This document shows, piece by piece, positions 1-59,899 of a stretch of 59,899 nucleotides of DNA (position 1 is its first letter; every line of letters begins with the position of its first letter). Location: positions 1-59,899 of the forward strand of contig NZ_CANLTR010000019.1 in NCBI RefSeq assembly GCF_947494055.1, in the 5' to 3' direction. The DNA comes from an uncultured Jannaschia sp. (lineage in GTDB: Bacteria; Pseudomonadota; Alphaproteobacteria; Rhodobacterales; Rhodobacteraceae). The position numbers and the translations under genes are program-made. The notes beneath the pieces were generated by a model, which worked only from the letters and a program-made list of their open reading frames with translations, was not told the DNA's origin and did not search any database.

Positions 1-2
1 CA

Positions 3-1259
3 AGATGTCCATTATCGATCATGGACATTATCGACAGCAGAGGCTCACCGTCAGAGCAGTCACAACGGACGGATACGGATCAGCTCGGGTTCAACAAGAA
101 GGGAACCGGACGCTTTCTCGTGACGCTCGCGCTCTGCGCCGCAACTAGGTGCATCGTCGGTCTGACCCTGACCCCGACGGCGAACGCCTCCGCGGCCCTG
201 AAGACACTGGCGATGATCCTGTCCGACAAAGGCGTCTGGGCAGATCTGGTCGGGGCCCAATCGCCCTGGAACATGTATGGCACGCCCGAAACGATCCTTA
301 CGGATTGCGGGTCCGCGTTCCGCTCGGAGGTCTTTCGCCATGCCTGCGCGGACCTCCTGATCACGCTCGAGCGGGCACCTGCCGGAGTGCCGGAGTTCCG
401 CGGTTCGGGAGAACGGATCTTCCGAACCATCTCGGGCGGTCTCTCTGCGCGTCTGGCCGGGCACACCTTCGGCGACATCTTCGCTAAAGGAGATCGCGAC
501 CCGTCGAAGGACGTGTCGCTCACGATCGAGGACATCGCTTTCGCGCTCGTTCGCTGGGTCGTCGACGTCTACCACAATACGCCGCACGAAAGGTTGGGTG
601 GGGAGACGCCGGCGGCCTGCTGGCGTCGCCTTTCCAGCGAATACGGCGTCATGGCGCCTCCGGCAATGGACCGCTTCCGGATGATCTTTGGCACCAGGCT
701 CGAACGTTCCCTCGGAAAGACGGGCGTGATCGTGCTCGGGGTGAGATACCAGTCTCACGCGCTCGCCCAGCACATGCTCCGGCGCGATCCTCACAAGGTC
801 GACATCCGCTGGCATCCCGAGGACGTCGGTTCCATCGCGGTCCGGATCGGTGAAGAGTGGCATGTCGTCCCCGCGGTCGTCGAAGGGCTGGACGGGGTTC
901 CCGCCGCAAGCTGGCTGACGGCCCTTCGCGACGTTCGTGCGGGTCGTCATCAGGCCCGGGAGATCGACCTTCGCATCGTGCTCGACGCATTGGCGGCGAT
1001 CGAGGCCCGTAATGCCGACGCCATGCTCGCAGCCGGCGTGACCATGGACGACTGGTCGCCCGAGCGTCTGGCAAAGGCCGAGAAAACCCTCCTTTCGGGG
1101 ACGACGTTACGGGAACCGACCACGTCCACCGCCGATGACGGCGGCATCGGGCGACCGATCCCCGATCCAATCGATCCCCTGGTCAACGAGCGCGTCCCTG
1201 CCAAACGGGTCACGCCGACCAACGGCCGCAAGGGCGGCCTCGCCGCGGAGGAAGACTGA
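3..1259 (+). CDS. tniA: TniA/TnsB-type DDE transposase, 5' end off the window
   Basis: The reading frame is open to the left edge, so the N-terminal DNA-binding part is missing. Numbering from the first in-window ATG at 21, the integrase core shows Asp2 (in MDIID), Asp95 (in LTDCGSAF) and Glu131 (in RGSGERIFRTI). The last two are 35 residues apart, which is the D(35)E spacing of retroviral-integrase-like transposases. The motif YHNTPHERLGGETPAACW follows, and then a Mu-type C-terminal region. The protein should cut the transposon ends and join them to target DNA. It is followed by tniB and tniQ on the same strand. I read the catalytic triad as intact. Assigning Asp2 as the first acid rests on its distance to the conserved LALC strand and is less certain than the other two residues. 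Confidence 0.85.
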   Translation, partial: RCPLSIMDIIDSRGSPSEQSQRTDTDQLGFNKKGTGRFLVTLALCAATRCIVGLTLTPTANASAALKTLAMILSDKGVWADLVGAQSPWNMYGTPETILTDCGSAFRSEVFRHACADLLITLERAPAGVPEFRGSGERIFRTISGGLSARLAGHTFGDIFAKGDRDPSKDVSLTIEDIAFALVRWVVDVYHNTPHERLGGETPAACWRRLSSEYGVMAPPAMDRFRMIFGTRLERSLGKTGVIVLGVRYQSHALAQHMLRRDPHKVDIRWHPEDVGSIAVRIGEEWHVVPAVVEGLDGVPAASWLTALRDVRAGRHQAREIDLRIVLDALAAIEARNADAMLAAGVTMDDWSPERLAKAEKTLLSGTTLREPTTSTADDGGIGRPIPDPIDPLVNERVPAKRVTPTNGRKGGLAAEED

Positions 1260-1298
1260 CGATGGAAAGCCTTTCTCCCGGCATTCTGCATGCAAAGG

Positions 1299-1316
1299 GG
1301 CCCCTCCGGGGGGGCC
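1299..1316 (+). terminator. GC-rich hairpin between tniA and tniB
   Basis: GGCCCC and GGGGCC arms around a 6-base loop are followed by TTCT, 39 bases after the tniA stop. It could attenuate transcription into tniB. The short T tract makes full termination doubtful. Confidence 0.4.
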
Positions 1317-1523
1317 TTCTCTAATTCTGCCGTCCTTCGTCGTCGTGCGGGCTTGAGAGGGCCCGGCGACACGGAGACGTCCGGCCAGCCACAGCCTCCT
1401 GCCACAAGATCTCATAGGCACGCTCCGCGACCCTCGACGTCGCGGGGCCTAGTCTCGCGACGGTCTCCGGGCTCGAACTGCCCCGCCGCCGACTATTCCC
1501 TTCACTCCTATTGGAGACAAACC

Positions 1524-2498
1524 ATGTCTGACATCATGCGCACTCACACCATCGTCGAAGGTCTTCGTGCCCTCCACTTCCCCTCGGACCGGGACGGCGA
1601 GATGACCGCCCATCTCGACCGGCTATTCGAACGGGACGCCGAGGGCGCTCCCATCCCCGTCCCGCTGCGGTTCGGGCGAACCCGGGAGACGCGCGCGATC
1701 TTGTATGTCGCCGATCCGGGGGACGGAAAGACGCATTCCGTACACCGTGGGCTCTTCAAGTATCCCGCGCTCGTGGAGCGGCCGGATGGCTCGCTGCCCT
1801 GGATTTTTGCGACCGTTCCAAGCCCCGCTTCCCTGAAGTCGATGGTCTACGCGCTGCTCAAGGCTTCCGGATACCCGATCGAGACCTCCCGTCGTTCGAT
1901 CTGGGAACTCGTCGATATTCTGCGTGATCGACTCCATGACTTCGGCCAATGCCTGATCTGGATCGACGAGGGGCACGATCTCTTCTGCGCAGACCGTGAT
2001 CTCATCCTGCGGTTTCTGAAGGCGCTCATGCAAGGCGACGAGGCGGTTATCGTCGTAATGTCAGGTACCAACAAGCTCGACGAGGTGATCCGAAGCGATC
2101 CGCAGGTCCAGCGCCGCTTCTCGGTCATCCGGCCCCGGGCGGTGACCGCCCATATCGACGGTCCGGACTTCACCGATCGGATCGCCGAATGTTGCAGACG
2201 GGCCGGGCTGAGGCCGCCTTCCGAACCGGATCTCGTATCCCGTCTCTTTCATGCGGCTCGCTATCGTTTCGGCCGCGTTATCGAGATGACCATCGACGCG
2301 ATCGAGCAGGCCCTGCTGGCAGAGGCCGACGGTCTCGAGGTATGGCACTACGCGCTTGTCTGGGGGATGCAGGAGGGTCCGGAAGCCGAGCGCAATGTAT
2401 TCCTCGTCGGCAATTGGAAAAGTATCGAGACGGACCCGATCGAGATCGAACGGCCCCGTCGCCGGCACCGGGCTGCCTCGCGTACGGGAGGTCGCTGA
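1524..2498 (+). CDS. tniB: TniB/TnsC-like AAA ATPase of the transposon
   Basis: The product is 324 residues if translation starts at the ATG at 1524, which has GGAGA seven bases upstream. The Walker A motif is in VADPGDGKTHS, the Walker B motif is in CLIWIDEGHDL, and a sensor-like VVMSGTNKLDEV follows. TniB/TnsC proteins are ATP-dependent regulators that link target choice to the transposase. An upstream in-frame extension to 1290 crosses the GC-rich hairpin and looks non-coding. The gene lies between tniA and tniQ. Its stop TGA is one base from the tniQ ATG, so tniB and tniQ are probably translationally coupled. Confidence 0.88.
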   Translation: MSDIMRTHTIVEGLRALHFPSDRDGEMTAHLDRLFERDAEGAPIPVPLRFGRTRETRAILYVADPGDGKTHSVHRGLFKYPALVERPDGSLPWIFATVPSPASLKSMVYALLKASGYPIETSRRSIWELVDILRDRLHDFGQCLIWIDEGHDLFCADRDLILRFLKALMQGDEAVIVVMSGTNKLDEVIRSDPQVQRRFSVIRPRAVTAHIDGPDFTDRIAECCRRAGLRPPSEPDLVSRLFHAARYRFGRVIEMTIDAIEQALLAEADGLEVWHYALVWGMQEGPEAERNVFLVGNWKSIETDPIEIERPRRRHRAASRTGGR

Positions 2499-2499
2499 C

Positions 2500-4329
2500 A
2501 TGACGAAGCTCATGCCTAACCTTCCCTTTGACGACGACGAAACCCCCCTATCCTGGGCCTCCCGGATGGCGGAACTGCATACGCATGGCAGGATCAACTC
2601 ATTTCTCACCGAGATCGGGATCTCCGTGGGCGATCTTGCGGTCGGCGTACGATCGGCTGTTATGGCTCTCTGTAAAATCACGGGTCAGGATCCCGCACCG
2701 GTTCTGCGCAACACCGTGACCCATACCGATGCGCGGACGCGGACCTTCCGTGATCAGAGCTTCGAAGCCGACCTGACGGCGTCGCATCCCAAGTTCTGCG
2801 CGCAGTGTCTCGTGGAAGACGAGGTTGGTGTCGATCATCCCCACATCGGACGCAGACACCGCCTGCTTTGGACCTTCGCTCCGGTCCGAAGCTGCGTTCG
2901 GCACGAGGTTCGCCTTTACGAGAGACCATCGTCAAGCGGTGGTTCGGCGCCTTTGGACATGCGCGAAGTGGTTCCGGAAACGGGACTTGCTCTTGCAGAT
3001 CTGGCCAATGCCGCGGAGCCTGCCGTACCGACCGGGCTGGAACGCTACCTCATGGGACGCTTCGACGGGATGTTGGGGCCGGTCTGGCTTGACGGGCAAC
3101 CCGTCGATCTGGCCGTCAAGTCGACCGAAATTCTTGGGGCAAGGCTTCTGTTCGGCCCGGAGAAGACGCTAAGGCAAATGTCCGAAGATGACTGGCGTCG
3201 CGCGGGCGCTGTCGGCTGGAATGCTGTCTCGGAGGGCACTGACGGCCCTCTCAACGTCCTTGACGAGATGCTCGATGAGCACGGTCTGCAATGCGCCTCC
3301 AGGTTCCGGCCCGTGCATGCTCTGGGCATGATGGCATCTTGGCTACAATACCGGGGGCGGCAGGACGAACCGGGCGCGATGCATGATATGGTCTTCGAGA
3401 AGGTTCGGCAACGCTTCCCCTTCAAGCCCGGCCAGACCTTGTTCGGCAGGAAGATCGACTCCCCGTGTCTCGTCCGGATCAGTGACGCGACCGCAGGCCT
3501 TATCACCGACGTGGAGGGTTACGCACACGAACTGCATCGCCGAGGGCTTCTAAGGGACCATCAACGCATGCTGCCGCCCAATCGTCAGGTCGTACACTAC
3601 CGCGGTGCCATCGACGTCCGAGATTTGGTCATGCGGGCTGTCCGACCGGAGCACGCCGCCCAATGGCTTGGAACGGATACGAGGCTGATCAATGCTCTGA
3701 TGACGGCAGGCTTTCTGGGGGCGTTCGATGTAACGCTGGGCGTCCGGGCGTCCGATCGATCCTTCGTGGACAAGAGCGACCTTCAGGCTTTGTTGATGCT
3801 GATCGCGTCATTCCCGATCGCTCGAGAGAGCCAGACCGGTCTTGTCGATCCATTCGTGCCCACATGGACGGGGGCGGCGGACCTGGTTTCCCTCGTTTCG
3901 AGCATCCTGGGTGATCCAGATCGAACCGTATTTCGGCTGAATGGCCGAGCCGCGATCGATCGGGTCCGCACAAGGGTCGTCGATCAGGTCAACGATTGGC
4001 GTCCGGGCGGGGGTATGGCCGGGACAGTCGCGCTTTACATGCTCGGGCTCTCCGCCAAGTCCGATCCACGTGAGATCGCCTGGCCGGAGGAGTTTCCATG
4101 GTCCGCGACTGACGGAGATCTCGGCGACGTCTGGGTCGAGCCATGGGAGATGGAAATGATACGCAAGACGTTCGTCCTGCCTGATCGACTTGCTTCGGAA
4201 CTGGGGTCATCGCCGACGGCGATCGAGCATCGCATCAGCGAGGCCGGCGTAACGCCCGAGGTCGGTCTAGAATCCTTGCAGGCACCGCTCTATCGAAGGA
4301 CAGATTTACCCGAAGGCCTTCGAACCTGA
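2500..4329 (+). CDS. tniQ: TniQ/TnsD-family target-selection protein
   Basis: The product is 609 residues. The start at 2500 follows the tniB stop by one base. The N-terminal part has the TniQ pattern: an early LPF and ETPLSWASRMAELH segment, then a zinc-finger-like FCAQCLVEDE near residue 100, a conserved Trp, and VRSCVRHEVRL. Together these give the CxxC and CxxH ligand pairs of the family. The long C-terminal part is probably the helical, DNA-reading region typical of TnsD-sized members. Such proteins choose the insertion site and recruit the ATPase and transposase. No resolvase gene, TnsA-like endonuclease or Cas gene follows. A terminator lies 26 bases downstream. Confidence 0.85.
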   Translation: MTKLMPNLPFDDDETPLSWASRMAELHTHGRINSFLTEIGISVGDLAVGVRSAVMALCKITGQDPAPVLRNTVTHTDARTRTFRDQSFEADLTASHPKFCAQCLVEDEVGVDHPHIGRRHRLLWTFAPVRSCVRHEVRLYERPSSSGGSAPLDMREVVPETGLALADLANAAEPAVPTGLERYLMGRFDGMLGPVWLDGQPVDLAVKSTEILGARLLFGPEKTLRQMSEDDWRRAGAVGWNAVSEGTDGPLNVLDEMLDEHGLQCASRFRPVHALGMMASWLQYRGRQDEPGAMHDMVFEKVRQRFPFKPGQTLFGRKIDSPCLVRISDATAGLITDVEGYAHELHRRGLLRDHQRMLPPNRQVVHYRGAIDVRDLVMRAVRPEHAAQWLGTDTRLINALMTAGFLGAFDVTLGVRASDRSFVDKSDLQALLMLIASFPIARESQTGLVDPFVPTWTGAADLVSLVSSILGDPDRTVFRLNGRAAIDRVRTRVVDQVNDWRPGGGMAGTVALYMLGLSAKSDPREIAWPEEFPWSATDGDLGDVWVEPWEMEMIRKTFVLPDRLASELGSSPTAIEHRISEAGVTPEVGLESLQAPLYRRTDLPEGLRT

Positions 4330-4355
4330 CGCGCCATTCTCCCTCGATGCTTTAG

Positions 4356-4382
4356 GCCGCCCTTTCGGGCGGCTCTTTTTTT
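4356..4382 (+). terminator. Rho-independent terminator after tniQ
   Basis: The arms GCCGCCC and GGGCGGC close a short TTTC loop and run into TCTTTTTTT. This is a classical intrinsic terminator. It marks the 3' end of the tni operon. Confidence 0.9.
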
Positions 4383-4532
4383 CAGATTCCGATGGAAGTT
4401 AATCGACGGCTTAATGGCAGTTTTATCGGCGTAGTCTCGTCGAGATCTGCGTTCTCTTCAGGAAAATTGAAGATTGATTTGACGTTGTGGTCGTTTGGCG
4501 ATGTTTCCTACATCTGGTCCGGAGGAAGCCGC

Positions 4533-5297
4533 ATGCGATTGTTCGACCTGAGCGACAGGACCGCGCTCGTCACGGGCGCGACCAAGGGCATCGGTCGCGC
4601 CATCGCCGGGGCGTTGGCGGAAGCCGGGGCCCGTGTCGTCGTGTCGAGCCGGACGCAGGTGGATTGCGACCGGGTGGCCGAGGAGATCGCGGAGGCCGGC
4701 GGCACCGCCACGGGCATCGCCGCCAACATCTCGAAGGACGGTGCGCTCGAAGCTCTCGTGGACGGCGCCGAGGCCGCTTTCGGCCCGGTCGACGTTCTCG
4801 TCTGCAACGCGGCGGCGAACCCCTATTACGGGCCTTTCCTCGATACGCCGGACGCGGCGTTCGACAAGACGATCCGCACGAATGTCCGCGCCAACATGCG
4901 GCTCGCCCGCCGCGTCGTTCCGGGGATGCGGGCGCGGCGCGACGGGGCGATCGTCGTGATCTCCTCCATCGCGGCGTTCAAGGGTTCCGACAATCTCGGC
5001 ATGTATGCCCTGACAAAGGCCGCCGACGCGCAGCTCGTGCGCAACCTCGCGGTGGCCTACGGACCCGACAACATCCGCGCGAACGGCATCGCGCCGGCGC
5101 TGGTGCGGACCGACTTCGCTCGCGCGTTGTGGGAGGACGAGGCCCGCGCCGCTCGCGTTGCGGAGACCTACGCGCTCAAGCGGCTGGGCGAGCCCGACGA
5201 CATTGCCGGGCCCGCGGTCTTCCTCGCGAGCCGAGCCGGCGCCTGGATGACCGGCCAGACGCTCATTATCGACGGTGGCTGGTCGGTGCGGGACTGA
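4533..5297 (+). CDS. SDR-family oxidoreductase
   Basis: The product is 254 residues from the ATG at 4533, with GGAGG eight bases upstream. It is a classical short-chain dehydrogenase/reductase. The cofactor motif TGATKGIG is near residue 15, the CNAA motif is near residue 90, the catalytic Ser is in VVISSIAA, and Tyr and Lys are in MYALTKAAD. The C-terminal end is IDGGW. It should be a soluble NAD(P)-dependent oxidoreductase. It is convergent with the neighbouring importer operon and shares no promoter with it. The 150 bases upstream are clearly more AT-rich than the gene and probably hold its promoter. The substrate cannot be read from the sequence. Confidence 0.88.
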   Translation: MRLFDLSDRTALVTGATKGIGRAIAGALAEAGARVVVSSRTQVDCDRVAEEIAEAGGTATGIAANISKDGALEALVDGAEAAFGPVDVLVCNAAANPYYGPFLDTPDAAFDKTIRTNVRANMRLARRVVPGMRARRDGAIVVISSIAAFKGSDNLGMYALTKAADAQLVRNLAVAYGPDNIRANGIAPALVRTDFARALWEDEARAARVAETYALKRLGEPDDIAGPAVFLASRAGAWMTGQTLIIDGGWSVRD

Positions 5298-5389
5298 CGG
5301 CGCTTGCGGGCCGCCTGCGACAACGTCGATGCGCCGCAGGCCTCAGACGTTACCGGCTCCTGCCCCCGAAGCGGTTTCCGGGCCCCCGA

Positions 5390-6142
5390 TCAGCGGGACG
5401 CCGCATAATACGCGATCTTGCGCTCCAGATAGGCGAGAAACTCCGACAGCGTGAAGGCCAGGGCGAACAGCACGATCAGCACGGCCCAGAACTCTGCCAT
5501 CAGGAAATTGCTGGCATAGAGCTCGAACAAAGCCCCGAACCCCACGATCGAGATCAGCAGCTGGCCGATGATCACGCCCTTGACGGCCCGGATCACTCCG
5601 ATCCGCACGCCGCCCAGGATCTCGGGCAGCGCCGCCCAGACGTAGATCTTGAAGAAGGCGTCGAGCGGCGTCGCACCGAAGGAGCGCGACATCTCGACCA
5701 GCGACCGGTTGATGTTCTTCACCCCGGCCCGCGCGTTCAGGATGATGATCCAGATCGCGAACAGGGTCGTGGTGATGATGATCGTCCGCATGCCGAACCC
5801 GAACAGCACCATCAGTACCGGCACGAGCGCGGTCAGCGGCGCGCTGAGGAAGATGTTGACCCAGGGCAGCAGCAACTCGTCGAGAAGCCGGCTCCGTCCC
5901 ATGAGGATGCCGACGGGGATACCGATGACGACCGCCACGATCACCCCCGCCCAGAACGCGTAGGCCGTCGTCGCCAGCGCATCGAGGAAGGAGGGCGTCG
6001 TCACCAGACCCAGCAGCGTGACGACGACCTCCGAGAGCGGCGGCACGAAAAAGGTGAGATCCAGCCGCCCGACGAGTTCTCACAGGAGCCCCCAGACGAT
6101 CAGGGAGGACATCATCGGCAACCTGTATCCGAAGACCATCAT
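5390..6142 (-). pseudogene. NitT/TauT-type ABC permease with an in-frame stop in its first membrane helix
   Basis: The frame opens at 6142, eight bases after the ATPase stop, and would give about 250 residues, the usual length for SsuC/TauC-type permeases. Codon 21 is TGA (6082-6080), exactly where the family usually has Trp in a WELVGR-like motif. After it the frame continues undisturbed through the remaining helices and the cytoplasmic EAA-like loop (SLVEMSRSFGATPLDAFFK) to AASR. A GTG at 6046 could restart translation and give 218 residues lacking the first helix. Possible explanations are a recent nonsense mutation, a sequencing error, or restart. Other genes here use TGA as a normal stop, so recoding is unlikely. 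Confidence 0.75.
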
Positions 6143-6149
6143 GATCGGC

Positions 6150-6953
6150 TCACTCCACGTAGCTTCGCAGCGAGGCCCAGATCTCGTCCACGATGTCGAG
6201 ATATTCGGCATCCCTGCGGATGTTGCCGCCGCCGCCGCGCGAGATCGACGGCCGGATCACCTCGTGCACCCGGCTCGGACGCGGCAGCAGGATGGCGATC
6301 TGGTCGGAGACGTAGACCGCCTCCTCGATCGAGTGGGTGACGAAGATGAAGGTCTTCCGCTCGGTCTCGACCAGCGCCAGCATGTCCTCCTGGAACTTGC
6401 GGCGCGTCTGCTCGTCCACCGCCGAGAACGGCTCGTCGAGGAGCAGGACGTCGGCATCGACCGAGAGCGCTCGGGCGAGGCCGACGCGCTGGCGCATGCC
6501 GCCCGAAAGCTCGTGCGGGAAGCTCTGCTCGAACCCTGCCAGGCCGACCTCCCGGATGTAGCGCGCCGCCCGGTCCTCCCGCTCGGACCGGGCGACGCCG
6601 CGCAGTTCCAGCCCGAAGGCCACGTTGCGCAGCACGCTGGCCCAGGGCAGGAGCGCGAAATCCTGGAACACGAAGGCGCGGTCCGGGCCCGGCCCCTCGA
6701 CCGGGCGACCATCCACCTCGACCGAACCGGAGCTCGCCGGGATCAGGCCCGCGATGATCTTGAGCAATGTCGTCTTGCCGCAGCCCGAGGGGCCGAGCAG
6801 CGAGGTGAGCTGCCCCCGCGGGAAGTCGAGCGACAGGTTCTCGAGCGCCTGCACGTCGCCGTAATTCTTCGACACGCCACGGACCGACACCGCGATATCG
6901 GCGGGCGGGGCGGCCGGGGCCGCGCGCCCGAGGCTTCGATCAATCTGAGACAT
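6150..6953 (-). CDS. NitT/TauT-type ABC transporter ATPase (SsuB/TauB-like)
   Basis: The product is 267 residues. Walker A is GPSGCGKTT, the Q-loop is in FQDFALLPW, the signature is LSGGMRQR, Walker B is VLLLDEPF, and the switch His is in FVTHSIEEA. It should energise the importer formed with the two neighbouring permeases. Its ATG at 6953 lies 14 bases inside the end of the upstream permease, so translation is coupled. The second permease starts eight bases after its stop. The C-terminal tail contains a short glycine run (SRGGGGN). Confidence 0.92.
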   Translation of the reverse strand: MSQIDRSLGRAAPAAPPADIAVSVRGVSKNYGDVQALENLSLDFPRGQLTSLLGPSGCGKTTLLKIIAGLIPASSGSVEVDGRPVEGPGPDRAFVFQDFALLPWASVLRNVAFGLELRGVARSEREDRAARYIREVGLAGFEQSFPHELSGGMRQRVGLARALSVDADVLLLDEPFSAVDEQTRRKFQEDMLALVETERKTFIFVTHSIEEAVYVSDQIAILLPRPSRVHEVIRPSISRGGGGNIRRDAEYLDIVDEIWASLRSYVE

Positions 6954-7803
6954 AGCCACGGTTGTTCCCTTCGAAGAGCCGGTTCTCGAGCGTCTCGAGC
7001 AAATTGAGGAAGACCACCGCCAGCAGGATGATCGAGAAGATCGCCGCGTACATGCTCGGGTAGTCCGCGACCGACCGGCTGTAGGTGATGATGTCGCCCA
7101 CACCCGTCGGCGTGATCTTCAGCTCCGACAGGATGGCGCCGATGAAGCCCGCCGACACGCCGAGGCGCAGCCCCGAGAAGATGATGGGCGAGGCGGCGGG
7201 GATGACGACCTTGAGCAGCACGTCGCGATCGCTCGCCATGAAGGAGGTCGCCATCTCCTTGATCGAGCCGGGCGTGTTGGCGACCGCGCTCGCCGTGTTC
7301 AGGACGATCACCGGCATCGCCATGATGCAGACCACGAACACCTTCGAGGTGAGCCCGATGCCGTAGACCATCACCAGGATCGGGATCAGCGCGGCGAGCG
7401 GCGCGGCCTGCATGACGATGAAGATTGGCGAGAACAGCCATCTGGACGCGGCGTTGAGACCGATCCAGAGCCCCATCCCGATTCCCACGAGCGCGGAGAT
7501 CGCGACGCCGATCACCAGAGGCTGCAGCGTCTCCGCGTAGGCCACGAAGAGCGAGCCGTCGAAGACCATGCGCATCAGCGCCAACATCGAGTTGATGAAG
7601 GTGGGGAAGGCGTAGCTGACCGGAACGCGCCCGGCGATCTCCCACGCGCCGAACACGATCGCCGCGGAGAGGACCTTGAGCGCGAGGGACCGGTGGGTCC
7701 GGAACGCGTCGATCGCGCGCCCGGTCCCCGCGGTGACCCGCGGCCGCCCGCCCGACGCGCCCTTGCCCGCATCGCGGGCGAGGGACCGCCCGGCGCGGAT
7801 CAC
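6940..7803 (-). CDS. NitT/TauT-type ABC transporter permease (intact)
   Basis: The product is 287 residues from a GTG at 7803 that overlaps the TGA of the binding-protein gene (GTGA). A charged N-terminal tail precedes about six membrane helices (for example VLSAAIVFGAWEIAGRVP and FVVCIMAMPVIVLNTA). The EAA-type coupling loop (SIKEMATSFMASDRDVLLKVVIP) would contact the ATPase. The WEIAGR segment here is the counterpart of the place where the partner permease has its stop codon. This permease is intact and might form a homodimer if the partner is lost. Confidence 0.9.
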   Translation of the reverse strand: MIRAGRSLARDAGKGASGGRPRVTAGTGRAIDAFRTHRSLALKVLSAAIVFGAWEIAGRVPVSYAFPTFINSMLALMRMVFDGSLFVAYAETLQPLVIGVAISALVGIGMGLWIGLNAASRWLFSPIFIVMQAAPLAALIPILVMVYGIGLTSKVFVVCIMAMPVIVLNTASAVANTPGSIKEMATSFMASDRDVLLKVVIPAASPIIFSGLRLGVSAGFIGAILSELKITPTGVGDIITYSRSVADYPSMYAAIFSIILLAVVFLNLLETLENRLFEGNNRGYVSD

Positions 7804-8804
7804 TGCGAGGCCTTCTCGGTCGCGGCGCCGCCCGTGGCCTTGTCGAGAGGCGCGAAGTACCAGAAATCCTCGATGTCGAGCGAGGCCGGATCGCCTTCGA
7901 GCTGACCCGCGGCGGTGTACCATTCGAGATCGGCCTCAGCAGCCTTCCGGCCGCCGCCCTGCGGGTCGTAGAGGCCGCCCTCCACCGCTTCGGCGTAGAA
8001 GGTGTCGAGATCGCCCAGCACCGCTTCCGGCAATCGCCCGATCGGCCCGTCGGGATCGGTCTCGCGGCCGATGATCGTCGGGTCCGCGGCCATGTCGGCC
8101 CAGGTGCTCGCGAGCGCCGCGACGAAGATGTCCACCGCCTCCTCGTTGGCCTCGATCCAGTCGAGATTGGCGAAGAGCGCCTCGTCGCTGGCGTTCACCT
8201 CGAACATCGGCAGGGCACGGAACCTGTCGCCGGCCTCGTCGAGGATGCGGTTCTTGTTGGCGAGGTCGAGGATCGTCGCGTCCGCCTGCCCGGCGATCAG
8301 CGCGACGACCCGGTTGGCCGAACCCGGCACGTAGGAGCGCTCGCCGAAGGTGAGCCCCTCCCGCTCCTCGATGACGTTGGCGATCGAGTCGGTGCCGCCG
8401 CCGCGCGAATGCAGCAGGATCGGCTCCCCGTCGAGATCGGCGAGCGTCTCGTAGGTGTTCGTCGTGACCGGGAAGAAGATCAGCCGCGAAAGCTGGTAGA
8501 TGATTCGGATTGGGGCGCGCGAGCGCTGCATGGCCGCGTAGGGCGTGCCGAAGCCGACATCCATCTGCCCCGAGAGCACCGCCTGGATGGCGAGCTCCTC
8601 GTCGGCGAAGGCGGTCCATTCGTAGTCCAGACCCTGCGCCTTCGCCCGGTCGAGCGCGACGAAGAACGCCGCCAGCTCGGCGGAGGGCGTCTCGGCGAGC
8701 GCGATGCGGATAGTGTCCGTCTGCGCGGTGGCGCCCGTCGTCGACGCGGCTAGGACGAGGCCCGCCATCGCGCCGAGGAACGATGCCTTCGGATAATGTC
8801 GCAT
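7800..8804 (-). CDS. ABC transporter substrate-binding protein, NMT1/TauA-like
   Basis: The product is 334 residues from the ATG at 8804, which follows a strong GGAGGAG. The signal peptide (basic MRHYPK, a hydrophobic stretch, ATAQ before the cleavage site) sends it to the periplasm. The mature protein has the two-lobed periplasmic-binding-protein pattern of the NitT/TauT class: TIRIALAETPSAELAAFFVA, a QAVLSGQMDVGFG segment, and a second-lobe GQADATILDLAN. It is the first gene of the importer operon. The ligand is unknown. The divergent hydrolase and GntR regulator nearby suggest an organic acid or aromatic breakdown product, which is inference from context. Confidence 0.88.
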   Translation of the reverse strand: MRHYPKASFLGAMAGLVLAASTTGATAQTDTIRIALAETPSAELAAFFVALDRAKAQGLDYEWTAFADEELAIQAVLSGQMDVGFGTPYAAMQRSRAPIRIIYQLSRLIFFPVTTNTYETLADLDGEPILLHSRGGGTDSIANVIEEREGLTFGERSYVPGSANRVVALIAGQADATILDLANKNRILDEAGDRFRALPMFEVNASDEALFANLDWIEANEEAVDIFVAALASTWADMAADPTIIGRETDPDGPIGRLPEAVLGDLDTFYAEAVEGGLYDPQGGGRKAAEADLEWYTAAGQLEGDPASLDIEDFWYFAPLDKATGGAATEKASQ

Positions 8805-8868
8805 GTGTTCTCCTCCCAAAAGAACGTTCGGACTTCGGTCGCGCCTCTCGGACGCGACCCCGAGGGGG

Positions 8869-9549
8869 CTACTCCCCCTCGAACAATCTCGCCGAGACGG
8901 AGCGCAGGTGCGCCCGCATCGCGGCATCGGCGGCAAGCGGATCGCGGGCCCGGATGGCCGCCACGATCGTGCGATGCTCGGCGAAGCTGGTATGGTCGCG
9001 CGGCGGACGGTCGGTCGTCCGCTCCACGCTGCCCCAGGCGACGGCGCGCCGCGCCTCGTTGAGCTGATCGAAGAGCGTCAGCAGCAGCAGGTTGTCGGTG
9101 GCCTGCGCGATGGCGCGATGCAGCCGGTCGTCCTGCCCCTCGTATTCGTGCCAGCTCGCCGCCGAGACGCAGCCGTCGAGCGCCGCCTGCATCGCCATCG
9201 CGTTCGCATGCGAGGCGTTCAGTGCCGCCTCCCGCGCGATGGCCGGCTCCAGCGAGATCCGCGCCCGCATCATCTTGAACGGCGTCAGCTTGAGCCCGAG
9301 CTCCACCAGCGGACCGTCGCCGCCCCTCGGACGTTCCTGCGACACGAAGGTGCCGCGGCCGACATGCCGCCAGATCAGCCCCTCGCGCTCCAGCACGTCG
9401 AGCGCCTTCCGGAGTGTCGCACGCGACAGGCCGAGCGTCTCCGTCAGGCTGCGCTCCGCCGGAAGACGCGCGCCCGGCCCGAAGCCGCCCTCTTGGATGT
9501 AGGTCCTGACCTGCGTGGCCGGATCCGGCATCTGGTCGATGTCGTACAA
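8869..9549 (-). CDS. GntR-family transcriptional regulator with FCD domain
   Basis: The product is 226 residues. An N-terminal winged helix (GPGARLPAERSLTETLGLSRATLRKALDVLEREGLI) is followed by an all-helical FCD ligand domain with Asp and His residues placed for metal or acid binding (HEYEGQDDRLHRAI, EHRTIVAAI). It sits between the importer operon, 64 bases downstream on the same strand, and the hydrolase gene on the other strand. It probably controls both from the box array just upstream of its start. Many FadR-type regulators of this class respond to small organic acids. Confidence 0.9.
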   Translation of the reverse strand: MYDIDQMPDPATQVRTYIQEGGFGPGARLPAERSLTETLGLSRATLRKALDVLEREGLIWRHVGRGTFVSQERPRGGDGPLVELGLKLTPFKMMRARISLEPAIAREAALNASHANAMAMQAALDGCVSAASWHEYEGQDDRLHRAIAQATDNLLLLTLFDQLNEARRAVAWGSVERTTDRPPRDHTSFAEHRTIVAAIRARDPLAADAAMRAHLRSVSARLFEGE

Positions 9550-9561
9550 GGTCGCTCACCC

Positions 9562-9688
9562 GATTGGTTGACCGATCCCTGCCTGATTGGCCGGATATAG
9601 TCAAGTATCTCGGCCTCCAGTGGCCAATTTAGATCGACCAAACCGATATACTCTGACCAATTTGGATTGATCAGCCAATTCAGATCGC
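9562..9688. promoter_or_regulatory. Array of CCAATT/GATTGG boxes in a divergent promoter region
   Basis: Between the GntR gene and the hydrolase gene are three forward boxes of the form CCAATTyrGATyG, starting at 9624, 9657 and 9675. Two GATTGG boxes in the opposite sense lie at 9562-9567 and 9585-9590. The 9657 and 9675 copies are 18 bases apart. The arrangement suits a set of operators bound by the adjacent GntR protein or another dimeric regulator. The stretch is also much richer in A and T than its surroundings. Confidence 0.6.
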
Positions 9689-9727
9689 CTATGGCCATGC
9701 GTGAACCAAGCTCGAACGAGGCGTCCC

Positions 9728-10411
9728 ATGACCGACTACGCGATTGCCGCACCCCCCATCCCGACGATCCCGACCCGCGACGGGGGGGCCTTTCCGGTAC
9801 GCCGCGTCTATTGCATCGGTCGGAACTACGCCGCCCATGCCGTCGAGATGGGGCACGACCCGGACCGGGAGCCGCCCTTCTTCTTCCAGAAGAACCCCGA
9901 CAACCTCGACGCCTCCGGCAGCTTCCCCTACCCGGCACAGAGCGACGACGTTCACCACGAGGTCGAGCTTCTGGTGGCGCTCGGCTCCGGCGGGCGCGAC
10001 ATCGCGACGGAGGACGCGCTTGACCATGTCTGGGGCTACGGCGTGTGCCTCGACATGACGCGGCGCGACCTGCAGGGCGTGGCCAAGAAGATGGGCCGCC
10101 CCTGGGAGATCGGGAAGGCGTTCGAGCGCTCCGCCCCCATCGGACTGCTCTACCCGGCCTCCGAGATCGGCCATCCCGCGGAGGGCCGGGTCGAACTGAA
10201 GGTCAACGGCGCGGTGACGCAGGAGGGTGACCTGAACCAGATGATCTGGAAGGTGCCCGAGATGATCGCCTACCTGTCGGATTATTTCGAGCTCGCCGCC
10301 GGCGACGTGATCATGGCCGGAACCCCTTCGGGCGTCGGCCCGGTGAACCGGGGCGACGTCATGGAGGCGACGATCGAAGGGCTCGGCACGTTGAACGTGA
10401 CCGTAAGCTGA
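9728..10411 (+). CDS. Fumarylacetoacetate hydrolase-family protein
   Basis: The product is 227 residues from the ATG at 9728. The family hallmarks are present: VYCIGRNYAAHAVEMG, the metal-binding HHEVELLVALG, the GYGVCLDMTRRDLQ motif and GTPSGVGPV. Members this short hydrolyse acylpyruvates such as fumarylpyruvate, or act as hydratases and decarboxylases in aromatic-acid breakdown, using a bound divalent metal. The motif layout is closest to fumarylpyruvate hydrolase-like proteins, but the substrate is not fixed by sequence. It diverges from the GntR regulator and NitT/TauT importer and shares the box array upstream, so it probably acts on the imported compound or its product. Confidence 0.88.
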   Translation: MTDYAIAAPPIPTIPTRDGGAFPVRRVYCIGRNYAAHAVEMGHDPDREPPFFFQKNPDNLDASGSFPYPAQSDDVHHEVELLVALGSGGRDIATEDALDHVWGYGVCLDMTRRDLQGVAKKMGRPWEIGKAFERSAPIGLLYPASEIGHPAEGRVELKVNGAVTQEGDLNQMIWKVPEMIAYLSDYFELAAGDVIMAGTPSGVGPVNRGDVMEATIEGLGTLNVTVS

Positions 10412-10485
10412 GACGAAGGCGCAGGACTGGCCGCGGGCGATCCGTCGCCGCGCGGTCGAGCCGGCTCGTCTACCGGTCCGCCCGG

Positions 10486-11694
10486 CTATTCGGCGGCGGC
10501 GAGACCGGCCTCCGCCGCCGCGTCCGCGATGATCTCCGCGATCACGTCGCAATCCGCGAGGTCGAAGGTCAGCGGCAGGCGCATGTCGAACAGTCCGGCC
10601 AGCACCGCATCCGTTCTCGGCAGCGCTTGCGGTTCCATGTATCGCCAGGAGCGGTGGCTGGACGTGAAGCCCGCGGGCTCCGCCGCGCCGAACCACTTGA
10701 TCTCCACCCCGTCCGCCGCGGCGCGCGCGACGAAGGCCGCGGCCTCGCCCGACGCAATGCCCGGTACGGTGAACTGGACCGAGGAGCCGACGTAACGCTC
10801 CTGCGGCGGACGGACCGGAAGGCGGATCGCGGGCTGGCCACGGAGCCGGTCGGCCAGCCGGTCGTGGCGCGCATTCCAGCGCACGACGTTCGCGTCGAGC
10901 TCGCCGATCTGCGGGCGCAGCAGCGCGGCGCGCAGGTTGTCCATCCGCGCCGAGAGGTTCGGCATGTCGAGCCGGGCGTCGGCGAAGGCCGCGGCCTCCG
11001 GCCCCGCGCCGTGGCGGTCGTGCAGCATGTAGGAGCCCGACAGGATCGTAGCGCGCGCCATGAAGCCCGCATCGTCCGAGGTCAACAGCCCGCCCTCGCC
11101 CGAGTTCATGTGCTTGTAGGTCTGCGTCGAGAAGCACCCCACCAGCCCGAAGCCGCCCGACCGGCGCCCGGCCCACGCCGCCCCCATCGTGTGGGCGCAA
11201 TCCTCGATCACGGTGACGCCCCGCGCGGCGGCGATCGCCATCAGCCGGTCCATGTCGCACAGATGCCCGCGCATGTGCGACAGCAGCAGGAACCGCGCGC
11301 CGGTCGCGCGGGCCTTCGCGTCGAAATCGTCGAGGTCGAGAACGAGGTCCAGCGTGATCTCGACGAGCGCCGGCCGCGCGCCGAGGGCCGCGATGGCGCC
11401 GGGCACGGGGGCCAGCGTGAAGGCGTTGGTGAGCACCGTATCGCCCGGGCCCACCCCCGCGGCGCGCATGGCGATCTGCATCGCCTGTCCGCCCGAGGCC
11501 AGTGCGAGGCAGTACCGCGCCCCCTGCCACGCGGCGAAGTCCCGCTCCAGCGCGGCCGCTTCCGACACCTCGCCCGGACCGGTGTTGTAGCGGTGCAGGC
11601 GGCCCGAGCGCATCACCTCCACCGCGGCGGCGATGCCGACCTCGGGGATGGGCGCCTGCTGCGTGAAGCTGCCGCGGAAACGTGGGCTCGGCAT
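10486..11694 (-). CDS. DegT/DnrJ/EryC1/StrS-family aminotransferase
   Basis: The product is 402 residues from the ATG at 11694. It is a PLP-dependent fold-type I enzyme: RYNTGPGEVSEAAALERDFAAW near the N-terminus, the cofactor Asp in VIEDCAHTMGA, and the Schiff-base Lys194 in QTYKHMNSGEGG. These enzymes usually aminate keto-sugars for surface glycans or antibiotics. Some are repurposed, and no sugar-nucleotide gene lies next to it. It diverges from the thiamine-diphosphate enzyme across 241 bases. A longer in-frame extension overlaps the divergent gene and is unlikely to be real. Confidence 0.85.
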   Translation of the reverse strand: MPSPRFRGSFTQQAPIPEVGIAAAVEVMRSGRLHRYNTGPGEVSEAAALERDFAAWQGARYCLALASGGQAMQIAMRAAGVGPGDTVLTNAFTLAPVPGAIAALGARPALVEITLDLVLDLDDFDAKARATGARFLLLSHMRGHLCDMDRLMAIAAARGVTVIEDCAHTMGAAWAGRRSGGFGLVGCFSTQTYKHMNSGEGGLLTSDDAGFMARATILSGSYMLHDRHGAGPEAAAFADARLDMPNLSARMDNLRAALLRPQIGELDANVVRWNARHDRLADRLRGQPAIRLPVRPPQERYVGSSVQFTVPGIASGEAAAFVARAAADGVEIKWFGAAEPAGFTSSHRSWRYMEPQALPRTDAVLAGLFDMRLPLTFDLADCDVIAEIIADAAAEAGLAAAE

Positions 11695-11935
11695 CGTCGT
11701 CGGTCCTCCCCTGCCCTCCTCTGCCCGGGCCAGCGTCGTCAGCCTACGGGGAAGGCGTGCCCGCCGCCATGCGGGAAACGTCCTTGGGAAGCGCGGCCGG
11801 CCCCGGCCGCGACCGTCACCGAAAACAGCGACCCGTGGCTTCACCTGCGACGCCCTTTCGGTCATGCCTCGACGAAACCGGTATGCTGCGGCGGCAAGTG
11901 CCGGCACGAGGCGGCACCGAGCGGGAGGAGACGTC

Positions 11936-14290
11936 ATGGACGGCACGCAACTCAAGATCGTCGAGCAGCGGCTTCTCTGGCTGTCGCATTGGATGATCCA
12001 CAACGCCAACCACCTTCGCCCCAAGGCGGACGGGATCAAGGTCGGCGGGCATCAGGCGTCGTCGGCCTCGATGGTGTCGATCATGACCGCGCTCTACTTC
12101 TCCGCGCTGCGTCCCGAGGACCGGGTGGCGGTGAAGCCGCATGCCTCGCCGGTTTTCCACGCGATGCACTATCTCATGGGCAACCAGACCCGCGAGAAGC
12201 TCAAGACCTTCCGCGGCTTCGGGGGCGCGCAGAGCTATCCGAGCCGAACCAAGGACATCGACGACGTCGACTTCTCCACCGGCTCCGTCGGCCTCGGCGT
12301 CGGCATCACCGCGCTCGCCGCGATCGTGCAGGACTTCATCGCGGCGAAGGAATGGGGCAACGTCCCGCTCGGGCGGATGGTCGCGCTGGTGGGCGACGCG
12401 GAACTCGACGAGGGCAACGTCTACGAGGTGCTGCAGGAGGGCTGGAAGAACGACCTGCGCAACACATGGTGGATCATCGACTACAACCGACAGTCGCTCG
12501 ACGGGATCGTGCGCGAGGGGCTGTTCGGACGGATCGAGCGCATCTTCGAGGCCTTCGGCTGGGACGTGGTGCGGGTGAAGCACGGCACGCTCCAGCGCGC
12601 GGCCTTCGACGAGCCCGGGGGCGCCAAGCTGCGCGACTGGATCGATGCCTGCCCCAACATCGAATACGCCGCGCTGACCTATCGCGGCGGCGCCGTCTGG
12701 CGCGAGCGCCTGATGGACGATCTGGGCGACCAGGGCGACGTGACCGCGCTTATCGACCGGCGGGACGACGACGCGCTGGCCGCGCTGATGGAGAATCTCG
12801 GCGGAAATTGCGTGGAGACGATGGCCGAGACCTTCGCCGCCATCGACCACGACCGCCCGACCTGCTTCCTGGCCTACACGATCAAGGGCTGGGGCACGCC
12901 CATCGCCGGGCACAAGGACAATCACGGCGGCCTGATGACGAAGGCGCAGATGGCCGAATGGCAGGCCAATATGGGTGTGCCCGAGGGTCAGGAATGGGAG
13001 CGTTTCGCCACCGTCGTGGACGTACCTGCCTTCGAGACGGCGCTCACGCGGGTGCCGTTCTTCGCCGCCGGTCCGCGCCGCCACGGCGACGCACGACTCG
13101 ACGTGCCCGCCATCGCCTTCGCCGCCGAGCGGGAGATCTCGACGCAGGCCGCCTTCGGCAAGATCCTCGACGAGTTGGCGAAGGGGGACAGCGACCTCGC
13201 CGCGCGCATCCTCACCACCTCGCCGGACGTGACGGGGACGACCGGGCTCGGCGCCTTCGTCAACCGCCGCAAGCTCTTCGCGCGGGAGGCGCTGGCCGAC
13301 GCCTTCATCGACCACCGCATCCCGTCCGTGGCGAAGTGGAACTTCGCCCCCGAGGGCCAGCATGTCGAACTCGGCATCGCGGAGATGAACCTGTTCCTGC
13401 TGCTCGGTGCCGCAGGGTTGGCACACAGCCTCTGGGGCAAGCGTCTGATCCCCATCGGCACGGTCTACGACCCGTTCGTGCATCGCGGCCTCGATGCGCT
13501 GAACTACGCCTGCTACCAGGACGCGCGGTTCATGATCGTGGGGACGCCCTCGGGCGTCACGCTCGCACCCGAGGGCGGCGCGCACCAGTCGATCGGCACG
13601 CCGCTCACCGGCATGGCGCAGGACGGGCTCGCCGCCTTCGAGCCGGCCTTCGCCGACGAGCTTGCGGTCATCATGGAATGGGCCTTCGACTACCTGCAGC
13701 GCGACGGCGAGGGCGACCCGGACGAGCGCACCTGGCTGCGCGACGAAACCGGCGGCTCGGTCTATCTGCGGCTAACTACCAAGCCGCTCGAACAGCCCGG
13801 CCGCCGCCCCGACGACGCGTTCCGGCAGGGCACGATCGACGGGGCGTACTGGTTGCGCAAACCGGGTCCGAACTGCGCGGTCGTGATCGCCTATCAGGGC
13901 GCGGTGGCCGACGAGGCGATCGCGGCGGCGGGGACGATCGGGGAGCATCGACGCGACGTGGCCGTGCTCGCCGTCACCTCGGCCGACCGCCTGAACGCCG
14001 GCTGGACCGCGGCGCAGCGCGAACGCGCGCGCGGCAATGCCGGGGCCGCGAGCCACGTCGAGCGCCTGCTCGGGGATCTGCCGCGGCACTGCGTCCTCGT
14101 CACCGTCATCGACGGCCACCCGGCCACGCTCGCCTGGCTCGGCGCCGTTGCCGGGCACCGGACGATCCCGCACGGGGTCGAGCATTTCGGCCAGACCGGC
14201 ACGATCGGCGATCTCGCGGAACATTTCGGCATCGACCGGGCGTCCATCGCCCGCTCGGTCGGCGCGCTCACCGAGGGCTCGCGGGTCTAG
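11936..14290 (+). CDS. Thiamine-diphosphate enzyme, transketolase / homodimeric pyruvate dehydrogenase E1-like
   Basis: The product is 784 residues from the ATG at 11936, with GGGAGGAG upstream. The diphosphate/Mg motif starts at GDAELDEG (near residue 153) and ends about 30 residues later in DYNRQSLDG, very like the GDGEMDE and NLQRLDGPV pair of AceE. A pyrimidine-domain Glu is likely in HVELGIAEMN. The length is about 100 residues below E. coli AceE and above ordinary transketolase. The enzyme may make an acyl or glycolaldehyde transfer; which one cannot be decided here. No E2 or E3 gene lies beside it. A flavoprotein resembling E3 is far away at 43.6 kb and need not be related. Confidence 0.8.
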   Translation: MDGTQLKIVEQRLLWLSHWMIHNANHLRPKADGIKVGGHQASSASMVSIMTALYFSALRPEDRVAVKPHASPVFHAMHYLMGNQTREKLKTFRGFGGAQSYPSRTKDIDDVDFSTGSVGLGVGITALAAIVQDFIAAKEWGNVPLGRMVALVGDAELDEGNVYEVLQEGWKNDLRNTWWIIDYNRQSLDGIVREGLFGRIERIFEAFGWDVVRVKHGTLQRAAFDEPGGAKLRDWIDACPNIEYAALTYRGGAVWRERLMDDLGDQGDVTALIDRRDDDALAALMENLGGNCVETMAETFAAIDHDRPTCFLAYTIKGWGTPIAGHKDNHGGLMTKAQMAEWQANMGVPEGQEWERFATVVDVPAFETALTRVPFFAAGPRRHGDARLDVPAIAFAAEREISTQAAFGKILDELAKGDSDLAARILTTSPDVTGTTGLGAFVNRRKLFAREALADAFIDHRIPSVAKWNFAPEGQHVELGIAEMNLFLLLGAAGLAHSLWGKRLIPIGTVYDPFVHRGLDALNYACYQDARFMIVGTPSGVTLAPEGGAHQSIGTPLTGMAQDGLAAFEPAFADELAVIMEWAFDYLQRDGEGDPDERTWLRDETGGSVYLRLTTKPLEQPGRRPDDAFRQGTIDGAYWLRKPGPNCAVVIAYQGAVADEAIAAAGTIGEHRRDVAVLAVTSADRLNAGWTAAQRERARGNAGAASHVERLLGDLPRHCVLVTVIDGHPATLAWLGAVAGHRTIPHGVEHFGQTGTIGDLAEHFGIDRASIARSVGALTEGSRV

Positions 14291-14551
14291 GGCCGGGGAA
14301 CGTAGCCCTTAGGCAGCCCTCTCAACCGTGCCCGGCCGCGAGGGCGGGCACCGAAGGCTCGAGATCGGCGGTGGCATCTCGCGCAGGCGCCGCAACCTCG
14401 CCTGGACCTTCCGAGGGCTCGGTCCCGACCCGAATGTCGCCGGCGCTCTGCAGCGCGAAGCCGACGGGGCCCACTGCGCCCCGGTCACCGCGCCGTCGGC
14501 GATGCGCCGGACAGTGAGCCAGTACGCAGAGGACGCCGTTCCCCGTCCGTG

Positions 14552-15145
14552 TCAGTATCCGGATCGCGGCGGCCGTCGCACCGACAGCGCGACAACGCAA
14601 CCCAGGATGAAGACGGCGATCCCGCCGAGCTCGAACACCCAGTTCAGCCGCATCCCCGCTAGGCGAAACCCGATCATCCGGTCGACATCGTGGAAGCCGA
14701 CGGCCCGGACGAGGACGAACCCCGTGATCCAGACCAGACCGAGAAGCGCGATGCCGGTGCGACGGATCGTGCGGCGCAGCAACCAGAAGACGCCGGTCCC
14801 GCCGATGATCGCCATCGCGATCAGTCCGATGATGAAGTCGGCCTGCACGGTGCGGCGCATGTCGTACCAGCCCTGCATCTGCGCGGTGCAACGACCCGCC
14901 GCCGTCAGGAAGCTCTGCAGGTCGAGTTGCTTGTTGACCGACAGGAACAGGAGCCCGGCCCCCGCGACGGCCCAGAACGTGCGCTCGAGGGTCTGCCGAT
15001 CCCGCCGCGTGGCAAGCGTCAGGGAGAAGATGGCGGCAACGGCATAGGCGACCACGGTCAGCCATCCGGCGAAACCCGGATCGCCTATGCCCGGCGACCA
15101 TCGCAGGAGAGAACAGTCGATTATCTGCGAGATGGTGTCGGGCAA
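14552..15145 (-). CDS. Small integral membrane protein of unknown function
   Basis: The product is 197 residues with about five hydrophobic segments (GWLTVVAYAVAAIFSL, VAGAGLLFLSV, FIIGLIAMAIIGGTGVFWLL, ALLGLVWITGFVLV, LGGIAVFILGCVVALSV). A cytosolic RRDRQTLER loop and a conserved-looking NKQLDLQSFLTAAGR segment follow the first helices. I recognise it only as a membrane protein of a type common in Rhodobacteraceae. No catalytic motif is visible. The gene is convergent with the thiamine enzyme. The 260 bases between them contain no recognisable gene. Confidence 0.65.
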   Translation of the reverse strand: MPDTISQIIDCSLLRWSPGIGDPGFAGWLTVVAYAVAAIFSLTLATRRDRQTLERTFWAVAGAGLLFLSVNKQLDLQSFLTAAGRCTAQMQGWYDMRRTVQADFIIGLIAMAIIGGTGVFWLLRRTIRRTGIALLGLVWITGFVLVRAVGFHDVDRMIGFRLAGMRLNWVFELGGIAVFILGCVVALSVRRPPRSGY

Positions 15146-15443
15146 AACAGGCGGCCTCGTCGGGTCTGGCGTCGCGCCTCCCTACCACCGGGAGCGGGCG
15201 AAGCCACGTCTGCGGGCGAGCTTCGTGAATGATCGCCTGCGGCGTGCCCCCGGAGCTGCCACCATCTCGTCGTAAGGCCCTGGCAACAAGGCAACACGCC
15301 ATCGTTGTCGAGCACATTCGCCGCGGGAACGACAGACCGGATCGCCGGCACGAGCGTGATCGGCGACGGCCCTCCCTAATTCGACTGTCATGCCGCCCGG
15401 TCCGGATCGATAGCCTTCGCGAGGCCCGCTCCGGGCACGCGGC
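15146..15443. other. Intergenic stretch with no recognised feature
   Basis: About 300 bases between the membrane protein gene and the TolB-like gene. Frames through it have no recognisable protein similarity, and no clear hairpin with a T tract was seen. Confidence 0.5.
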
Positions 15444-16268
15444 TCAGGCCGGGGCGTAGCGCGCGAAGGCGAACGCGCCCCCGGACGGGCGCCAGCACGG
15501 CACGTTGATCGTGCCCTGGCCGCCGAAGAGCGACAGGACAGACCGCGGGGTCCCGCCCGCGGCGGGCATGGTCCGGAGCTCGACCAAGCGGTCGCGGGGA
15601 TGCTTCTGCGTCCCGGGCGGGAAGGCCAGATACAGGATGTCGCGTCCGTCGGGCGACGGGTGGGGGAACCAGCCCACGCTGTCGCCGCGGGTCATGCGCT
15701 CGGGCGTGCCGCCCGCGGCCGGCACCCGCCACAGATCGACGCCGGCTTCGGTCTCGCCGTTGAACCAGACCCAGGCGCCGTCGGGCGTCACGTCGGGACC
15801 GTCGCAATGAAGGAACCCCTCGGTCAGCGCACGTTCGGGCCCGCCCGCCACGGGAATGGCGTGGATCTGGAACGTCGCGCCCCGCCGCGCCGTATAGACG
15901 AGCGTGGCGCCGTCCGGGGTCCAGCCGTGCCAGTAGGACGGCGTCGCGGGGGTCACGCGGCGCGGCTGTCCCCCCTCGGCCGGCAGGACGTAGATGGCGG
16001 AGGCCCCGTCCGCGCTCGAATCCGAGACGGCGAGGAGGCGCCCGTCGGGCGATAGCCCGTGATCGTTGTTGAGCCGGTCGAGCGGGCCGGTGTCGATCTG
16101 CGCGAGGCTGCCGTCCGCGTCGAGCCGCCAGAGACGCCCGTCGCCATTGACGATCAGGTGCCCGTCGGGATGCCAGTTCGGCGCTTCCAGCAGGCGCGGC
16201 GTTTGCAGCCAGACCGAGACCGCGCCCGTGGCGAGGTCCATCGTGCAGATTTCGGTCCGCCAGGTCAT
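15444..16268 (-). CDS. TolB-like beta-propeller protein
   Basis: The product is 274 residues. It consists of repeated PD40/WD-like blades: NWHPDGHLIV, GLSPDGRLLAVSD, GWTPDGATLVYTAR, DVTPDGAWVWFNGE, HPSPDGRDILYLA and CWRPSGGAFAFARY. There is no signal peptide, so it should be cytosolic. Its ATG overlaps the TGA of the upstream 92-residue ORF (ATGA), so it is the last gene of the mannoside operon. Proteins like this often accompany oligosaccharide-degrading operons; some resemble oligogalacturonate lyase propellers without being shown to be catalytic. It is shorter than a full six- or seven-blade TolB. Confidence 0.8.
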   Translation of the reverse strand: MTWRTEICTMDLATGAVSVWLQTPRLLEAPNWHPDGHLIVNGDGRLWRLDADGSLAQIDTGPLDRLNNDHGLSPDGRLLAVSDSSADGASAIYVLPAEGGQPRRVTPATPSYWHGWTPDGATLVYTARRGATFQIHAIPVAGGPERALTEGFLHCDGPDVTPDGAWVWFNGETEAGVDLWRVPAAGGTPERMTRGDSVGWFPHPSPDGRDILYLAFPPGTQKHPRDRLVELRTMPAAGGTPRSVLSLFGGQGTINVPCWRPSGGAFAFARYAPA

Positions 16269-16543
16269 TCGGCCAAAGCCTCGCCGCGGACCGGGTCGAA
16301 GCTCTCCGGCACGACCGTGGTGATCCGGAAGATTTCGAACCGTGGCGGGCCACTTCTAGCAACGGCGCGGCTGACCCCCGCCTCGCTGCCGCAGCCTTCG
16401 GCAGTGTCGAGGCGGCGGCAGTCCGGCGCCAGCGCGGTGGAGACGCCGTGACAGGCGGCGTCGCCCTCACGGTTCCAGAAGCGGGGACCGGTCCGCGGCG
16501 CGCGCTCGATGCGCCTCATTCCAGGGCTTCCGGTTCGGATCAT
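16265..16543 (-). CDS. Unrecognised 92-residue protein, coupled inside the mannoside operon
   Basis: The ATG at 16543 overlaps the stop of the Gfo/Idh/MocA gene (ATGA), and its own TGA overlaps the ATG of the TolB-like gene (ATGA). That double coupling is the main evidence that it is expressed. The product is basic at the N-terminus (MIRTGSPGMRRIERAPRTG). It has four Cys residues (one each in DAACHG, PDCRR and EGCGSEAG, counting the second DAACHG neighbour as uncertain) and ends in FEIFRITTVVPESFDPVRG. No signal peptide or membrane helix is visible and I recognise no family. It could alternatively be a chance frame bridging a 270-base gap. Confidence 0.45.
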   Translation of the reverse strand: MIRTGSPGMRRIERAPRTGPRFWNREGDAACHGVSTALAPDCRRLDTAEGCGSEAGVSRAVARSGPPRFEIFRITTVVPESFDPVRGEALAE

Positions 16544-17703
16544 GCGGCGACGGCCCCTTCCGGCATCAGGCGGCGCGCGGCGGCGGCGTCGAACGGCGCC
16601 GGACGCGCGCAGGTCGTGGTCATCTCGATGAACCGGCCCTCCTCGCCCGAGCGCAGGATCGCCTCCAGCACCTCGGTCACGTGGAGCGCCATCTCCAACG
16701 CGCAGCGATGCGGCCCGCCCGTCTGGATCGCCCTTGCCATGTCGGCCAGCCCCACACTCCGGTAATCGGCGCGCGGACGCCCGTCGCGGGTGGTGCGGTT
16801 CACGACCGAGAGCGGATGGTCGGCGGCCTCGAAGCTCCGGACGTCCTGATCGGAGCCCACGATCTCGGTCGTGCCGCCGAAAAAGTTCGGGTCCTGCGGC
16901 AGCAACGTGCCCTCGGTCCCGTAGAGCTCGACGTTGCGATGGCCGTGATGGGGCACGTCCCACGAGGCGGAGAAGGTGATCTGCGCGCCGGAGGCGAAGT
17001 CGAGGAGCGCGTGGGCCGTGGTCGGCGTCTCCACCGGGATCGTCTCGCCCGTGCGGGGCGCCGTGGCGATGACGCGCGTGTCCCGGGCCATGCCGGTCAT
17101 CGCGGCGACGCGGCGCACCGGCCCGATCAGGTTGACGAGCTGCGTGACGTAATACGGCCCCAGGTCGAGGACCGGGCCGCCGCCCTCGAGAAAGAAGAAG
17201 TCCGGGTTCGGATGCCACATCTCCATGCCGGCCGACATGACGTGGCAGGTGCCGTGGGTGATCCGCCCGACCGCGCCCGCATCGAGCAGGCGGCGCGATT
17301 CCTGATGGCTGGCGCCGAGGAACGTGTCGGGCGCGCAGCCGATCCGCCGCCCAACCACCTCCGCCGCGCGGGCGAGCCCCTTCGCGTCCGCGAGCGTCAG
17401 CGCGAGCGGTTTCTCGGAATAGGCGTGCTTGCCCGCCGCGAGGATCGCGCGGGTGACCTCCGCATGGGCCGCGGGCACGGTGAGGTTGACGACGATGTCG
17501 ATATCCTGCGCGGCGAGCAGGCCCTCGACCGTTTCCGTGCGCAGGCCGAACTCGGCGGCGCGCGCCTCGGCCCGGGACGCGTCGAGATCGGCGACGGCCC
17601 GCATCTCGATCCCCGCGAAGAGCGCGGCGCGGGCGAGGTAGCTCTCGGAGATGTTGCCGCAACCGATGAGGCCGACGCCGAGCGGGGCGGGGGCGGCGCT
17701 CAT
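16540..17703 (-). CDS. Gfo/Idh/MocA-family NAD(P)-dependent oxidoreductase
   Basis: The product is 387 residues. The Rossmann motif GVGLIGCGNISESY is at the N-terminus, followed by the family's EKP motif (SEKPLALTLADAK) and a C-terminal substrate-binding sheet domain with GGGPVLDLGPYYV. Enzymes of this family oxidise or reduce sugars and inositols, or act on glycosides through a 3-keto intermediate. Its ATG overlaps the isomerase stop (ATGA). It probably works with the isomerase on a sugar released by the mannosidase. Confidence 0.9.
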   Translation of the reverse strand: MSAAPAPLGVGLIGCGNISESYLARAALFAGIEMRAVADLDASRAEARAAEFGLRTETVEGLLAAQDIDIVVNLTVPAAHAEVTRAILAAGKHAYSEKPLALTLADAKGLARAAEVVGRRIGCAPDTFLGASHQESRRLLDAGAVGRITHGTCHVMSAGMEMWHPNPDFFFLEGGGPVLDLGPYYVTQLVNLIGPVRRVAAMTGMARDTRVIATAPRTGETIPVETPTTAHALLDFASGAQITFSASWDVPHHGHRNVELYGTEGTLLPQDPNFFGGTTEIVGSDQDVRSFEAADHPLSVVNRTTRDGRPRADYRSVGLADMARAIQTGGPHRCALEMALHVTEVLEAILRSGEEGRFIEMTTTCARPAPFDAAAARRLMPEGAVAA

Positions 17704-18458
17704 GCCGGCACCCCGTCGAGCGCGCGGGCCGCCGCGAGCCCCGCCTCGGCGAAGCGTCGGTCGTCGGAAGGGTTGTCGTGCTCCATCACCCAGTGACGGA
17801 CATCCACGTCGGCGAGCGCGCGGGTGAGCGTGGGCCAGTCCATCGTGCCGGTGCCGGGATCGGCCCAGCCATCCTCGTCCGCCTTCTCGCCCGCAGGCGC
17901 GATGTCCTTGACGTGAACGGCGGAGATGCGGTCGCCGTGGCGGGCGATCCAGTCCATCGGGTCGGCGCCGGCGCGAACGGCCCAGGCCAAGTCGAACTGC
18001 CAGTCGAGCCGCGTTCCGCCCAGGAGGTGATCCATCGGCACGGTGCCGTCCGGCAGCGCGGCGAACTCGAAATCGTGGTTATGCCAGCCCGCCCGCAGGC
18101 CGGCGGCCTCGATGCCCCGTGCCGCGGCGGCGAGGCGCTCGGCGAAGGCGCGCCAGCCCGCGGGGTCCGAGGGCCGCTCGGCGGGCGGGATGCTCGGCAC
18201 GAACGCCGTCTCGACGCCCATCTCGGCCAGATGTGCGGGCAGGTCCGGCTCCGCCTCGAGCGTGGCCAGCCCGACATGCGCCGTGGGCATCGCAAGCCCG
18301 GTCTCGTGCAGGCCGGCGGCCAGCCCGGCGCGGGCCCCGGCATCGGCGAAGAGCGCGCCGTAGCCCTCGACCGCCGGATAGCCGAGATCGGCCAGCATCC
18401 GCAGCGTCTCCGGCAACGGGCCGAACTTGCGGGACGAATAGAGCTGATAGGAGATCAT
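17700..18458 (-). CDS. Sugar phosphate isomerase/epimerase (xylose isomerase-like TIM barrel)
   Basis: The product is 252 residues with the AP-endonuclease-2/xylose-isomerase barrel pattern: YPAVEGYGALF, the metal-site motifs GWHNHDFEF and LDWQFDLAWAV, AVHVKDIAP, and the terminal HWVMEHDNPSDD. There is no signal peptide, so it is cytosolic. The ATG overlaps the mannosidase stop (ATGA). A clear relative with secretion and anchoring signals occurs at 57.7 kb. It is likely to isomerise or epimerise a keto-sugar together with the adjacent oxidoreductase. Confidence 0.88.
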   Translation of the reverse strand: MISYQLYSSRKFGPLPETLRMLADLGYPAVEGYGALFADAGARAGLAAGLHETGLAMPTAHVGLATLEAEPDLPAHLAEMGVETAFVPSIPPAERPSDPAGWRAFAERLAAAARGIEAAGLRAGWHNHDFEFAALPDGTVPMDHLLGGTRLDWQFDLAWAVRAGADPMDWIARHGDRISAVHVKDIAPAGEKADEDGWADPGTGTMDWPTLTRALADVDVRHWVMEHDNPSDDRRFAEAGLAAARALDGVPA

Positions 18459-20875
18459 GCAGGATCCTCCGGATAGGTCGCGCCGTGCAGGTCGCGCAGG
18501 GTGAAACGGGGCTCCGCCGCGGAGTCGAGCGGCGTGAAGTAAAAGGTCTCCGCCGTGCCCGGCAGCGCCAGCACCGCGGCGCGGTCCCAGCGGCCGGGCA
18601 GGTCCGCCTCGGCGGTCAGGAAGAAGCTCGGTGCCGAAACCTCGACCTCGAGCCGCCAGCCTTCGCCGTCGCGCGTGGCCTGGAAGGCCGGGCGGGCCTC
18701 AAGCAGGTCGTAGGCTTTCCACGGGCGCGGCGCGTGCAGGTCGCGGCCCGGATCGGGGCCGTCCCAGTCGAAGAGCAGCACCTCGTCCGCCGCCAGAGCG
18801 CCCGCGTCGAGCGTCAGCAGGTCCGCCGCGGCATCCGGCCCGACCGCGCCGCCGCCTTCGTCCAACGCATGCAGGCCGCCATCCATCGACAGCGCCCGCG
18901 CCCGCACGGCAATGTCGACGGACGCGCGCGTGTCGTTCACCCCGACCAGCCGGATCGCGTCGCCCGCGGGCACCGCGAGGACGGCCACCGGCGCGAAGAA
19001 ATCCCGCGCCATGTGATGCAGCAGCTTCCACCCCCCGCCGTGGTCGAGCGACGACCACGAGGCGCAGGGCCAGGTGTCGTTGAGCTGCCAGTAGAGCGTG
19101 CCCATGCAGCGCGGTTTGAGCGACCGCCACTGCGTCACCGCCGTCCGGATCGCCAGCCCCTGCTGGATCTGGCTCAGCCAGACAAAATCCTCGAACGCGT
19201 TCGGAAACCGAAAGTAGCGGAACATCGTCTCCGCGATCCGGGCGTTGCCGCCCGCGTTCTTCTGGTGGCTCTCCATCACCGGCGCGGCGATGTTGCGGTC
19301 CTCGGGCGCGGCGAAGCGGCGGATCACCTCCATCGACGGGTAGGACTGGAAGCCGAACTCGCTGCAGAACCGGGGCGCGACGTCGCGGTAATGGTCGAAG
19401 TCCCGGCCCTCGTGCCAGACCGACCAGAAATGCATGTCGCCCGACGCGTCGTCGTGCCACGCATCCCCGAAGGCGAGTGGCCCCGGCGAGGGCGAGGACG
19501 GCCACCAGTTCGCGTCGGGCAGCGCCGCGCGCAGCCCCGCCTCGACCGCGCGGTTCAACCGGTCGTAGCAGACCAGGTAACGATCCCGGTCGGCCAGGCT
19601 CTCCGGGAACCAGCCGAGCGCGCCGATGAGTTCGTTGTCGCCGCACCAGAGCACCACGGACGGATGGTGCGAGAGCCGCAGCGCCACCTCCTCGGCCTCG
19701 TCCCGCACCTCGGTCAGGAAGGCCTCGTCGGCGGGGTAGAGGTGGCAGGCGAACATGAAGTCCTGCCAGACCATCAGGCCCATCTCGTCGCAGATGTCGT
19801 AGAACCAGTCCGGCTCGTAGCGGCCCCCGCCCCAGACCCGGATCATGTTCATGTTCGCCGCCGCCGCGGATCGGAGCAGGTCGCGCACCGCGTCGCGGTC
19901 GATCCGGCCGGCCAGCGCGTCGGCCGGGATCCAGTTCGCACCGCGGCAGAAGGTGTCGTGGCCGTTGATCCGGACGACGAAGTTGCGGCCGATCGCATCC
20001 GGTTCGGAGACGAGACGCGCGTCGCGCAGGCCGATCCGGCGCGTGGCGGTCTCGGTGCCGCAGGTCACGTGCAACTCGTGCAGCGCCGGCGGCCCGAGCC
20101 CGTTCGGCCACCACAGTTCGGGGTCGGGGATCGCGAGGCATAGCGTCGCGCCGTCCCTCGCCACTTCGGCCTCGGCGCGCTGGCCGCAGAGCGTCGCCTG
20201 CACCGCCGCGCCCTCGACCCCGCCGCGCATCCGCACGGTGACGTGGGCGGTTCCGCCTTCATGGCGCTGCTCGACGGCCACCGCGGTGATCCGCCCGGCC
20301 CGCCGCGGTTCCAGCCGGATACCCCCGGTCACGCCGAAGGGCGCCAGCGCGATGTTCCAGTCCCAGCCGAAATCGCATTGCGGCTTTCGCAGCATGTTGC
20401 CGTGCGGCAGCGGGCAATTGCCCTGGTGCCAGGGGATCGGGAAGGGCTGCGCCGCCGCCCGCTCGGCCGCCGCGGCAAGCGGCGACTGGAAGGCGATCTC
20501 GATCTCGTTCGCCCCGGGGTGGGCCGCGGCCGACAGATCGGCGCGATGCGTGCGGAACGCGTTGGCGGCATTCAGCACGCACACGCCGTTCACCCGGATC
20601 TCGGCGACGGTATCCAGCCCCTCGACCACGAGGTCGCGATCCGCCGCCTCCATCTCCACCCGACGTGACACGATCCAGTCCCGCTCCGCCGGCCAGCGGG
20701 CTGCGTATTCGTTCCGCGCCTCGTAGGGCTCCGGCAGCAGCCCGGCCTCCACCAGCGCCGTGTGCCCGTCGCCCGGCAGGGTCATCGGAACGCCCCCGAC
20801 GGGCAGATCCGCCCCGCCCTGCCCGTCCGCCGGACGGAGGACCCACGCCCCCGCAAGGTCGACCGTGTCGTCCAT
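18455..20875 (-). CDS. Glycoside hydrolase family 2 beta-mannosidase
   Basis: The product is 806 residues. It has an N-terminal sugar-binding domain (ERDWIVSRRVEME, VEGLDTVAEIRVNG), the GH2-type CDFGWDWNIALAPFG motif, and then the catalytic barrel. The acid/base Glu415 is in LWCGDNELI and the nucleophile Glu506 is in RFCSEFGFQSYP, as in beta-mannosidases. There is no signal peptide, so it acts in the cytosol on imported oligosaccharides, releasing mannose from the non-reducing end. The start overlaps the importer ATPase stop (TGATG). Galactosidase or glucuronidase activity is less likely given the CDFGWDW and SEFGFQS motifs. Confidence 0.9.
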   Translation of the reverse strand: MDDTVDLAGAWVLRPADGQGGADLPVGGVPMTLPGDGHTALVEAGLLPEPYEARNEYAARWPAERDWIVSRRVEMEAADRDLVVEGLDTVAEIRVNGVCVLNAANAFRTHRADLSAAAHPGANEIEIAFQSPLAAAAERAAAQPFPIPWHQGNCPLPHGNMLRKPQCDFGWDWNIALAPFGVTGGIRLEPRRAGRITAVAVEQRHEGGTAHVTVRMRGGVEGAAVQATLCGQRAEAEVARDGATLCLAIPDPELWWPNGLGPPALHELHVTCGTETATRRIGLRDARLVSEPDAIGRNFVVRINGHDTFCRGANWIPADALAGRIDRDAVRDLLRSAAAANMNMIRVWGGGRYEPDWFYDICDEMGLMVWQDFMFACHLYPADEAFLTEVRDEAEEVALRLSHHPSVVLWCGDNELIGALGWFPESLADRDRYLVCYDRLNRAVEAGLRAALPDANWWPSSPSPGPLAFGDAWHDDASGDMHFWSVWHEGRDFDHYRDVAPRFCSEFGFQSYPSMEVIRRFAAPEDRNIAAPVMESHQKNAGGNARIAETMFRYFRFPNAFEDFVWLSQIQQGLAIRTAVTQWRSLKPRCMGTLYWQLNDTWPCASWSSLDHGGGWKLLHHMARDFFAPVAVLAVPAGDAIRLVGVNDTRASVDIAVRARALSMDGGLHALDEGGGAVGPDAAADLLTLDAGALAADEVLLFDWDGPDPGRDLHAPRPWKAYDLLEARPAFQATRDGEGWRLEVEVSAPSFFLTAEADLPGRWDRAAVLALPGTAETFYFTPLDSAAEPRFTLRDLHGATYPEDPA

Positions 20876-21957
20876 CAGATGCGCTGCTCGCTCTCGGCGT
20901 CGAACAGACTGGCCTTGTCCATCACCGGCACGACCCGGACCTCCGTCCCGCGCCGCAGGCTGCGCTCGACGGGGATGCGGGCGGACATCTTCTGCCCCTC
21001 CACGTCGAGCCAGAGCAGGCTGTCGGCGCCCATCGGCTCGTCGATGTCCACGGTCGCGAGAAGGCCCCCCGGCCCCCCCTGCCCTTCCACGATCTCCACA
21101 TGCTCGGGCCGCAGCCCGAGGATCGCGGGGTCGAGCCGCGCGGGCACCTCGCCGTCGTACCCCCCGAGGTCGAGCGATTGCGTCCCCACGTGGAACCGCC
21201 CGCCCTCCACCCGGCCCGACAGCATCGACATGGCGGGCGAGCCGATGAAGCCCGCCACGAACAGGTTCGCCGGCCGGTTGTAGATTGTGAGCGGCGTGTC
21301 GAGCTGCTGGATCACGCCGCCGCGCATCACCGCGATCCGGTCGGCCAGCGTCAGCGCCTCGATCTGGTCGTGGGTGACGTAGATCATCGTGTTCTCGAGC
21401 TGCGCGTGCAGGCGCTTCAGCTCCACCCGAAGCTCCGCGCGCAGCTTGGCGTCGAGGTTCGAGAGCGGCTCGTCGAACAGGAACACGTCCACGTCGCGCA
21501 CCAGCGCCCGGCCGATGGCCACCCGCTGGCGCTGCCCGCCCGAGAGCGCGGCGGGCTTGCGGTCGAGGTAATCCTCGATCTGCAGAATGCGCGCCGCCCG
21601 CGCGATCCGCTCCTCGATCTGCGCCTTCGGCATGCGCTGGTTCTTCAAGCCAAAGGCCAGGTTCCCGCGCACGCTCATCTGCGGGTAGAGCGCGTAGGAC
21701 TGGAACACCATGCCGATGCCGCGGTCCTTCGGCTCCTCCCAGGTGACGTTCTTTCCCTTGATCCAGATCTGGCCGTCGGTGATCTCGAGCAGCCCGGCGA
21801 TGCAGTTCAGCAGCGTGGACTTGCCGCAGCCCGAGGGCCCGAGCAGCACGAGGAACTCGCCCGGCGCGGTCTCGACGTTGAGGCCCTTCAGGACCTCGAC
21901 GGCCCCGAAGGCGAGGTGGAGGTCGCGGACGGAGACGGAGGCGGTGTCTTGTGTCAT
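20875..21957 (-). CDS. Sugar ABC transporter ATPase (UgpC/MalK family)
   Basis: The product is 360 residues from the ATG at 21957. Walker A is GPSGCGKST, the signature is LSGGQRQR, Walker B is VFLFDEPLSNLDAKLR, and the switch His is in YVTHDQIEA. A C-terminal OB-fold region (ILGLRPEHVEI) is typical of MalK/UgpC proteins that may serve several importers. It is separated from the upstream permease by 148 bases and is directly coupled to the mannosidase gene downstream. It should power uptake of the mannoside. Confidence 0.92.
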   Translation of the reverse strand: MTQDTASVSVRDLHLAFGAVEVLKGLNVETAPGEFLVLLGPSGCGKSTLLNCIAGLLEITDGQIWIKGKNVTWEEPKDRGIGMVFQSYALYPQMSVRGNLAFGLKNQRMPKAQIEERIARAARILQIEDYLDRKPAALSGGQRQRVAIGRALVRDVDVFLFDEPLSNLDAKLRAELRVELKRLHAQLENTMIYVTHDQIEALTLADRIAVMRGGVIQQLDTPLTIYNRPANLFVAGFIGSPAMSMLSGRVEGGRFHVGTQSLDLGGYDGEVPARLDPAILGLRPEHVEIVEGQGGPGGLLATVDIDEPMGADSLLWLDVEGQKMSARIPVERSLRRGTEVRVVPVMDKASLFDAESEQRI

Positions 21958-22105
21958 CGGGGCCTCCGGTCCGGGCGGGAGAAATCGGGGTGGGCGAGAC
22001 GGTGAAGGCCGAGGCGCGGCGGCCCGGCGACGGGCTCTCGCCCGCCGCGTTCGGCGGTCGCGGTGCCCCACCGGGGCCCCGCGTTTCGCTGCGCGACAAC
22101 CCGCC

Positions 22106-23050
22106 TCACCCCTTCACCGCCCCGGCTGCGATGCCGCGCACGAAGAGCTTGCCGGACACGAAATAGATGGCAAGCGGCACGAGGCCGGTGAGCAGCGTCG
22201 CCGCCATGTTGACGTTGTATTCCTTCACGCCCTGCACCGAGTTGACGATGTTGTTGAGCTGCACCGTCATCGGGTAGTTCTCCGGCCGCGTGTAGACGAC
22301 CCCGAACAGGAAGTCGTTCCAGATCCCCGTCACCTGGATGATCGTCGCGACCACGAAGATCGGCAGCGACATCGGCATCATGATCTTGAAGTAGATCGCC
22401 CAGAACCCCGCCCCGTCGACCCGCGCCGCCTTGAACAGCTCCTCCGGGATCGAGGTGAAGTAGTTCCGGAACAGCAGCGTCAGGATCGGCATTCCGAAGA
22501 TCGTGTGCACGAGGATCAGCCCCCAGAGCGTGCCGTAGATCCCCAGCTCGCGCAGGATGATGACGAGCGGGTAGAGCATGACCTGATAGGGGATGAACGC
22601 CCCGAAGATCAGGATCACGAAGAACGTCTCCGACCCCCGGAAGCGCCAGTTCGCGAGCGCGTAGCCGTTCACGCTCGCCACCGCGATCGACAGGATGACC
22701 GAGGGGACGAGGATGCGCACCGAGTTCCAGAACCCGCGGCTCAGCCCGTCGCAGTTCAGCCCGGTGCAGGCCTCGCCCCAGGCCTTGACCCAGGGCTGGA
22801 ACGTGACCTCGACGGGCGGCGCGAAGATGTTGCCCAGCCGGATCTCCGGCATCCCCTTCAGCGACGTCACGATCATCACGTAAAGCGGCAGCGCGTAGTA
22901 CAGCGCGGCCACCAGCAGCGTGCCGTAGAGGAACACGTTGCCCCGCGACAGCGCCCGCCGCGGCCGCGCGCCTCTGGGCCCGCCCGGGTCCGCGCCGGGG
23001 ATCGCGTCGGCCGCGGCGACGGCGGCCGAGAGGGTGGCGGGGTTAGCCAC
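22106..23050 (-). CDS. Sugar ABC transporter permease (MalG type)
   Basis: The product is 314 residues. A proline- and alanine-rich N-terminal tail is followed by about six membrane helices. The EAA loop is EELFKAARVDGAGFWAIYFK, which contacts the ATPase. The C-terminus is GIAAGAVKG, as in many CUT1 permeases. The start overlaps the end of the MalF-type gene by eight bases. It should form the heterodimeric inner-membrane channel with that protein. Confidence 0.92.
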   Translation of the reverse strand: MANPATLSAAVAAADAIPGADPGGPRGARPRRALSRGNVFLYGTLLVAALYYALPLYVMIVTSLKGMPEIRLGNIFAPPVEVTFQPWVKAWGEACTGLNCDGLSRGFWNSVRILVPSVILSIAVASVNGYALANWRFRGSETFFVILIFGAFIPYQVMLYPLVIILRELGIYGTLWGLILVHTIFGMPILTLLFRNYFTSIPEELFKAARVDGAGFWAIYFKIMMPMSLPIFVVATIIQVTGIWNDFLFGVVYTRPENYPMTVQLNNIVNSVQGVKEYNVNMAATLLTGLVPLAIYFVSGKLFVRGIAAGAVKG

Positions 23051-23969
23051 GGCGCTTGCCTCCGAATTCGAGATAGGCCCAGGGGATCAAAATGATCGCC
23101 ACGGTCAAAAGCATCATCGTCGAGGCGGCGAAGCCCTGGCCGAGGTTCTGCGCCTGGAACATCAGGTCGTAGACGTATTTCGCGGGGACCTCGGAGGCGA
23201 TGCCCGGCCCGCCCCCGGTCTGCGCCACGATCAGGTCGTAGAGCTTGACGATGCCGCTTGTGATCAGGACGAGCGTGGTCACGAAGACCGGCCGCATCAT
23301 CGGGATGACGATGAACAGGTAGGTCTTCCACATCGGGATCCCGTCGATCCGCGACGCCTTCCAGATATCCTCGTCGATGCCGCGCAGGCCCGCGAGCATC
23401 AGGCACATGATGAGCCCCGTCCCCTGCCACAGCCCGGCGATCAGGACGCCGTAGATGACGATCTGCGGGTTGTAGAGCGGGTCGAAGTCGAAACTTTCCC
23501 AGCCAAGCGCGCGGATCACGCTCTGGACGCCGAAATCGGGGTTCAGCAGCCATTGCCAGACCAGGCCCGTGACGATGAAGCTGAGCGCGAAGGGATAGAG
23601 GAAGATGGTGCGGAACGCGTCCTCGAACCGGATCTTCTGGTCGAGCAGCGCGGCGAGGAGGAAGCCGATCACCAGACTGAAGATCAGCGAGAGCGATCCA
23701 TAGATCAGCAGGTTCTCGATCGAGATCAGCCAGCGGTTCGTGCCCCACAGCCGCTCGTACTGGTCGAACCCGATCCAGCGCTCGCGCGGCAGCAGCTTCG
23801 AGTCGGTGAAGGAATAGACCACCGTCCAGATCGTGCCGCCGACGAACACGCCCATCGCCGTCAGGATCATCGGGATCGAGGCGAGCTTGGCGTTCAGGTT
23901 GCGGAACAGCTGGCTCGGCCGGGCCGTCCGCGTGCGGGGCCCGGACGGGGTGTCGGTGACGGAAGGCAT
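23043..23969 (-). CDS. Sugar ABC transporter permease (MalF type)
   Basis: The product is 308 residues with six predicted membrane helices after a short charged N-terminus. The EAA loop is in the IDEDIWKASRIDGIPMWKTYLF region. A large periplasmic segment (KLLPRERWIGFDQYERLWG) follows the first helix, as usual for CUT1 permeases. The gene lies 58 bases after the binding-protein gene and overlaps the MalG-type gene. It is a partner subunit of the mannoside importer. Confidence 0.92.
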   Translation of the reverse strand: MPSVTDTPSGPRTRTARPSQLFRNLNAKLASIPMILTAMGVFVGGTIWTVVYSFTDSKLLPRERWIGFDQYERLWGTNRWLISIENLLIYGSLSLIFSLVIGFLLAALLDQKIRFEDAFRTIFLYPFALSFIVTGLVWQWLLNPDFGVQSVIRALGWESFDFDPLYNPQIVIYGVLIAGLWQGTGLIMCLMLAGLRGIDEDIWKASRIDGIPMWKTYLFIVIPMMRPVFVTTLVLITSGIVKLYDLIVAQTGGGPGIASEVPAKYVYDLMFQAQNLGQGFAASTMMLLTVAIILIPWAYLEFGGKRRG

Positions 23970-24027
23970 GGATCGACCTCGCGCGGGAAGCGTCGGGCCG
24001 CCGCCGACGCGGCGGCCCCGGGCGGCG

Positions 24028-25260
24028 TCAATAGGCGTCGGCGATGATGTCCGCGAACCGCTCCTGCGCCATTTCCGGCGTCATCGAGGTGTCGGCGAAG
24101 AACTCAGAGAACAGCGTCTCGATCTGCGTGTTCGTGTCGGGGCTGACGAGCTGGTTGACCGAGGTCACCGTGCCGCCCGCCTCAAGGATCGCGAGACCCT
24201 TCTTCATGCAGTCGTTCGCCGCGTCGAGATCGACGTCCTTGCGGATCGGCAGCGAGCCCTTCTTGAGGTTGAACGCGATCTGCACCTCCCGGTCGAACAG
24301 GATGGAGGCCAACTCCTCCTGCGCGGCGGACTCGGCCTCGTCGTCCAGCATCGGGAAATAGAACGCGTCGCCATCCGTCGAGATGATCTCGTTCACGCCG
24401 AGCCCCGGCAGGCAGCTGTAGTCCTCGCCCGCGACCTCGCCCGCCATCTGAAACTCGCCCTGCGCCCAGTCGCCCATGATCTGGCCGCCGGCCTGGTCGG
24501 TGATGACCATGTTCGTGGCCTCGTTCCAGTCCTGGACGTTGGTGCCCTGCGACAGCTCGCGCGCATCGGCCACGGCGGCGAAGATCTCGGCGACCTCGGG
24601 ACCGGCGGCGTATTCGGCATCCTTGTCGTCGTAGACCCGCATCGTCATGTCCCGCCCGCCGAGCGCGTTCAGGAGCACGTTGAACAATCCCGCATTCTGC
24701 CAGGGCTGGCCGCCCACGGCGAGCGGCACCTTGCCCGCCTCGCGCAGCGCGGGCCCGGCGGCCACGAACTCGTCCCAGTTCGTCGGCACCGCGACGCCCG
24801 CATCCTCGAACGCCTTGTTGGACAGCCACAGCCATTGCCACGAATGGATGTTGATCGGAACGCAGTAGATCTCGCCGTCGAGCGTGCAGCTCTCGAGCAG
24901 CGACGGCGCGGCGATCACGTCGCGCCATCCCTCCGCCTCGGCGACCTCGGTGACGTCGCGCATCAGCCCGGCCTCGACCAGCTCCTCGGCCTGCCGGCCG
25001 TGGTTGAACTGCGTGGCCCCCATCGGGTCGCCGCCGGTGATCCGGCTGATCATGATCGGCCGCGCGGTCGAGCCGCCGCCGGCGATGGCGCCGTCAACCC
25101 AGGTATCCTCGGTGCGTTCGTCGAACGCCCCGGCGAACTCCGCCACCGCGGCGGCTTCCCCGCCCGACGTCCACCAATGCGTCACTTCGAGATCGGCGGC
25201 CTGCGCCGCCACCGGCAGCGTCGCCCCCACCATCCAGGCAGCCTTGATAATGCTCTGCAC
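24028..25260 (-). CDS. Sugar ABC transporter substrate-binding protein (CUT1)
   Basis: The product is 410 residues. A signal peptide (MQSIIKAAWMVGATLPVAAQA) directs it to the periplasm. The mature part starts DLEVTHWWTSGGEAAAV, a typical CUT1 binding-protein opening, and has many Trp and aromatic residues for sugar stacking (HSWQWLWLSNKAFED). It is the first gene of the nine-gene leftward operon and lies opposite the LacI regulator. The enzymes downstream suggest a beta-mannoside ligand; that is inference. Confidence 0.9.
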   Translation of the reverse strand: MQSIIKAAWMVGATLPVAAQAADLEVTHWWTSGGEAAAVAEFAGAFDERTEDTWVDGAIAGGGSTARPIMISRITGGDPMGATQFNHGRQAEELVEAGLMRDVTEVAEAEGWRDVIAAPSLLESCTLDGEIYCVPINIHSWQWLWLSNKAFEDAGVAVPTNWDEFVAAGPALREAGKVPLAVGGQPWQNAGLFNVLLNALGGRDMTMRVYDDKDAEYAAGPEVAEIFAAVADARELSQGTNVQDWNEATNMVITDQAGGQIMGDWAQGEFQMAGEVAGEDYSCLPGLGVNEIISTDGDAFYFPMLDDEAESAAQEELASILFDREVQIAFNLKKGSLPIRKDVDLDAANDCMKKGLAILEAGGTVTSVNQLVSPDTNTQIETLFSEFFADTSMTPEMAQERFADIIADAY

Positions 25261-25283
25261 GTCGGTCCCCTCCCTTGGACTGA

Positions 25284-25319
25284 AACGTTACAGGAGCTTT
25301 CTATGACGATTTAGATCGT
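25284..25319. promoter_or_regulatory. Candidate LacI-type operators in the divergent promoter
   Basis: A 14-base inverted repeat, ACGAT-TTAG-ATCGT, spans 25306-25319. A smaller AACGTT palindrome lies at 25284-25289. Both are between the binding-protein gene and the LacI-family gene, and have the CG-centred or symmetric form typical of operators for this regulator family. Occupancy would control both directions. Confidence 0.5.
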
Positions 25320-25383
25320 TTAGACAAGCCTCGATCGCGGGGATGTCGGATCGACCGCCGATCGTGCTGAAAGGAGGCCGTCA

Positions 25384-26397
25384 GTGGCCCGATTGCCCGG
25401 AACCGAGACACGGCCGACGCTGAAGACGATCGCCGCCGATACCGGGCTGGCGGTCGCCACGGTCAGCCGCGCCCTGAGCGACGCGCCCGATATCGGCGCC
25501 GCGACGAAGGCCCGCGTGCGCGAGGCGGCGGAGCGCCTCGGCTACCGTCCGGACCGCGCGGCGGTGCGGCTCCGGACCGGGCGGACGCAGGTGATCGCGC
25601 TCCTGCTCGGGGCGGAGCCGTCGCTCATGACCCATACCGCGCAGCTGATCCACGCGCTCGCCGCCGCCCTCCGGGGCACCGGCTACCACCTCGTCGTCAC
25701 GCCCGTCCTCCACGGCGAGGATCCGCTGGTGCAGGTCCGCTACCTCGTGGAGACGGGCTCCGCCGACGCCGTCATCCTCAACCGCATCCGGCCCGACGAT
25801 CCCCGGGTGGCCTATCTCGCCCGGCACGGCCTGCCCTTCGTCACCCACGGGCGCAGCGACATGGGGATCGCCCATCCGTGGTACGATTTCGACAACGCGG
25901 CCTTCGCGCGGCTGGCGGTGCGGGCGATGGCGGCGCGGGGGCGGCGCGACCTCCTCGTCGTCGCCCCGCCGCTGGCACAGAGCTACGCGCAGCACATCCT
26001 CGACGGCGTGCGCGCCGAGGCGGACGCGACGGGAATGGGCTGGACCGTGCTGGACGACGCGACCACCGATGCCGCCGACGCCGAGGTCGAGGCCGCCGTG
26101 GCCCGCCGCCTCGCGAACGGCGGCATCGACGCGGTGCTCTGCGCCTCGGTCTCCTCGGCGCTGGCCGCGGTCGCGGCATTGGAAGCCTGCGGGCGCGAGG
26201 TCGGCCGCGACGTGGACGTCGCCGCCAAGGAGCCCTTCGCCCTGCTGGGCCGGTTCCGCCGACCGATCATCGCCATCCGCGAGGATGCCGGGGCGGCGGG
26301 CGAGTTCCTCGCGCGCGCCGCGCTCGACGCGATCCGCCGGCCCGGCGGCGCCCGAATGACCTACCTCGAGACGCCGGAGCGGACCTCGCTCGACTGA
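25384..26397 (+). CDS. LacI-family transcriptional regulator
   Basis: The product is 337 residues. The start is the GTG at 25384 with AAAGGAGG just upstream. The N-terminal helix-turn-helix and hinge helix are clear (TLKTIAADTGLAVATVSRAL, RVREAAERLGYRPDRAA), followed by a periplasmic-binding-protein-like sensor domain (VIALLLGAE, VCASVSSALAAVAALEACG-like core). It is divergent from the mannoside importer operon and is the obvious candidate for its regulator. The inducer would be the imported sugar or a product. Confidence 0.9.
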   Translation: MARLPGTETRPTLKTIAADTGLAVATVSRALSDAPDIGAATKARVREAAERLGYRPDRAAVRLRTGRTQVIALLLGAEPSLMTHTAQLIHALAAALRGTGYHLVVTPVLHGEDPLVQVRYLVETGSADAVILNRIRPDDPRVAYLARHGLPFVTHGRSDMGIAHPWYDFDNAAFARLAVRAMAARGRRDLLVVAPPLAQSYAQHILDGVRAEADATGMGWTVLDDATTDAADAEVEAAVARRLANGGIDAVLCASVSSALAAVAALEACGREVGRDVDVAAKEPFALLGRFRRPIIAIREDAGAAGEFLARAALDAIRRPGGARMTYLETPERTSLD

Positions 26398-26427
26398 GCC
26401 CCGGCCCGCCCCGTCAGGTCGCCGCCC

Positions 26428-27420
26428 TCACCAGCGCTGATGCACGTGCGGCGCGATCAGGTCATCATAGACCCCGCGGACCGTGTCCATCGCGTCGGGG
26501 GACAGCGGCGCCAGCTCGGCCGCACCCGCATTCGCGCGGGCCTGATCCTCGGAGCGCGCCCCGGGGATGACGACGCTGACACCCGCCTGCATCAGGATCC
26601 AGCGCAGCGCGACCTGCGCCAGGCTCGCCCCCTCCGGCACGAGCCCCCGCAATTCCTCGACCGCGTCGAGCGCCACGTCGTAGGGCACGCCCGCGAAGGT
26701 CTCGCCGACGTCGAAGGCCTCGCCGTGGCGGTTGAAGGCGCGGTGGTCGTCCGCCGCGAAATCCTGGTCCCGGCGCATCTTGCCGGTCAGCATCCCGCTC
26801 GCGAGCGGCACCCGGACGATCACCCCCACGTCGCGCGCCCGGGCCCGCTCGAGGAACAGGTCGGCGGGCCGCTGGCGGAATATGTTGTAGATGATCTGCA
26901 CCGAGGCCAGCCCGGGATATTCCAGCGCCTTCAGCCCCTCCTCCACCTTCTCGACCGACACGCCGTAATGGCGGATCTTGCCGTCCTCCCGCAGCGCCTC
27001 CAGCGCCGCGAAGACCTCCGGCCGGTAGAACACCTCGGTCGGCGGACAGTGCAGCTGCACCAGGTCCAGCGTCTCCATCCCGAGCTTCTCGCGGCTGCGG
27101 TCGACGAAGCCCTCCAGCGCCTCGCCCGTGTAGCCCTCGGCCATGTGCGGATCGAGCCGGCGTCCCGCCTTGGTCGCCACCACCGGCCGGTCGCCGCCGC
27201 GCTCGCGCAGGACGGCGCCGATGATCTCCTCGGAGCGCCCGTCGCCGTAGACATCGGCGGTGTCGATGAAGGTGACGCCCGCATCGAGCGCCGCGTGCAG
27301 CGCCGCGCGTGCATCGGCCTCCGGGACCGCGCCCCAGCTCCCGCCGATCGCCCAGGCGCCGAACCCGATCTCGGACACGTCCCATCCGGTCTTGCCCAGC
27401 TTGCGGTGTGGCATCGTCAT
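26428..27420 (-). CDS. Aldo/keto reductase
   Basis: The product is 330 residues starting at 27420 (MTMPHRKLGKTGWDVSEIGFGAW), with GGGGAGATC upstream. The catalytic tetrad regions are visible: FIDTADVYGDGRSEE (Asp and Tyr), ATKAGRRLD (Lys) and VQLHCPPTEV (His), and there is a C-terminal IPGARSEDQARANAGA cofactor loop. It is a soluble NADPH-dependent carbonyl reductase. It converges on the LacI gene and so lies outside the mannoside operon. A sugar aldehyde or ketone substrate is possible. Confidence 0.9.
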   Translation of the reverse strand: MTMPHRKLGKTGWDVSEIGFGAWAIGGSWGAVPEADARAALHAALDAGVTFIDTADVYGDGRSEEIIGAVLRERGGDRPVVATKAGRRLDPHMAEGYTGEALEGFVDRSREKLGMETLDLVQLHCPPTEVFYRPEVFAALEALREDGKIRHYGVSVEKVEEGLKALEYPGLASVQIIYNIFRQRPADLFLERARARDVGVIVRVPLASGMLTGKMRRDQDFAADDHRAFNRHGEAFDVGETFAGVPYDVALDAVEELRGLVPEGASLAQVALRWILMQAGVSVVIPGARSEDQARANAGAAELAPLSPDAMDTVRGVYDDLIAPHVHQRW

Positions 27421-27610
27421 GATGATCTCCCCGTATTCCGTTTGTGCAGTTTGCGTGCAGCTAGCCCTGAAGCCCCGCCGACCAAGCCCCTGCCCCGCAA
27501 CGCCGCCATTCGCGCGACCGACGCGCGATACGGAACGGGCAGTCCCTGTCCTTGAGGGGCGGACGCGAGGCGGCACCCCAACAAGGCCCCCTGCCCCGCC
27601 GCATCCCCCG

Positions 27611-28009
27611 TCAGGGCGCGATCAGCTCGACCGATGGGAAGTAGGTCCGGTACCGGCGCACGTCCCGAGTCAGCAGCGGGCGTTCGGCCAGCGCGGCCTG
27701 CGCGCCGACGAAGAAATCCGGCAGCACTCCCGTCCGCGTGCCGCCCGACCGGCGGTAGGACGCGAACGCCTTGCCGGCGAGGAACAGCGCCGCGTCCGGC
27801 ATCGCCGCCCGCCTGAGCCCGGCCCGCGCGACGAAGGCGTCGAGATCCTCGATCCGCGCGTAGCGCACCGAGAGTTCGGCATAGACGATGTCGCCGATCA
27901 CCAGCGGCCCGCGCAGGGCCGCCGCCTCGAGCTGCGCGAGCGACCAGTCGGCGTGGACCGGATCGTCCGTCACCAGGTCGAGCAGGACGTTCGTATCGAC
28001 GAAGGTCAC
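27611..28009 (-). CDS. vapC: VapC-type PIN-domain toxin
   Basis: The product is 132 residues. The acidic residues of the PIN nuclease site are present: Asp5 in MTFVDTNVLLD, Glu in VYAELSVRY, Asp in GVLPDFFVGA and Asp in LLTRDVRRY. VapC toxins are Mg-dependent RNases that cut tRNA or rRNA. Its start overlaps the antitoxin stop by four bases. It lies beside the replication and partition genes, where such pairs act in plasmid maintenance. Confidence 0.88.
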   Translation of the reverse strand: MTFVDTNVLLDLVTDDPVHADWSLAQLEAAALRGPLVIGDIVYAELSVRYARIEDLDAFVARAGLRRAAMPDAALFLAGKAFASYRRSGGTRTGVLPDFFVGAQAALAERPLLTRDVRRYRTYFPSVELIAP

Positions 28010-28251
28010 GCCCCGTCCGTCACCTCGCCCCGCGTCAGCGCCATGATCTCCTCGGTGGAGGGCCCCGGCCCGGCATGGCCGCGCAGATCGGCCAGCGACC
28101 GGCGCTTCGGCGCGGCGCCCTCGGGCCGGAGCTCGACACGGCCGTCCTCCGTCCGCCCGAAGCTCACGCGGCTGCCGGGCCCGATCCCGAGGAAATCGCG
28201 CACCGGCTTCGGAATGGTCACCTGTCCCTTGGAGGTCACGGTCGTCGACAT
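28006..28251 (-). CDS. vapB: VapB-type antitoxin, AbrB/SpoVT fold
   Basis: The product is 81 residues starting at 28251. The N-terminal swapped-hairpin DNA-binding motif is MSTTVTSKGQVTIPKPVRDF followed by LGIGPGSRVSF. The C-terminal half (LADLRGHAGPGPSTEEIMAL) would wrap and block the toxin. It is the upstream gene of the pair, as usual. A perfect inverted repeat immediately upstream is the likely autoregulatory operator. Confidence 0.9.
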   Translation of the reverse strand: MSTTVTSKGQVTIPKPVRDFLGIGPGSRVSFGRTEDGRVELRPEGAAPKRRSLADLRGHAGPGPSTEEIMALTRGEVTDGA

Positions 28252-28263
28252 GTCGGCTCCTGA

Positions 28264-28294
28264 AGGTAATACGCCTGAGAAAACGGTATTACCT
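28264..28294. promoter_or_regulatory. Perfect inverted repeat upstream of vapB
   Basis: AGGTAATAC (28264-28272) and GTATTACCT (28286-28294) are exact complements separated by 13 bases. They end 12 bases before the vapB start, where AbrB-type antitoxins bind to repress their own operon. Confidence 0.75.
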
Positions 28295-28438
28295 CCCGCC
28301 GGCGATTTCAAGCCTCCTGCGGCCGCGCGTGGCAAGCGACGAACGCCGTTCGCGGCCGAAACACGAACGGGGACGGCTTCCAGCCAAGTGTGGCGGCCTC
28401 TCCACCGAACGGCAGGAATACCCTCCCGCCTGCCCGTC

Positions 28439-29122
28439 TCAGACCGCCGCCTCGACCAGCACCCGCCGCCCCGGCCCCATCTCCGCCTCCACGGCCTCGG
28501 CCAGCAGCCGCGTCAGATGGGTCTGGACGTAATGCGCCCCGTAGCGCGTCGGCGCGCGCAGGCGCAGCACCCGACCGTCATCGCCGGCCGGCACGAGCGG
28601 CGCGATCCAGGCCGAATGCACCGCGGGATCGGCCAGCCGGATCCGGCGCATGACCGCGCGCCAGGTGCCCCGCGCCGGCGCGGCCTCGGCCAACTCCGCC
28701 GCGGGCGCCGCCGACACCGGAACCTCCTCAACCGGCGCCATCCGTTCGACGTAATCGGGCCCGACCCGCGGCCAGAGCGGCGCCGCCTGCGCGCGGATCT
28801 CCACCATGTCGAGCCGGTAGGCCCCGGCCCGGCCCCGCACGCCGGTCCGCGTCCGGATCATCAGCCGCGCCTCGATCCAGGCCCGCACCTCGCGCTTCGC
28901 CGTCCGCTCCGTCACGCCCCACATCCGCGCCATGTCCCGCTGGCAGACGCAGAGCTCGTCCTGGCGCCAGTTGTAGCGCGCCGTGACGAGCCCGATCAGC
29001 CGCAGGATCGAGACCGCGCGCCCGCCCCCGCCGGCGAAGCCGATCAGGCTCAGTGCGGTCAGCACGTCGTATTTCGCCGAGCCCGCCTGTGGCCCCGTGA
29101 ACTGGCGCATGTCGATCTTCAC
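28439..29122 (-). CDS. DnaA-like plasmid replication initiator
   Basis: The product is 227 residues. The N-terminal half reads as a winged-helix region (LCVCQRDMARMWGVTERTAKREVRAWIEARL). The C-terminal 75 residues resemble the N-terminal domain of DnaA (TWRAVMRRIRLADPAVHSAWIAPL, VLRLRAPTRYGAHYVQTHL). This arrangement is the DnaA-like replicase of Rhodobacteraceae plasmids, which are usually coupled to a ParA/ParB pair. Here the parA and parB genes diverge from it across a 422-base AT-richer gap. It should bind the origin and start replication. There is no AAA domain, unlike chromosomal DnaA. Confidence 0.8.
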   Translation of the reverse strand: MKIDMRQFTGPQAGSAKYDVLTALSLIGFAGGGGRAVSILRLIGLVTARYNWRQDELCVCQRDMARMWGVTERTAKREVRAWIEARLMIRTRTGVRGRAGAYRLDMVEIRAQAAPLWPRVGPDYVERMAPVEEVPVSAAPAAELAEAAPARGTWRAVMRRIRLADPAVHSAWIAPLVPAGDDGRVLRLRAPTRYGAHYVQTHLTRLLAEAVEAEMGPGRRVLVEAAV

Positions 29123-29544
29123 ATTCGCCTCCCCGTCGCGCCACCGGACCCGGCGGCATCCCGGCCCCCCTGCCCCGGTGGTCCAAACCCGCTCGTCGTA
29201 TCAATGCCTGCCATATCGCTGCCCTCTCCGTGGCTCACGTCGTTCGATTCCCGATACGGTCAGTAGGCCGCCGCATCGCGTCGTTTGTCAACGGGATCCG
29301 AAAAGCGGGATTTCCGACCCGTATTAATAGCTGCAAAGAAAACTTCGGATAGATGGTTTAGGGGGACAAGCCTTGTCACCTTATCGCGCCGCCCATGTCC
29401 CCTATCCGGCGCATTCGGGAACAAACCGCTGTCCCGCATCCCGTTCTTTCTCCACGCCGGCAGAATATGCGGGATTTTCGATTTTGCCAAAATCCAATTA
29501 TCCCGCTATTCCGGTCGCAACAGAAGAAAACGCGAGGCAGCGAC
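29123..29544. other. Candidate replication origin between initiator and parA
   Basis: This 422-base gap holds repeated GCGGGAT heptamers: forward at 29304-29310 and 29469-29475, reverse (ATCCCGC) at 29500-29506, and partial copies at 29291-29296 and 29432-29443. The stretches around 29320-29360 and 29475-29510 are AT-rich for this genome. A repeat cluster plus AT-rich DNA next to the initiator gene is the usual form of an iteron origin. No DnaA box with the full TTATCCACA consensus was seen. Confidence 0.5.
29365..29377. promoter_or_regulatory. 13-base palindrome upstream of parA
   Basis: GACAAG-C-CTTGTC is an exact palindrome in the parA leader. It is a candidate operator for autoregulation by the ParA-type protein, whose N-terminal region looks like a DNA-binding domain. 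Confidence 0.4.
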
Positions 29545-30855
29545 ATGCGAGACCATTCCGATTTGCTGGCGATGAACGAGCGGAGCCTGTCGCAGCAGGC
29601 CGCCGTGCGTCGCGCCACCTTCTCGCCCGCCGAGGTGAAGGAACTCCGGCCGTTCTCGATCTGGGAGATCAGCCAGTTCATGTTCGACATCCCGGCCGAC
29701 ACCCTGCGCAAGAAGCTCGCCGACGACCCCTCGCTGCCCCAGGGCAACGTTGAGGAGGACGGCCGCCAGCGCTGGTTCTCGCTGACCGAGATCAACGAGC
29801 TCCGCCGCCGTCTTCGCTTCCGCGGCCGCAATCTCCTGCCCGAGCGTCCCAAGGGCCGCGCGATGCGGGTCGCGGTGTCGAACTTCAAGGGTGGCGTCGG
29901 CAAGACGGTGGTGGCGCAGCACCTCGCCCATGCCGCCGCGCTCGACGGCTACCGCGTGCTCTGCATCGATTTCGACCCGCAGGCGACGCTCACCCATTCG
30001 ATGGGCCTCGTGGAGGTCAAGGAGTGGAACACCGTCTGGGGCATCATGTGCCGCGATCTCTGCCGCGAGGCCGACCGCATCACCGCGACCTATGACGACC
30101 CGGACGACTGCCCCCACCCCTCCTCCGACGAGCTGCCCGAGGACGTGCAGTCGATCGGCGCCCAGCGGTTTCAGGACTTCATCCAGCCGACCTGCTGGCC
30201 CACCATCGACATCATCCCGTCCTGCGCCAACGCCGCCTTCGTCGAGTTCGCCTCGGCGCAGTACCGTGCCCTTCACAAGGCCTGGACCTTCTTCGGCTGC
30301 GTGGCGCGCTATCTCGACGAGCTGCCGGACGACCAGTACGACGTCATCATCTTCGACTGCCCGCCGGCCATCGGCTACCAAAGCCTGAACGCCGCCTTCG
30401 CCTCCGACATCCTCTACATCCCGTCCGGGCCCGGCTACTGGGAATACGATTCCACGACCTCCTATCTGGGCCAGCTCGGCGACGCGATGTCGGACATCTC
30501 CGAGGGCTTCGCCGGCCTCGCCTCGGAGGCCGGCCTTACCCTGCCCAAGACGTTCCGCGACGTCCGCCTGCTGATGACCCGGTTCGAGGCCAACAACCCG
30601 CTCCACGTCGCTATGTCCGAGGCGTTCGGCAACGTCTTCGGCGCCGATGTCTGCCGCGACCCGATCGAGATGACCCGCGCGGTCGAGCAGTCGGGCCGGT
30701 TCCAGATGTCGGTCTACGAGCAGGATTACCGCCAGATGACGCGGGAGACATGGAAGCGCGCGCGGCAGAGTTTCGACCGCGCCTATGCCGAGTTCAAGGA
30801 TACCGTCCTGCAGGCCTGGCGCGACGACGCCGCAAGCACGGGAGATGCAGCATGA
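29545..30855 (+). CDS. parA: ParA/RepA-type partition ATPase
   Basis: The product is 436 residues from the ATG at 29545. An N-terminal region of about 100 residues (FSIWEISQFMFDIPADTLRKKL, WFSLTEINELRRRLRF) looks like a MerR-type DNA-binding domain, as in plasmid ParA proteins that regulate their own operon. The deviant Walker A motif KGGVGKT is at 115-121, followed by CIDFDPQATLTHS and VIIFDCPPAIGYQS. It should pull plasmid copies apart with ParB. Its TGA overlaps the parB ATG (ATGA). Confidence 0.92.
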   Translation: MRDHSDLLAMNERSLSQQAAVRRATFSPAEVKELRPFSIWEISQFMFDIPADTLRKKLADDPSLPQGNVEEDGRQRWFSLTEINELRRRLRFRGRNLLPERPKGRAMRVAVSNFKGGVGKTVVAQHLAHAAALDGYRVLCIDFDPQATLTHSMGLVEVKEWNTVWGIMCRDLCREADRITATYDDPDDCPHPSSDELPEDVQSIGAQRFQDFIQPTCWPTIDIIPSCANAAFVEFASAQYRALHKAWTFFGCVARYLDELPDDQYDVIIFDCPPAIGYQSLNAAFASDILYIPSGPGYWEYDSTTSYLGQLGDAMSDISEGFAGLASEAGLTLPKTFRDVRLLMTRFEANNPLHVAMSEAFGNVFGADVCRDPIEMTRAVEQSGRFQMSVYEQDYRQMTRETWKRARQSFDRAYAEFKDTVLQAWRDDAASTGDAA

Positions 30856-31904
30856 CACCGAAGAACAAGTTCGGCTTCGCCCCGGTCGAGCCCGAGCCGA
30901 CCCCCCGCCGCGATCGCAAGCCCGGCCCGATGGGCACCGCGGTCCGCGAGACGGCGGAGAGCCTGCAGGAGAGCACCGAGGCCAAGATGGAATCGCGCCG
31001 GCGCAACGCCGAGGACGCGAAGGCATGGCGCACGGCGAGCGAGGAGGGCCGGGTCCTGGCGACGTTGCCGCTGGCTGCGATCCGCACCGACGCACTGCCG
31101 CGCGACCGGCTGGAGCTCGAGGCCGTGGCGCAATCCGACGAGATGGAGGAACTCAAGGCCTCCATCCGCGAACGGGGCCAGAAGGAGCCGATCGAGGTCT
31201 GGCCGGACGGCGACCATTACCAGCTCAAGAAAGGCTGGCGGCGGCTGACGGCGCTGAACCAGCTGCTGCGCGAGACCGGGGACGAGCGGTTCGCGGTGAT
31301 CGTCGCGCGGGTCGAGACGGGGCCGGGGGACCGGCTCGGACGGTTCATCGACATGGTCGAGGAGAACGTCATCCGCGAGGACCTGACCTTCGCCGAGATG
31401 GCGCAGGTCGCGATCGCCGCGGCACGAGATGCCGGGATCGAGGAGATCGACCCCGACGCCATGGTCGGACGCCTCTATGCCTCGCTGCACAAGACGAAGC
31501 GCAGCTACATCCGCGGCTTCGTCTACCTTCTCTCGGTGCTGGGCGATGCCTTGCCGTTCCCGCGCGCGATCGGCCGCAATCTCGGGGTGGAGGCGTCCCG
31601 GGCGATCCGCAATCCGTCCGCCGTCGAGGCTCTACGCGACCGGCTGGCCGAGGTTCGCTCCGCCGAGGCACAGAACAAGGCGCTGCAGGACTTCGTCACG
31701 GCCGCTAAGCGCGGCGAGGCGAAGGGGGAGGGGGTCAAGACCCCGAAGGTCGAATTCCACGTCGGCGCATTGAAGGTTACCGCCCGGAACGGCGAATGCC
31801 GCATTGTCAGCGACGCGGACTACGCGGAGATCCCCCGCGAACGGCTGGAGCGCGCGATCAGGGCTTTCGAGGATGAACTCCGCCGGCGGGCGCGCGTATC
31901 CTGA
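30852..31904 (+). CDS. parB: ParB/RepB-type centromere-binding protein
   Basis: The product is 350 residues. The ParB N-terminal nuclease-like domain is visible (SIRERGQKEPIEVWPDG, YQLKKGWRRLTALNQLL, VEENVIREDLTFAEMAQVAI), then a helix-turn-helix region (TKRSYIRGFVYLLSVL) and a C-terminal dimer region. It should bind the parS-like palindromes that begin eight bases after its own stop codon. The gene is coupled to parA by an ATGA overlap. Confidence 0.92.
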   Translation: MTPKNKFGFAPVEPEPTPRRDRKPGPMGTAVRETAESLQESTEAKMESRRRNAEDAKAWRTASEEGRVLATLPLAAIRTDALPRDRLELEAVAQSDEMEELKASIRERGQKEPIEVWPDGDHYQLKKGWRRLTALNQLLRETGDERFAVIVARVETGPGDRLGRFIDMVEENVIREDLTFAEMAQVAIAAARDAGIEEIDPDAMVGRLYASLHKTKRSYIRGFVYLLSVLGDALPFPRAIGRNLGVEASRAIRNPSAVEALRDRLAEVRSAEAQNKALQDFVTAAKRGEAKGEGVKTPKVEFHVGALKVTARNGECRIVSDADYAEIPRERLERAIRAFEDELRRRARVS

Positions 31905-31912
31905 GGGTGCCG

Positions 31913-32054
31913 GTTACCCGCGGGTAACCGCGCGCGGTTACCCGCGGGTGACCGGGTGGAGGGGTTACCCGCGGGTAACTCAGACGGACATCAATGAGCA
32001 GGGCTCTACCGTTACCTACGGGTAACTCTCTTGTAAATGGAAAAGCAGGGTAAC
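31913..32054. repeat. Four parS-like 16-base palindromes downstream of parB
   Basis: The core GTTACCCGCGGGTAAC is exact at 31913-31928 and 31964-31979. It has one change at 31937-31952 and two central changes at 32011-32026. A half site GGGTAAC lies at 32048-32054. The start-to-start spacings are 24, 27 and 47 bases. Clustered palindromes right after parB are the expected position and form of a plasmid centromere. Confidence 0.85.
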
Positions 32055-32777
32055 CTTGCGTGGCGCAGGCCAACCAAAACGGGAAGTGTCTGGCGGGTGG
32101 ACGCGTTCTTAATCGCTGTCTTGCGAAGATCGCGGGGAAAGTGCTCAAAGTCCCGCCGGCCAAACACAAAGCAGCATCTGAACCCGCGGTTCTTAATGGA
32201 GCGGAGCGTCGGTCCGGGGCAACGATCGGTCTGCGGATGTTTAAGCAGAAGAAAGGCTACTCGTCCTACAAATCCTCATTGCCGATGCAACTGCATCATG
32301 GCGCCACGCCAATATAGGTAGACGCGTCATGACTAATGGGGTCGTGCGGGCGACAGCCAATCGGAAAACAGGCGGAGAAAAGATACTAACCTATTGTCCG
32401 GTATAGAAATTATGTGGGCGTGCAATGCTTTTTTCGCAGCATCGCCTTAATGCATTCCGATCCGCGACCATGCCACAGATCGCGCAGACCACGGTCACGA
32501 GTAGCGCCAGATCCCGCCCATTAAGCAGCCGAAGGCTGCCTGCCTTTTCGGCTTGACGAATCACTATTCAAAAGTGAGGTCTTGGCAGAGACAATCAATT
32601 CGACAGCGGCCGGCCGGAACGCGTTGCCCACTGATCTTTGACATTCACTCTAGGCAACGTTCGGTGCAGAAATGTGGCTAGCGGCATCGCGGCGGCTCCG
32701 GCGTGGCGCGTGCGACTGGCGAGAGGGGTGGGCATGGCGGATATGAATGCCGGGTGGGGCGGCGAAAAGGCCGGGCC
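32055..32777. other. Gene-poor, relatively AT-rich stretch
   Basis: About 720 bases follow the palindromes without a recognisable gene. A short frame at 32060-32317 has no known similarity and no good ribosome-binding site. A small GCAGCC/GGCTGC hairpin at 32525-32539 is followed by CTGCCTTTTCGG and could be a weak terminator. The composition differs from the coding regions on both sides, which suggests a junction between the replicon backbone and the decayed sugar-gene region. Confidence 0.5.
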
Positions 32778-33160
32778 TTAACTGAAGTTGGTCGTCGCGC
32801 TGCGCGCGTTGTCGGGATTGGGCGACATGCTCCATGCCGGACCCACGCTGCGGTCTGTTGGGGCAGGGTCGCCGGCGGCGCATCTGGCGCTTGCGGTCCT
32901 GCCGGGCACCGAGGGGCCGGCGCGCAGGGCGCCGCCGATGGTGGACGAGACGATCGTATTCGCGGGCTACCCCGGTATTCCCGAACGGCCGGTGGCGGAC
33001 CCGCCCTTGGCCGGCCTTCCGCGCGCCGATGCGGGGGCGGGACCAGGTGCTCGCCTTGCAGTTGCACGACGACAGCCTGTATCCGGAAAAGGCGCATCGA
33101 TCTGTGCAGCACGGGCGCGGACTCGCCATGCGGGGCTAGTCAGAAACCGCACTTTTCCGG
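32778..33160 (+). pseudogene. Decayed glycosyltransferase family 9 (heptosyltransferase-like), 5' part
   Basis: The frame from about 32778 reads LVVALRALSGLGDMLHAGPTLRS, the usual opening of ADP-heptose transferases, and continues to DETIVFAGYPGIPERPV. It then shifts: the expected LALQLHDDSLY segment is found in another frame at about 33048-33090 and soon ends in a stop. The rest of the protein is missing. It heads a run of broken heptose/LPS genes on the same strand. Confidence 0.6.
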
Positions 33161-33228
33161 AATACCTTCAGCGCGCCGAACTCGGATGCGCGCCGTCGAA
33201 CTGGAGAGACATCGTTAACCATTACGGC

Positions 33229-33962
33229 ATGGCGATGACCCGGCGGCTCCGACTTCTGACGTAGCACATGCATGGCCGCTACCGGTGGTACCTGCCGCAT
33301 ATCCCGCACGAGATCTTCCTGCCGGTCCGCCCGGGGCGGCCCTAGGGATACGAGGGCCGGTCGCCCGGATCCGACTGGCCTGCGAACCTGCACGACGTGC
33401 CATCCGAGCCGGTGCGCAACATGTCCTTCGATGCCGCGCTGACCCAGTCGTACCGGGACTGGCGGAACGACCGCGGGGGGGGTTCCTGAGTGCGGCGCAG
33501 TGCGACCTGACGCGGCTGCATTTCGAGTACGATCCGCCGCTCGGCCTCTACGGCTTGGGCTCACGCGCGATCAGGGGGCTGGGCGAGCTACCGCTGGCGC
33601 ACCTGCCGGGGCGGATGGCGCAGTGCTGGTTCTTCTCCAACCCGATAGGTTACACGAGCCTCGGTCTGTCGATCTGCGAGGCGATGATGGCGGGCGTGCC
33701 GATCCTGGGGCTGGCAACGACCGAGATGGCGACGGCGGTGGAGAACGGGGTGTCAGGCTATGCCGACACGCGCGAGGCGGTGCTGCACGACCAAATGCGC
33801 CGCCTGATCGCCGACCCGGCGGTGGCGCGGGCGCTGTCCGACGGCGCGGCGCGGATCGCGCGGGCGCGGTTCGGGATCGACCGCTTCGTCGCCGACTAAT
33901 GCGACGCGCTGGCCGAGGCGACCGGGTTCGACGCGACGCAGCCGGAGCGGGCGCATGCGTGA
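33229..33962 (+). pseudogene. Decayed glycosyltransferase with nonsense codons, a poly-G frameshift and an internal deletion
   Basis: From the ATG at 33229 the frame reads MAMTRRLRLLT, then TAG (33262-33264) where HMHGRYRWYLPHIPHEIFLP follows in frame, then another TAG (33343-33345). A run of eight G near 33473-33480 shifts the frame into GFLSAAQCDLTRLHFEYDPP. After that about 200 residues of a GT1-type enzyme are missing before the donor-site part YTSLGLSICEAMMAGVPILG. A TAA near 33899 interrupts the last helix, and the frame resumes as CDALAEATGFDA. At least five lesions are visible, so no active product is possible. Confidence 0.75.
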
Positions 33963-35159
33963 CCTGTCCCTTCCCGCGGGCCGGCGGCTGATGATGATCT
34001 CCGAGCATGCCTCGCCGGTCGCCGCGCTCGGCGGCGCGGACGGGGACGGGCCGAGCGTCTATGTCGGTCAGGTCGCCCGCCACCTCGCCCGGCGCGGATT
34101 AAAGGTGGAGGTGCTGATCCGGCGAGACGACTCGGACCCGCGGGAAGCTCTGGAGTGGCGCGGCGGGGTGCGCATCGTCCACGTCCCCGTCGGGCCGCCG
34201 CGCCGGTCCCGAAGGAGGCTCTGCCGGGCCATATGGGCGCTTTCGCCGCCTGGACCGAGGCGCGGTGCTGGGCGAGCGGCCGGACCCGATCCGCGCGAAC
34301 TTTTCCTTGTCGGGGCTCGTCGCCGCCGAGGTCTCCGCCGCGACCCGGGTGCCCTTCGCCGTCACCTTCCAAGCGCTCGGCCGGGTGCGGCAGCTAGCGT
34401 AGAGCGAGGGGGACCGCTTCCCGCCCGAGCGCGAGGCAATCGAGGCGCGGGCGATCTGCGAGGGCGCGCTCGTGATCGCCGAATGTCCGCGGGACAGTGA
34501 CGGCGTGATCGGGCTCAACGACGTAGATCCGGCCCGCATCCGGGAGATGCCCTGCGGCGTCGAACCAACGATTTTTGCACCGGTGCCGCGGGCGGTACTG
34601 TGGCTGCCGGAGGACGGGTTCCTCGCGCTGCAGGTCGGGCGGATGGTGCCGAGGAAGGGCGTCGACGACGCGATCCGTGCGGTGACTCGGTGCCGTGCGG
34701 CGGGGCGCTTGATATGCGCCTGAAGGTGGTGGGCGGGATCGGGTCGCGACTCGACCCGGCGGCCGACCCGGAACTGGCGCGGCTGATGGAGGTGGCCGCC
34801 GAGGAGGGCGCGGCTTGGCGACCTGCTGTGATACCATTACTGCGCCGCCGACGCGTTCCTGACCCTACCGAGGTACGAGCCGTTCAGGATTACCCCCCGG
34901 GAGGCGATGGCTTGCGGCGTATTAATGGTTGGGGCCGATGTCGGGGGCATCGCGCACAGCGTCGTAGACGGCTGAACCGGGTTCCTCATCGCGCCGCGCG
35001 ACCCGGACGCGGCGGCGCGGGCGTTGGCCCGCCTCCATGACTAGCCGGTGCCGCGCGCCCGTATGGGCGCGGGGGGGCCAAACGCGGGTTGCGGCGGAGT
35101 TCACCTGGCACCGGGTGGCGGACGGGCGCGAAGCGGCTTTCAGGGAACTGTCGGACCCG
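33955..35159 (+). pseudogene. Decayed GT4-type glycosyltransferase
   Basis: The start MRDLSLPAGRRLMMISEHASPVAALGG and LARRGLKVEVLIRRDD are typical of GT4 enzymes. Coding then jumps between frames: KEALPGHMGAFAAW, SGLVAAEVSAATRVPFAVTFQALGRV, a TAG near 34402, MPCGVEPTIFAPVPRA and LQVGRMVPRKGVDDAIRAV, then LKVVGGIGSRLDP, then YEPFRITPREAMACGVLMVG, and finally a WHRVADGREAAFREL-like end. The order of motifs is that of a full enzyme, so it has decayed by point changes rather than gross loss. Confidence 0.75.
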
Positions 35160-35745
35160 ATGTCGGCCCCGGTCCTGGTGCCCGCCTGCCGTACTGGCGT
35201 ATCGCGCGTCCCGGCCTCAGCAGGGTTCGACGAGTTGTCCCGGCTTCTGGAGCTCGGCCGCGACGCGCTGGCGCCCGCGACGGCGCGGATGGCGGGGGAG
35301 GTGGCGGATGTCCTCGCGGGCGGCGGCAAGCTCTTCGTCCGCGGCAACGGGGGCAGCGCGGCGTATGCGCAGCACATGGTGGCCGAACTCGTCGGCCGGT
35401 TCCTGATCCCGGGCCGGCGGGGCCTGCCTGCCATCGCGCTCTGCGCGTGCGCGGCGACGCTGACGGCGCGGTCGAACGATATCGGCTACGAGGACGCGCT
35501 GGCGCGCGACGTGCTGGCGCTCGGCCGGTCGGAGGATGTGATCCTAACCTTCAGCATGTCGGGGGCCACGGCGAACCAGCTGGCGGCCTTCTACGCTGCG
35601 GAAAGCGTCGGGCTGCGGCGGCTGGCGCTTCTGGCCGCGACGGCGGGGCGCTGCGCCCGCTCTGCGTCCGGGCGATCATCGTGCCCTCGCATTTGACGCC
35701 GCGCATCAAGGAGGTACATGTGCTCCTCATGGACGAGATCTGCGC
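35160..35745 (+). pseudogene. gmhA: Decayed phosphoheptose isomerase (SIS domain)
   Basis: The frame from the ATG at 35160 carries a SIS-domain protein: GKLFVRGNGGSAAYAQHMVAELVGRF, ALCACAATLTARSNDIGYED and EDVILTFSMSGATANQ. These are GmhA motifs for converting sedoheptulose 7-phosphate to heptose 7-phosphate. Near 35640 the frame shifts, and the expected C-terminal VPSHLTPRIKEVHVLLMDEIC is in another frame. The next gene's remnant begins immediately after it, so sequence between them has been lost. Confidence 0.7.
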
Positions 35746-36529
35746 CGCCGGTTGCGACGCTCGACCGGGACGGGGCGGTGGTGCTGCGCGCGGGCTGCGG
35801 CACTTTGCACCTGCCGACCGCTTGCGACGTCGAGGGGGCGGACGTGACCGGCGCGGGTGAAATTTTCGCGGCGGCATTGGCGTTGGCACTGACGCTGGCC
35901 GCCGGGGCCGGAATCGCCGTCGCGGCACGGCTGGCCTGCGCCGCCGCCGGGGTCGCGGTCGCCAAGCCCGGCACCGCGACCTGCAGCGCGGCGGAATTGC
36001 GCGCCGCCCTCGCGGGGCAGGTCGTCCGCCCCCTGCCGGCGTGTTGCGCTCGGCGGGGGAGGCGGCGGCATTCGGTCGGGCGGCGCGTGCGGCGGATCGT
36101 CTTCACAATGATTGCTTCGACATCCTGCACGAGGGGCACATGGCGTATCCTAAGGAGGCCCGCTCGCTCGGCGATATGTTGATCGTGGGGGTGAACTCGG
36201 ATGCGTCGGTGCGGCGGTTAAGGGGCCGGCCCCGGCCGGTCAATGCTTGCGCCGGGCGGATGCGGATGCGCACGGCGCTTGGCTTCGTGGACCACGTCGT
36301 GGCCTTCGACGAGGAAAGTCCCGAGGCACTGATCCGGGCGATCCGGTCACAAATGTTCGCCGAGGGCGGCGATAACGACCGTGCGCATCTGCCCCAAGCG
36401 GCGCTGGTCGAGGCGATGGGCGGCGAGGTGCGGCTCCTGCGCTACCGACGCGGCCGCTCGACCACCGACATCATCGCGCGCATCCGCGAGAGCGCCGCGC
36501 CGCGGCCCGTGACCCGGAGCGTCTCGTGA
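35746..36529 (+). pseudogene. hldE: Remnant of bifunctional heptose kinase/adenylyltransferase
   Basis: Only the C-terminal part of the PfkB-type kinase remains (DGAVVLRAGCGTLHLP, then DVTGAGEIFAAALALALTLAAGAG, where families normally have GAGD). A second frame then carries the nucleotidyltransferase domain: NDCFDILHEGHMAYPKEARSLGD, VGVNSDASVRRLRGR and EALIRAIRSQMFAEGGDNDR. HldE makes ADP-heptose precursors for LPS core. The N-terminal two thirds of the kinase domain are absent and the two domains are out of frame with each other. Confidence 0.7.
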
Positions 36530-37646
36530 GCTGAGCCGCCGCGCGCCGGGTGCTGGCCGTCCGGCTGGACGCGATGAGCGACGTGCTGATGACCGCGCCG
36601 GCGCTGGCCGGGCTGAAGGGGCCGGGGCGGCACGTCACGCTGCTCACCTCACCCGCGGGGGCAGGGCGACGCGGATGATCCCGGCGGTGGACGCGGTGAT
36701 CGTGCATTCCGTGACCTAGACCAAGGAGGGGGCGGAGCGCGCGCCCGCCGGCGATCTCGCGCTAATCGAGCGCCTGCGGGCCGGGCGCTTCGATGCCGCC
36801 GCCATCTTCACCGTGCACAGCCAGAGCCCGCTGTCGGCCGCGCTCACGACGCAACCAGCGAGCATTCCGCTCCGGCCCGCGCATTGCCAGGAGAACCCCT
36901 ACGCCTCCTGACCGACTGAGTTCACGAGACCGAACCCGGTACGCATCTGCGCCACGAAGCGCGCCGGCAGATCGACCTCGTGGGCCATGTGGGCCTGACC
37001 GGGCCGGAGGGGCCGGGGCTGGCCGTGCCGACGGCGGCGACGCGGGCGACGGCGGCGCGGCTGGCGGCGCTCGGGCTCGATGAGGGTGATCCTGCATCCC
37101 AAAGTCAGCGCGCCGTTACGCCGCGCGCCGCTCGCCACGCTGGCGAAGGTCGTGCGGCGGCTCGCCCGCGATCGCGGCTGGCGCCTCCTCGTCACCGGCG
37201 GAGCAGGGGAGGGGGCGCTGGTGGCCCCGCTCGCTACGCTGCCCGGGGCGGTGGCGGCGGGGGAGACGAACCTGCCGGAACTTGCCGCGCTGATCGTCCG
37301 CGCGCCCGTTCTCGTGACCATGAATATAGGTCCCGCGCATCTCGCCGCGGCGCTCGGCACGCCGGTAGTCGATCTCTATGCGCTCACCAACTTGCAGCAC
37401 GCGCCGTGGCGGGGGCGGGGGCTGTTCCGCGGCGGGCTCTGCCGCGTCTGCCTGAAGAGCGTTTGCTTCGAGGGGCATCACCGGTGCCTCGCCGGGATCG
37501 AGGTCGGTTCGGTCGTGGCCGCCGTGCGCGAGGCGCCGGCCGGGTGGGCGCCCGCGATCCCGGAGGATCCGGCGGCGCTGTTCGGGACGACCGGCCTCGG
37601 GCGCGGCGTGGACGAGGCACGCGACCTGCTCACGCTGGCGCGGTGA
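36526..37646 (+). pseudogene. Decayed heptosyltransferase (GT9)
   Basis: A GTG at 36526 overlaps the end of the hldE remnant, but codon 3 is TGA. Coding then reads RRVLAVRLDAMSDVLMTAPALAGL and VDAVIVHSVT, then another stop, then GRFDAAAIFTVHSQSPL. The C-terminal half from 37080 is one open stretch: VILHPKVSAPLRRAPLATLAKVV, the GT9 motif TMNIGPAHLAAALGTPVVDLY, and a Cys-rich tail. The pattern is that of WaaF/RfaF-like ADP-heptose transferases. At least three lesions lie in the first half. Confidence 0.7.
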
Positions 37647-38574
37647 TCGTGGCGCCGCCGGTCCGCCGCCTCCTCGTCGTGGGGCTTCCGGGTGGGCTCG
37701 GCGACGTGGCCGAGGCGCTGCCGATAATTCTGGCGCTGGCGCGGTCGCATCCGCGGGCACGGGCGAAGGTGCTGGCCTTCGCGTCCGGCGCGGCCCTGCT
37801 CGCCGACGATCCGCATGTCGACTCGGCACGGGTCGCGGCGGCGGGCGGGGCGCGGGCGTTGCCGCGGATTGGGCTTGCGACGCTGGCGGCGGTGCTCGGC
37901 GGGGGTCGCTGGGACGGGGCGGTGATCCTGACGAGCTTCGCGCAGAGCCCGCCCCCGGCCGCGCTGGTCTGCCGCCGCGCGGTCATTCCTTTGGTCGTGG
38001 GCGCCTTCGACGAGGCGGGCGGCGCGCATACGCATCGGCTGCCGAAGGGGGACCGGACTATCCATCAGGCCGAGCGCAACCGCGATCTCGCCCGCGCGCC
38101 CGGCTTCACGGCGGGCGATCCGGCGATACGGCGGGCCGTTCCCGACGAGGCGTACATCGCCGCATGGACGCTTGCGGGGCCGTCCGGGCCGGGCGGGTAT
38201 CTGCTGGTGTCGCCCTGAGCCAGCGCGGCGGCGCGTCAATACGCGCCCGAGGGGATGGCTGCCGCTGCGGTGCGGATCGCGGCGGCACATGATGCGGGTG
38301 GTCGTGACCGGCGCGCCCGGCGACACGGCCCGCGGCGCGGCGCTGGCGGCTGCCATTCCTAGCGGCCGCGACGTGACCGGGCAGACCAGCGTTGCCGAGG
38401 CCGTGGCGCTCGTGGAGGGCGCACGGCTCCTGCTCTGCTGCAACAGCTCGGCGATGCATATGCTCGGGGCGCTCGGCACGCCGGCGCTCGTCCTGTTCGC
38501 GGTCACGGAACTGCCGTCGCAATGGGCGCCGCGGCGGCGGACGCGCTGCTTGCCCGGTCGCTGCGGGCCGTCTT
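37643..38574 (+). pseudogene. Second decayed GT9 heptosyltransferase-like gene
   Basis: A GTG at 37643 overlaps the previous stop (GTGA). The frame gives RRLLVVGLPGGLGDVAEALPIILAL and continues to GYLLVSP, where TGA (38216-38218) interrupts. The expected continuation (AARQYAPEGMAAAAVRI) is in another frame, and the third part (RVVVTGAPGDTARG, LLLCCNSSAMHMLGALGTPALVLF) is in yet another. The motif order is complete, so the lesions are small insertions or deletions. Confidence 0.7.
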
Positions 38575-39579
38575 GTAACCAAGGTGTTCCAGCCGTTCGT
38601 CGGAGAGGCCGATCACGCAGCGCTGACCGCGCGCGCGTTGCGCGGAAACCGAGCGGCGGTCGCGCGGCTGACGGCACTCGCCCTCGACGAGGCGAAGGGG
38701 GCGGCGGGGGCGCTGTTCGGCGGCGTGGTCGAGCCGTTCTGCCACGGGTTCACGCAGGCCGGGGCGCCTGCGACCAAGCGCTGGCGCAGGTGATCGATCT
38801 CGCGCATCGGCATCCGGCCTGCGCCGCGTTCGATGCGGCCCTGACGCTCGAGGGGATCGGGGACGAGGCCGACCTGCTAGCGCGGGCGGGCCGGGGGACC
38901 GAGGCTGGTTCGACCCGCGCGTCGGATCGCATCGGCTTTTTCTCGCGCGTGACGTCGGGCGCGGATCTTGCCGTTACGGTTCCGCTCGTGCGCGGGTTGG
39001 CGGTTCGGTGCCGTCGCGTCGGATACGCCGCGGCCGCCGCGGCCCGTGGATGTGGTCTGGTCGTGGCGGCTGCGGGCGGCGATGGGCGCGGATGGCCGGG
39101 AGATCATGGCGGCGGGGTTCGGCACCGGCGGTAATCCGGCCAAGCTGATCGGGCCGGACTTCGAGGCGGGGACGCTCGCCGCTCTGGTCGCGGACGGGCC
39201 TCGCGTGCTGCTCTCGCGCGGGGTCGGCGCGGCGGGGCCGGCGGCGACGGAGGCGGTCTGTGCGGCGCTGGTCGGCCGGGGTCTGCGGGTGCTCCACTTT
39301 CCCGAGGGCCAAGTCGGGCCGGGCACGGATGCGGATGTGGTGACGTGGCAGGCGGATCCGGGCTAGGAATCCGCGGGGCAGCACATCGCGGCGGCTCTGG
39401 GTGTACCGACGCTGACGGTTTTCGTCACGGCGGCCGGGGCGTGGCACGTTGACAGCCGGCGGCCGCGCGGGACCGGCGCGATCCGTGTCCTGCGGGTCGA
39501 TCCGGGCGTGGTGGGTTCGACGATCGTCGGGCCCGCCATGGTGGCGATGCGGGAGTTGCTGAAGGACGTGCGTAGGTAA
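38575..39579 (+). pseudogene. Third decayed heptosyltransferase-like gene
   Basis: Pieces of coding sequence in several frames follow one another: VTKVFQPFVGEADHAALTAR, then QALAQVIDLAHRHPACAAFD, then GTLAALVADGPRVLLSRG. A TAG at about 39364 is followed in the same frame by GQHIAAALGVPTLTVF and a run to TAA at 39577-39579. The end (IAAALGVPTLTVF) has the form of the nucleotide-sugar-binding part of GT9 proteins. The N-terminal part is not recognisable to me. This closes the row of broken sugar genes. Confidence 0.5.
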
Positions 39580-39637
39580 GACGCGAGGGGATCGAGTAAT
39601 CGGATCCTACGCGTTGGTGTTTCGCCCGGCGACACGC

Positions 39638-39706
39638 CGGGCAGCCCCCGACCGCCCCCCAGGGCGGGGGCTTTACCCCCGCCTGCGGCCGGGGGCTGCC
39701 CTCTTC
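39638..39706. repeat. Dispersed palindromic repeat, copy 1
   Basis: A GC-rich 69-base unit whose ends GGGCAGCCCCCG and CGGGGGCTGCCC are inverted, with an inner hairpin CGCCCCCCAGGGCGGGGGC. A near-identical copy lies at 43350-43418 in the same orientation. It is in a gap between the last decayed sugar gene and the oxidoreductase gene. Confidence 0.8.
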
Positions 39707-39752
39707 GTATGACGACGGTCTTGCACGCGCGGTGCGCCACTCGCCCGCCCCG

Positions 39753-40673
<921 letters not shown>

Positions 40674-41050
40674 GCTGCGTCACCTCTGTTGCGTCCGGGC
40701 GGGTCCCTGCGCAGGCAGGGACGTCCCGAACGGGTCCGTCCTGAACAGGCGGGCCGGCCGGATGTTCCGCCGCCGGTCCGGTGACGCCGTTCCGGCCATC
40801 CCCGACCCGTCTCGCGGCCCGCTACGGCACCGCGCAGGGACGCCGCCCGCGACCGAACTGACTGGATCGCGGACCGGCGGCGGAAACGACGTTTCGGACG
40901 GGCGCGGGTCCGTGCTCGGGACCCGGGGCCGGGAGGGGGGGCGAGGGGTTCCACGGCGCGGTTGCGTACGCGGGTTTCCGGGCGGACCGGTTGCCGGAAC
41001 CTAGCCCCGGATCGAACGTTCCTTCGCGTCATCGCAGGGGAATGCGCGCC
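40674..41050. other. Intergenic region upstream of the Mn catalase gene
   Basis: About 375 bases of very GC-rich DNA between two divergent genes. I see no gene and no clear repeat. The last 20 bases hold the ribosome-binding site AGGGGA for the catalase gene. Promoters for both directions should lie here. Confidence 0.5.
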
Positions 41051-41890
41051 ATGTTCTACACGGATTACAAGCTTCAGTTTCCGGTGCGGGTGGAGACCCC
41101 GAGCCCCGTCTTCGCGCGCGCCCTGCAACAGGCGATCGGCGGGGTCGAGGGCGAGATCCGGGTCGCGATGCAGTACATGTTCCAGGCCTGGGGCATGAAG
41201 GGGCTAGGCTCCGCGCGCTACCGCGACCTGTTGCTCAATACCGCCGCCGAAGAGCTCGGCCATATCGAGATGCTGGCCACCGCCGTCGCGCTGAACCTCG
41301 AGGGCGCGCCGCTGGAGCTTCAGGAAGAGGGGGCCGCCGACGCCGCGGTCGGTTCGATCATGGGCGGACGCAACTTCCGCCAGTTCCTGTCGGCCGGTCT
41401 GGGCGCGCTGCCCGTCGATGCCGACGGCGTGCCGTTCGACATGAGCCACATCTACGCCTCCGGCAACATCGCTGGCGACATGTACGCCAACATCACCGCC
41501 GAGGGCACGGGCCGGACGCTGGCGACGCGGCTCTACCACATGACGAACGATGCGGGCATGCGGGAGATGCTGGCCTATCTGATCGCGCGGGACACGATGC
41601 ACCAGAACCAGTGGAAGGCCGTGCTCGAGGAGCTGGAGGCCGAAAACCCGCAGATGCCGGTGCCGAACTCCTTCCCGCAGGCCGAGGAGAACCAGGAGTT
41701 CAGCTACGCCTTCCTCGGCTTCACCGCCGACGGCGCCGAGCCGCCGGCCGGCCGCTGGAGCGAGGGCGAGTCCGTCGACGGCAAGGGCACCTTCACCACG
41801 CGGGCGATGGAGCCGATGGGCGACGTGCCGACCCCGCCCGCCCCGCGGCCGGGAACCTATCCGCAGACTTCGCAGCTTCCGGACCAGTGA
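41051..41890 (+). CDS. Manganese catalase family protein
   Basis: The product is 279 residues. The ATG at 41051 was chosen over 41042 because AGGGGA is nine bases away from it, and family members begin MFY. The ferritin-like four-helix fold carries the di-manganese ligands in GVEGEIRVAMQYMF, AAEELGHIEMLATAV and DTMHQNQW. The helix GNIAGDMYANITAEG is also typical. It decomposes hydrogen peroxide in the cytosol. The downstream HIRAN protein gene starts one base after its stop, so the two are probably an operon. Confidence 0.9.
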   Translation: MFYTDYKLQFPVRVETPSPVFARALQQAIGGVEGEIRVAMQYMFQAWGMKGLGSARYRDLLLNTAAEELGHIEMLATAVALNLEGAPLELQEEGAADAAVGSIMGGRNFRQFLSAGLGALPVDADGVPFDMSHIYASGNIAGDMYANITAEGTGRTLATRLYHMTNDAGMREMLAYLIARDTMHQNQWKAVLEELEAENPQMPVPNSFPQAEENQEFSYAFLGFTADGAEPPAGRWSEGESVDGKGTFTTRAMEPMGDVPTPPAPRPGTYPQTSQLPDQ

Positions 41891-41891
41891 G

Positions 41892-42308
41892 ATGAGCACG
41901 TCACGCAGAACCTTCCTCGCCGCCGCGGGGGCGGGCTCCGCCGGCCTCGGACTGGGGATCGGCGGCGCCTCGGCGTCCGCGGCGGGCGGCGGGCGCAGCC
42001 TGCCGCTCCTGTCCACCCATCTCGCCGGAACCGAACGCTACGAGGCCCCGGCTCATGCGCCCGCGCTCGCCGCGGGCGACCGGCTGCAACTGCGCCGCGA
42101 GCCGGAGCACAGCTACGATGCGCGCGCGATCTCCGTCTGGACGCCGGACGGACAGCGCAAGCTAGGCTACGTGCCGCGCGTCCACAACCAAGCGCTGGCC
42201 AACCTGATGGATGCCGGCGTGGCGGCCGAGAGCCGGTTGCGTGTCGTCAGGGGCACGCCCGAGCGGCCGGACATCCTGCTCGACGTGGCGATCGTCCTTC
42301 CCGCCTGA
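41892..42308 (+). CDS. Tat-exported HIRAN-domain protein
   Basis: The product is 138 residues. The N-terminus MSTSRRTFLAAAGAGSAGLG is a twin-arginine signal peptide, with ASASAA before the probable cleavage site. The rest is one HIRAN domain: LSTHLAGTERYEAP, AAGDRLQLRREPEHSYDARAISVW, then KLGYVPRVHNQALANLMDAG. HIRAN domains are known from Rad5/HLTF helicases, where they bind DNA ends, and also occur alone in bacteria. Here no helicase is attached and the protein would be outside the cytoplasm. The gene is one base from the Mn catalase stop. Confidence 0.8.
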   Translation: MSTSRRTFLAAAGAGSAGLGLGIGGASASAAGGGRSLPLLSTHLAGTERYEAPAHAPALAAGDRLQLRREPEHSYDARAISVWTPDGQRKLGYVPRVHNQALANLMDAGVAAESRLRVVRGTPERPDILLDVAIVLPA

Positions 42309-42393
42309 GGGGCGGGTGTCGAGCCTTCGTTCGCGACATGCCGCGCCCGACGGAGCGGGGCGGCCCTTTTGACTCAAGACAGGGAGATCCCCG

Positions 42394-43251
42394 ATGCAAG
42401 ACGCCCCCGAACCCCCGCAGCCCGAGCAGAAGCAGCCGATGCCGGGCACGACCGAAAAGATGGACCCCCGTCCGGATCACGGCGAGGACAGCTATGTCGG
42501 CCACGACCGGCTGAAGGACAAGAAGACGATCATCACCGGCGGCGACAGCGGCATCGGACGCGCCGTGGCCATCGCCTTTGCGCGCGAGGGCGCCGACGTC
42601 CTGATATCCTATCTCGACGAGGAGGAGGATGCCCGCGAGACGGCCCGGTTGGTCGAGGCGGCGGGCCGGCAGGCGGTGCTGGTGCCCGGCGACCTCAGCG
42701 ATCCGGCGCATTGCCGCAAGGTGATCGACGAGGCGGCGCAGGCCTTCGGGCGGATCGACGTGCTGGTCAGCAACGCCGCCCATCAGGCGCATTTCGAGAA
42801 GTTCGAGGACATCACCGACGCGGAATGGCGCAAGACCTTCGCGGTGAACGTGGACCCGTTCTTCTACCTCGTGAAGGCCGCGCTGCCGCACATGCAGGCG
42901 GGCGGGTCGATCATCGCGACGAACTCGATCAACGCCGACCAGCCGAGCCCCGGCCTGCTGCCCTATGCCACGACGAAGGGCACGATCCGGGACATGATCG
43001 CCGGGCTGGGCGCGATGCTGGCCGAGCGGGGCATCCGCGTGAACGGCGTGGCGCCGGGGCCGGTCTGGACGCCGCTCATCCCCGCGACGATGCCGCCGGA
43101 GAAGGTCAAGAGCTTCGGCAGCAACACGCCGCTCGGTCGCGCCGCGCAACCGAGGGAGCTGGCCCCGCCCTACGTGATGCTCGCCAGCGACGAGTCGAGC
43201 TACATCATCGGCGCGACCATCCCCGTGACGGGCGGGCGGCCATTCATCTGA
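42394..43251 (+). CDS. SDR-family oxidoreductase (YghA-like, stress-associated type)
   Basis: The product is 285 residues with AGGGAG upstream. An N-terminal extension rich in Pro and Gln (EPPQPEQKQPMPG) precedes the cofactor motif ITGGDSGIGRA. The catalytic Ser is in ATNSINAD, and Tyr and Lys are in LPYATTKGTI. The C-terminus is VTGGRPFI, as in the YghA/YhdF group. Such genes often sit with Mn catalase genes in general-stress clusters. The substrate is unknown. It lies downstream of the catalase-HIRAN pair on the same strand and may be co-transcribed. Confidence 0.88.
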   Translation: MQDAPEPPQPEQKQPMPGTTEKMDPRPDHGEDSYVGHDRLKDKKTIITGGDSGIGRAVAIAFAREGADVLISYLDEEEDARETARLVEAAGRQAVLVPGDLSDPAHCRKVIDEAAQAFGRIDVLVSNAAHQAHFEKFEDITDAEWRKTFAVNVDPFFYLVKAALPHMQAGGSIIATNSINADQPSPGLLPYATTKGTIRDMIAGLGAMLAERGIRVNGVAPGPVWTPLIPATMPPEKVKSFGSNTPLGRAAQPRELAPPYVMLASDESSYIIGATIPVTGGRPFI

Positions 43252-43349
43252 CACGTGCCGGGACTTGCCCGGCGTGCCGTCAGCGGGGTCAATAGCAACA
43301 ATGACGGCCAGGCCGATTTTTCGAGCGCGCCTGTGCCTGGCCGTCAGGT

Positions 43350-43418
43350 CGGGCAGCCCCCGTCCGCCCCCCAGGGCGGGGGCTTTGCCCCCACCCGCGG
43401 CCGGGGACTGCCCTTTCC
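43350..43418. repeat. Dispersed palindromic repeat, copy 2
   Basis: Second copy of the 69-base GC-rich palindromic unit seen at 39638-39706, in the same orientation and with only a few base differences. It lies in the 373-base gap before the flavoprotein gene. Apart from this repeat and a ribosome-binding site near 43611 the gap shows nothing recognisable. Confidence 0.8.
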
Positions 43419-43624
43419 GTGGTTCGGAATGGGGTAAGCCTTTCTCCAGCCGCGTCCTGCACGCCGATCCGGGTCTGGCCGGCTTGCTGGCGTGGCAGAC
43501 GGTCGCGATTCCGCGTGTCGGTCGGAACCTGTCGCGACGTTTCGGGTCGATCCGGTGCAAGGCCGAGGACCGGAACAGTCACGTCCCCCGGCCATACGGC
43601 ACGATTGTCCGAGGGAGGTACGAC

Positions 43625-45034
43625 TTGGCGGAACATTCCTGCGACGTGGCCGTGATCGGCGCCGGCACGGCGGGGCTGGCGGCGGAACGCGCCGCGCGAG
43701 AGGGCGGCGCGACGACGCGGCTGATCGACGAGAGCTTCGGCGGAACGGTCTGCGCGACGGTCGGCTGCATGCCCTCGAAGCTGCTCATCGCCGCGGCGGA
43801 TGCGGCGCATGGCGTTCGCCGCGCGTCAATCTTCGGAGTCGAGCCCGGCGGCGTGACGGTCGACGGTCCTGCGGTCATGGCGCGACTGCGCAAGGAACGC
43901 GACCGCTTCGCCGCGGCCACGCGGGGCGCCTTCGACGATCTGCCGGCGGGGACGTGCCTGAAGGGCCGGGCGCGGTTCACCGGGCCGACGCGGCTCGAAC
44001 TCGACAGGGGCGACGTGGTCTTTGCCCGGGCGGTCGTCGTCGCGGCGGGGGCCTATCCGATGGTGCCCGCGCCGTTCGAGGCTCTGGGGGATCTCGTCCT
44101 GACGAACCGGACCGTCTTCGAGATCGCGGACCTTCCGCGCTCGCTCGCGGTCATCGGCGGCGGGGCCATCGGGCTGGAGCTGGCGCAGGCCATGGCCCGG
44201 CTCGGCGTCGAGACCTGTCTTTTCGACCATGCGGAGACGCTGGGCGGGTCCGAGGACGCGGAGGTTCAGGCCGCGCTCGAGGAGATCCTCGGGGCGGAGG
44301 TGACGCTCCATCTCGGCGTCGAGGTCGAGGCCGCGCGGGAGGGGGACGAGGCCCGTCTCTCCTGGTCGGGGGCGTCGGCGGGGGAGGCCCGCTTCGAGCG
44401 GGTCCTCGTCGCGGCCGGCCGGCCGCCGCAGCTCGACGGGCTCGACCTGGTCGCCGCGGCGCTCGCGCTCGACGAGACGGGCTTGCCCGCGTTCGACCCG
44501 ACGACCCTGCAATGCGGCGACGCGCCCGTCTTCGTGGCCGGCGACGTGAACGGCGACCGCCCGGTCCTGCACGAAGCCTCCGACGAGGGTACGCGCGCCG
44601 GGCGCAACGCCGCCGCCTGGCCCGACGTCACGCCCGTCGCGCGCAGCGTCCCGTTCCGCCTGACCTTCACCGACCCGCCCTTCGCCGTCCTCGGCGCGCC
44701 GGCCGCGGCGGACAGCATCGTCGGCACCGCCTCCTACGCCGATCAGGGCCGGGCGCGGGTGGAGGCGCGGGCGCAGGGCCTCGTCCGCCTTTACGCCGCC
44801 GCGCCGGACGGCCGGCTGACGGGGGCGGAACTGTTCGCGCCGGGGGCCGATCACATGGCGCATCTGCTGGTGCTGGCGTTGTCGCGGGGTGAGACGGCGT
44901 CCGCGCTCCTCGATCTGCCGATCTACCATCCGACGCTCGAGGAGGGGCTGAAGCCGGCACTGCGCGCGATCTGCGCCGCGCCGCAAATCTCCGCGCGCAG
45001 CAGCCGGGACAGCGGCGATCCGCCCGGGGCGTAG
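43625..45034 (+). CDS. Dihydrolipoyl-dehydrogenase-like pyridine nucleotide-disulfide oxidoreductase
   Basis: The product is 469 residues if it starts at the TTG at 43625, which has GAGGGAGG upstream; no in-frame ATG or GTG sits close to that site. FAD motif: VAVIGAGTAGLAAERAA. Redox cysteines: GTVCATVGCMPSKLL. NAD motif: LAVIGGGAIGLELAQAM. The C-terminal His-Glu base region is YHPTLEEGLKPAL. All catalytic elements of the dihydrolipoyl dehydrogenase/glutathione reductase group are present. The GGTV before the first Cys has one residue more than the common GGTC form. Lipoamide need not be its substrate, since no E2 gene is near. Confidence 0.85.
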   Translation: MAEHSCDVAVIGAGTAGLAAERAAREGGATTRLIDESFGGTVCATVGCMPSKLLIAAADAAHGVRRASIFGVEPGGVTVDGPAVMARLRKERDRFAAATRGAFDDLPAGTCLKGRARFTGPTRLELDRGDVVFARAVVVAAGAYPMVPAPFEALGDLVLTNRTVFEIADLPRSLAVIGGGAIGLELAQAMARLGVETCLFDHAETLGGSEDAEVQAALEEILGAEVTLHLGVEVEAAREGDEARLSWSGASAGEARFERVLVAAGRPPQLDGLDLVAAALALDETGLPAFDPTTLQCGDAPVFVAGDVNGDRPVLHEASDEGTRAGRNAAAWPDVTPVARSVPFRLTFTDPPFAVLGAPAAADSIVGTASYADQGRARVEARAQGLVRLYAAAPDGRLTGAELFAPGADHMAHLLVLALSRGETASALLDLPIYHPTLEEGLKPALRAICAAPQISARSSRDSGDPPGA

Positions 45035-45149
45035 GGCAGGGGGCGCAGGCACGGCCTGTCGAGACGGCGGACATGCCTTCACGACCCCGTGCGATGCGTT
45101 GCCCGGCCCGTAGGCGCGGTTATCTGACCGTGATACCGTCGAGAGAGAC

Positions 45150-45672
45150 ATGACACGCAGGAGCTCCGGCATGGCCATTCTCGCCTCCCGCCGCACGATC
45201 ATCGCAGGCGCCGCCGCAGCGGCCACCGGGCTCGCCATGCCCGCGATCCTTCGCCCGGCGGCGGCGCAGGGTCTGGCGCCCACGCCGACGATGCGGGGTG
45301 GCGCCAACAATTACCGGCCCGGCGCGCCCCTTGGTCGAGCGCATCGGCGGGGGCGGGTTCCTTATGACCGGGTCGGTGCGCCGCGCCGGCGACGGGGCCC
45401 CGGTCCGGGATGCGCGGATTCAGGTCTGGGCCCACACCACCGAAGGCTACGAGAGCGATCCGGAGAGCCACGGGGCGACCCTCACCGATGCCGACGGCAC
45501 GTTCCGGATGGAGATGCCGCAGATCGTGCCCGCCTTCGGCCAGCCGCACGGCCACCTTGCCTACGATTCCGATTTCGACGGCGCGGCTTTCGGGACGGTG
45601 TTCCTGCGTCCGGTGATGGCGTCGGCGCGCGACGCGAGCCTCGAAGCCCATTTCGTTCTCGCCCCCGTGTGA
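45150..45672 (+). pseudogene. Intradiol-ring-cleavage dioxygenase-like gene with a single frameshift
   Basis: The 5' frame starts with a twin-arginine-like export signal (LASRRTIIAGAAAAATGLAMP) and runs to MRGGANNYRPGAPL. The remaining two thirds is in the next frame: PLVERIGGGGFLMTGSVRRAG, DARIQVWAHTTEG, ESHGATLTDADGTFRMEMPQIV, QPHGHLAYD. One extra C in a CCCC run near 45332-45335 explains the shift exactly. The fold is that of exported intradiol-dioxygenase-like proteins, but the iron-ligand Tyr pair is not clear. The next gene starts on its stop (GTGA), so the pair was an operon. A sequencing error is possible. Confidence 0.7.
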
Positions 45673-46268
45673 TCCCGGCCCGCACGGCCCTCGCCTGGGG
45701 GGCGGCGGTGCTCGTCGTCGCGGTGCCCTTCCTGATCGCCGCGGCGAGCCCGTTCCACGCCTATCGCAGTGCGCCCTACGTGGCCGCGAGCCTTGCCGGC
45801 GTGCTGGGGCTGGGCCTGCTGTTCGTGCAGCCGCTTCTGGCGGCGGGCTGGCTCCCCGGGGCGCGGTTGGCGCGGATGCGGCGCTGGCATCGCCGGGTCG
45901 GGGCCACGCTTGTCACTCTCGTGGCGATCCATGTGGGCGGCCTGCTGATCGCCAGCCCGCCCGACGCGATCGACGCCCTGCTCCTGCGCTCGCCGACACC
46001 GTTCTCCGTCTGGGGCGTGATCGCGATGTGGGCGGTGGTGCTGACCGGGCTGCTGGTGGCGCTGCGCGGTCGGATGCGGCTCCGGCCGGCCAGATGGGCT
46101 GCGATCCACAACGCCCTGGCGCTGGTCGTCGTCCTCGGAACAATCGTCCACGCGGTGCAGATCGAGGGGACGATGGAGGCGATGAGCAAATGGGCACTCT
46201 GCGCCGCCGCCCTTCTCGTCGCCGTCGCCGCCGTGGCGCGGACGCGCCTCGGGGCCCTGCGGCGGTGA
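45669..46268 (+). CDS. Ferric-reductase-like transmembrane protein
   Basis: The product is 199 residues from a GTG at 45669 that overlaps the previous stop. Five to six membrane helices are visible. Paired histidines that could bind haem are in RRWHRRVGATL and LVAIHVGG, and in AIHNALALV and GTIVHAVQ. This is the pattern of the cytochrome b-like ferric reductase domain without the FAD/NAD part. It may pass electrons across the membrane to a periplasmic partner such as the exported protein encoded upstream. Confidence 0.8.
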   Translation: MIPARTALAWGAAVLVVAVPFLIAAASPFHAYRSAPYVAASLAGVLGLGLLFVQPLLAAGWLPGARLARMRRWHRRVGATLVTLVAIHVGGLLIASPPDAIDALLLRSPTPFSVWGVIAMWAVVLTGLLVALRGRMRLRPARWAAIHNALALVVVLGTIVHAVQIEGTMEAMSKWALCAAALLVAVAAVARTRLGALRR

Positions 46269-46305
46269 TTGCCTAGGGCGGCGACAACCTTCCGTTGCGG
46301 CCGGG

Positions 46306-46794
46306 TCAGGGAACGAGATGCCTGACGACGAGATAGGCGGCTTCGTTGGAATGGAACGTCAGATAGATCGCCAGCAGGATCAGCGCCGTGTCCGTGACGT
46401 AGAGGGCGATCCGGCCGAGCAGCCCGGCTCGCTCGCCGGGCGCTGCGCCGCCACGCTTCAGGCAGAGCCAGAGACCGAGCGGCGGCAAGAAGGCGAGCCA
46501 GGCCCGGGCGGTGGTTCCGCGAATATGGTTCGAGCGCGCCGCCGCAAGGCAGTAGAGCCCCATGCCGGCGACGACGAGGCAGCCGAGAAGCCCCAGCACC
46601 TGGGAGTTCGGCTCGATTTCGACCGTGAAGATGATACCGACGGACGCCCGGAACATGACCTGCAGGATCGTGACGTACAGAACGTAGGTCACGCGCCGCA
46701 ACGCGGACCGGACGGTGAACCGCCAGCTTGCCAGAACGCCGCCGAGAGCCAGGGGCAGCATGATGAATGGATTCCAGACTTCAAGAGTGAGCAA
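46306..46794 (-). CDS. Integral membrane protein of unknown function
   Basis: The product is about 162 residues if it starts at the TTG at 46794, which has GGAAGAGG upstream; an internal ATG 11 codons later is the alternative. Four membrane segments are visible (FIMLPLALGGVLASW, VLYVTILQVMFRASVGIIF, LGLLGCLVVAGMGLYCL, LGRIALYVTDTALILLAIYLTF), with a basic loop LCLKRGGAAPGERAG between the last two. I do not recognise the family. It is convergent with the ferric-reductase-like gene. Confidence 0.6.
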   Translation of the reverse strand: MLTLEVWNPFIMLPLALGGVLASWRFTVRSALRRVTYVLYVTILQVMFRASVGIIFTVEIEPNSQVLGLLGCLVVAGMGLYCLAAARSNHIRGTTARAWLAFLPPLGLWLCLKRGGAAPGERAGLLGRIALYVTDTALILLAIYLTFHSNEAAYLVVRHLVP

Positions 46795-46997
46795 TGGGAC
46801 ACCTCTTCCGACGGTCCGGGTTCGATCCGGTCTGGGCCGGGCCGTTCTCTGAATTCTCGCCAATGACGTAAAAACCGTTAAGGCAGGCGATCCGGTCAAC
46901 GCCCTGGCATCGATGGTTCAGAACGAGGTCGCCTTGTGGTCTGGCGTCGCCCGCCGCGTTGTTCCACATCGGCCCCAAAGGTCGAAAAGGAGCCCGC

Positions 46998-47780
46998 ATG
47001 GAACAGAAACGCCGCCTCGAGGGCAGGACAGCTCTCATCACCGGGGCCGCCCGCGGCATCGGCCTTTCCTTCGCGCAGGCCTATGCGCGCGAGGGGGCCC
47101 GCGTCGCCATCGCCGACATCGACATCGCGCGCGCCCGCGCGGCCGTCGCCGCGCTCGGCGAGGCGGGCATTGCGGTGGAGATGGACGTGACCGACCAGGA
47201 CAGCATCGACCGGGGCGTCGCGGCTGCGATCGAGGGGCTGGGCCATATCGACATCCTCGTCAACAACGCGGCGCTGTTCTCGGCTGCGCCGCTGGTCGAG
47301 ATCACCCGCGCCGATTACGACAGGCTGTTCTCCGTCAACGTCGCCGGAACGCTGTTCACGATGCAGGCCGTCGCGCGCCACATGATCGCGCGCGGGCAGG
47401 GGGGAAAGATCATCAACATGGCCAGCCAGGCCGGCCGGCGCGGTGAGCCGCTGGTGGCGGTCTACTGCGCCACCAAGGCCGCGGTGATCTCGCTCACCCA
47501 GTCGGCCGGGCTGAACCTGATCGAACACGGCATCAACGTGAACGCCATCGCCCCCGGCGTCGTCGACGGCGAGCATTGGGACGGCGTCGACGCTTTCTTC
47601 GCCCGCTACGAGAACAAGGCGCCGGGCCAGAAGAAGAAGGAAGTCGGCGCGAGTGTGCCCTACGGCCGGATGGGGACGGCCGAGGACCTGACCGGGATGG
47701 CGATCTTCCTGGCCACCGAGGAGGCGGACTACATCGTCTCGCAATGCTTCAACGTCGATGGCGGACAATGGATGAGCTGA
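46998..47780 (+). CDS. smoS: Sorbitol/polyol dehydrogenase, SDR family (SmoS-like)
   Basis: The product is 260 residues from the ATG at 46998, preceded by AAAAGGAG. The cofactor motif is ITGAARGIG. The Ser, Tyr and Lys site is in INMASQAGRRGE and VAVYCATKAAVIS. The motifs GINVNAIAPGVVDGEHWDGVD and FNVDGGQWMS match sorbitol dehydrogenase of Rhodobacter sphaeroides (SmoS/PolS) closely. That enzyme oxidises D-sorbitol to fructose and galactitol to a tagatose. It heads the polyol locus. Confidence 0.82.
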   Translation: MEQKRRLEGRTALITGAARGIGLSFAQAYAREGARVAIADIDIARARAAVAALGEAGIAVEMDVTDQDSIDRGVAAAIEGLGHIDILVNNAALFSAAPLVEITRADYDRLFSVNVAGTLFTMQAVARHMIARGQGGKIINMASQAGRRGEPLVAVYCATKAAVISLTQSAGLNLIEHGINVNAIAPGVVDGEHWDGVDAFFARYENKAPGQKKKEVGASVPYGRMGTAEDLTGMAIFLATEEADYIVSQCFNVDGGQWMS

Positions 47781-47799
47781 TAGGGCGGGGGATGAACCG

Positions 47800-48579
47800 A
47801 TGGATCTGGGACTGAACGGGAAACGCGCGGTCGTCACCGGGGGAAGCCGGGGAATAGGCCTGGGCATCGCGCGTGCCTTCGCGCGGGAAGGGGCCGATGT
47901 CCTCATCACCGCGCGGACGCAATCCGCCGTCGCGCGGGCGGCCGAGGAGATCGCGTCGGAATTCGGCGTGGCGGCGCGGGGAATCGCGTCCGACGTGGCC
48001 ACGGCCGAAGGCTGCGCGGCGATCGTAGCCGCCGCCGCCGAGATGGGCGGCGCGGATATTTTCGTCTCGAATGCCGGCACCGGGTCGAACGAGACGGTCA
48101 TGGACGCGCCCGACGAGAAATGGCTCGAGTTCTGGAACCTGCACGTGATGGCGGCGGTGCGGCTGTCGCGCGGGCTAGCCCCGCAGATGGAGGCCCGGGG
48201 CGGCGGTGCGATGCTGATGAACGCGTCGATCTGCGCCGTTCAGCCGCTCTGGTACGAGCCGATCTATAACACCACCAAGGCGGCGCTGATGATGTTCTCG
48301 AAATGCCTGTCGACGGAGATGATCGGCCGGAACATCCGCGTGAACACGGTCAATCCCGGGCTCGTCCGCACGCCCGACTGGGAGAACACCGCGCGCGAGC
48401 TCAGGGGCGAGAAATGGGAGGACTACCTGCAGGAGGTCGCCGACGAGCACGCGCCGATCCGGCGCTTCGCGAGCGTCGAGGAACTCGCCGACTTCTGCGT
48501 GTTCCTCTGCTCGGCGCGGGCCAGCTATCTCGTCGGAAGCGCGGTCCATGTCGACGGCGGCATGTTGCGGACGGTCTGA
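47800..48579 (+). CDS. SDR-family oxidoreductase in the polyol locus
   Basis: The product is 259 residues. The cofactor motif is VTGGSRGIGLGIA. The active site is in MLMNASICAVQP and EPIYNTTKAALMM. The C-terminus is HVDGGMLRTV. It begins 20 bases after the sorbitol dehydrogenase gene, so the two are probably one transcript. The residues ASICAV replace the usual SS-containing strand, with Ser still at the expected place. The substrate is unknown; a second polyol or sugar acid is likely from context. Confidence 0.85.
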   Translation: MDLGLNGKRAVVTGGSRGIGLGIARAFAREGADVLITARTQSAVARAAEEIASEFGVAARGIASDVATAEGCAAIVAAAAEMGGADIFVSNAGTGSNETVMDAPDEKWLEFWNLHVMAAVRLSRGLAPQMEARGGGAMLMNASICAVQPLWYEPIYNTTKAALMMFSKCLSTEMIGRNIRVNTVNPGLVRTPDWENTARELRGEKWEDYLQEVADEHAPIRRFASVEELADFCVFLCSARASYLVGSAVHVDGGMLRTV

Positions 48580-48749
48580 GCGCCCCGGACCGCCGGCGGG
48601 GCCGGGCCCTACAGGGTGCCGGTCGGAGCGGGCCCGGATTGCGGCGTTTCGGTTCCGGGCCGCCAGGCCTGCGGAACCGGAACGTCGTCCCCTCACGCGT
48701 CCTTTCTCCGAACGAAACCATGCGGCGAAGGCGCCCCGCCGCCGCGCGT

Positions 48750-49478
48750 TCAGACGGCGGAGAAGCCCCCGTCGATGGGCAGCGTGACGCCCGAGATCAT
48801 CGCCGCCCCGTCGGAGAGGAGGAACACGATCGGCGCGGCGATGTCGTCCTCCGTCGCCCAGCGGCCGAGCGGCATCGTCTCGAGGAACGGCCCCTCGATC
48901 TCCGGGCGGCCCCAGTACCACGTGGACATGGGCGTCATCACGACCGTCGGATTGACGCTGTTCACGCGGATCCCGTGCGGGCCCAGTTCGAGTGCGGAGA
49001 CCCGGGTGATGCCGTCGAGCGCCGCCTTCGATGCCGTGTAGGAGACGTGGCCCTTCAGCCCCACGAGCGCGGCCTGGCTCGACACGTTGACGATGGCGCC
49101 GCCCCGTCCAAGACGGATCATCGACTGCGCGGCGTATTTCGTCGCGAGAAGCGCGCCGCGGGTGTTGACCGCGATGACCTTGTCGAAGACCGCGATGTCG
49201 GTCTCCATCGGCGTGGCGATCTCGCCGCCGAAACCGCCGCAATTCACCAGTCCCCAGAGGTCGAGCCCGTCGAGCGCGGCCGCGACCTCTTCCTCCGCCT
49301 CGAGCGCGAAGGCGAGGCTGCGGCAGCCGGTCTCGTCGGCGAGCGCCGCGAGCTTGCCGGCGTCGCGCCCCGCCGCGATCACGTCCGCGCCCTTCGCGCG
49401 GAGCTGCCGCACGGTCGCGCCGCCGATCCCGCCCGATGCGCCCGTCACGAGGATCGCGCCCCCACCGAATCGTGTCAT
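48750..49478 (-). CDS. SDR-family oxidoreductase, xylulose-reductase/threitol-dehydrogenase-like
   Basis: The product is 242 residues starting at 49478, where AAGGACGAAGG precedes the ATG; an ATG six codons earlier is less well placed. The cofactor motif is VTGASGGIG. The active site is in IVNVSSQAAL and VSYTASKAALDG. The region VNSVNPTVVMTPMSTWYW resembles L-xylulose reductase and erythritol/threitol dehydrogenases. It reads toward the other two SDRs and lies downstream of the importer operon on the same strand. Confidence 0.85.
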   Translation of the reverse strand: MTRFGGGAILVTGASGGIGGATVRQLRAKGADVIAAGRDAGKLAALADETGCRSLAFALEAEEEVAAALDGLDLWGLVNCGGFGGEIATPMETDIAVFDKVIAVNTRGALLATKYAAQSMIRLGRGGAIVNVSSQAALVGLKGHVSYTASKAALDGITRVSALELGPHGIRVNSVNPTVVMTPMSTWYWGRPEIEGPFLETMPLGRWATEDDIAAPIVFLLSDGAAMISGVTLPIDGGFSAV

Positions 49479-49779
49479 GTGCCTTCGTCCTTCCATCGTG
49501 CCGCCGGACCAGCCGCCGCATGCCCCGCGATATCCCGCGCCGTCGGGCAGTTGGATGTGCGGCCGCGCCGGACGGGCAGGGTCCCGGCACGCCTGTCGCT
49601 CGCGCAGGCGATCGGCCCGCGGACGCGCCGACCCACATCCCTGCCGACGCCGCCCCCAAAGAGGACGGGCCGGAAGCCGCCCGCTTCGCTCGCCGCGGGG
49701 AGCGAAGCCGCGAGCTCACCGCCGATCCGGCCGTTTCGACCCGAGGGAACGGCCGGGCCCGGCGCCTGCAACGCTCGCC
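49479..49779. other. Intergenic stretch between SDR and importer ATPase
   Basis: About 300 bases with no recognisable gene or repeat. It may carry a separate promoter for the SDR gene. Confidence 0.5.
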
Positions 49780-50520
49780 TCATTCCTGCGCGCCCATCAT
49801 CAGGCGCACGACCTCCTCGTCGCTGGTCTCCGCCGGACGGCGCTCGCCCGCGACCTTGCCACGCGCGAGCACGATGATCCGGTCGGCGGCGGCGAAGATG
49901 TCGGGCAGGTTGTGCGAGATCAGGATGATCCCGACGCCGCGCGCCTTGAGCCGTTCGATCAGGGCCATGACCTCGCGCTGCTCGGGCACGCCGAGCGCGG
50001 CGGTCGGCTCGTCCATGATGACGAGCTCCGCCTCCCAGTGGATCGCGCGGGCGATGGCGATGGCCTGCCGCTGTCCGCCGGAGAGTTCGCGCACCGAGGC
50101 GCGGGGGTCCGGCAGCTCGATCCCGAGGCCCTTCATCACCCGCGCGGCGTCCGCGCGCATGGCGCGGCGGTCGAGGACGGGCAAGCCTAGCACGCGCGTC
50201 GTCTTTTCCCGGCCGAGATAGAGGTTCAGCCCGGGGTCCAGATTGTCGGCGAGCGCGAGGTCCTGATAGATTGTCTCGATTCCCGCGCCGCGCACCGCCT
50301 CGGGGAAGGACCCGGTCAGGCGGCGTCCCTTGAAGCGGACCTCCCCGGAGGTGGGCTGATAGACGCCGGAGACCATCTTGATCACCGTGGACTTGCCCGC
50401 GCCGTTGTCGCCGGCGAGCACCACGCATTCACCGGGGCCGACCGCGAAGGAGACGTCGCTCACCGCCTCGTTGCCGCCGAAGCGCTTGCGCAGGCCCTCG
50501 ACCTCGAGGAGCGCGCTCAC
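49780..50520 (-). CDS. Ribose/fructose-type sugar ABC transporter ATPase (single domain)
   Basis: The product is 246 residues from a GTG at 50520 overlapping the permease stop (GTGA). Walker A is GDNGAGKST, the signature is LSGGQRQA, Walker B is LVIMDEPTAAL, and the switch His is in LISHNLPDI. It has one nucleotide-binding domain, like FrcA, where RbsA/XylG have two, and presumably works as a dimer. It is the last gene of the three-gene importer operon. Confidence 0.92.
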   Translation of the reverse strand: MSALLEVEGLRKRFGGNEAVSDVSFAVGPGECVVLAGDNGAGKSTVIKMVSGVYQPTSGEVRFKGRRLTGSFPEAVRGAGIETIYQDLALADNLDPGLNLYLGREKTTRVLGLPVLDRRAMRADAARVMKGLGIELPDPRASVRELSGGQRQAIAIARAIHWEAELVIMDEPTAALGVPEQREVMALIERLKARGVGIILISHNLPDIFAAADRIIVLARGKVAGERRPAETSDEEVVRLMMGAQE

Positions 50521-51524
50521 GATCGGGCTCCGGTCAGGCGGTCGCGGGACTGGTCGACGATGACCGCGACGATGATCACGAAGCCGACCGCGATGAACTG
50601 CCAGTAGGGGGGCAGGCCGGAGAAGACGAGACCGAACTGGATCACGGCGATGATGAGCGAGCCGACGACGGTGCCGGTGATCGTGCCCTGCCCGCCGGTG
50701 AGGGAAGCGCCGCCGATGAAGACCGCGGCGACTGCGTAGAGCAGGATCGGCTCGCCCGCATTGGCGGCGCCCGCCGAGAAGCGTCCGGTATAGACGAGCC
50801 CGCCGATGGCGGCGGTGACGGACGAGATCACGAACAGGATCATCAGGTGCCGCTTCACGTCGACGCCCGCCCGCTCGACCGAGGCGCGGCTCGCGCCGAG
50901 CGCGTAGGTATGCACGCCGAAGCGCGTATAGGTTAGAATGTAGTGGCAGACGAGTGCCAGCACGACAGCGAGCAGGACCGGGATCGGCACGCCGAGGACG
51001 TTGCCGTTGCCGAAGGTCCGCGCCGCCTCGTTCTGGATCGACACGACCGCGCCGCCCGCCACGATCAGCGCCGCGCCGCGGGCGATGCCGTAGGTGCCGA
51101 GCGTTCCGATGAAGCTCGGCACGTCGAGGCGCGAGACGAGCCAGCCGTTCACGACGCCGACGCTCACGCCCGCCAGGATGCCGGCGGCGAGCCCCGCGAG
51201 GAGCGCCAGGACGCCGCCATCGGCGCCGAACATGTTGACGACGAGCGCCATGGTCACGGCGGCGAAACCGGAGCTGAAGGCGATGGAAAGGTCGATATGG
51301 CCCGCCACTACGACGAGCGTCAGCCCGAGCGCGAGAAGCAGGATCTGCGCCGCCGCGATGGCGAGCGATTGCAGCGAATAGACGCGGAACAGGAACGTCG
51401 TCCCGACCTCCACCTGCGCGTAGATCTCGAAGAAGACGAGGATCAGGGCGAGGAACAGCCAGGACCACAGGTTGAGCAGGGGCTTCCAGAAGGAAGCCCC
51501 GTTCGCGGACGCATTCATGCTCAT
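50517..51524 (-). CDS. Ribose/fructose-type sugar ABC transporter permease
   Basis: The product is 335 residues with eight to ten membrane helices. The RbsC/FrcC signatures GLTLVVVAGHIDLSIAFSSG and AVAAVFIGGASLTGGQGT are present. The start overlaps the binding-protein stop by four bases (ATGA). It should form a homodimeric channel for a monosaccharide or polyol. Confidence 0.92.
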   Translation of the reverse strand: MSMNASANGASFWKPLLNLWSWLFLALILVFFEIYAQVEVGTTFLFRVYSLQSLAIAAAQILLLALGLTLVVVAGHIDLSIAFSSGFAAVTMALVVNMFGADGGVLALLAGLAAGILAGVSVGVVNGWLVSRLDVPSFIGTLGTYGIARGAALIVAGGAVVSIQNEAARTFGNGNVLGVPIPVLLAVVLALVCHYILTYTRFGVHTYALGASRASVERAGVDVKRHLMILFVISSVTAAIGGLVYTGRFSAGAANAGEPILLYAVAAVFIGGASLTGGQGTITGTVVGSLIIAVIQFGLVFSGLPPYWQFIAVGFVIIVAVIVDQSRDRLTGARS

Positions 51525-52519
51525 TCCGCGTAGATGAACTTCTGGATGTCCTCGTCGTTCACGTTGTCCGCCGTGATGACGGTGAAGCCGGTACCGATCT
51601 GGGTCGGGACCGACTGGCCCTGGATCACCGCGAAGGCGGTCATCACGCCGTAGAAGCCGATTTCGGCGGGGTGCTGGGCGATGACGGCGTCGACCTGACC
51701 AGAGGAGAGGTTGTTGGTGATCGAGGGCGGCGCGTCGAAGGCGATCATCGTCACCTGATCGTTCATGTTCGCCGCCGCCACGCCGTTCGAGGCGCCGAGG
51801 GCGGAGAACAGGTTGGCGCCGAACACGCCCTTGATGTCGGGGTTGCGCGCGAGCACGGCCTGGAACTGCGAGGCGGCCTGCGAGGCGTCGTTCTCGTTGT
51901 ACTGGGTGTCGAGCACCTCGACGTCGGGGTAGTTCTCCGCCATCTCGGCCTTGAAGCCCTCCTCCCGCTGATCCATCGTCGAGACCCCGGGCCGGAGGTG
52001 GGCGACGTAGACCTTGCCCGCGCCGCCGATCGCGTCGGCCATCGCGCGCGCGGCCATGCGCCCGCCCATCACGTTGTCGGAGGCGATGTAGGCGAGCGGG
52101 AAGTCGGCATCGCCCGCGCCGTCTTGATACTGGCCGTCGTCCACGAAGGTGTCCACGGTGATGACCGGGATGCCGGCCTCGTCGGCGCGACGCAGCGGCT
52201 CGATGAGCTGCGTGCTGTCGGTCGGCGCGATGAGCAGCGCGTCGGGCTGCCGCGCGATCACGGCGTCGAGCACGGGGGTCTGGAGCACGGGGTCGAACTC
52301 CTCCGCTCCCTGGAAGTTCACCTCGATACCGAGCGCCTCGGCCGCCGCCTGTGCGCCGCGGTTCATCGTGATGTAGAACGCGTCGGTCGTCAGGCCGGGG
52401 ATCAGCGTGATCGAGATGTCCTCGGGTGGCACCGGCAGCGGGTCGTCCTGCGCGATGACGGGCGCGGCGCCGAGTCCGATGGCGGCGACCAGCGCCGCAC
52501 GAAAGAGATTGGTGTGCAT
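51521..52519 (-). CDS. Ribose-type sugar-binding periplasmic protein
   Basis: The product is 332 residues. The signal peptide is MHTNLFRAALVAAIGLGAAP, with VIAQ before cleavage. The mature protein has the type I binding-protein pattern of RbsB: ALLIAPTDSTQLIEPLRRADEAGIPVITVDTF, YIASDNVMGGRMAARAMA and VFGANLFSALGASNGVAAA. It is the first gene of the importer operon and diverges from the kinase and GatZ-like genes. The ligand is probably a hexitol or hexose used by those enzymes. Confidence 0.9.
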   Translation of the reverse strand: MHTNLFRAALVAAIGLGAAPVIAQDDPLPVPPEDISITLIPGLTTDAFYITMNRGAQAAAEALGIEVNFQGAEEFDPVLQTPVLDAVIARQPDALLIAPTDSTQLIEPLRRADEAGIPVITVDTFVDDGQYQDGAGDADFPLAYIASDNVMGGRMAARAMADAIGGAGKVYVAHLRPGVSTMDQREEGFKAEMAENYPDVEVLDTQYNENDASQAASQFQAVLARNPDIKGVFGANLFSALGASNGVAAANMNDQVTMIAFDAPPSITNNLSSGQVDAVIAQHPAEIGFYGVMTAFAVIQGQSVPTQIGTGFTVITADNVNDEDIQKFIYAE

Positions 52520-52904
52520 CCTGTTCCTCCCTGGTGGTCGGTCCCTCCCGGACCTGGCCGGATGCTCTGCCGGTTACTGGCGGGGGTCAACAGGCTTGCT
52601 GTGGAGATGGCGGCCGAACCGGAGGCGTCCGCTCTCGTGGGCCTGCGGCCCGGGACCGGGTCGTGGCACCGCCCCGCGCCGGTTCCCTGGCAACCCGGTC
52701 GTGCCGTACGACCGGATCGGGGCGGGATTTTCGCCGAACGGGTTTGCGCCTTCCGCGAAGGACGGTAACGGTCAGGGATTAGGCCGGGGGAGCGACGATG
52801 CAGGGGTCTCGAATGAAACCGTCGGGCCGGAGGATGTCGATCCGCTCCATCGCGGCAGGCGGGCCTTTCCCGGCAGGTTCAGGGACACGCCACGGAGGGC
52901 CGGA
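52520..52904. promoter_or_regulatory. Divergent promoter region between importer and kinase genes
   Basis: About 385 bases separate the importer operon from the kinase. An imperfect palindrome GTCGTGCCGTACGAC lies around 52698-52712 and could be an operator. No regulator gene for this locus is visible in the window. Confidence 0.35.
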
Positions 52905-53885
52905 ATGACACGTGCGCTCGCTCCGGACGCGCTCGGGCCGACGATCTGCGCCGGCGAGATCCTGGTTGAGCTCGTCGCCAGCCGTCCCGGCGCGGGCTTC
53001 CGGGAGGTTCTGGACCTGACCGGGCCCTATCCGAGCGGTGCGCCGGCCATCTTCATTGACCAATGCGCCCGGCTCGGCGGGCAGGCCGCGATGATCGGCG
53101 CGGTCGGCGACGACGATTTCGGCGCGGTCAATCTCGACCGCCTGCGTCAGGACGGCGCCGACCTGAGTGGCGTCGCCGTGGATCCGGACCGCCCCACCGG
53201 CTCCGCATTCGTGCGCTACCGCCCGGACGGCGCGCGCGACTTCGTCTACAACATCGCCCATTCCGCCGCCGCCCGCTTCGGCTGGTCCGACGCGGTCGAG
53301 GCGCTGGTCCGCCGCGCGGGGCACCTGCACGTCATGGGCACCGCCCTGTCGATGCAAGCGGCGCGCGATGTCATCGTCCGTGCGGCGGACATCGTCCTCG
53401 GGCGGGGCGGGTCGCTCTCCGTCGATCCGAACCTCCGCAAGGAAATCGCCCACGACGCGGAAACGGAGGCGCTCTTCGCGGACCTCGTCGATCGCGCCGC
53501 GCTCTGTCTGCCCTCGGGCGAGGAGCTTTCCCGGGCCGCCGGAATCGCGATGCCCGAGGCGGCGGTCGCGGCGCTGCACGCGCGCGGGGTGGGCGAGGTC
53601 GTGCTGAAACGCGGCGCGGGGGGCGCCACGTTGTTCCTGCCGGGCGGCATCCGCCACGACGCCGCGGCCTTCGCCGTCCCGGAGGTCGATCCGACCGGCG
53701 CGGGAGATTGCTTCGGCGCGGCCTACCTGACCTGCCGGCGCCTCGGGATGGCGCCGAAGCGCGCGCTCGACTATGCCTGCGCCGCGGGCGCGTGCAACGT
53801 CGCCGTTCGCGGGCCGATGGAGGGTGCGGCCACCCGCGCGGAGCTCGACGCCTTCATCGCCGGTACCCCGAGGAGGGCTTCGTGA
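52905..53885 (+). CDS. PfkB-family sugar kinase, probable tagatose/ketohexose kinase
   Basis: The product is 326 residues from the ATG at 52905, with GGAGG upstream. PfkB motifs: GGQAAMIGAVGDDDFGAV near the N-terminus and the catalytic DPTGAGDCFGAAYL near residue 265. The substrate-side YPSGAPAIFIDQCARLGG is also present. It should phosphorylate a ketose, most likely D-tagatose to the 6-phosphate given the adjacent GatZ-like gene. That assignment follows the published Agrobacterium altritol/galactitol pathway, in which a PF00294 kinase and a PF08013 epimerase act in sequence. Its stop overlaps the next start (GTGA). Confidence 0.85.
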   Translation: MTRALAPDALGPTICAGEILVELVASRPGAGFREVLDLTGPYPSGAPAIFIDQCARLGGQAAMIGAVGDDDFGAVNLDRLRQDGADLSGVAVDPDRPTGSAFVRYRPDGARDFVYNIAHSAAARFGWSDAVEALVRRAGHLHVMGTALSMQAARDVIVRAADIVLGRGGSLSVDPNLRKEIAHDAETEALFADLVDRAALCLPSGEELSRAAGIAMPEAAVAALHARGVGEVVLKRGAGGATLFLPGGIRHDAAAFAVPEVDPTGAGDCFGAAYLTCRRLGMAPKRALDYACAAGACNVAVRGPMEGAATRAELDAFIAGTPRRAS

Positions 53886-55150
53886 CATTGCTCGACGATT
53901 TCGCACGCCACCGCCGCGACGGCCGCCCGAGGGGTATCACCTCGGTCTGCTCGGCCCATCCGCTCGTCCTGCGCGCGGCGCTTCGGCACGGACGGGAGAG
54001 CGAGGCGACGGTGCTGATCGAGGCGACCTGCAACCAAGTGAACCACGAGGGCGGCTATACCGGGATGCGCCCCGCCGACTTCGCCCGCCTGGTGCGCGAG
54101 ATCGCCGCCCAAGAGGACTGCCCGGAGGAGCGGATTGTCCTTGGCGGCGACCATCTCGGCCCGAATCCCTGGCGCGACCGGTCGGCCGAGGAAGCGATGG
54201 CGGAGGCCGTGCGGATGGTGGAGGCCTATGTCGCGGCGGGCTTCCGCAAGATCCATCTCGACGCTTCCATGGGCTGCGCCGGGGAGCCTGCGGCGCTCGA
54301 CGACGAGACGACCGCGATCCGGGCCGCCCGCCTTGCGCGGGCCGCGGAGGATGCCGTCACCGAGGACGGTTCCCCGCGCCCGGTCTACGTGATCGGGACC
54401 GAGGTGCCGCCGCCCGGGGGCGCGGACCACGCGCTCGACAGCGTCGCGGTCACCGCGCCGGAGGCCGCACGGCGCACCATCGCCGTCCACCGGGCACGCT
54501 TCGCGGCCGAGGGGCTGGGGGCGGCGATGGCGCGCGTCGTCGCGGTGGTCGTGCAGCCGGGCGTCGAGTTCGGCAACCGCAACGTCGTTCCCTACGACCC
54601 GGACGCGGCGCGGGGGCTCGCCCGGGTCCTCGACGAGGAACCCGGCTTCGTCTTCGAGGCCCACTCGACCGATTACCAGGGGACCGGACCGCTCGCGCGC
54701 CTCGTGGCGGACGGGTTCGCGATCCTGAAGGTGGGACCGGAGCTGACCTTCGCCCTGCGCGAGGCGCTCTACGCGCTCGACCTGATCGCGTCGGACCTCC
54801 TGCCCGGTTACGGCGACCGGCCGTTGATGCGCGCGATGGAGGCGCTGATGACGTCCGCGCCGGAACATTGGTCGCGGCATTACGGGGAAGCCGCCGAGGA
54901 CGCCTGGATGCGGCACTATTCGCTGTCGGACCGCATCCGCTACTACTGGGCCCGTCCCGAGGCCGAAGCCGCCGTCGAACGTCTCGTCGCGGCTTTGGAC
55001 GGACGACACGTGCCGCGCCCGCTCCTGTGGCAGCATCTGCCGGGCGCGGCGCACCTCGCCGACCGCCCGTTCGACGCGGAGGCCGTCGTCCTGAATCACG
55101 TTGCAGACCGGCTCGACGCGTATCTCGCGGCCTGTCGCCCGGCGGGGTAG
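53882..55150 (+). CDS. GatZ/KbaZ-family protein, probable D-tagatose 6-phosphate 4-epimerase
   Basis: The product is 422 residues from a GTG at 53882. Family signatures (PF08013): SVCSAHPLVLRAAL, EATCNQVNHEGGYTGMRP, GGDHLGPNPWRD, HLDASMGCAG and FEAHSTDYQ. In E. coli GatZ and KbaZ support a separate tagatose-bisphosphate aldolase (GatY/KbaY). No such aldolase gene is in this window. In Agrobacterium a member of this family was shown to be an epimerase that turns D-tagatose 6-phosphate into D-fructose 6-phosphate, and the kinase neighbour supports the same role here. Confidence 0.85.
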   Translation: MTLLDDFARHRRDGRPRGITSVCSAHPLVLRAALRHGRESEATVLIEATCNQVNHEGGYTGMRPADFARLVREIAAQEDCPEERIVLGGDHLGPNPWRDRSAEEAMAEAVRMVEAYVAAGFRKIHLDASMGCAGEPAALDDETTAIRAARLARAAEDAVTEDGSPRPVYVIGTEVPPPGGADHALDSVAVTAPEAARRTIAVHRARFAAEGLGAAMARVVAVVVQPGVEFGNRNVVPYDPDAARGLARVLDEEPGFVFEAHSTDYQGTGPLARLVADGFAILKVGPELTFALREALYALDLIASDLLPGYGDRPLMRAMEALMTSAPEHWSRHYGEAAEDAWMRHYSLSDRIRYYWARPEAEAAVERLVAALDGRHVPRPLLWQHLPGAAHLADRPFDAEAVVLNHVADRLDAYLAACRPAG

Positions 55151-55551
55151 CGGCGTGCTTTGTCGACCACGCGACCGGCCTCTTTCATTTCGGCAGGCGG
55201 GTCGGTGTCGCGGCGTCGAACGTGGCAGTGGCGGCCCTCGATCGGGTGCAACTGGTCATCGACGCGTTGTCCCGGCACGGCGGCTATGCAGGCCGCCGCG
55301 GTTTCGACCTGCCGGCGGCGCCGGGTCGGGCGCCCGGATGATCCGCGCTATCCCGCGCCGTCGGTCCGCCCCTGGTCACCACGTAGCGGGGCAGGCGGGT
55401 CTTGCCGGCGTCGGCTTCGACGGGCGGCTGACAATCGAACGTCTAATGGCTTCGGAGCAGTCCATCCGCCTAGGTCAGCGTTCCGATCGGCATTCGCCGA
55501 CACTCATGTCGAGAGCGCGACCCATAGCGAGAGTACGCCACCACCGCTCGT
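55151..55551. other. Intergenic stretch, possibly with a short coding remnant
   Basis: Between 55151 and 55341 one forward frame reads FVDHATGLFHFGRRVG and AVAALDRVQLVIDALSRHGG to a stop, with no start of its own. It could be the tail of a lost gene. The rest up to the convergent exporter gene shows nothing recognisable. Confidence 0.4.
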
Positions 55552-56313
55552 CTACTTCCGCAGCTTCCAGCCGGTTCTGAAGATCCACCAGATCGTGCCG
55601 AGGCAGAGGGTGAGGAATAGCAGGATCATCGCTACGCTGAGCCCGATCGCCACGTCCGCCTCCCCGAAGAAGGACCAGCGGAAGCCGGACACCAGATAGA
55701 CGACCGGATTGAACAGCGTCACCGTCTGCCAGGCCGGGGGCAGCATCGAGATGGAGTAGAAGCTGCCGCCGAGGAAGACGAGTGGCGTGATGACGAGGAG
55801 CGGCACCAGCTGAAGCTTCTCGAAGTTGTCAGCCCAGATGCCGATGATGAAGCCGAGAAGCGCGAAGGACACGCAGGTCAGGATCAGGAAGACCAGCATC
55901 CAGACCGGGTGCAGGATCGTAAGGTCCACGAAGAAGAAGGCCGTGGCCAGGATGATGAGACCGATGAAGAGGGCCTTCGTCGCCGCCGCTCCGACGTAGC
56001 CGATGGTGATCTCGATGAATGAGAGGGGGGCCGACAGGATCTCGTCGATCGTGCCGATGAACTTCGGAAAGTAGATGCCGAAGGACGCGTTCGACGTGGC
56101 CTGCGTCAGGACCGTGAGCATGATGAGACCCGGCACGATGAAGGCGCCGTAGGGAATGCCTTCGACCGTCTCGATCCGGCTGCCGATGGCCGCGCCGAAC
56201 ACGACGAAGTAGAGCGACGTCGACAGCACGGGCGAGACGACCGATTGCGCCAGAGTGCGGAAGAAGCGCTGCATCTCGAAGGCATAGATCGCCCGGATCG
56301 CGGCGAGGTTCAT
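55552..56313 (-). CDS. ABC-2 type transporter permease
   Basis: The product is 253 residues with six membrane helices and the ABC-2 pattern: [22 protein letters not shown] at the start, [14 protein letters not shown], and the C-terminal [16 protein letters not shown] followed by [13 protein letters not shown]. It belongs to the NodJ/DrrB/YadH group of exporters. Its ATG overlaps the ATPase stop (ATGA). It should export a lipid, polysaccharide or drug-like compound; the substrate is unknown. Confidence 0.92.
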
Positions 56314-57254
56314 GCGACGTCTCCCTCGGGTTCATGACGGGTCAGGCCGACGAAGATCTCCTCCAGCGACGATTCCCGCGTCGTCACGTCGGCCACCTGC
56401 AGGCCCGCCGCGTCGATGGCGGCCAGAAGGCGCACGACGCCCGTCCGCGTGGCTCGCGTGTCGTAGGTATAGATCAGGCTGTACCCGTCCTCGGACAGCG
56501 ACAGGTCGTAGGCGGAAAGCATCTCGGGGACCGTCTCCAGCCTCGCAGTCAGCGCGACGTGCAGAACCTTCTGGCCCATCCGCGCCATCAGGGCTGCCTT
56601 ATCCTCCACGAGGAGGATGCGACCTCCGTCGATGACGGCGATGCGGTCGGCGATGGCCTCCGCCTCCTCGATGTAGTGGGTCGTCAGAATGATCGTGACG
56701 CCCTGCCGCTTGAGGTCGGCGACGATCTCCCACATGCCGCGGCGCAGTTCGACGTCGACGCCTGCCGTCGGCTCGTCCAGGAAAAGGACGCGGGGCTCAT
56801 GGGAGAGAGCCTTGGCGATCAGGACGCGCCGCTTCATGCCGCCGGAGAGTTCGCGTACCCGCGCGGTGGCCTTGTCGCCGAGAGACAGGCTGTCCAGGAT
56901 TCGAGCGATCAATTTCGGATCGCGGGGCTTGCCGAACAGCCCACGCGAAAAGGCGACCGTGCTTGCTACCGGCTCGAAGGGCTCGAGGTTGATCTCCTGA
57001 GGGACGAGACCGATCAACGCACGGGCTGCGCGGAAGTCACGCACAGTGTCGTGGCCACCCGCCGTGATCGTGCCCTCCGTGGGCGTCGTGATTCCGCAGA
57101 TTGCCGAGATCAACGTCGTCTTCCCGGCGCCGTTCGGACCGAGAAGCGCGAGTATCTCGCCCTCCGCGATATCGAGATCCACGCCCTTGAGCGCCTCGAA
57201 CCCGCTTGCGTACCGCTTCACGAGCTTGCGGACGCTGACGATGGGATCGGTCAT
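56310..57254 (-). CDS. ABC-2 type transporter ATPase
   Basis: The product is 314 residues from the ATG at 57254. Walker A is GPNGAGKTT, the signature is LSGGMKRR, Walker B is [12 protein letters not shown], and the switch His is in [16 protein letters not shown]-terminal extension of about 80 residues ends in [18 protein letters not shown], as in the NodI/DrrA/YadG group. It is the first gene of a two-gene exporter operon. Confidence 0.92.
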
Positions 57255-57740
57255 GGCGGGGTCCTTTCGGCTGGCGCCACCGTTCGCATGCCGGCCGACG
57301 CTTCGCCATCCCCAAGGTTGGGTATGCCCGTCGTTCAGAATGTTCGAACTTTCATGACGCGGCCTTCGCCCGGAACGATACCGGATTGTCGGCGAGGATC
57401 GCCCGCAGCTCGACCAGCGCCTGAGGGCGGTAGATGTTGAGCAGCACGACGCAGATGCGGGCCAAGCAAGAAGCCTGTCGGTCCACGACAGTGCCACAGA
57501 ACTTGCGGGCCGGCCGCATTGTTGGCAGCAATGGGAATACCGGCCTCGACGTGACGAAAGGTTATATAGCAAGGTTGGAGATAAGATCTGACTTCCTGCC
57601 GGGTCCGTTTCCGAATGCTCCGGCCCTTCGTCCTCGTAGACAGCCCATACCGGCGGTCGCCCGACAAGCTCGCGCAGTCGGGGTTGCCCCATGAACGAGG
57701 CAGGCAACCGGCCACACGGCCACCAACAGGGAGGATCACC
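57255..57740. other. Gap between divergent genes, with a possible coding remnant
   Basis: About 485 bases. Near 57320-57352 a GTTCAGAATGTTCGAAC sequence could be an operator for the exporter genes. On the minus strand from about 57520 to a stop at 57352, one frame reads LARICVVLLNIYRPQALVEL and then RAILADNPVSFRAKAAS, which looks like the end of a lost gene, but I cannot name it. A more AT-rich patch near 57545-57590 probably holds the promoter of the following gene. Confidence 0.4.
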
Positions 57741-58712
57741 ATGACACCACACTTCAGGACGTTTCGGCAGACAGCCATGACGGCCGCGGCCGGCATGCTC
57801 GCCGTCGCGGGGGCGAACACCGCGGCCGCCGCGACGATGGGCCCGCAGATCGCGGCGCAGACCTACTCGCTCAGGGCCTTCGGGACCCTCGAGGAGCAGA
57901 TGCGGATCATCAAGGATGCCGGCGTCGATTACGTGGAAGCCTATGGCGGCCTCGGCGCGGCGTCGGATGCCAGGGCGGTTCTCGACGCGGCGGGACTGAC
58001 GGCCATCTCCGACCATGTCGGGCTCGCGGATCTGCGTGCCGACGCGGCGAATGGCTTGGCCTCCGTGATCGCGCGGCAGCGGACGCTCGGCAACGACACT
58101 GTCGTGATGCCGTACCTCGTGCCCGACGACCGCCCCGCGGACGCGGCGGGATGGGGGGCGCTCGGCCGTGAGCTCGGCGGCTATGCCGACCGCCTCGCCG
58201 AGGAGGGACTGACATTCGGGTATCACAACCACGATTTCGACCTTGTCGCGGTGGACGGCTCGACCGGCTACGAGATCGCGATCGCGGCCGGCGGCCCCAA
58301 CCTGAAGGCGCAGGTCGACGTCGGCTGGGCGGAGCGCGCGGGGGTCGATCCGACCGCGCTGCTGCAACGGCTCGACGGCAAGGTCATTTCGATCCACGCC
58401 AAGGATCTGGCCGATCCCGCGGATCCCGGGCCGACCGCCGGAGGTAGCGAGGCGCTTGGCTTCGACTTTGCCGCCGTGGGCGAAGGTCTCGTGGACTGGG
58501 GCTCCGTTCTGCCCGCCGCGCTCGATGCGGGGGCGGAGTGGTTCATCATCGAGCACGATTTCCCGCCCGACCCGTTCGAGGTCATCTCGACCGGCCGGAC
58601 CTACCTCGCGGAGAACCTGCCCGAGCCGGCGCCGGTCCCGCTTCCGGCCGGCCTGCCGCTGCTCGCCGGCGGTCTTGTCGGCCTGGGCGTCCTCCGCCGC
58701 CGCGCGCGCTGA
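57741..58712 (+). CDS. Exported sugar-isomerase-like protein with VPLPA-CTERM anchor signal
   Basis: The product is 323 residues, with GGGAGG upstream. An N-terminal signal peptide (FRQTAMTAAAGMLAVAGANT, then AAAAT) is followed by a xylose-isomerase-like TIM barrel: AAQTYSLRAFGTLEEQMRI, FGYHNHDFDLVAV, LKAQVDVGWAERAG, VISIHAKDLADP and WFIIEHDFPPDPFE. The last 25 residues are VPLPAGLPLLAGGLVGLG plus VLRRRAR: the VPLPA motif, one hydrophobic helix and a basic cluster. That is the exosortase-type sorting signal known from Rhodobacteraceae. The metal-ligand motifs match the cytosolic relative at 17.7 kb, so the enzyme may be active outside the cytoplasm. No exosortase gene is in the window. Confidence 0.85.
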   Translation: MTPHFRTFRQTAMTAAAGMLAVAGANTAAAATMGPQIAAQTYSLRAFGTLEEQMRIIKDAGVDYVEAYGGLGAASDARAVLDAAGLTAISDHVGLADLRADAANGLASVIARQRTLGNDTVVMPYLVPDDRPADAAGWGALGRELGGYADRLAEEGLTFGYHNHDFDLVAVDGSTGYEIAIAAGGPNLKAQVDVGWAERAGVDPTALLQRLDGKVISIHAKDLADPADPGPTAGGSEALGFDFAAVGEGLVDWGSVLPAALDAGAEWFIIEHDFPPDPFEVISTGRTYLAENLPEPAPVPLPAGLPLLAGGLVGLGVLRRRAR

Positions 58713-58720
58713 GGACGATT

Positions 58721-58749
58721 GCGGGTCCGCGCCACAGGCGCGGGCCCGC
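58721..58749 (+). terminator. Strong GC hairpin after the VPLPA-CTERM gene
   Basis: GCGGGTCCGCGCC and GGCGCGGGCCCGC pair along 13 bases with one G-T wobble and a 3-4 base loop, nine bases after the stop. There is only a short T run, so termination efficiency is uncertain. Confidence 0.6.
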
Positions 58750-58842
58750 ATTCCGGGCATGACCTGCCTTCGGTACGAACGTTTCCCATGACAGCCCTGG
58801 CACCCTGTTTCGACCCGGATACGAAAGCGAAGAGGCGTTGTT

Positions 58843-59073
58843 TTGATCAGAAGTGATCGAGAACGGCCTTGCCCATATTGCGGCGGACCTGCCTGGATCG
58901 CGCATTGGCAGTTCGAGGAGGGGAAATCGCCATCCGGTTCTATCGATCGGATGTGGCTTCACACCTGCACCCCTTGCGGATTCGCGGCCTATCTTTCGGG
59001 AGACCGGGAGCGGGATTTGAAGAAAGAGAATGCTTTCGGGCCAACCCCTCCAAGGGGCGCGCCACAATCCTGA
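58843..59073 (+). CDS. Small Zn-ribbon-like protein of unknown function
   Basis: The product is 76 residues if a TTG at 58843 is the start; a weak AGAGG lies about 12 bases upstream. It has two paired-cysteine knuckles, CPYCGG near residue 10 and CTPCGF near residue 42, separated by an aromatic stretch (AWIAHWQFEEG). That spacing suits a small zinc ribbon. I do not recognise a family. It stands alone between a terminator and transposase debris, so it may be an accessory gene or a chance frame. Confidence 0.4.
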   Translation: MIRSDRERPCPYCGGPAWIAHWQFEEGKSPSGSIDRMWLHTCTPCGFAAYLSGDRERDLKKENAFGPTPPRGAPQS

Positions 59074-59258
59074 AAAGGGACGGCTTTCGATGGTCCCACG
59101 GCTTGGCCTCCCTCGGTGCACCTACATGCGGTCGGCTTGCCGTCGGCCTTGTATTCTCGACATCGAAAACCGTTGCTTGTCCTAGACGTCCAAGGCTCCA
59201 ACGCTGCTTCAACGTCCCTCGCGTCCTACATCCTGCCCCAAAGCTTGAGCTTTCTGGA

Positions 59259-59338
59259 CGAAAATCGTCCGCAGTTAAGAGCTTACCGATCTTCGCGTGC
59301 AGTTCGCGTACCGTTTCCGCATAGACCTCGGGCGCCCT
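59259..59338 (-). pseudogene. Remnant of an IS3-type transposase OrfA
   Basis: On the minus strand one frame reads APEVYAETVRELHAKIGKL and then TADDF, the leucine-zipper region that ends OrfA of IS3-family elements (usually RELHAKIGKLTVENDFL). It has neither start nor the rest of the element. Confidence 0.55.
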
Positions 59339-59408
59339 GCGAATACCGCGACTTGGCCGTGCTCGACGGTGAAGGTCGTGGTCATATCACTCGCCATTGT
59401 CGCTCGGA

Positions 59409-59663
59409 TCAATGGCGCGACATGGCTCGTCCCACATCGCGTTGACCGTCTCGGGGATGAAACGCATCGCGCCAGCCATTCAGATCCGCCGCCGTCACTA
59501 CAAGCGCCCGCGCCACGATCTCCAGCGGCTCACCACGCAGAACCCGCAGCACCGCGTACCGCTTGCGGCCTGCCGTCATCCGCCGCTCCTGTCCCGGAGC
59601 CGCAGTCGCTCCGACACCTGAACTCTCCGCGCACGCGGCTCCTTCGAGCTTCCCATCCGTCAT
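59409..59663 (-). pseudogene. Truncated transposase OrfA with helix-turn-helix
   Basis: About 70 N-terminal residues look like an IS-element OrfA: RRMTAGRKRYAVLRVLRGEP followed by LEIVARALVVTAADLNGWRDAF. After WRDAF the family sequence is lost and 15 unrelated residues follow to the stop. The IS3-type zipper remnant at 59259-59338 lies downstream on the same strand, so the two may be pieces of one broken OrfA. Confidence 0.6.
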
Positions 59664-59684
59664 CTCTACTACCTCCGAGCGGCT

Positions 59685-59897
59685 TCAATAAGCCTTCAGG
59701 GGTGTCTCAGCGATCCCTGGGGCGGGGGAGGTGGGCTCTGTGGTGGGTATGCCGAGCGCTGTATGGCCGTTCAGCGCGGCGGCGCGAATCTGGAGTTCTG
59801 CGACCTGACGTTCGAAGTCGCGGATAGTGTCCCACCCTGTGGTGTAGGAGGCCGCGCGCGGAGCCTTTGGCTCGGCGCAGCGTGCGGCCGGGCTGGT
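59685..59897 (-). CDS. 3' end of an unidentified gene cut by the right edge
   Basis: An open minus-strand frame enters from the right edge and ends at 59685 (TGA), 22 bases before the OrfA remnant start. Its last residues include WDTIRDFERQVAELQIRAAAL followed by NGHTALGIPTTEPT. The helical, charged segment suggests a coiled-coil end. Its position directly upstream of a transposase fragment suggests a mobile-element or recombinase gene, but I cannot name the family. Confidence 0.45.
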   Translation of the reverse strand, partial: TSPAARCAEPKAPRAASYTTGWDTIRDFERQVAELQIRAAALNGHTALGIPTTEPTSPAPGIAETPLKAY

Positions 59898-59899
59898 GG

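Follow-up and report, generated by a model that had tools for sequence, protein, structure and literature searches.

A VPLPA-tailed, putatively exported relative of the 3-keto-glycoside lyase AtOGE in an uncultured Jannaschia

Introduction

AtOGE of Agrobacterium tumefaciens is a Mn-dependent beta-eliminase of 3-keto-O-glucosides of known structure (PDB 8bvk), and the available part of its description (PMC10628242) places its gene in a four-enzyme operon. In that same part the metal ligands are His132, Asp163, His189 and, weakly, Glu233, the catalytic residue is His134 (the H134A variant being inactive), and three further residues, Glu39, His66 and Glu161, hold a shifted metal in the other subunit. 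The other described system of relevance is that of PEP-CTERM proteins and EpsH, for which the available part of PMC1569441 reports that most tagged proteins come from single-gene operons and that enzyme homologues are rare among them.

The DNA considered here (the window, a stretch of 59,899 nucleotides from the genome assembly of an uncultured Jannaschia sp.) encodes near its end a protein in which these two systems appear to meet. We think it probable, at roughly 0.6, that this protein is an exported 3-keto-glycoside lyase of the AtOGE type (the OGE clade) that has become separated from its oxidase and carries a tag for the exosortase XrtD. In the open-licence PMC literature, no work was found joining an exosortase to a sugar phosphate isomerase, or joining PEP-CTERM, a TIM barrel and a signal peptide.

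Gene and Protein Layout

The VPLPA-tailed gene runs on the plus strand from an ATG at 57741 to a stop ending at 58712, with GGAGG at -11 to -7, and its product has 323 aa. The reading frame, its coordinates and the motifs YHNHDF, QVDVGW, IHAKDL and IIEHDF were all as an earlier note on this DNA had described them. Its features are given below, the residue roles being carried over by alignment from the available part of PMC10628242.

57730..57734, plus strand: Shine-Dalgarno-like GGAGG, read from the sequence
57741..57833, plus strand: signal-peptide-like N-terminus, residues 1-31 (hydropathy; low-confidence helix 8-30 in the model)
57846..58625, plus strand: AP_endonuc_2 TIM barrel, residues 36-295, AtOGE-like (PF01261, 8bvk, AlphaFold2 model)
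58224..58232, plus strand: His162 (putative metal ligand), Asn163 and His164 (putative catalytic residue), the two His aligning with AtOGE His132 and His134
58317..58319, plus strand: Asp193, aligning with AtOGE metal ligand Asp163
58395..58397, plus strand: His219, aligning with AtOGE metal ligand His189
58551..58553, plus strand: Glu271, aligning with AtOGE weak metal ligand Glu233
58635..58709, plus strand: VPLPA-CTERM sorting tail, comprising VPLPA, a hydrophobic segment and RRRAR (TIGR03370)

The match to PF01261 (AP_endonuc_2) scored 51.6 bits, and the AlphaFold2 model, built on a 29-sequence alignment that took in 28 of 41 loci, had a mean pLDDT of 87.3, with values of at least 90 at 239 of the 323 residues. 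The low values lay in residues 1-30 and in the tail, which fits their being sorting signals. The N-terminus has Arg at positions 6 and 9, a hydrophobic stretch, AAAA and a predicted cleavage site, features that, like the hydropathy, are compatible with a signal peptide, this and the membrane segment both having been assigned by eye and hydropathy. Between 57330 and 58900, a promoter and terminator scan gave no promoter-like sites and a single terminator-like one, which lies on the minus strand (expected number 0.7). The neighbouring ABC-2 transporter pair is encoded on the opposite strand, and the gene's standing alone fits the single-gene operons of tagged proteins in the available part of PMC1569441.

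Relationship to AtOGE

The closest solved structure by sequence was 8bvk itself (E=7e-69, the second-best match having E=6e-6), and in a fold search with the model 8bvk took ranks 1 and 2, the first with a TMt of 0.90, a TMq of 0.61 and 43% identity. Ranks 3 to 6 went to 3-keto-beta-glucopyranoside-1,2-lyases, and those of Alistipes and Bacteroides (8tcd, 8tcr and 8tct, whose reaction type is taken from the entry titles) are alike in fold at 19-22% identity. In a 71-row tree the window protein was grouped with AtOGE, a second Jannaschia copy (L032) and 16 other rows (19 rows, support 97/82); a separate group (97/90) took in 38 signal-less rows, most of them from Rhodobacterales. The stem of the Jannaschia pair was long, at 0.74 changes per column, in a tree that was midpoint-rooted and unresolved at the base of the 19-row group, and for which the tool warned that long branches may be misplaced; the rows did not include L058, L062, L068-L071 or a further relative at 17.7 kb of the window.

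All four AtOGE metal ligands and the catalytic His134 were identical in the window protein and L032, so that the earlier note's claim of retained metal-site motifs stands up against a characterized enzyme, at least as its site is described in the available part of PMC10628242. Seven of the eight mapped AtOGE site residues were identical in the window protein, Glu39 and His66 being kept and Glu161 being replaced by Gln, as it was in 5 of 17 alignment rows (the Jannaschia pair included). There are further differences from AtOGE: its chain as deposited (259 aa) stops 3 residues past the matched barrel and has no tail, and the beta7-alpha7 loop is longer in the Jannaschia pair. In addition, both Jannaschia copies differ at 9 of the 67 columns that do not vary among the remaining 15 rows, and this, together with the longer loop, suggests that the substrate or chemistry of the pair may have shifted.

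Predicted Export as the Usual State of the Clade

The earlier note had treated export itself as unusual for such a protein, a view that comparison with the clade did not support. A signal-like N-terminus was found in 21 of the 21 OGE-clade members other than the Jannaschia pair, each with a hydrophobic stretch and an ATG accompanied by a ribosome-site-like sequence 24-42 residues upstream of the barrel. Among 39 non-clade proteins none had a ribosome-site-preceded ATG more than 5 residues upstream of the barrel, four having upstream ATGs that lacked a ribosome-site-like sequence and one giving no ATG. The 21 were counted without the duplicates L100, L136 and L141 (equal to L076, L073 and L075) and without AtOGE, whose deposited chain begins 8 residues ahead of the match and does not show the native N-terminus; L134, L135 and L137-L140 owe their clade assignment to 45-48% identity and not to the tree, and L054-L072, mostly Bacillota gut loci, belong to neither the 21 nor the 39. 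In the clade as sampled, predicted export is thus the rule, and what is new here is the tail.

The exported relatives, which come from Paracoccus, Palleronia, Ketogulonicigenium, Xanthomonas, Halomonas and others, resemble the window protein in their signal-like N-terminus and share about 43-48% barrel identity with it (38% for Pantoea), but they lack the tail: the 21 have 3-8 residues after the barrel and none a VPLPA tail. The 28-residue tail of the window protein was common only to L032 among all proteins measured. The earlier note had offered homologues lacking both signals as grounds for doubt, and here the outcome divides, since the signal is kept in clade relatives and the tail is absent outside Jannaschia. 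The exported relatives are mostly annotated as 'sugar phosphate isomerase/epimerase', and the present comparison suggests that such signal-bearing proteins are a set better read as exported 3-keto-glycoside lyases.

The VPLPA-CTERM Tail and XrtD

Residues 299-323 of the 323 matched TIGR03370 at 26.2 bits in a protein scan, against an NCBIfam cut-off of 25.35, and the same tail scored 31.0 bits in the genome search. A simple pattern that looks for a VPLPA-type motif and a basic end shortly ahead of a stop matched a single time across all six reading frames of the window, at this gene, and TIGR03370 gave 19 matches in the whole genome, 16 of them over the cut-off. A search for the exosortase, which the earlier note had called for, produced a single XrtD match (TIGR04152) at 647.9 bits against a cut-off of 400 in this assembly of 4.75 Mb and 276 contigs, rated 100% complete. 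The claim that the protein is built for export and exosortase processing is therefore supported at the level of sequence, by the tail and by the presence of XrtD.

At the XrtD locus, 5 of 10 neighbouring ORFs scanned had matches to glycosyltransferase families, one ORF had Wzy_C just below its cut-off (31.6 against 31.7) and one had hexapeptide repeats. The tail layout, the exosortase in a polysaccharide locus and the single gene are all as in the VPLPA-CTERM/XrtD and PEP-CTERM/EpsH systems; the carrier, a lyase-type barrel, differs from the PEP-CTERM/EpsH proteins, among which enzyme homologues are rare (PMC1569441, available part). Tagged exported enzymes are nevertheless not unique to this gene in its own genome, in that 3 of the 15 other VPLPA-tailed loci scanned (of 18, leaving out L023, L025 and L027) had matches to Pfam enzyme families. 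These were a PETase-like hydrolase (L015 1489-2937), a GDSL lipase (L018 208-1119) and a second GDSL lipase (L028 589-1584), the last with a tail below the TIGR03370 cut-off. Across a genus sample of 20 genomes, XrtD was present in 15 and the VPLPA-tailed barrel gene in 2 (E<=1e-30).

Apparent Separation from the Usual Oxidase Partners

Genes for a GMC oxidoreductase, gluconate-2-dehydrogenase subunit 3 and Gfo/Idh/MocA were present at 4 of the 5 annotated clade loci opened (Palleronia, Paracoccus, Ketogulonicigenium and Xanthomonas), with DUF1080 at 3 of the 4. The fifth, from the most divergent member, Pantoea eucrina, had none of these partners within 6 kb in a plasmid gene table that is incomplete, and the plasmid loci of Halomonas, Hyphomicrobiales UR115 and Shinella, which carry no gene annotation, stand outside the five. 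PF13618 was present in all 10 clade genomes tested, each time on the contig of the OGE gene and no more than about 8 kb from it; the second Jannaschia genome (G017) had a weaker match elsewhere, at 75.5 bits, and the window's own genome had none. All 6 clade genomes searched with the Palleronia oxidase had matches, at 74-82% identity; G017 had one of 30%, and the own genome none at E<=1e-5. PF06439 (DUF1080) gave no match in either Jannaschia genome and occurred in 5 of the 6 clade genomes searched for it. The own genome gave no match to an oxidase, small subunit or DUF1080 of these kinds, and thus the VPLPA-tailed gene stands apart from the OGE pathway: the flavin oxidase of GlycDH type and its small subunit, by which membership of the four-enzyme pathway would be recognized, were not found there, which sets it apart from AtOGE and its operon as far as the available part of PMC10628242 describes them. 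In G017, a GMC oxidoreductase (the 30% match) and a Gluconate_2-dh3 subunit lie together at C16:44541-46717 (L112, L127), a possible alternative oxidase in that genome.

A Second Jannaschia Copy

The tailed form occurs only in the window and in L032 among the proteins examined. L032, from uncultured Jannaschia sp. isolate 2-243, encodes a protein that is 94% identical to the window protein, reads identical to that of locus L030 of G017, and has the same kind of tail (TIGR03370, 27.2 bits); the second Jannaschia genome also has XrtD. The two genes differ at 49 codons synonymously and 18 nonsynonymously (dN 0.029, dS 0.245), and the resulting dN/dS of about 0.12 fits purifying selection; the tail alone, with 2 synonymous and 2 nonsynonymous differences in 27 codons, is too short to judge selection. 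The likeness extends to the flanks, window 57409-59175 (about 1.77 kb) being 88.8% identical to the L032 region. Adjoining this shared block in L032 is a transposase-type ORF (HTH_21, rve; 2304-3254, minus), a hint of mobility.

A Proposed Role and Its Rivals

By analogy with AtOGE, His162, Asp193, His219 and, weakly, Glu271 would hold a divalent metal that polarises the 3-keto group of an oxidised glycoside, and His164 would take the C2 proton, so that the C1 leaving group departs and a 2-hydroxy-3-keto-glycal remains. After export, the VPLPA tail would halt in the inner membrane, where XrtD would cut the tail and pass the protein to the envelope or surface. We infer this activity and its substrate, the tail cutting and the surface location from the likenesses described above. 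The 3-keto substrate would have to be supplied by a different cellular enzyme or from the surroundings, and its source is the main weakness of the lyase reading.

Three other explanations were weighed against it. That the protein is a true sugar isomerase or epimerase, acting on extracellular free sugars or polysaccharide ends, is improbable: it matches PF01261, a family that covers many isomerases and epimerases, and isomerases and tagatose/psicose epimerases were listed lower in the fold search, but AtOGE was ahead by a wide margin in both sequence and fold. Moreover, iolE, the sole NCBIfam model of isomerase/dehydratase type to match, scored 30.6 (cut-off 290), and neither the hydroxypyruvate isomerase model nor the 5-keto-L-gluconate epimerase model gave a match at E<=10. 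It was on these NCBIfam scores, the 8bvk sequence match and the fold ranking that the isomerase reading was rejected, and the earlier note's 'sugar isomerase or epimerase' gave way to an enzyme whose nearest relative by sequence, fold and tree is AtOGE.

Drift to a new role after the loss of the oxidase (another keto-sugar, a hydratase, or mere sugar binding at the surface) is harder to dismiss, if still unlikely, for the missing partner, the long stem, the longer loop and the nine changed clade-invariant columns all point that way, whereas the catalytic His and four metal ligands kept in both copies, and the low dN/dS between them, speak for a retained function. As for the C-terminus, that it simply anchors the protein in the membrane, or is hydrophobic by chance, without being an XrtD substrate seems very improbable: the TIGR03370 margin of less than 1 bit in the protein scan would allow it, but motif, hydrophobic segment and basic end stand in order, and the tail is kept in a second genome. 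A chance tail was set aside on that recurrence, on the 16 over-cut-off tails accompanied by XrtD in the own genome, and on the single pattern match in the window.

The lyase reading thus provides a case of an OGE-type enzyme that is exosortase-tagged and separated from its oxidase, and a predicted exosortase substrate whose activity may be assayable. Its boldest extension is tentative, and on balance we doubt it: that a beta-eliminase is displayed at the cell surface by an exosortase and acts on glycosides or polysaccharide C3-oxidised outside, by neighbours or an unrelated oxidase, giving extracellular glycosidic cleavage without a hydrolase. The idea that exopolysaccharide might be acted upon comes from XrtD's place in a polysaccharide locus. 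With this gene, glycoside cleavage by oxidation and elimination at the cell surface becomes a testable proposition.

Distribution and Other Genes of the Window

In evenly drawn samples with one genome per species and at most 5 or 6 candidates scored per genome, matches at E<=1e-50 (own genome included) occurred for the phylum in 7 of 398 genomes, for the order in 9 of 390, and for the class in 1 of 385, the last being the own genome. At E<=1e-40 there were matches in 20 of 394 family genomes: the own genome, 4 with exported clade members (L073-L076) and 15 with unexported proteins (L077-L091). A pattern scan of viral contigs, which finds close relatives only, gave no match to the tailed form, and the 19 plasmid records matched at E<=1e-30 were all below 60% identity and none reached 80% coverage of the query; neither search pointed to a viral or plasmid home for the tailed form.

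The earlier note had also pointed to a relative at 17.7 kb, which proved real, and which starts right at the barrel.

17700..18458, minus strand: 252-aa relative lacking both signal and tail (36% identity across 247 columns)
16540-17703, minus strand: Gfo/Idh/MocA oxidoreductase beside this relative, 40 kb from the VPLPA-tailed gene

Together (16540-18458, minus) the unexported relative and the oxidoreductase resemble a cytosolic keto-sugar pair. Closer to the VPLPA-tailed gene, at 53822-55150 on the plus strand, the window encodes a GatZ/KbaZ-like tagatose-bisphosphate aldolase subunit (560.9 bits).
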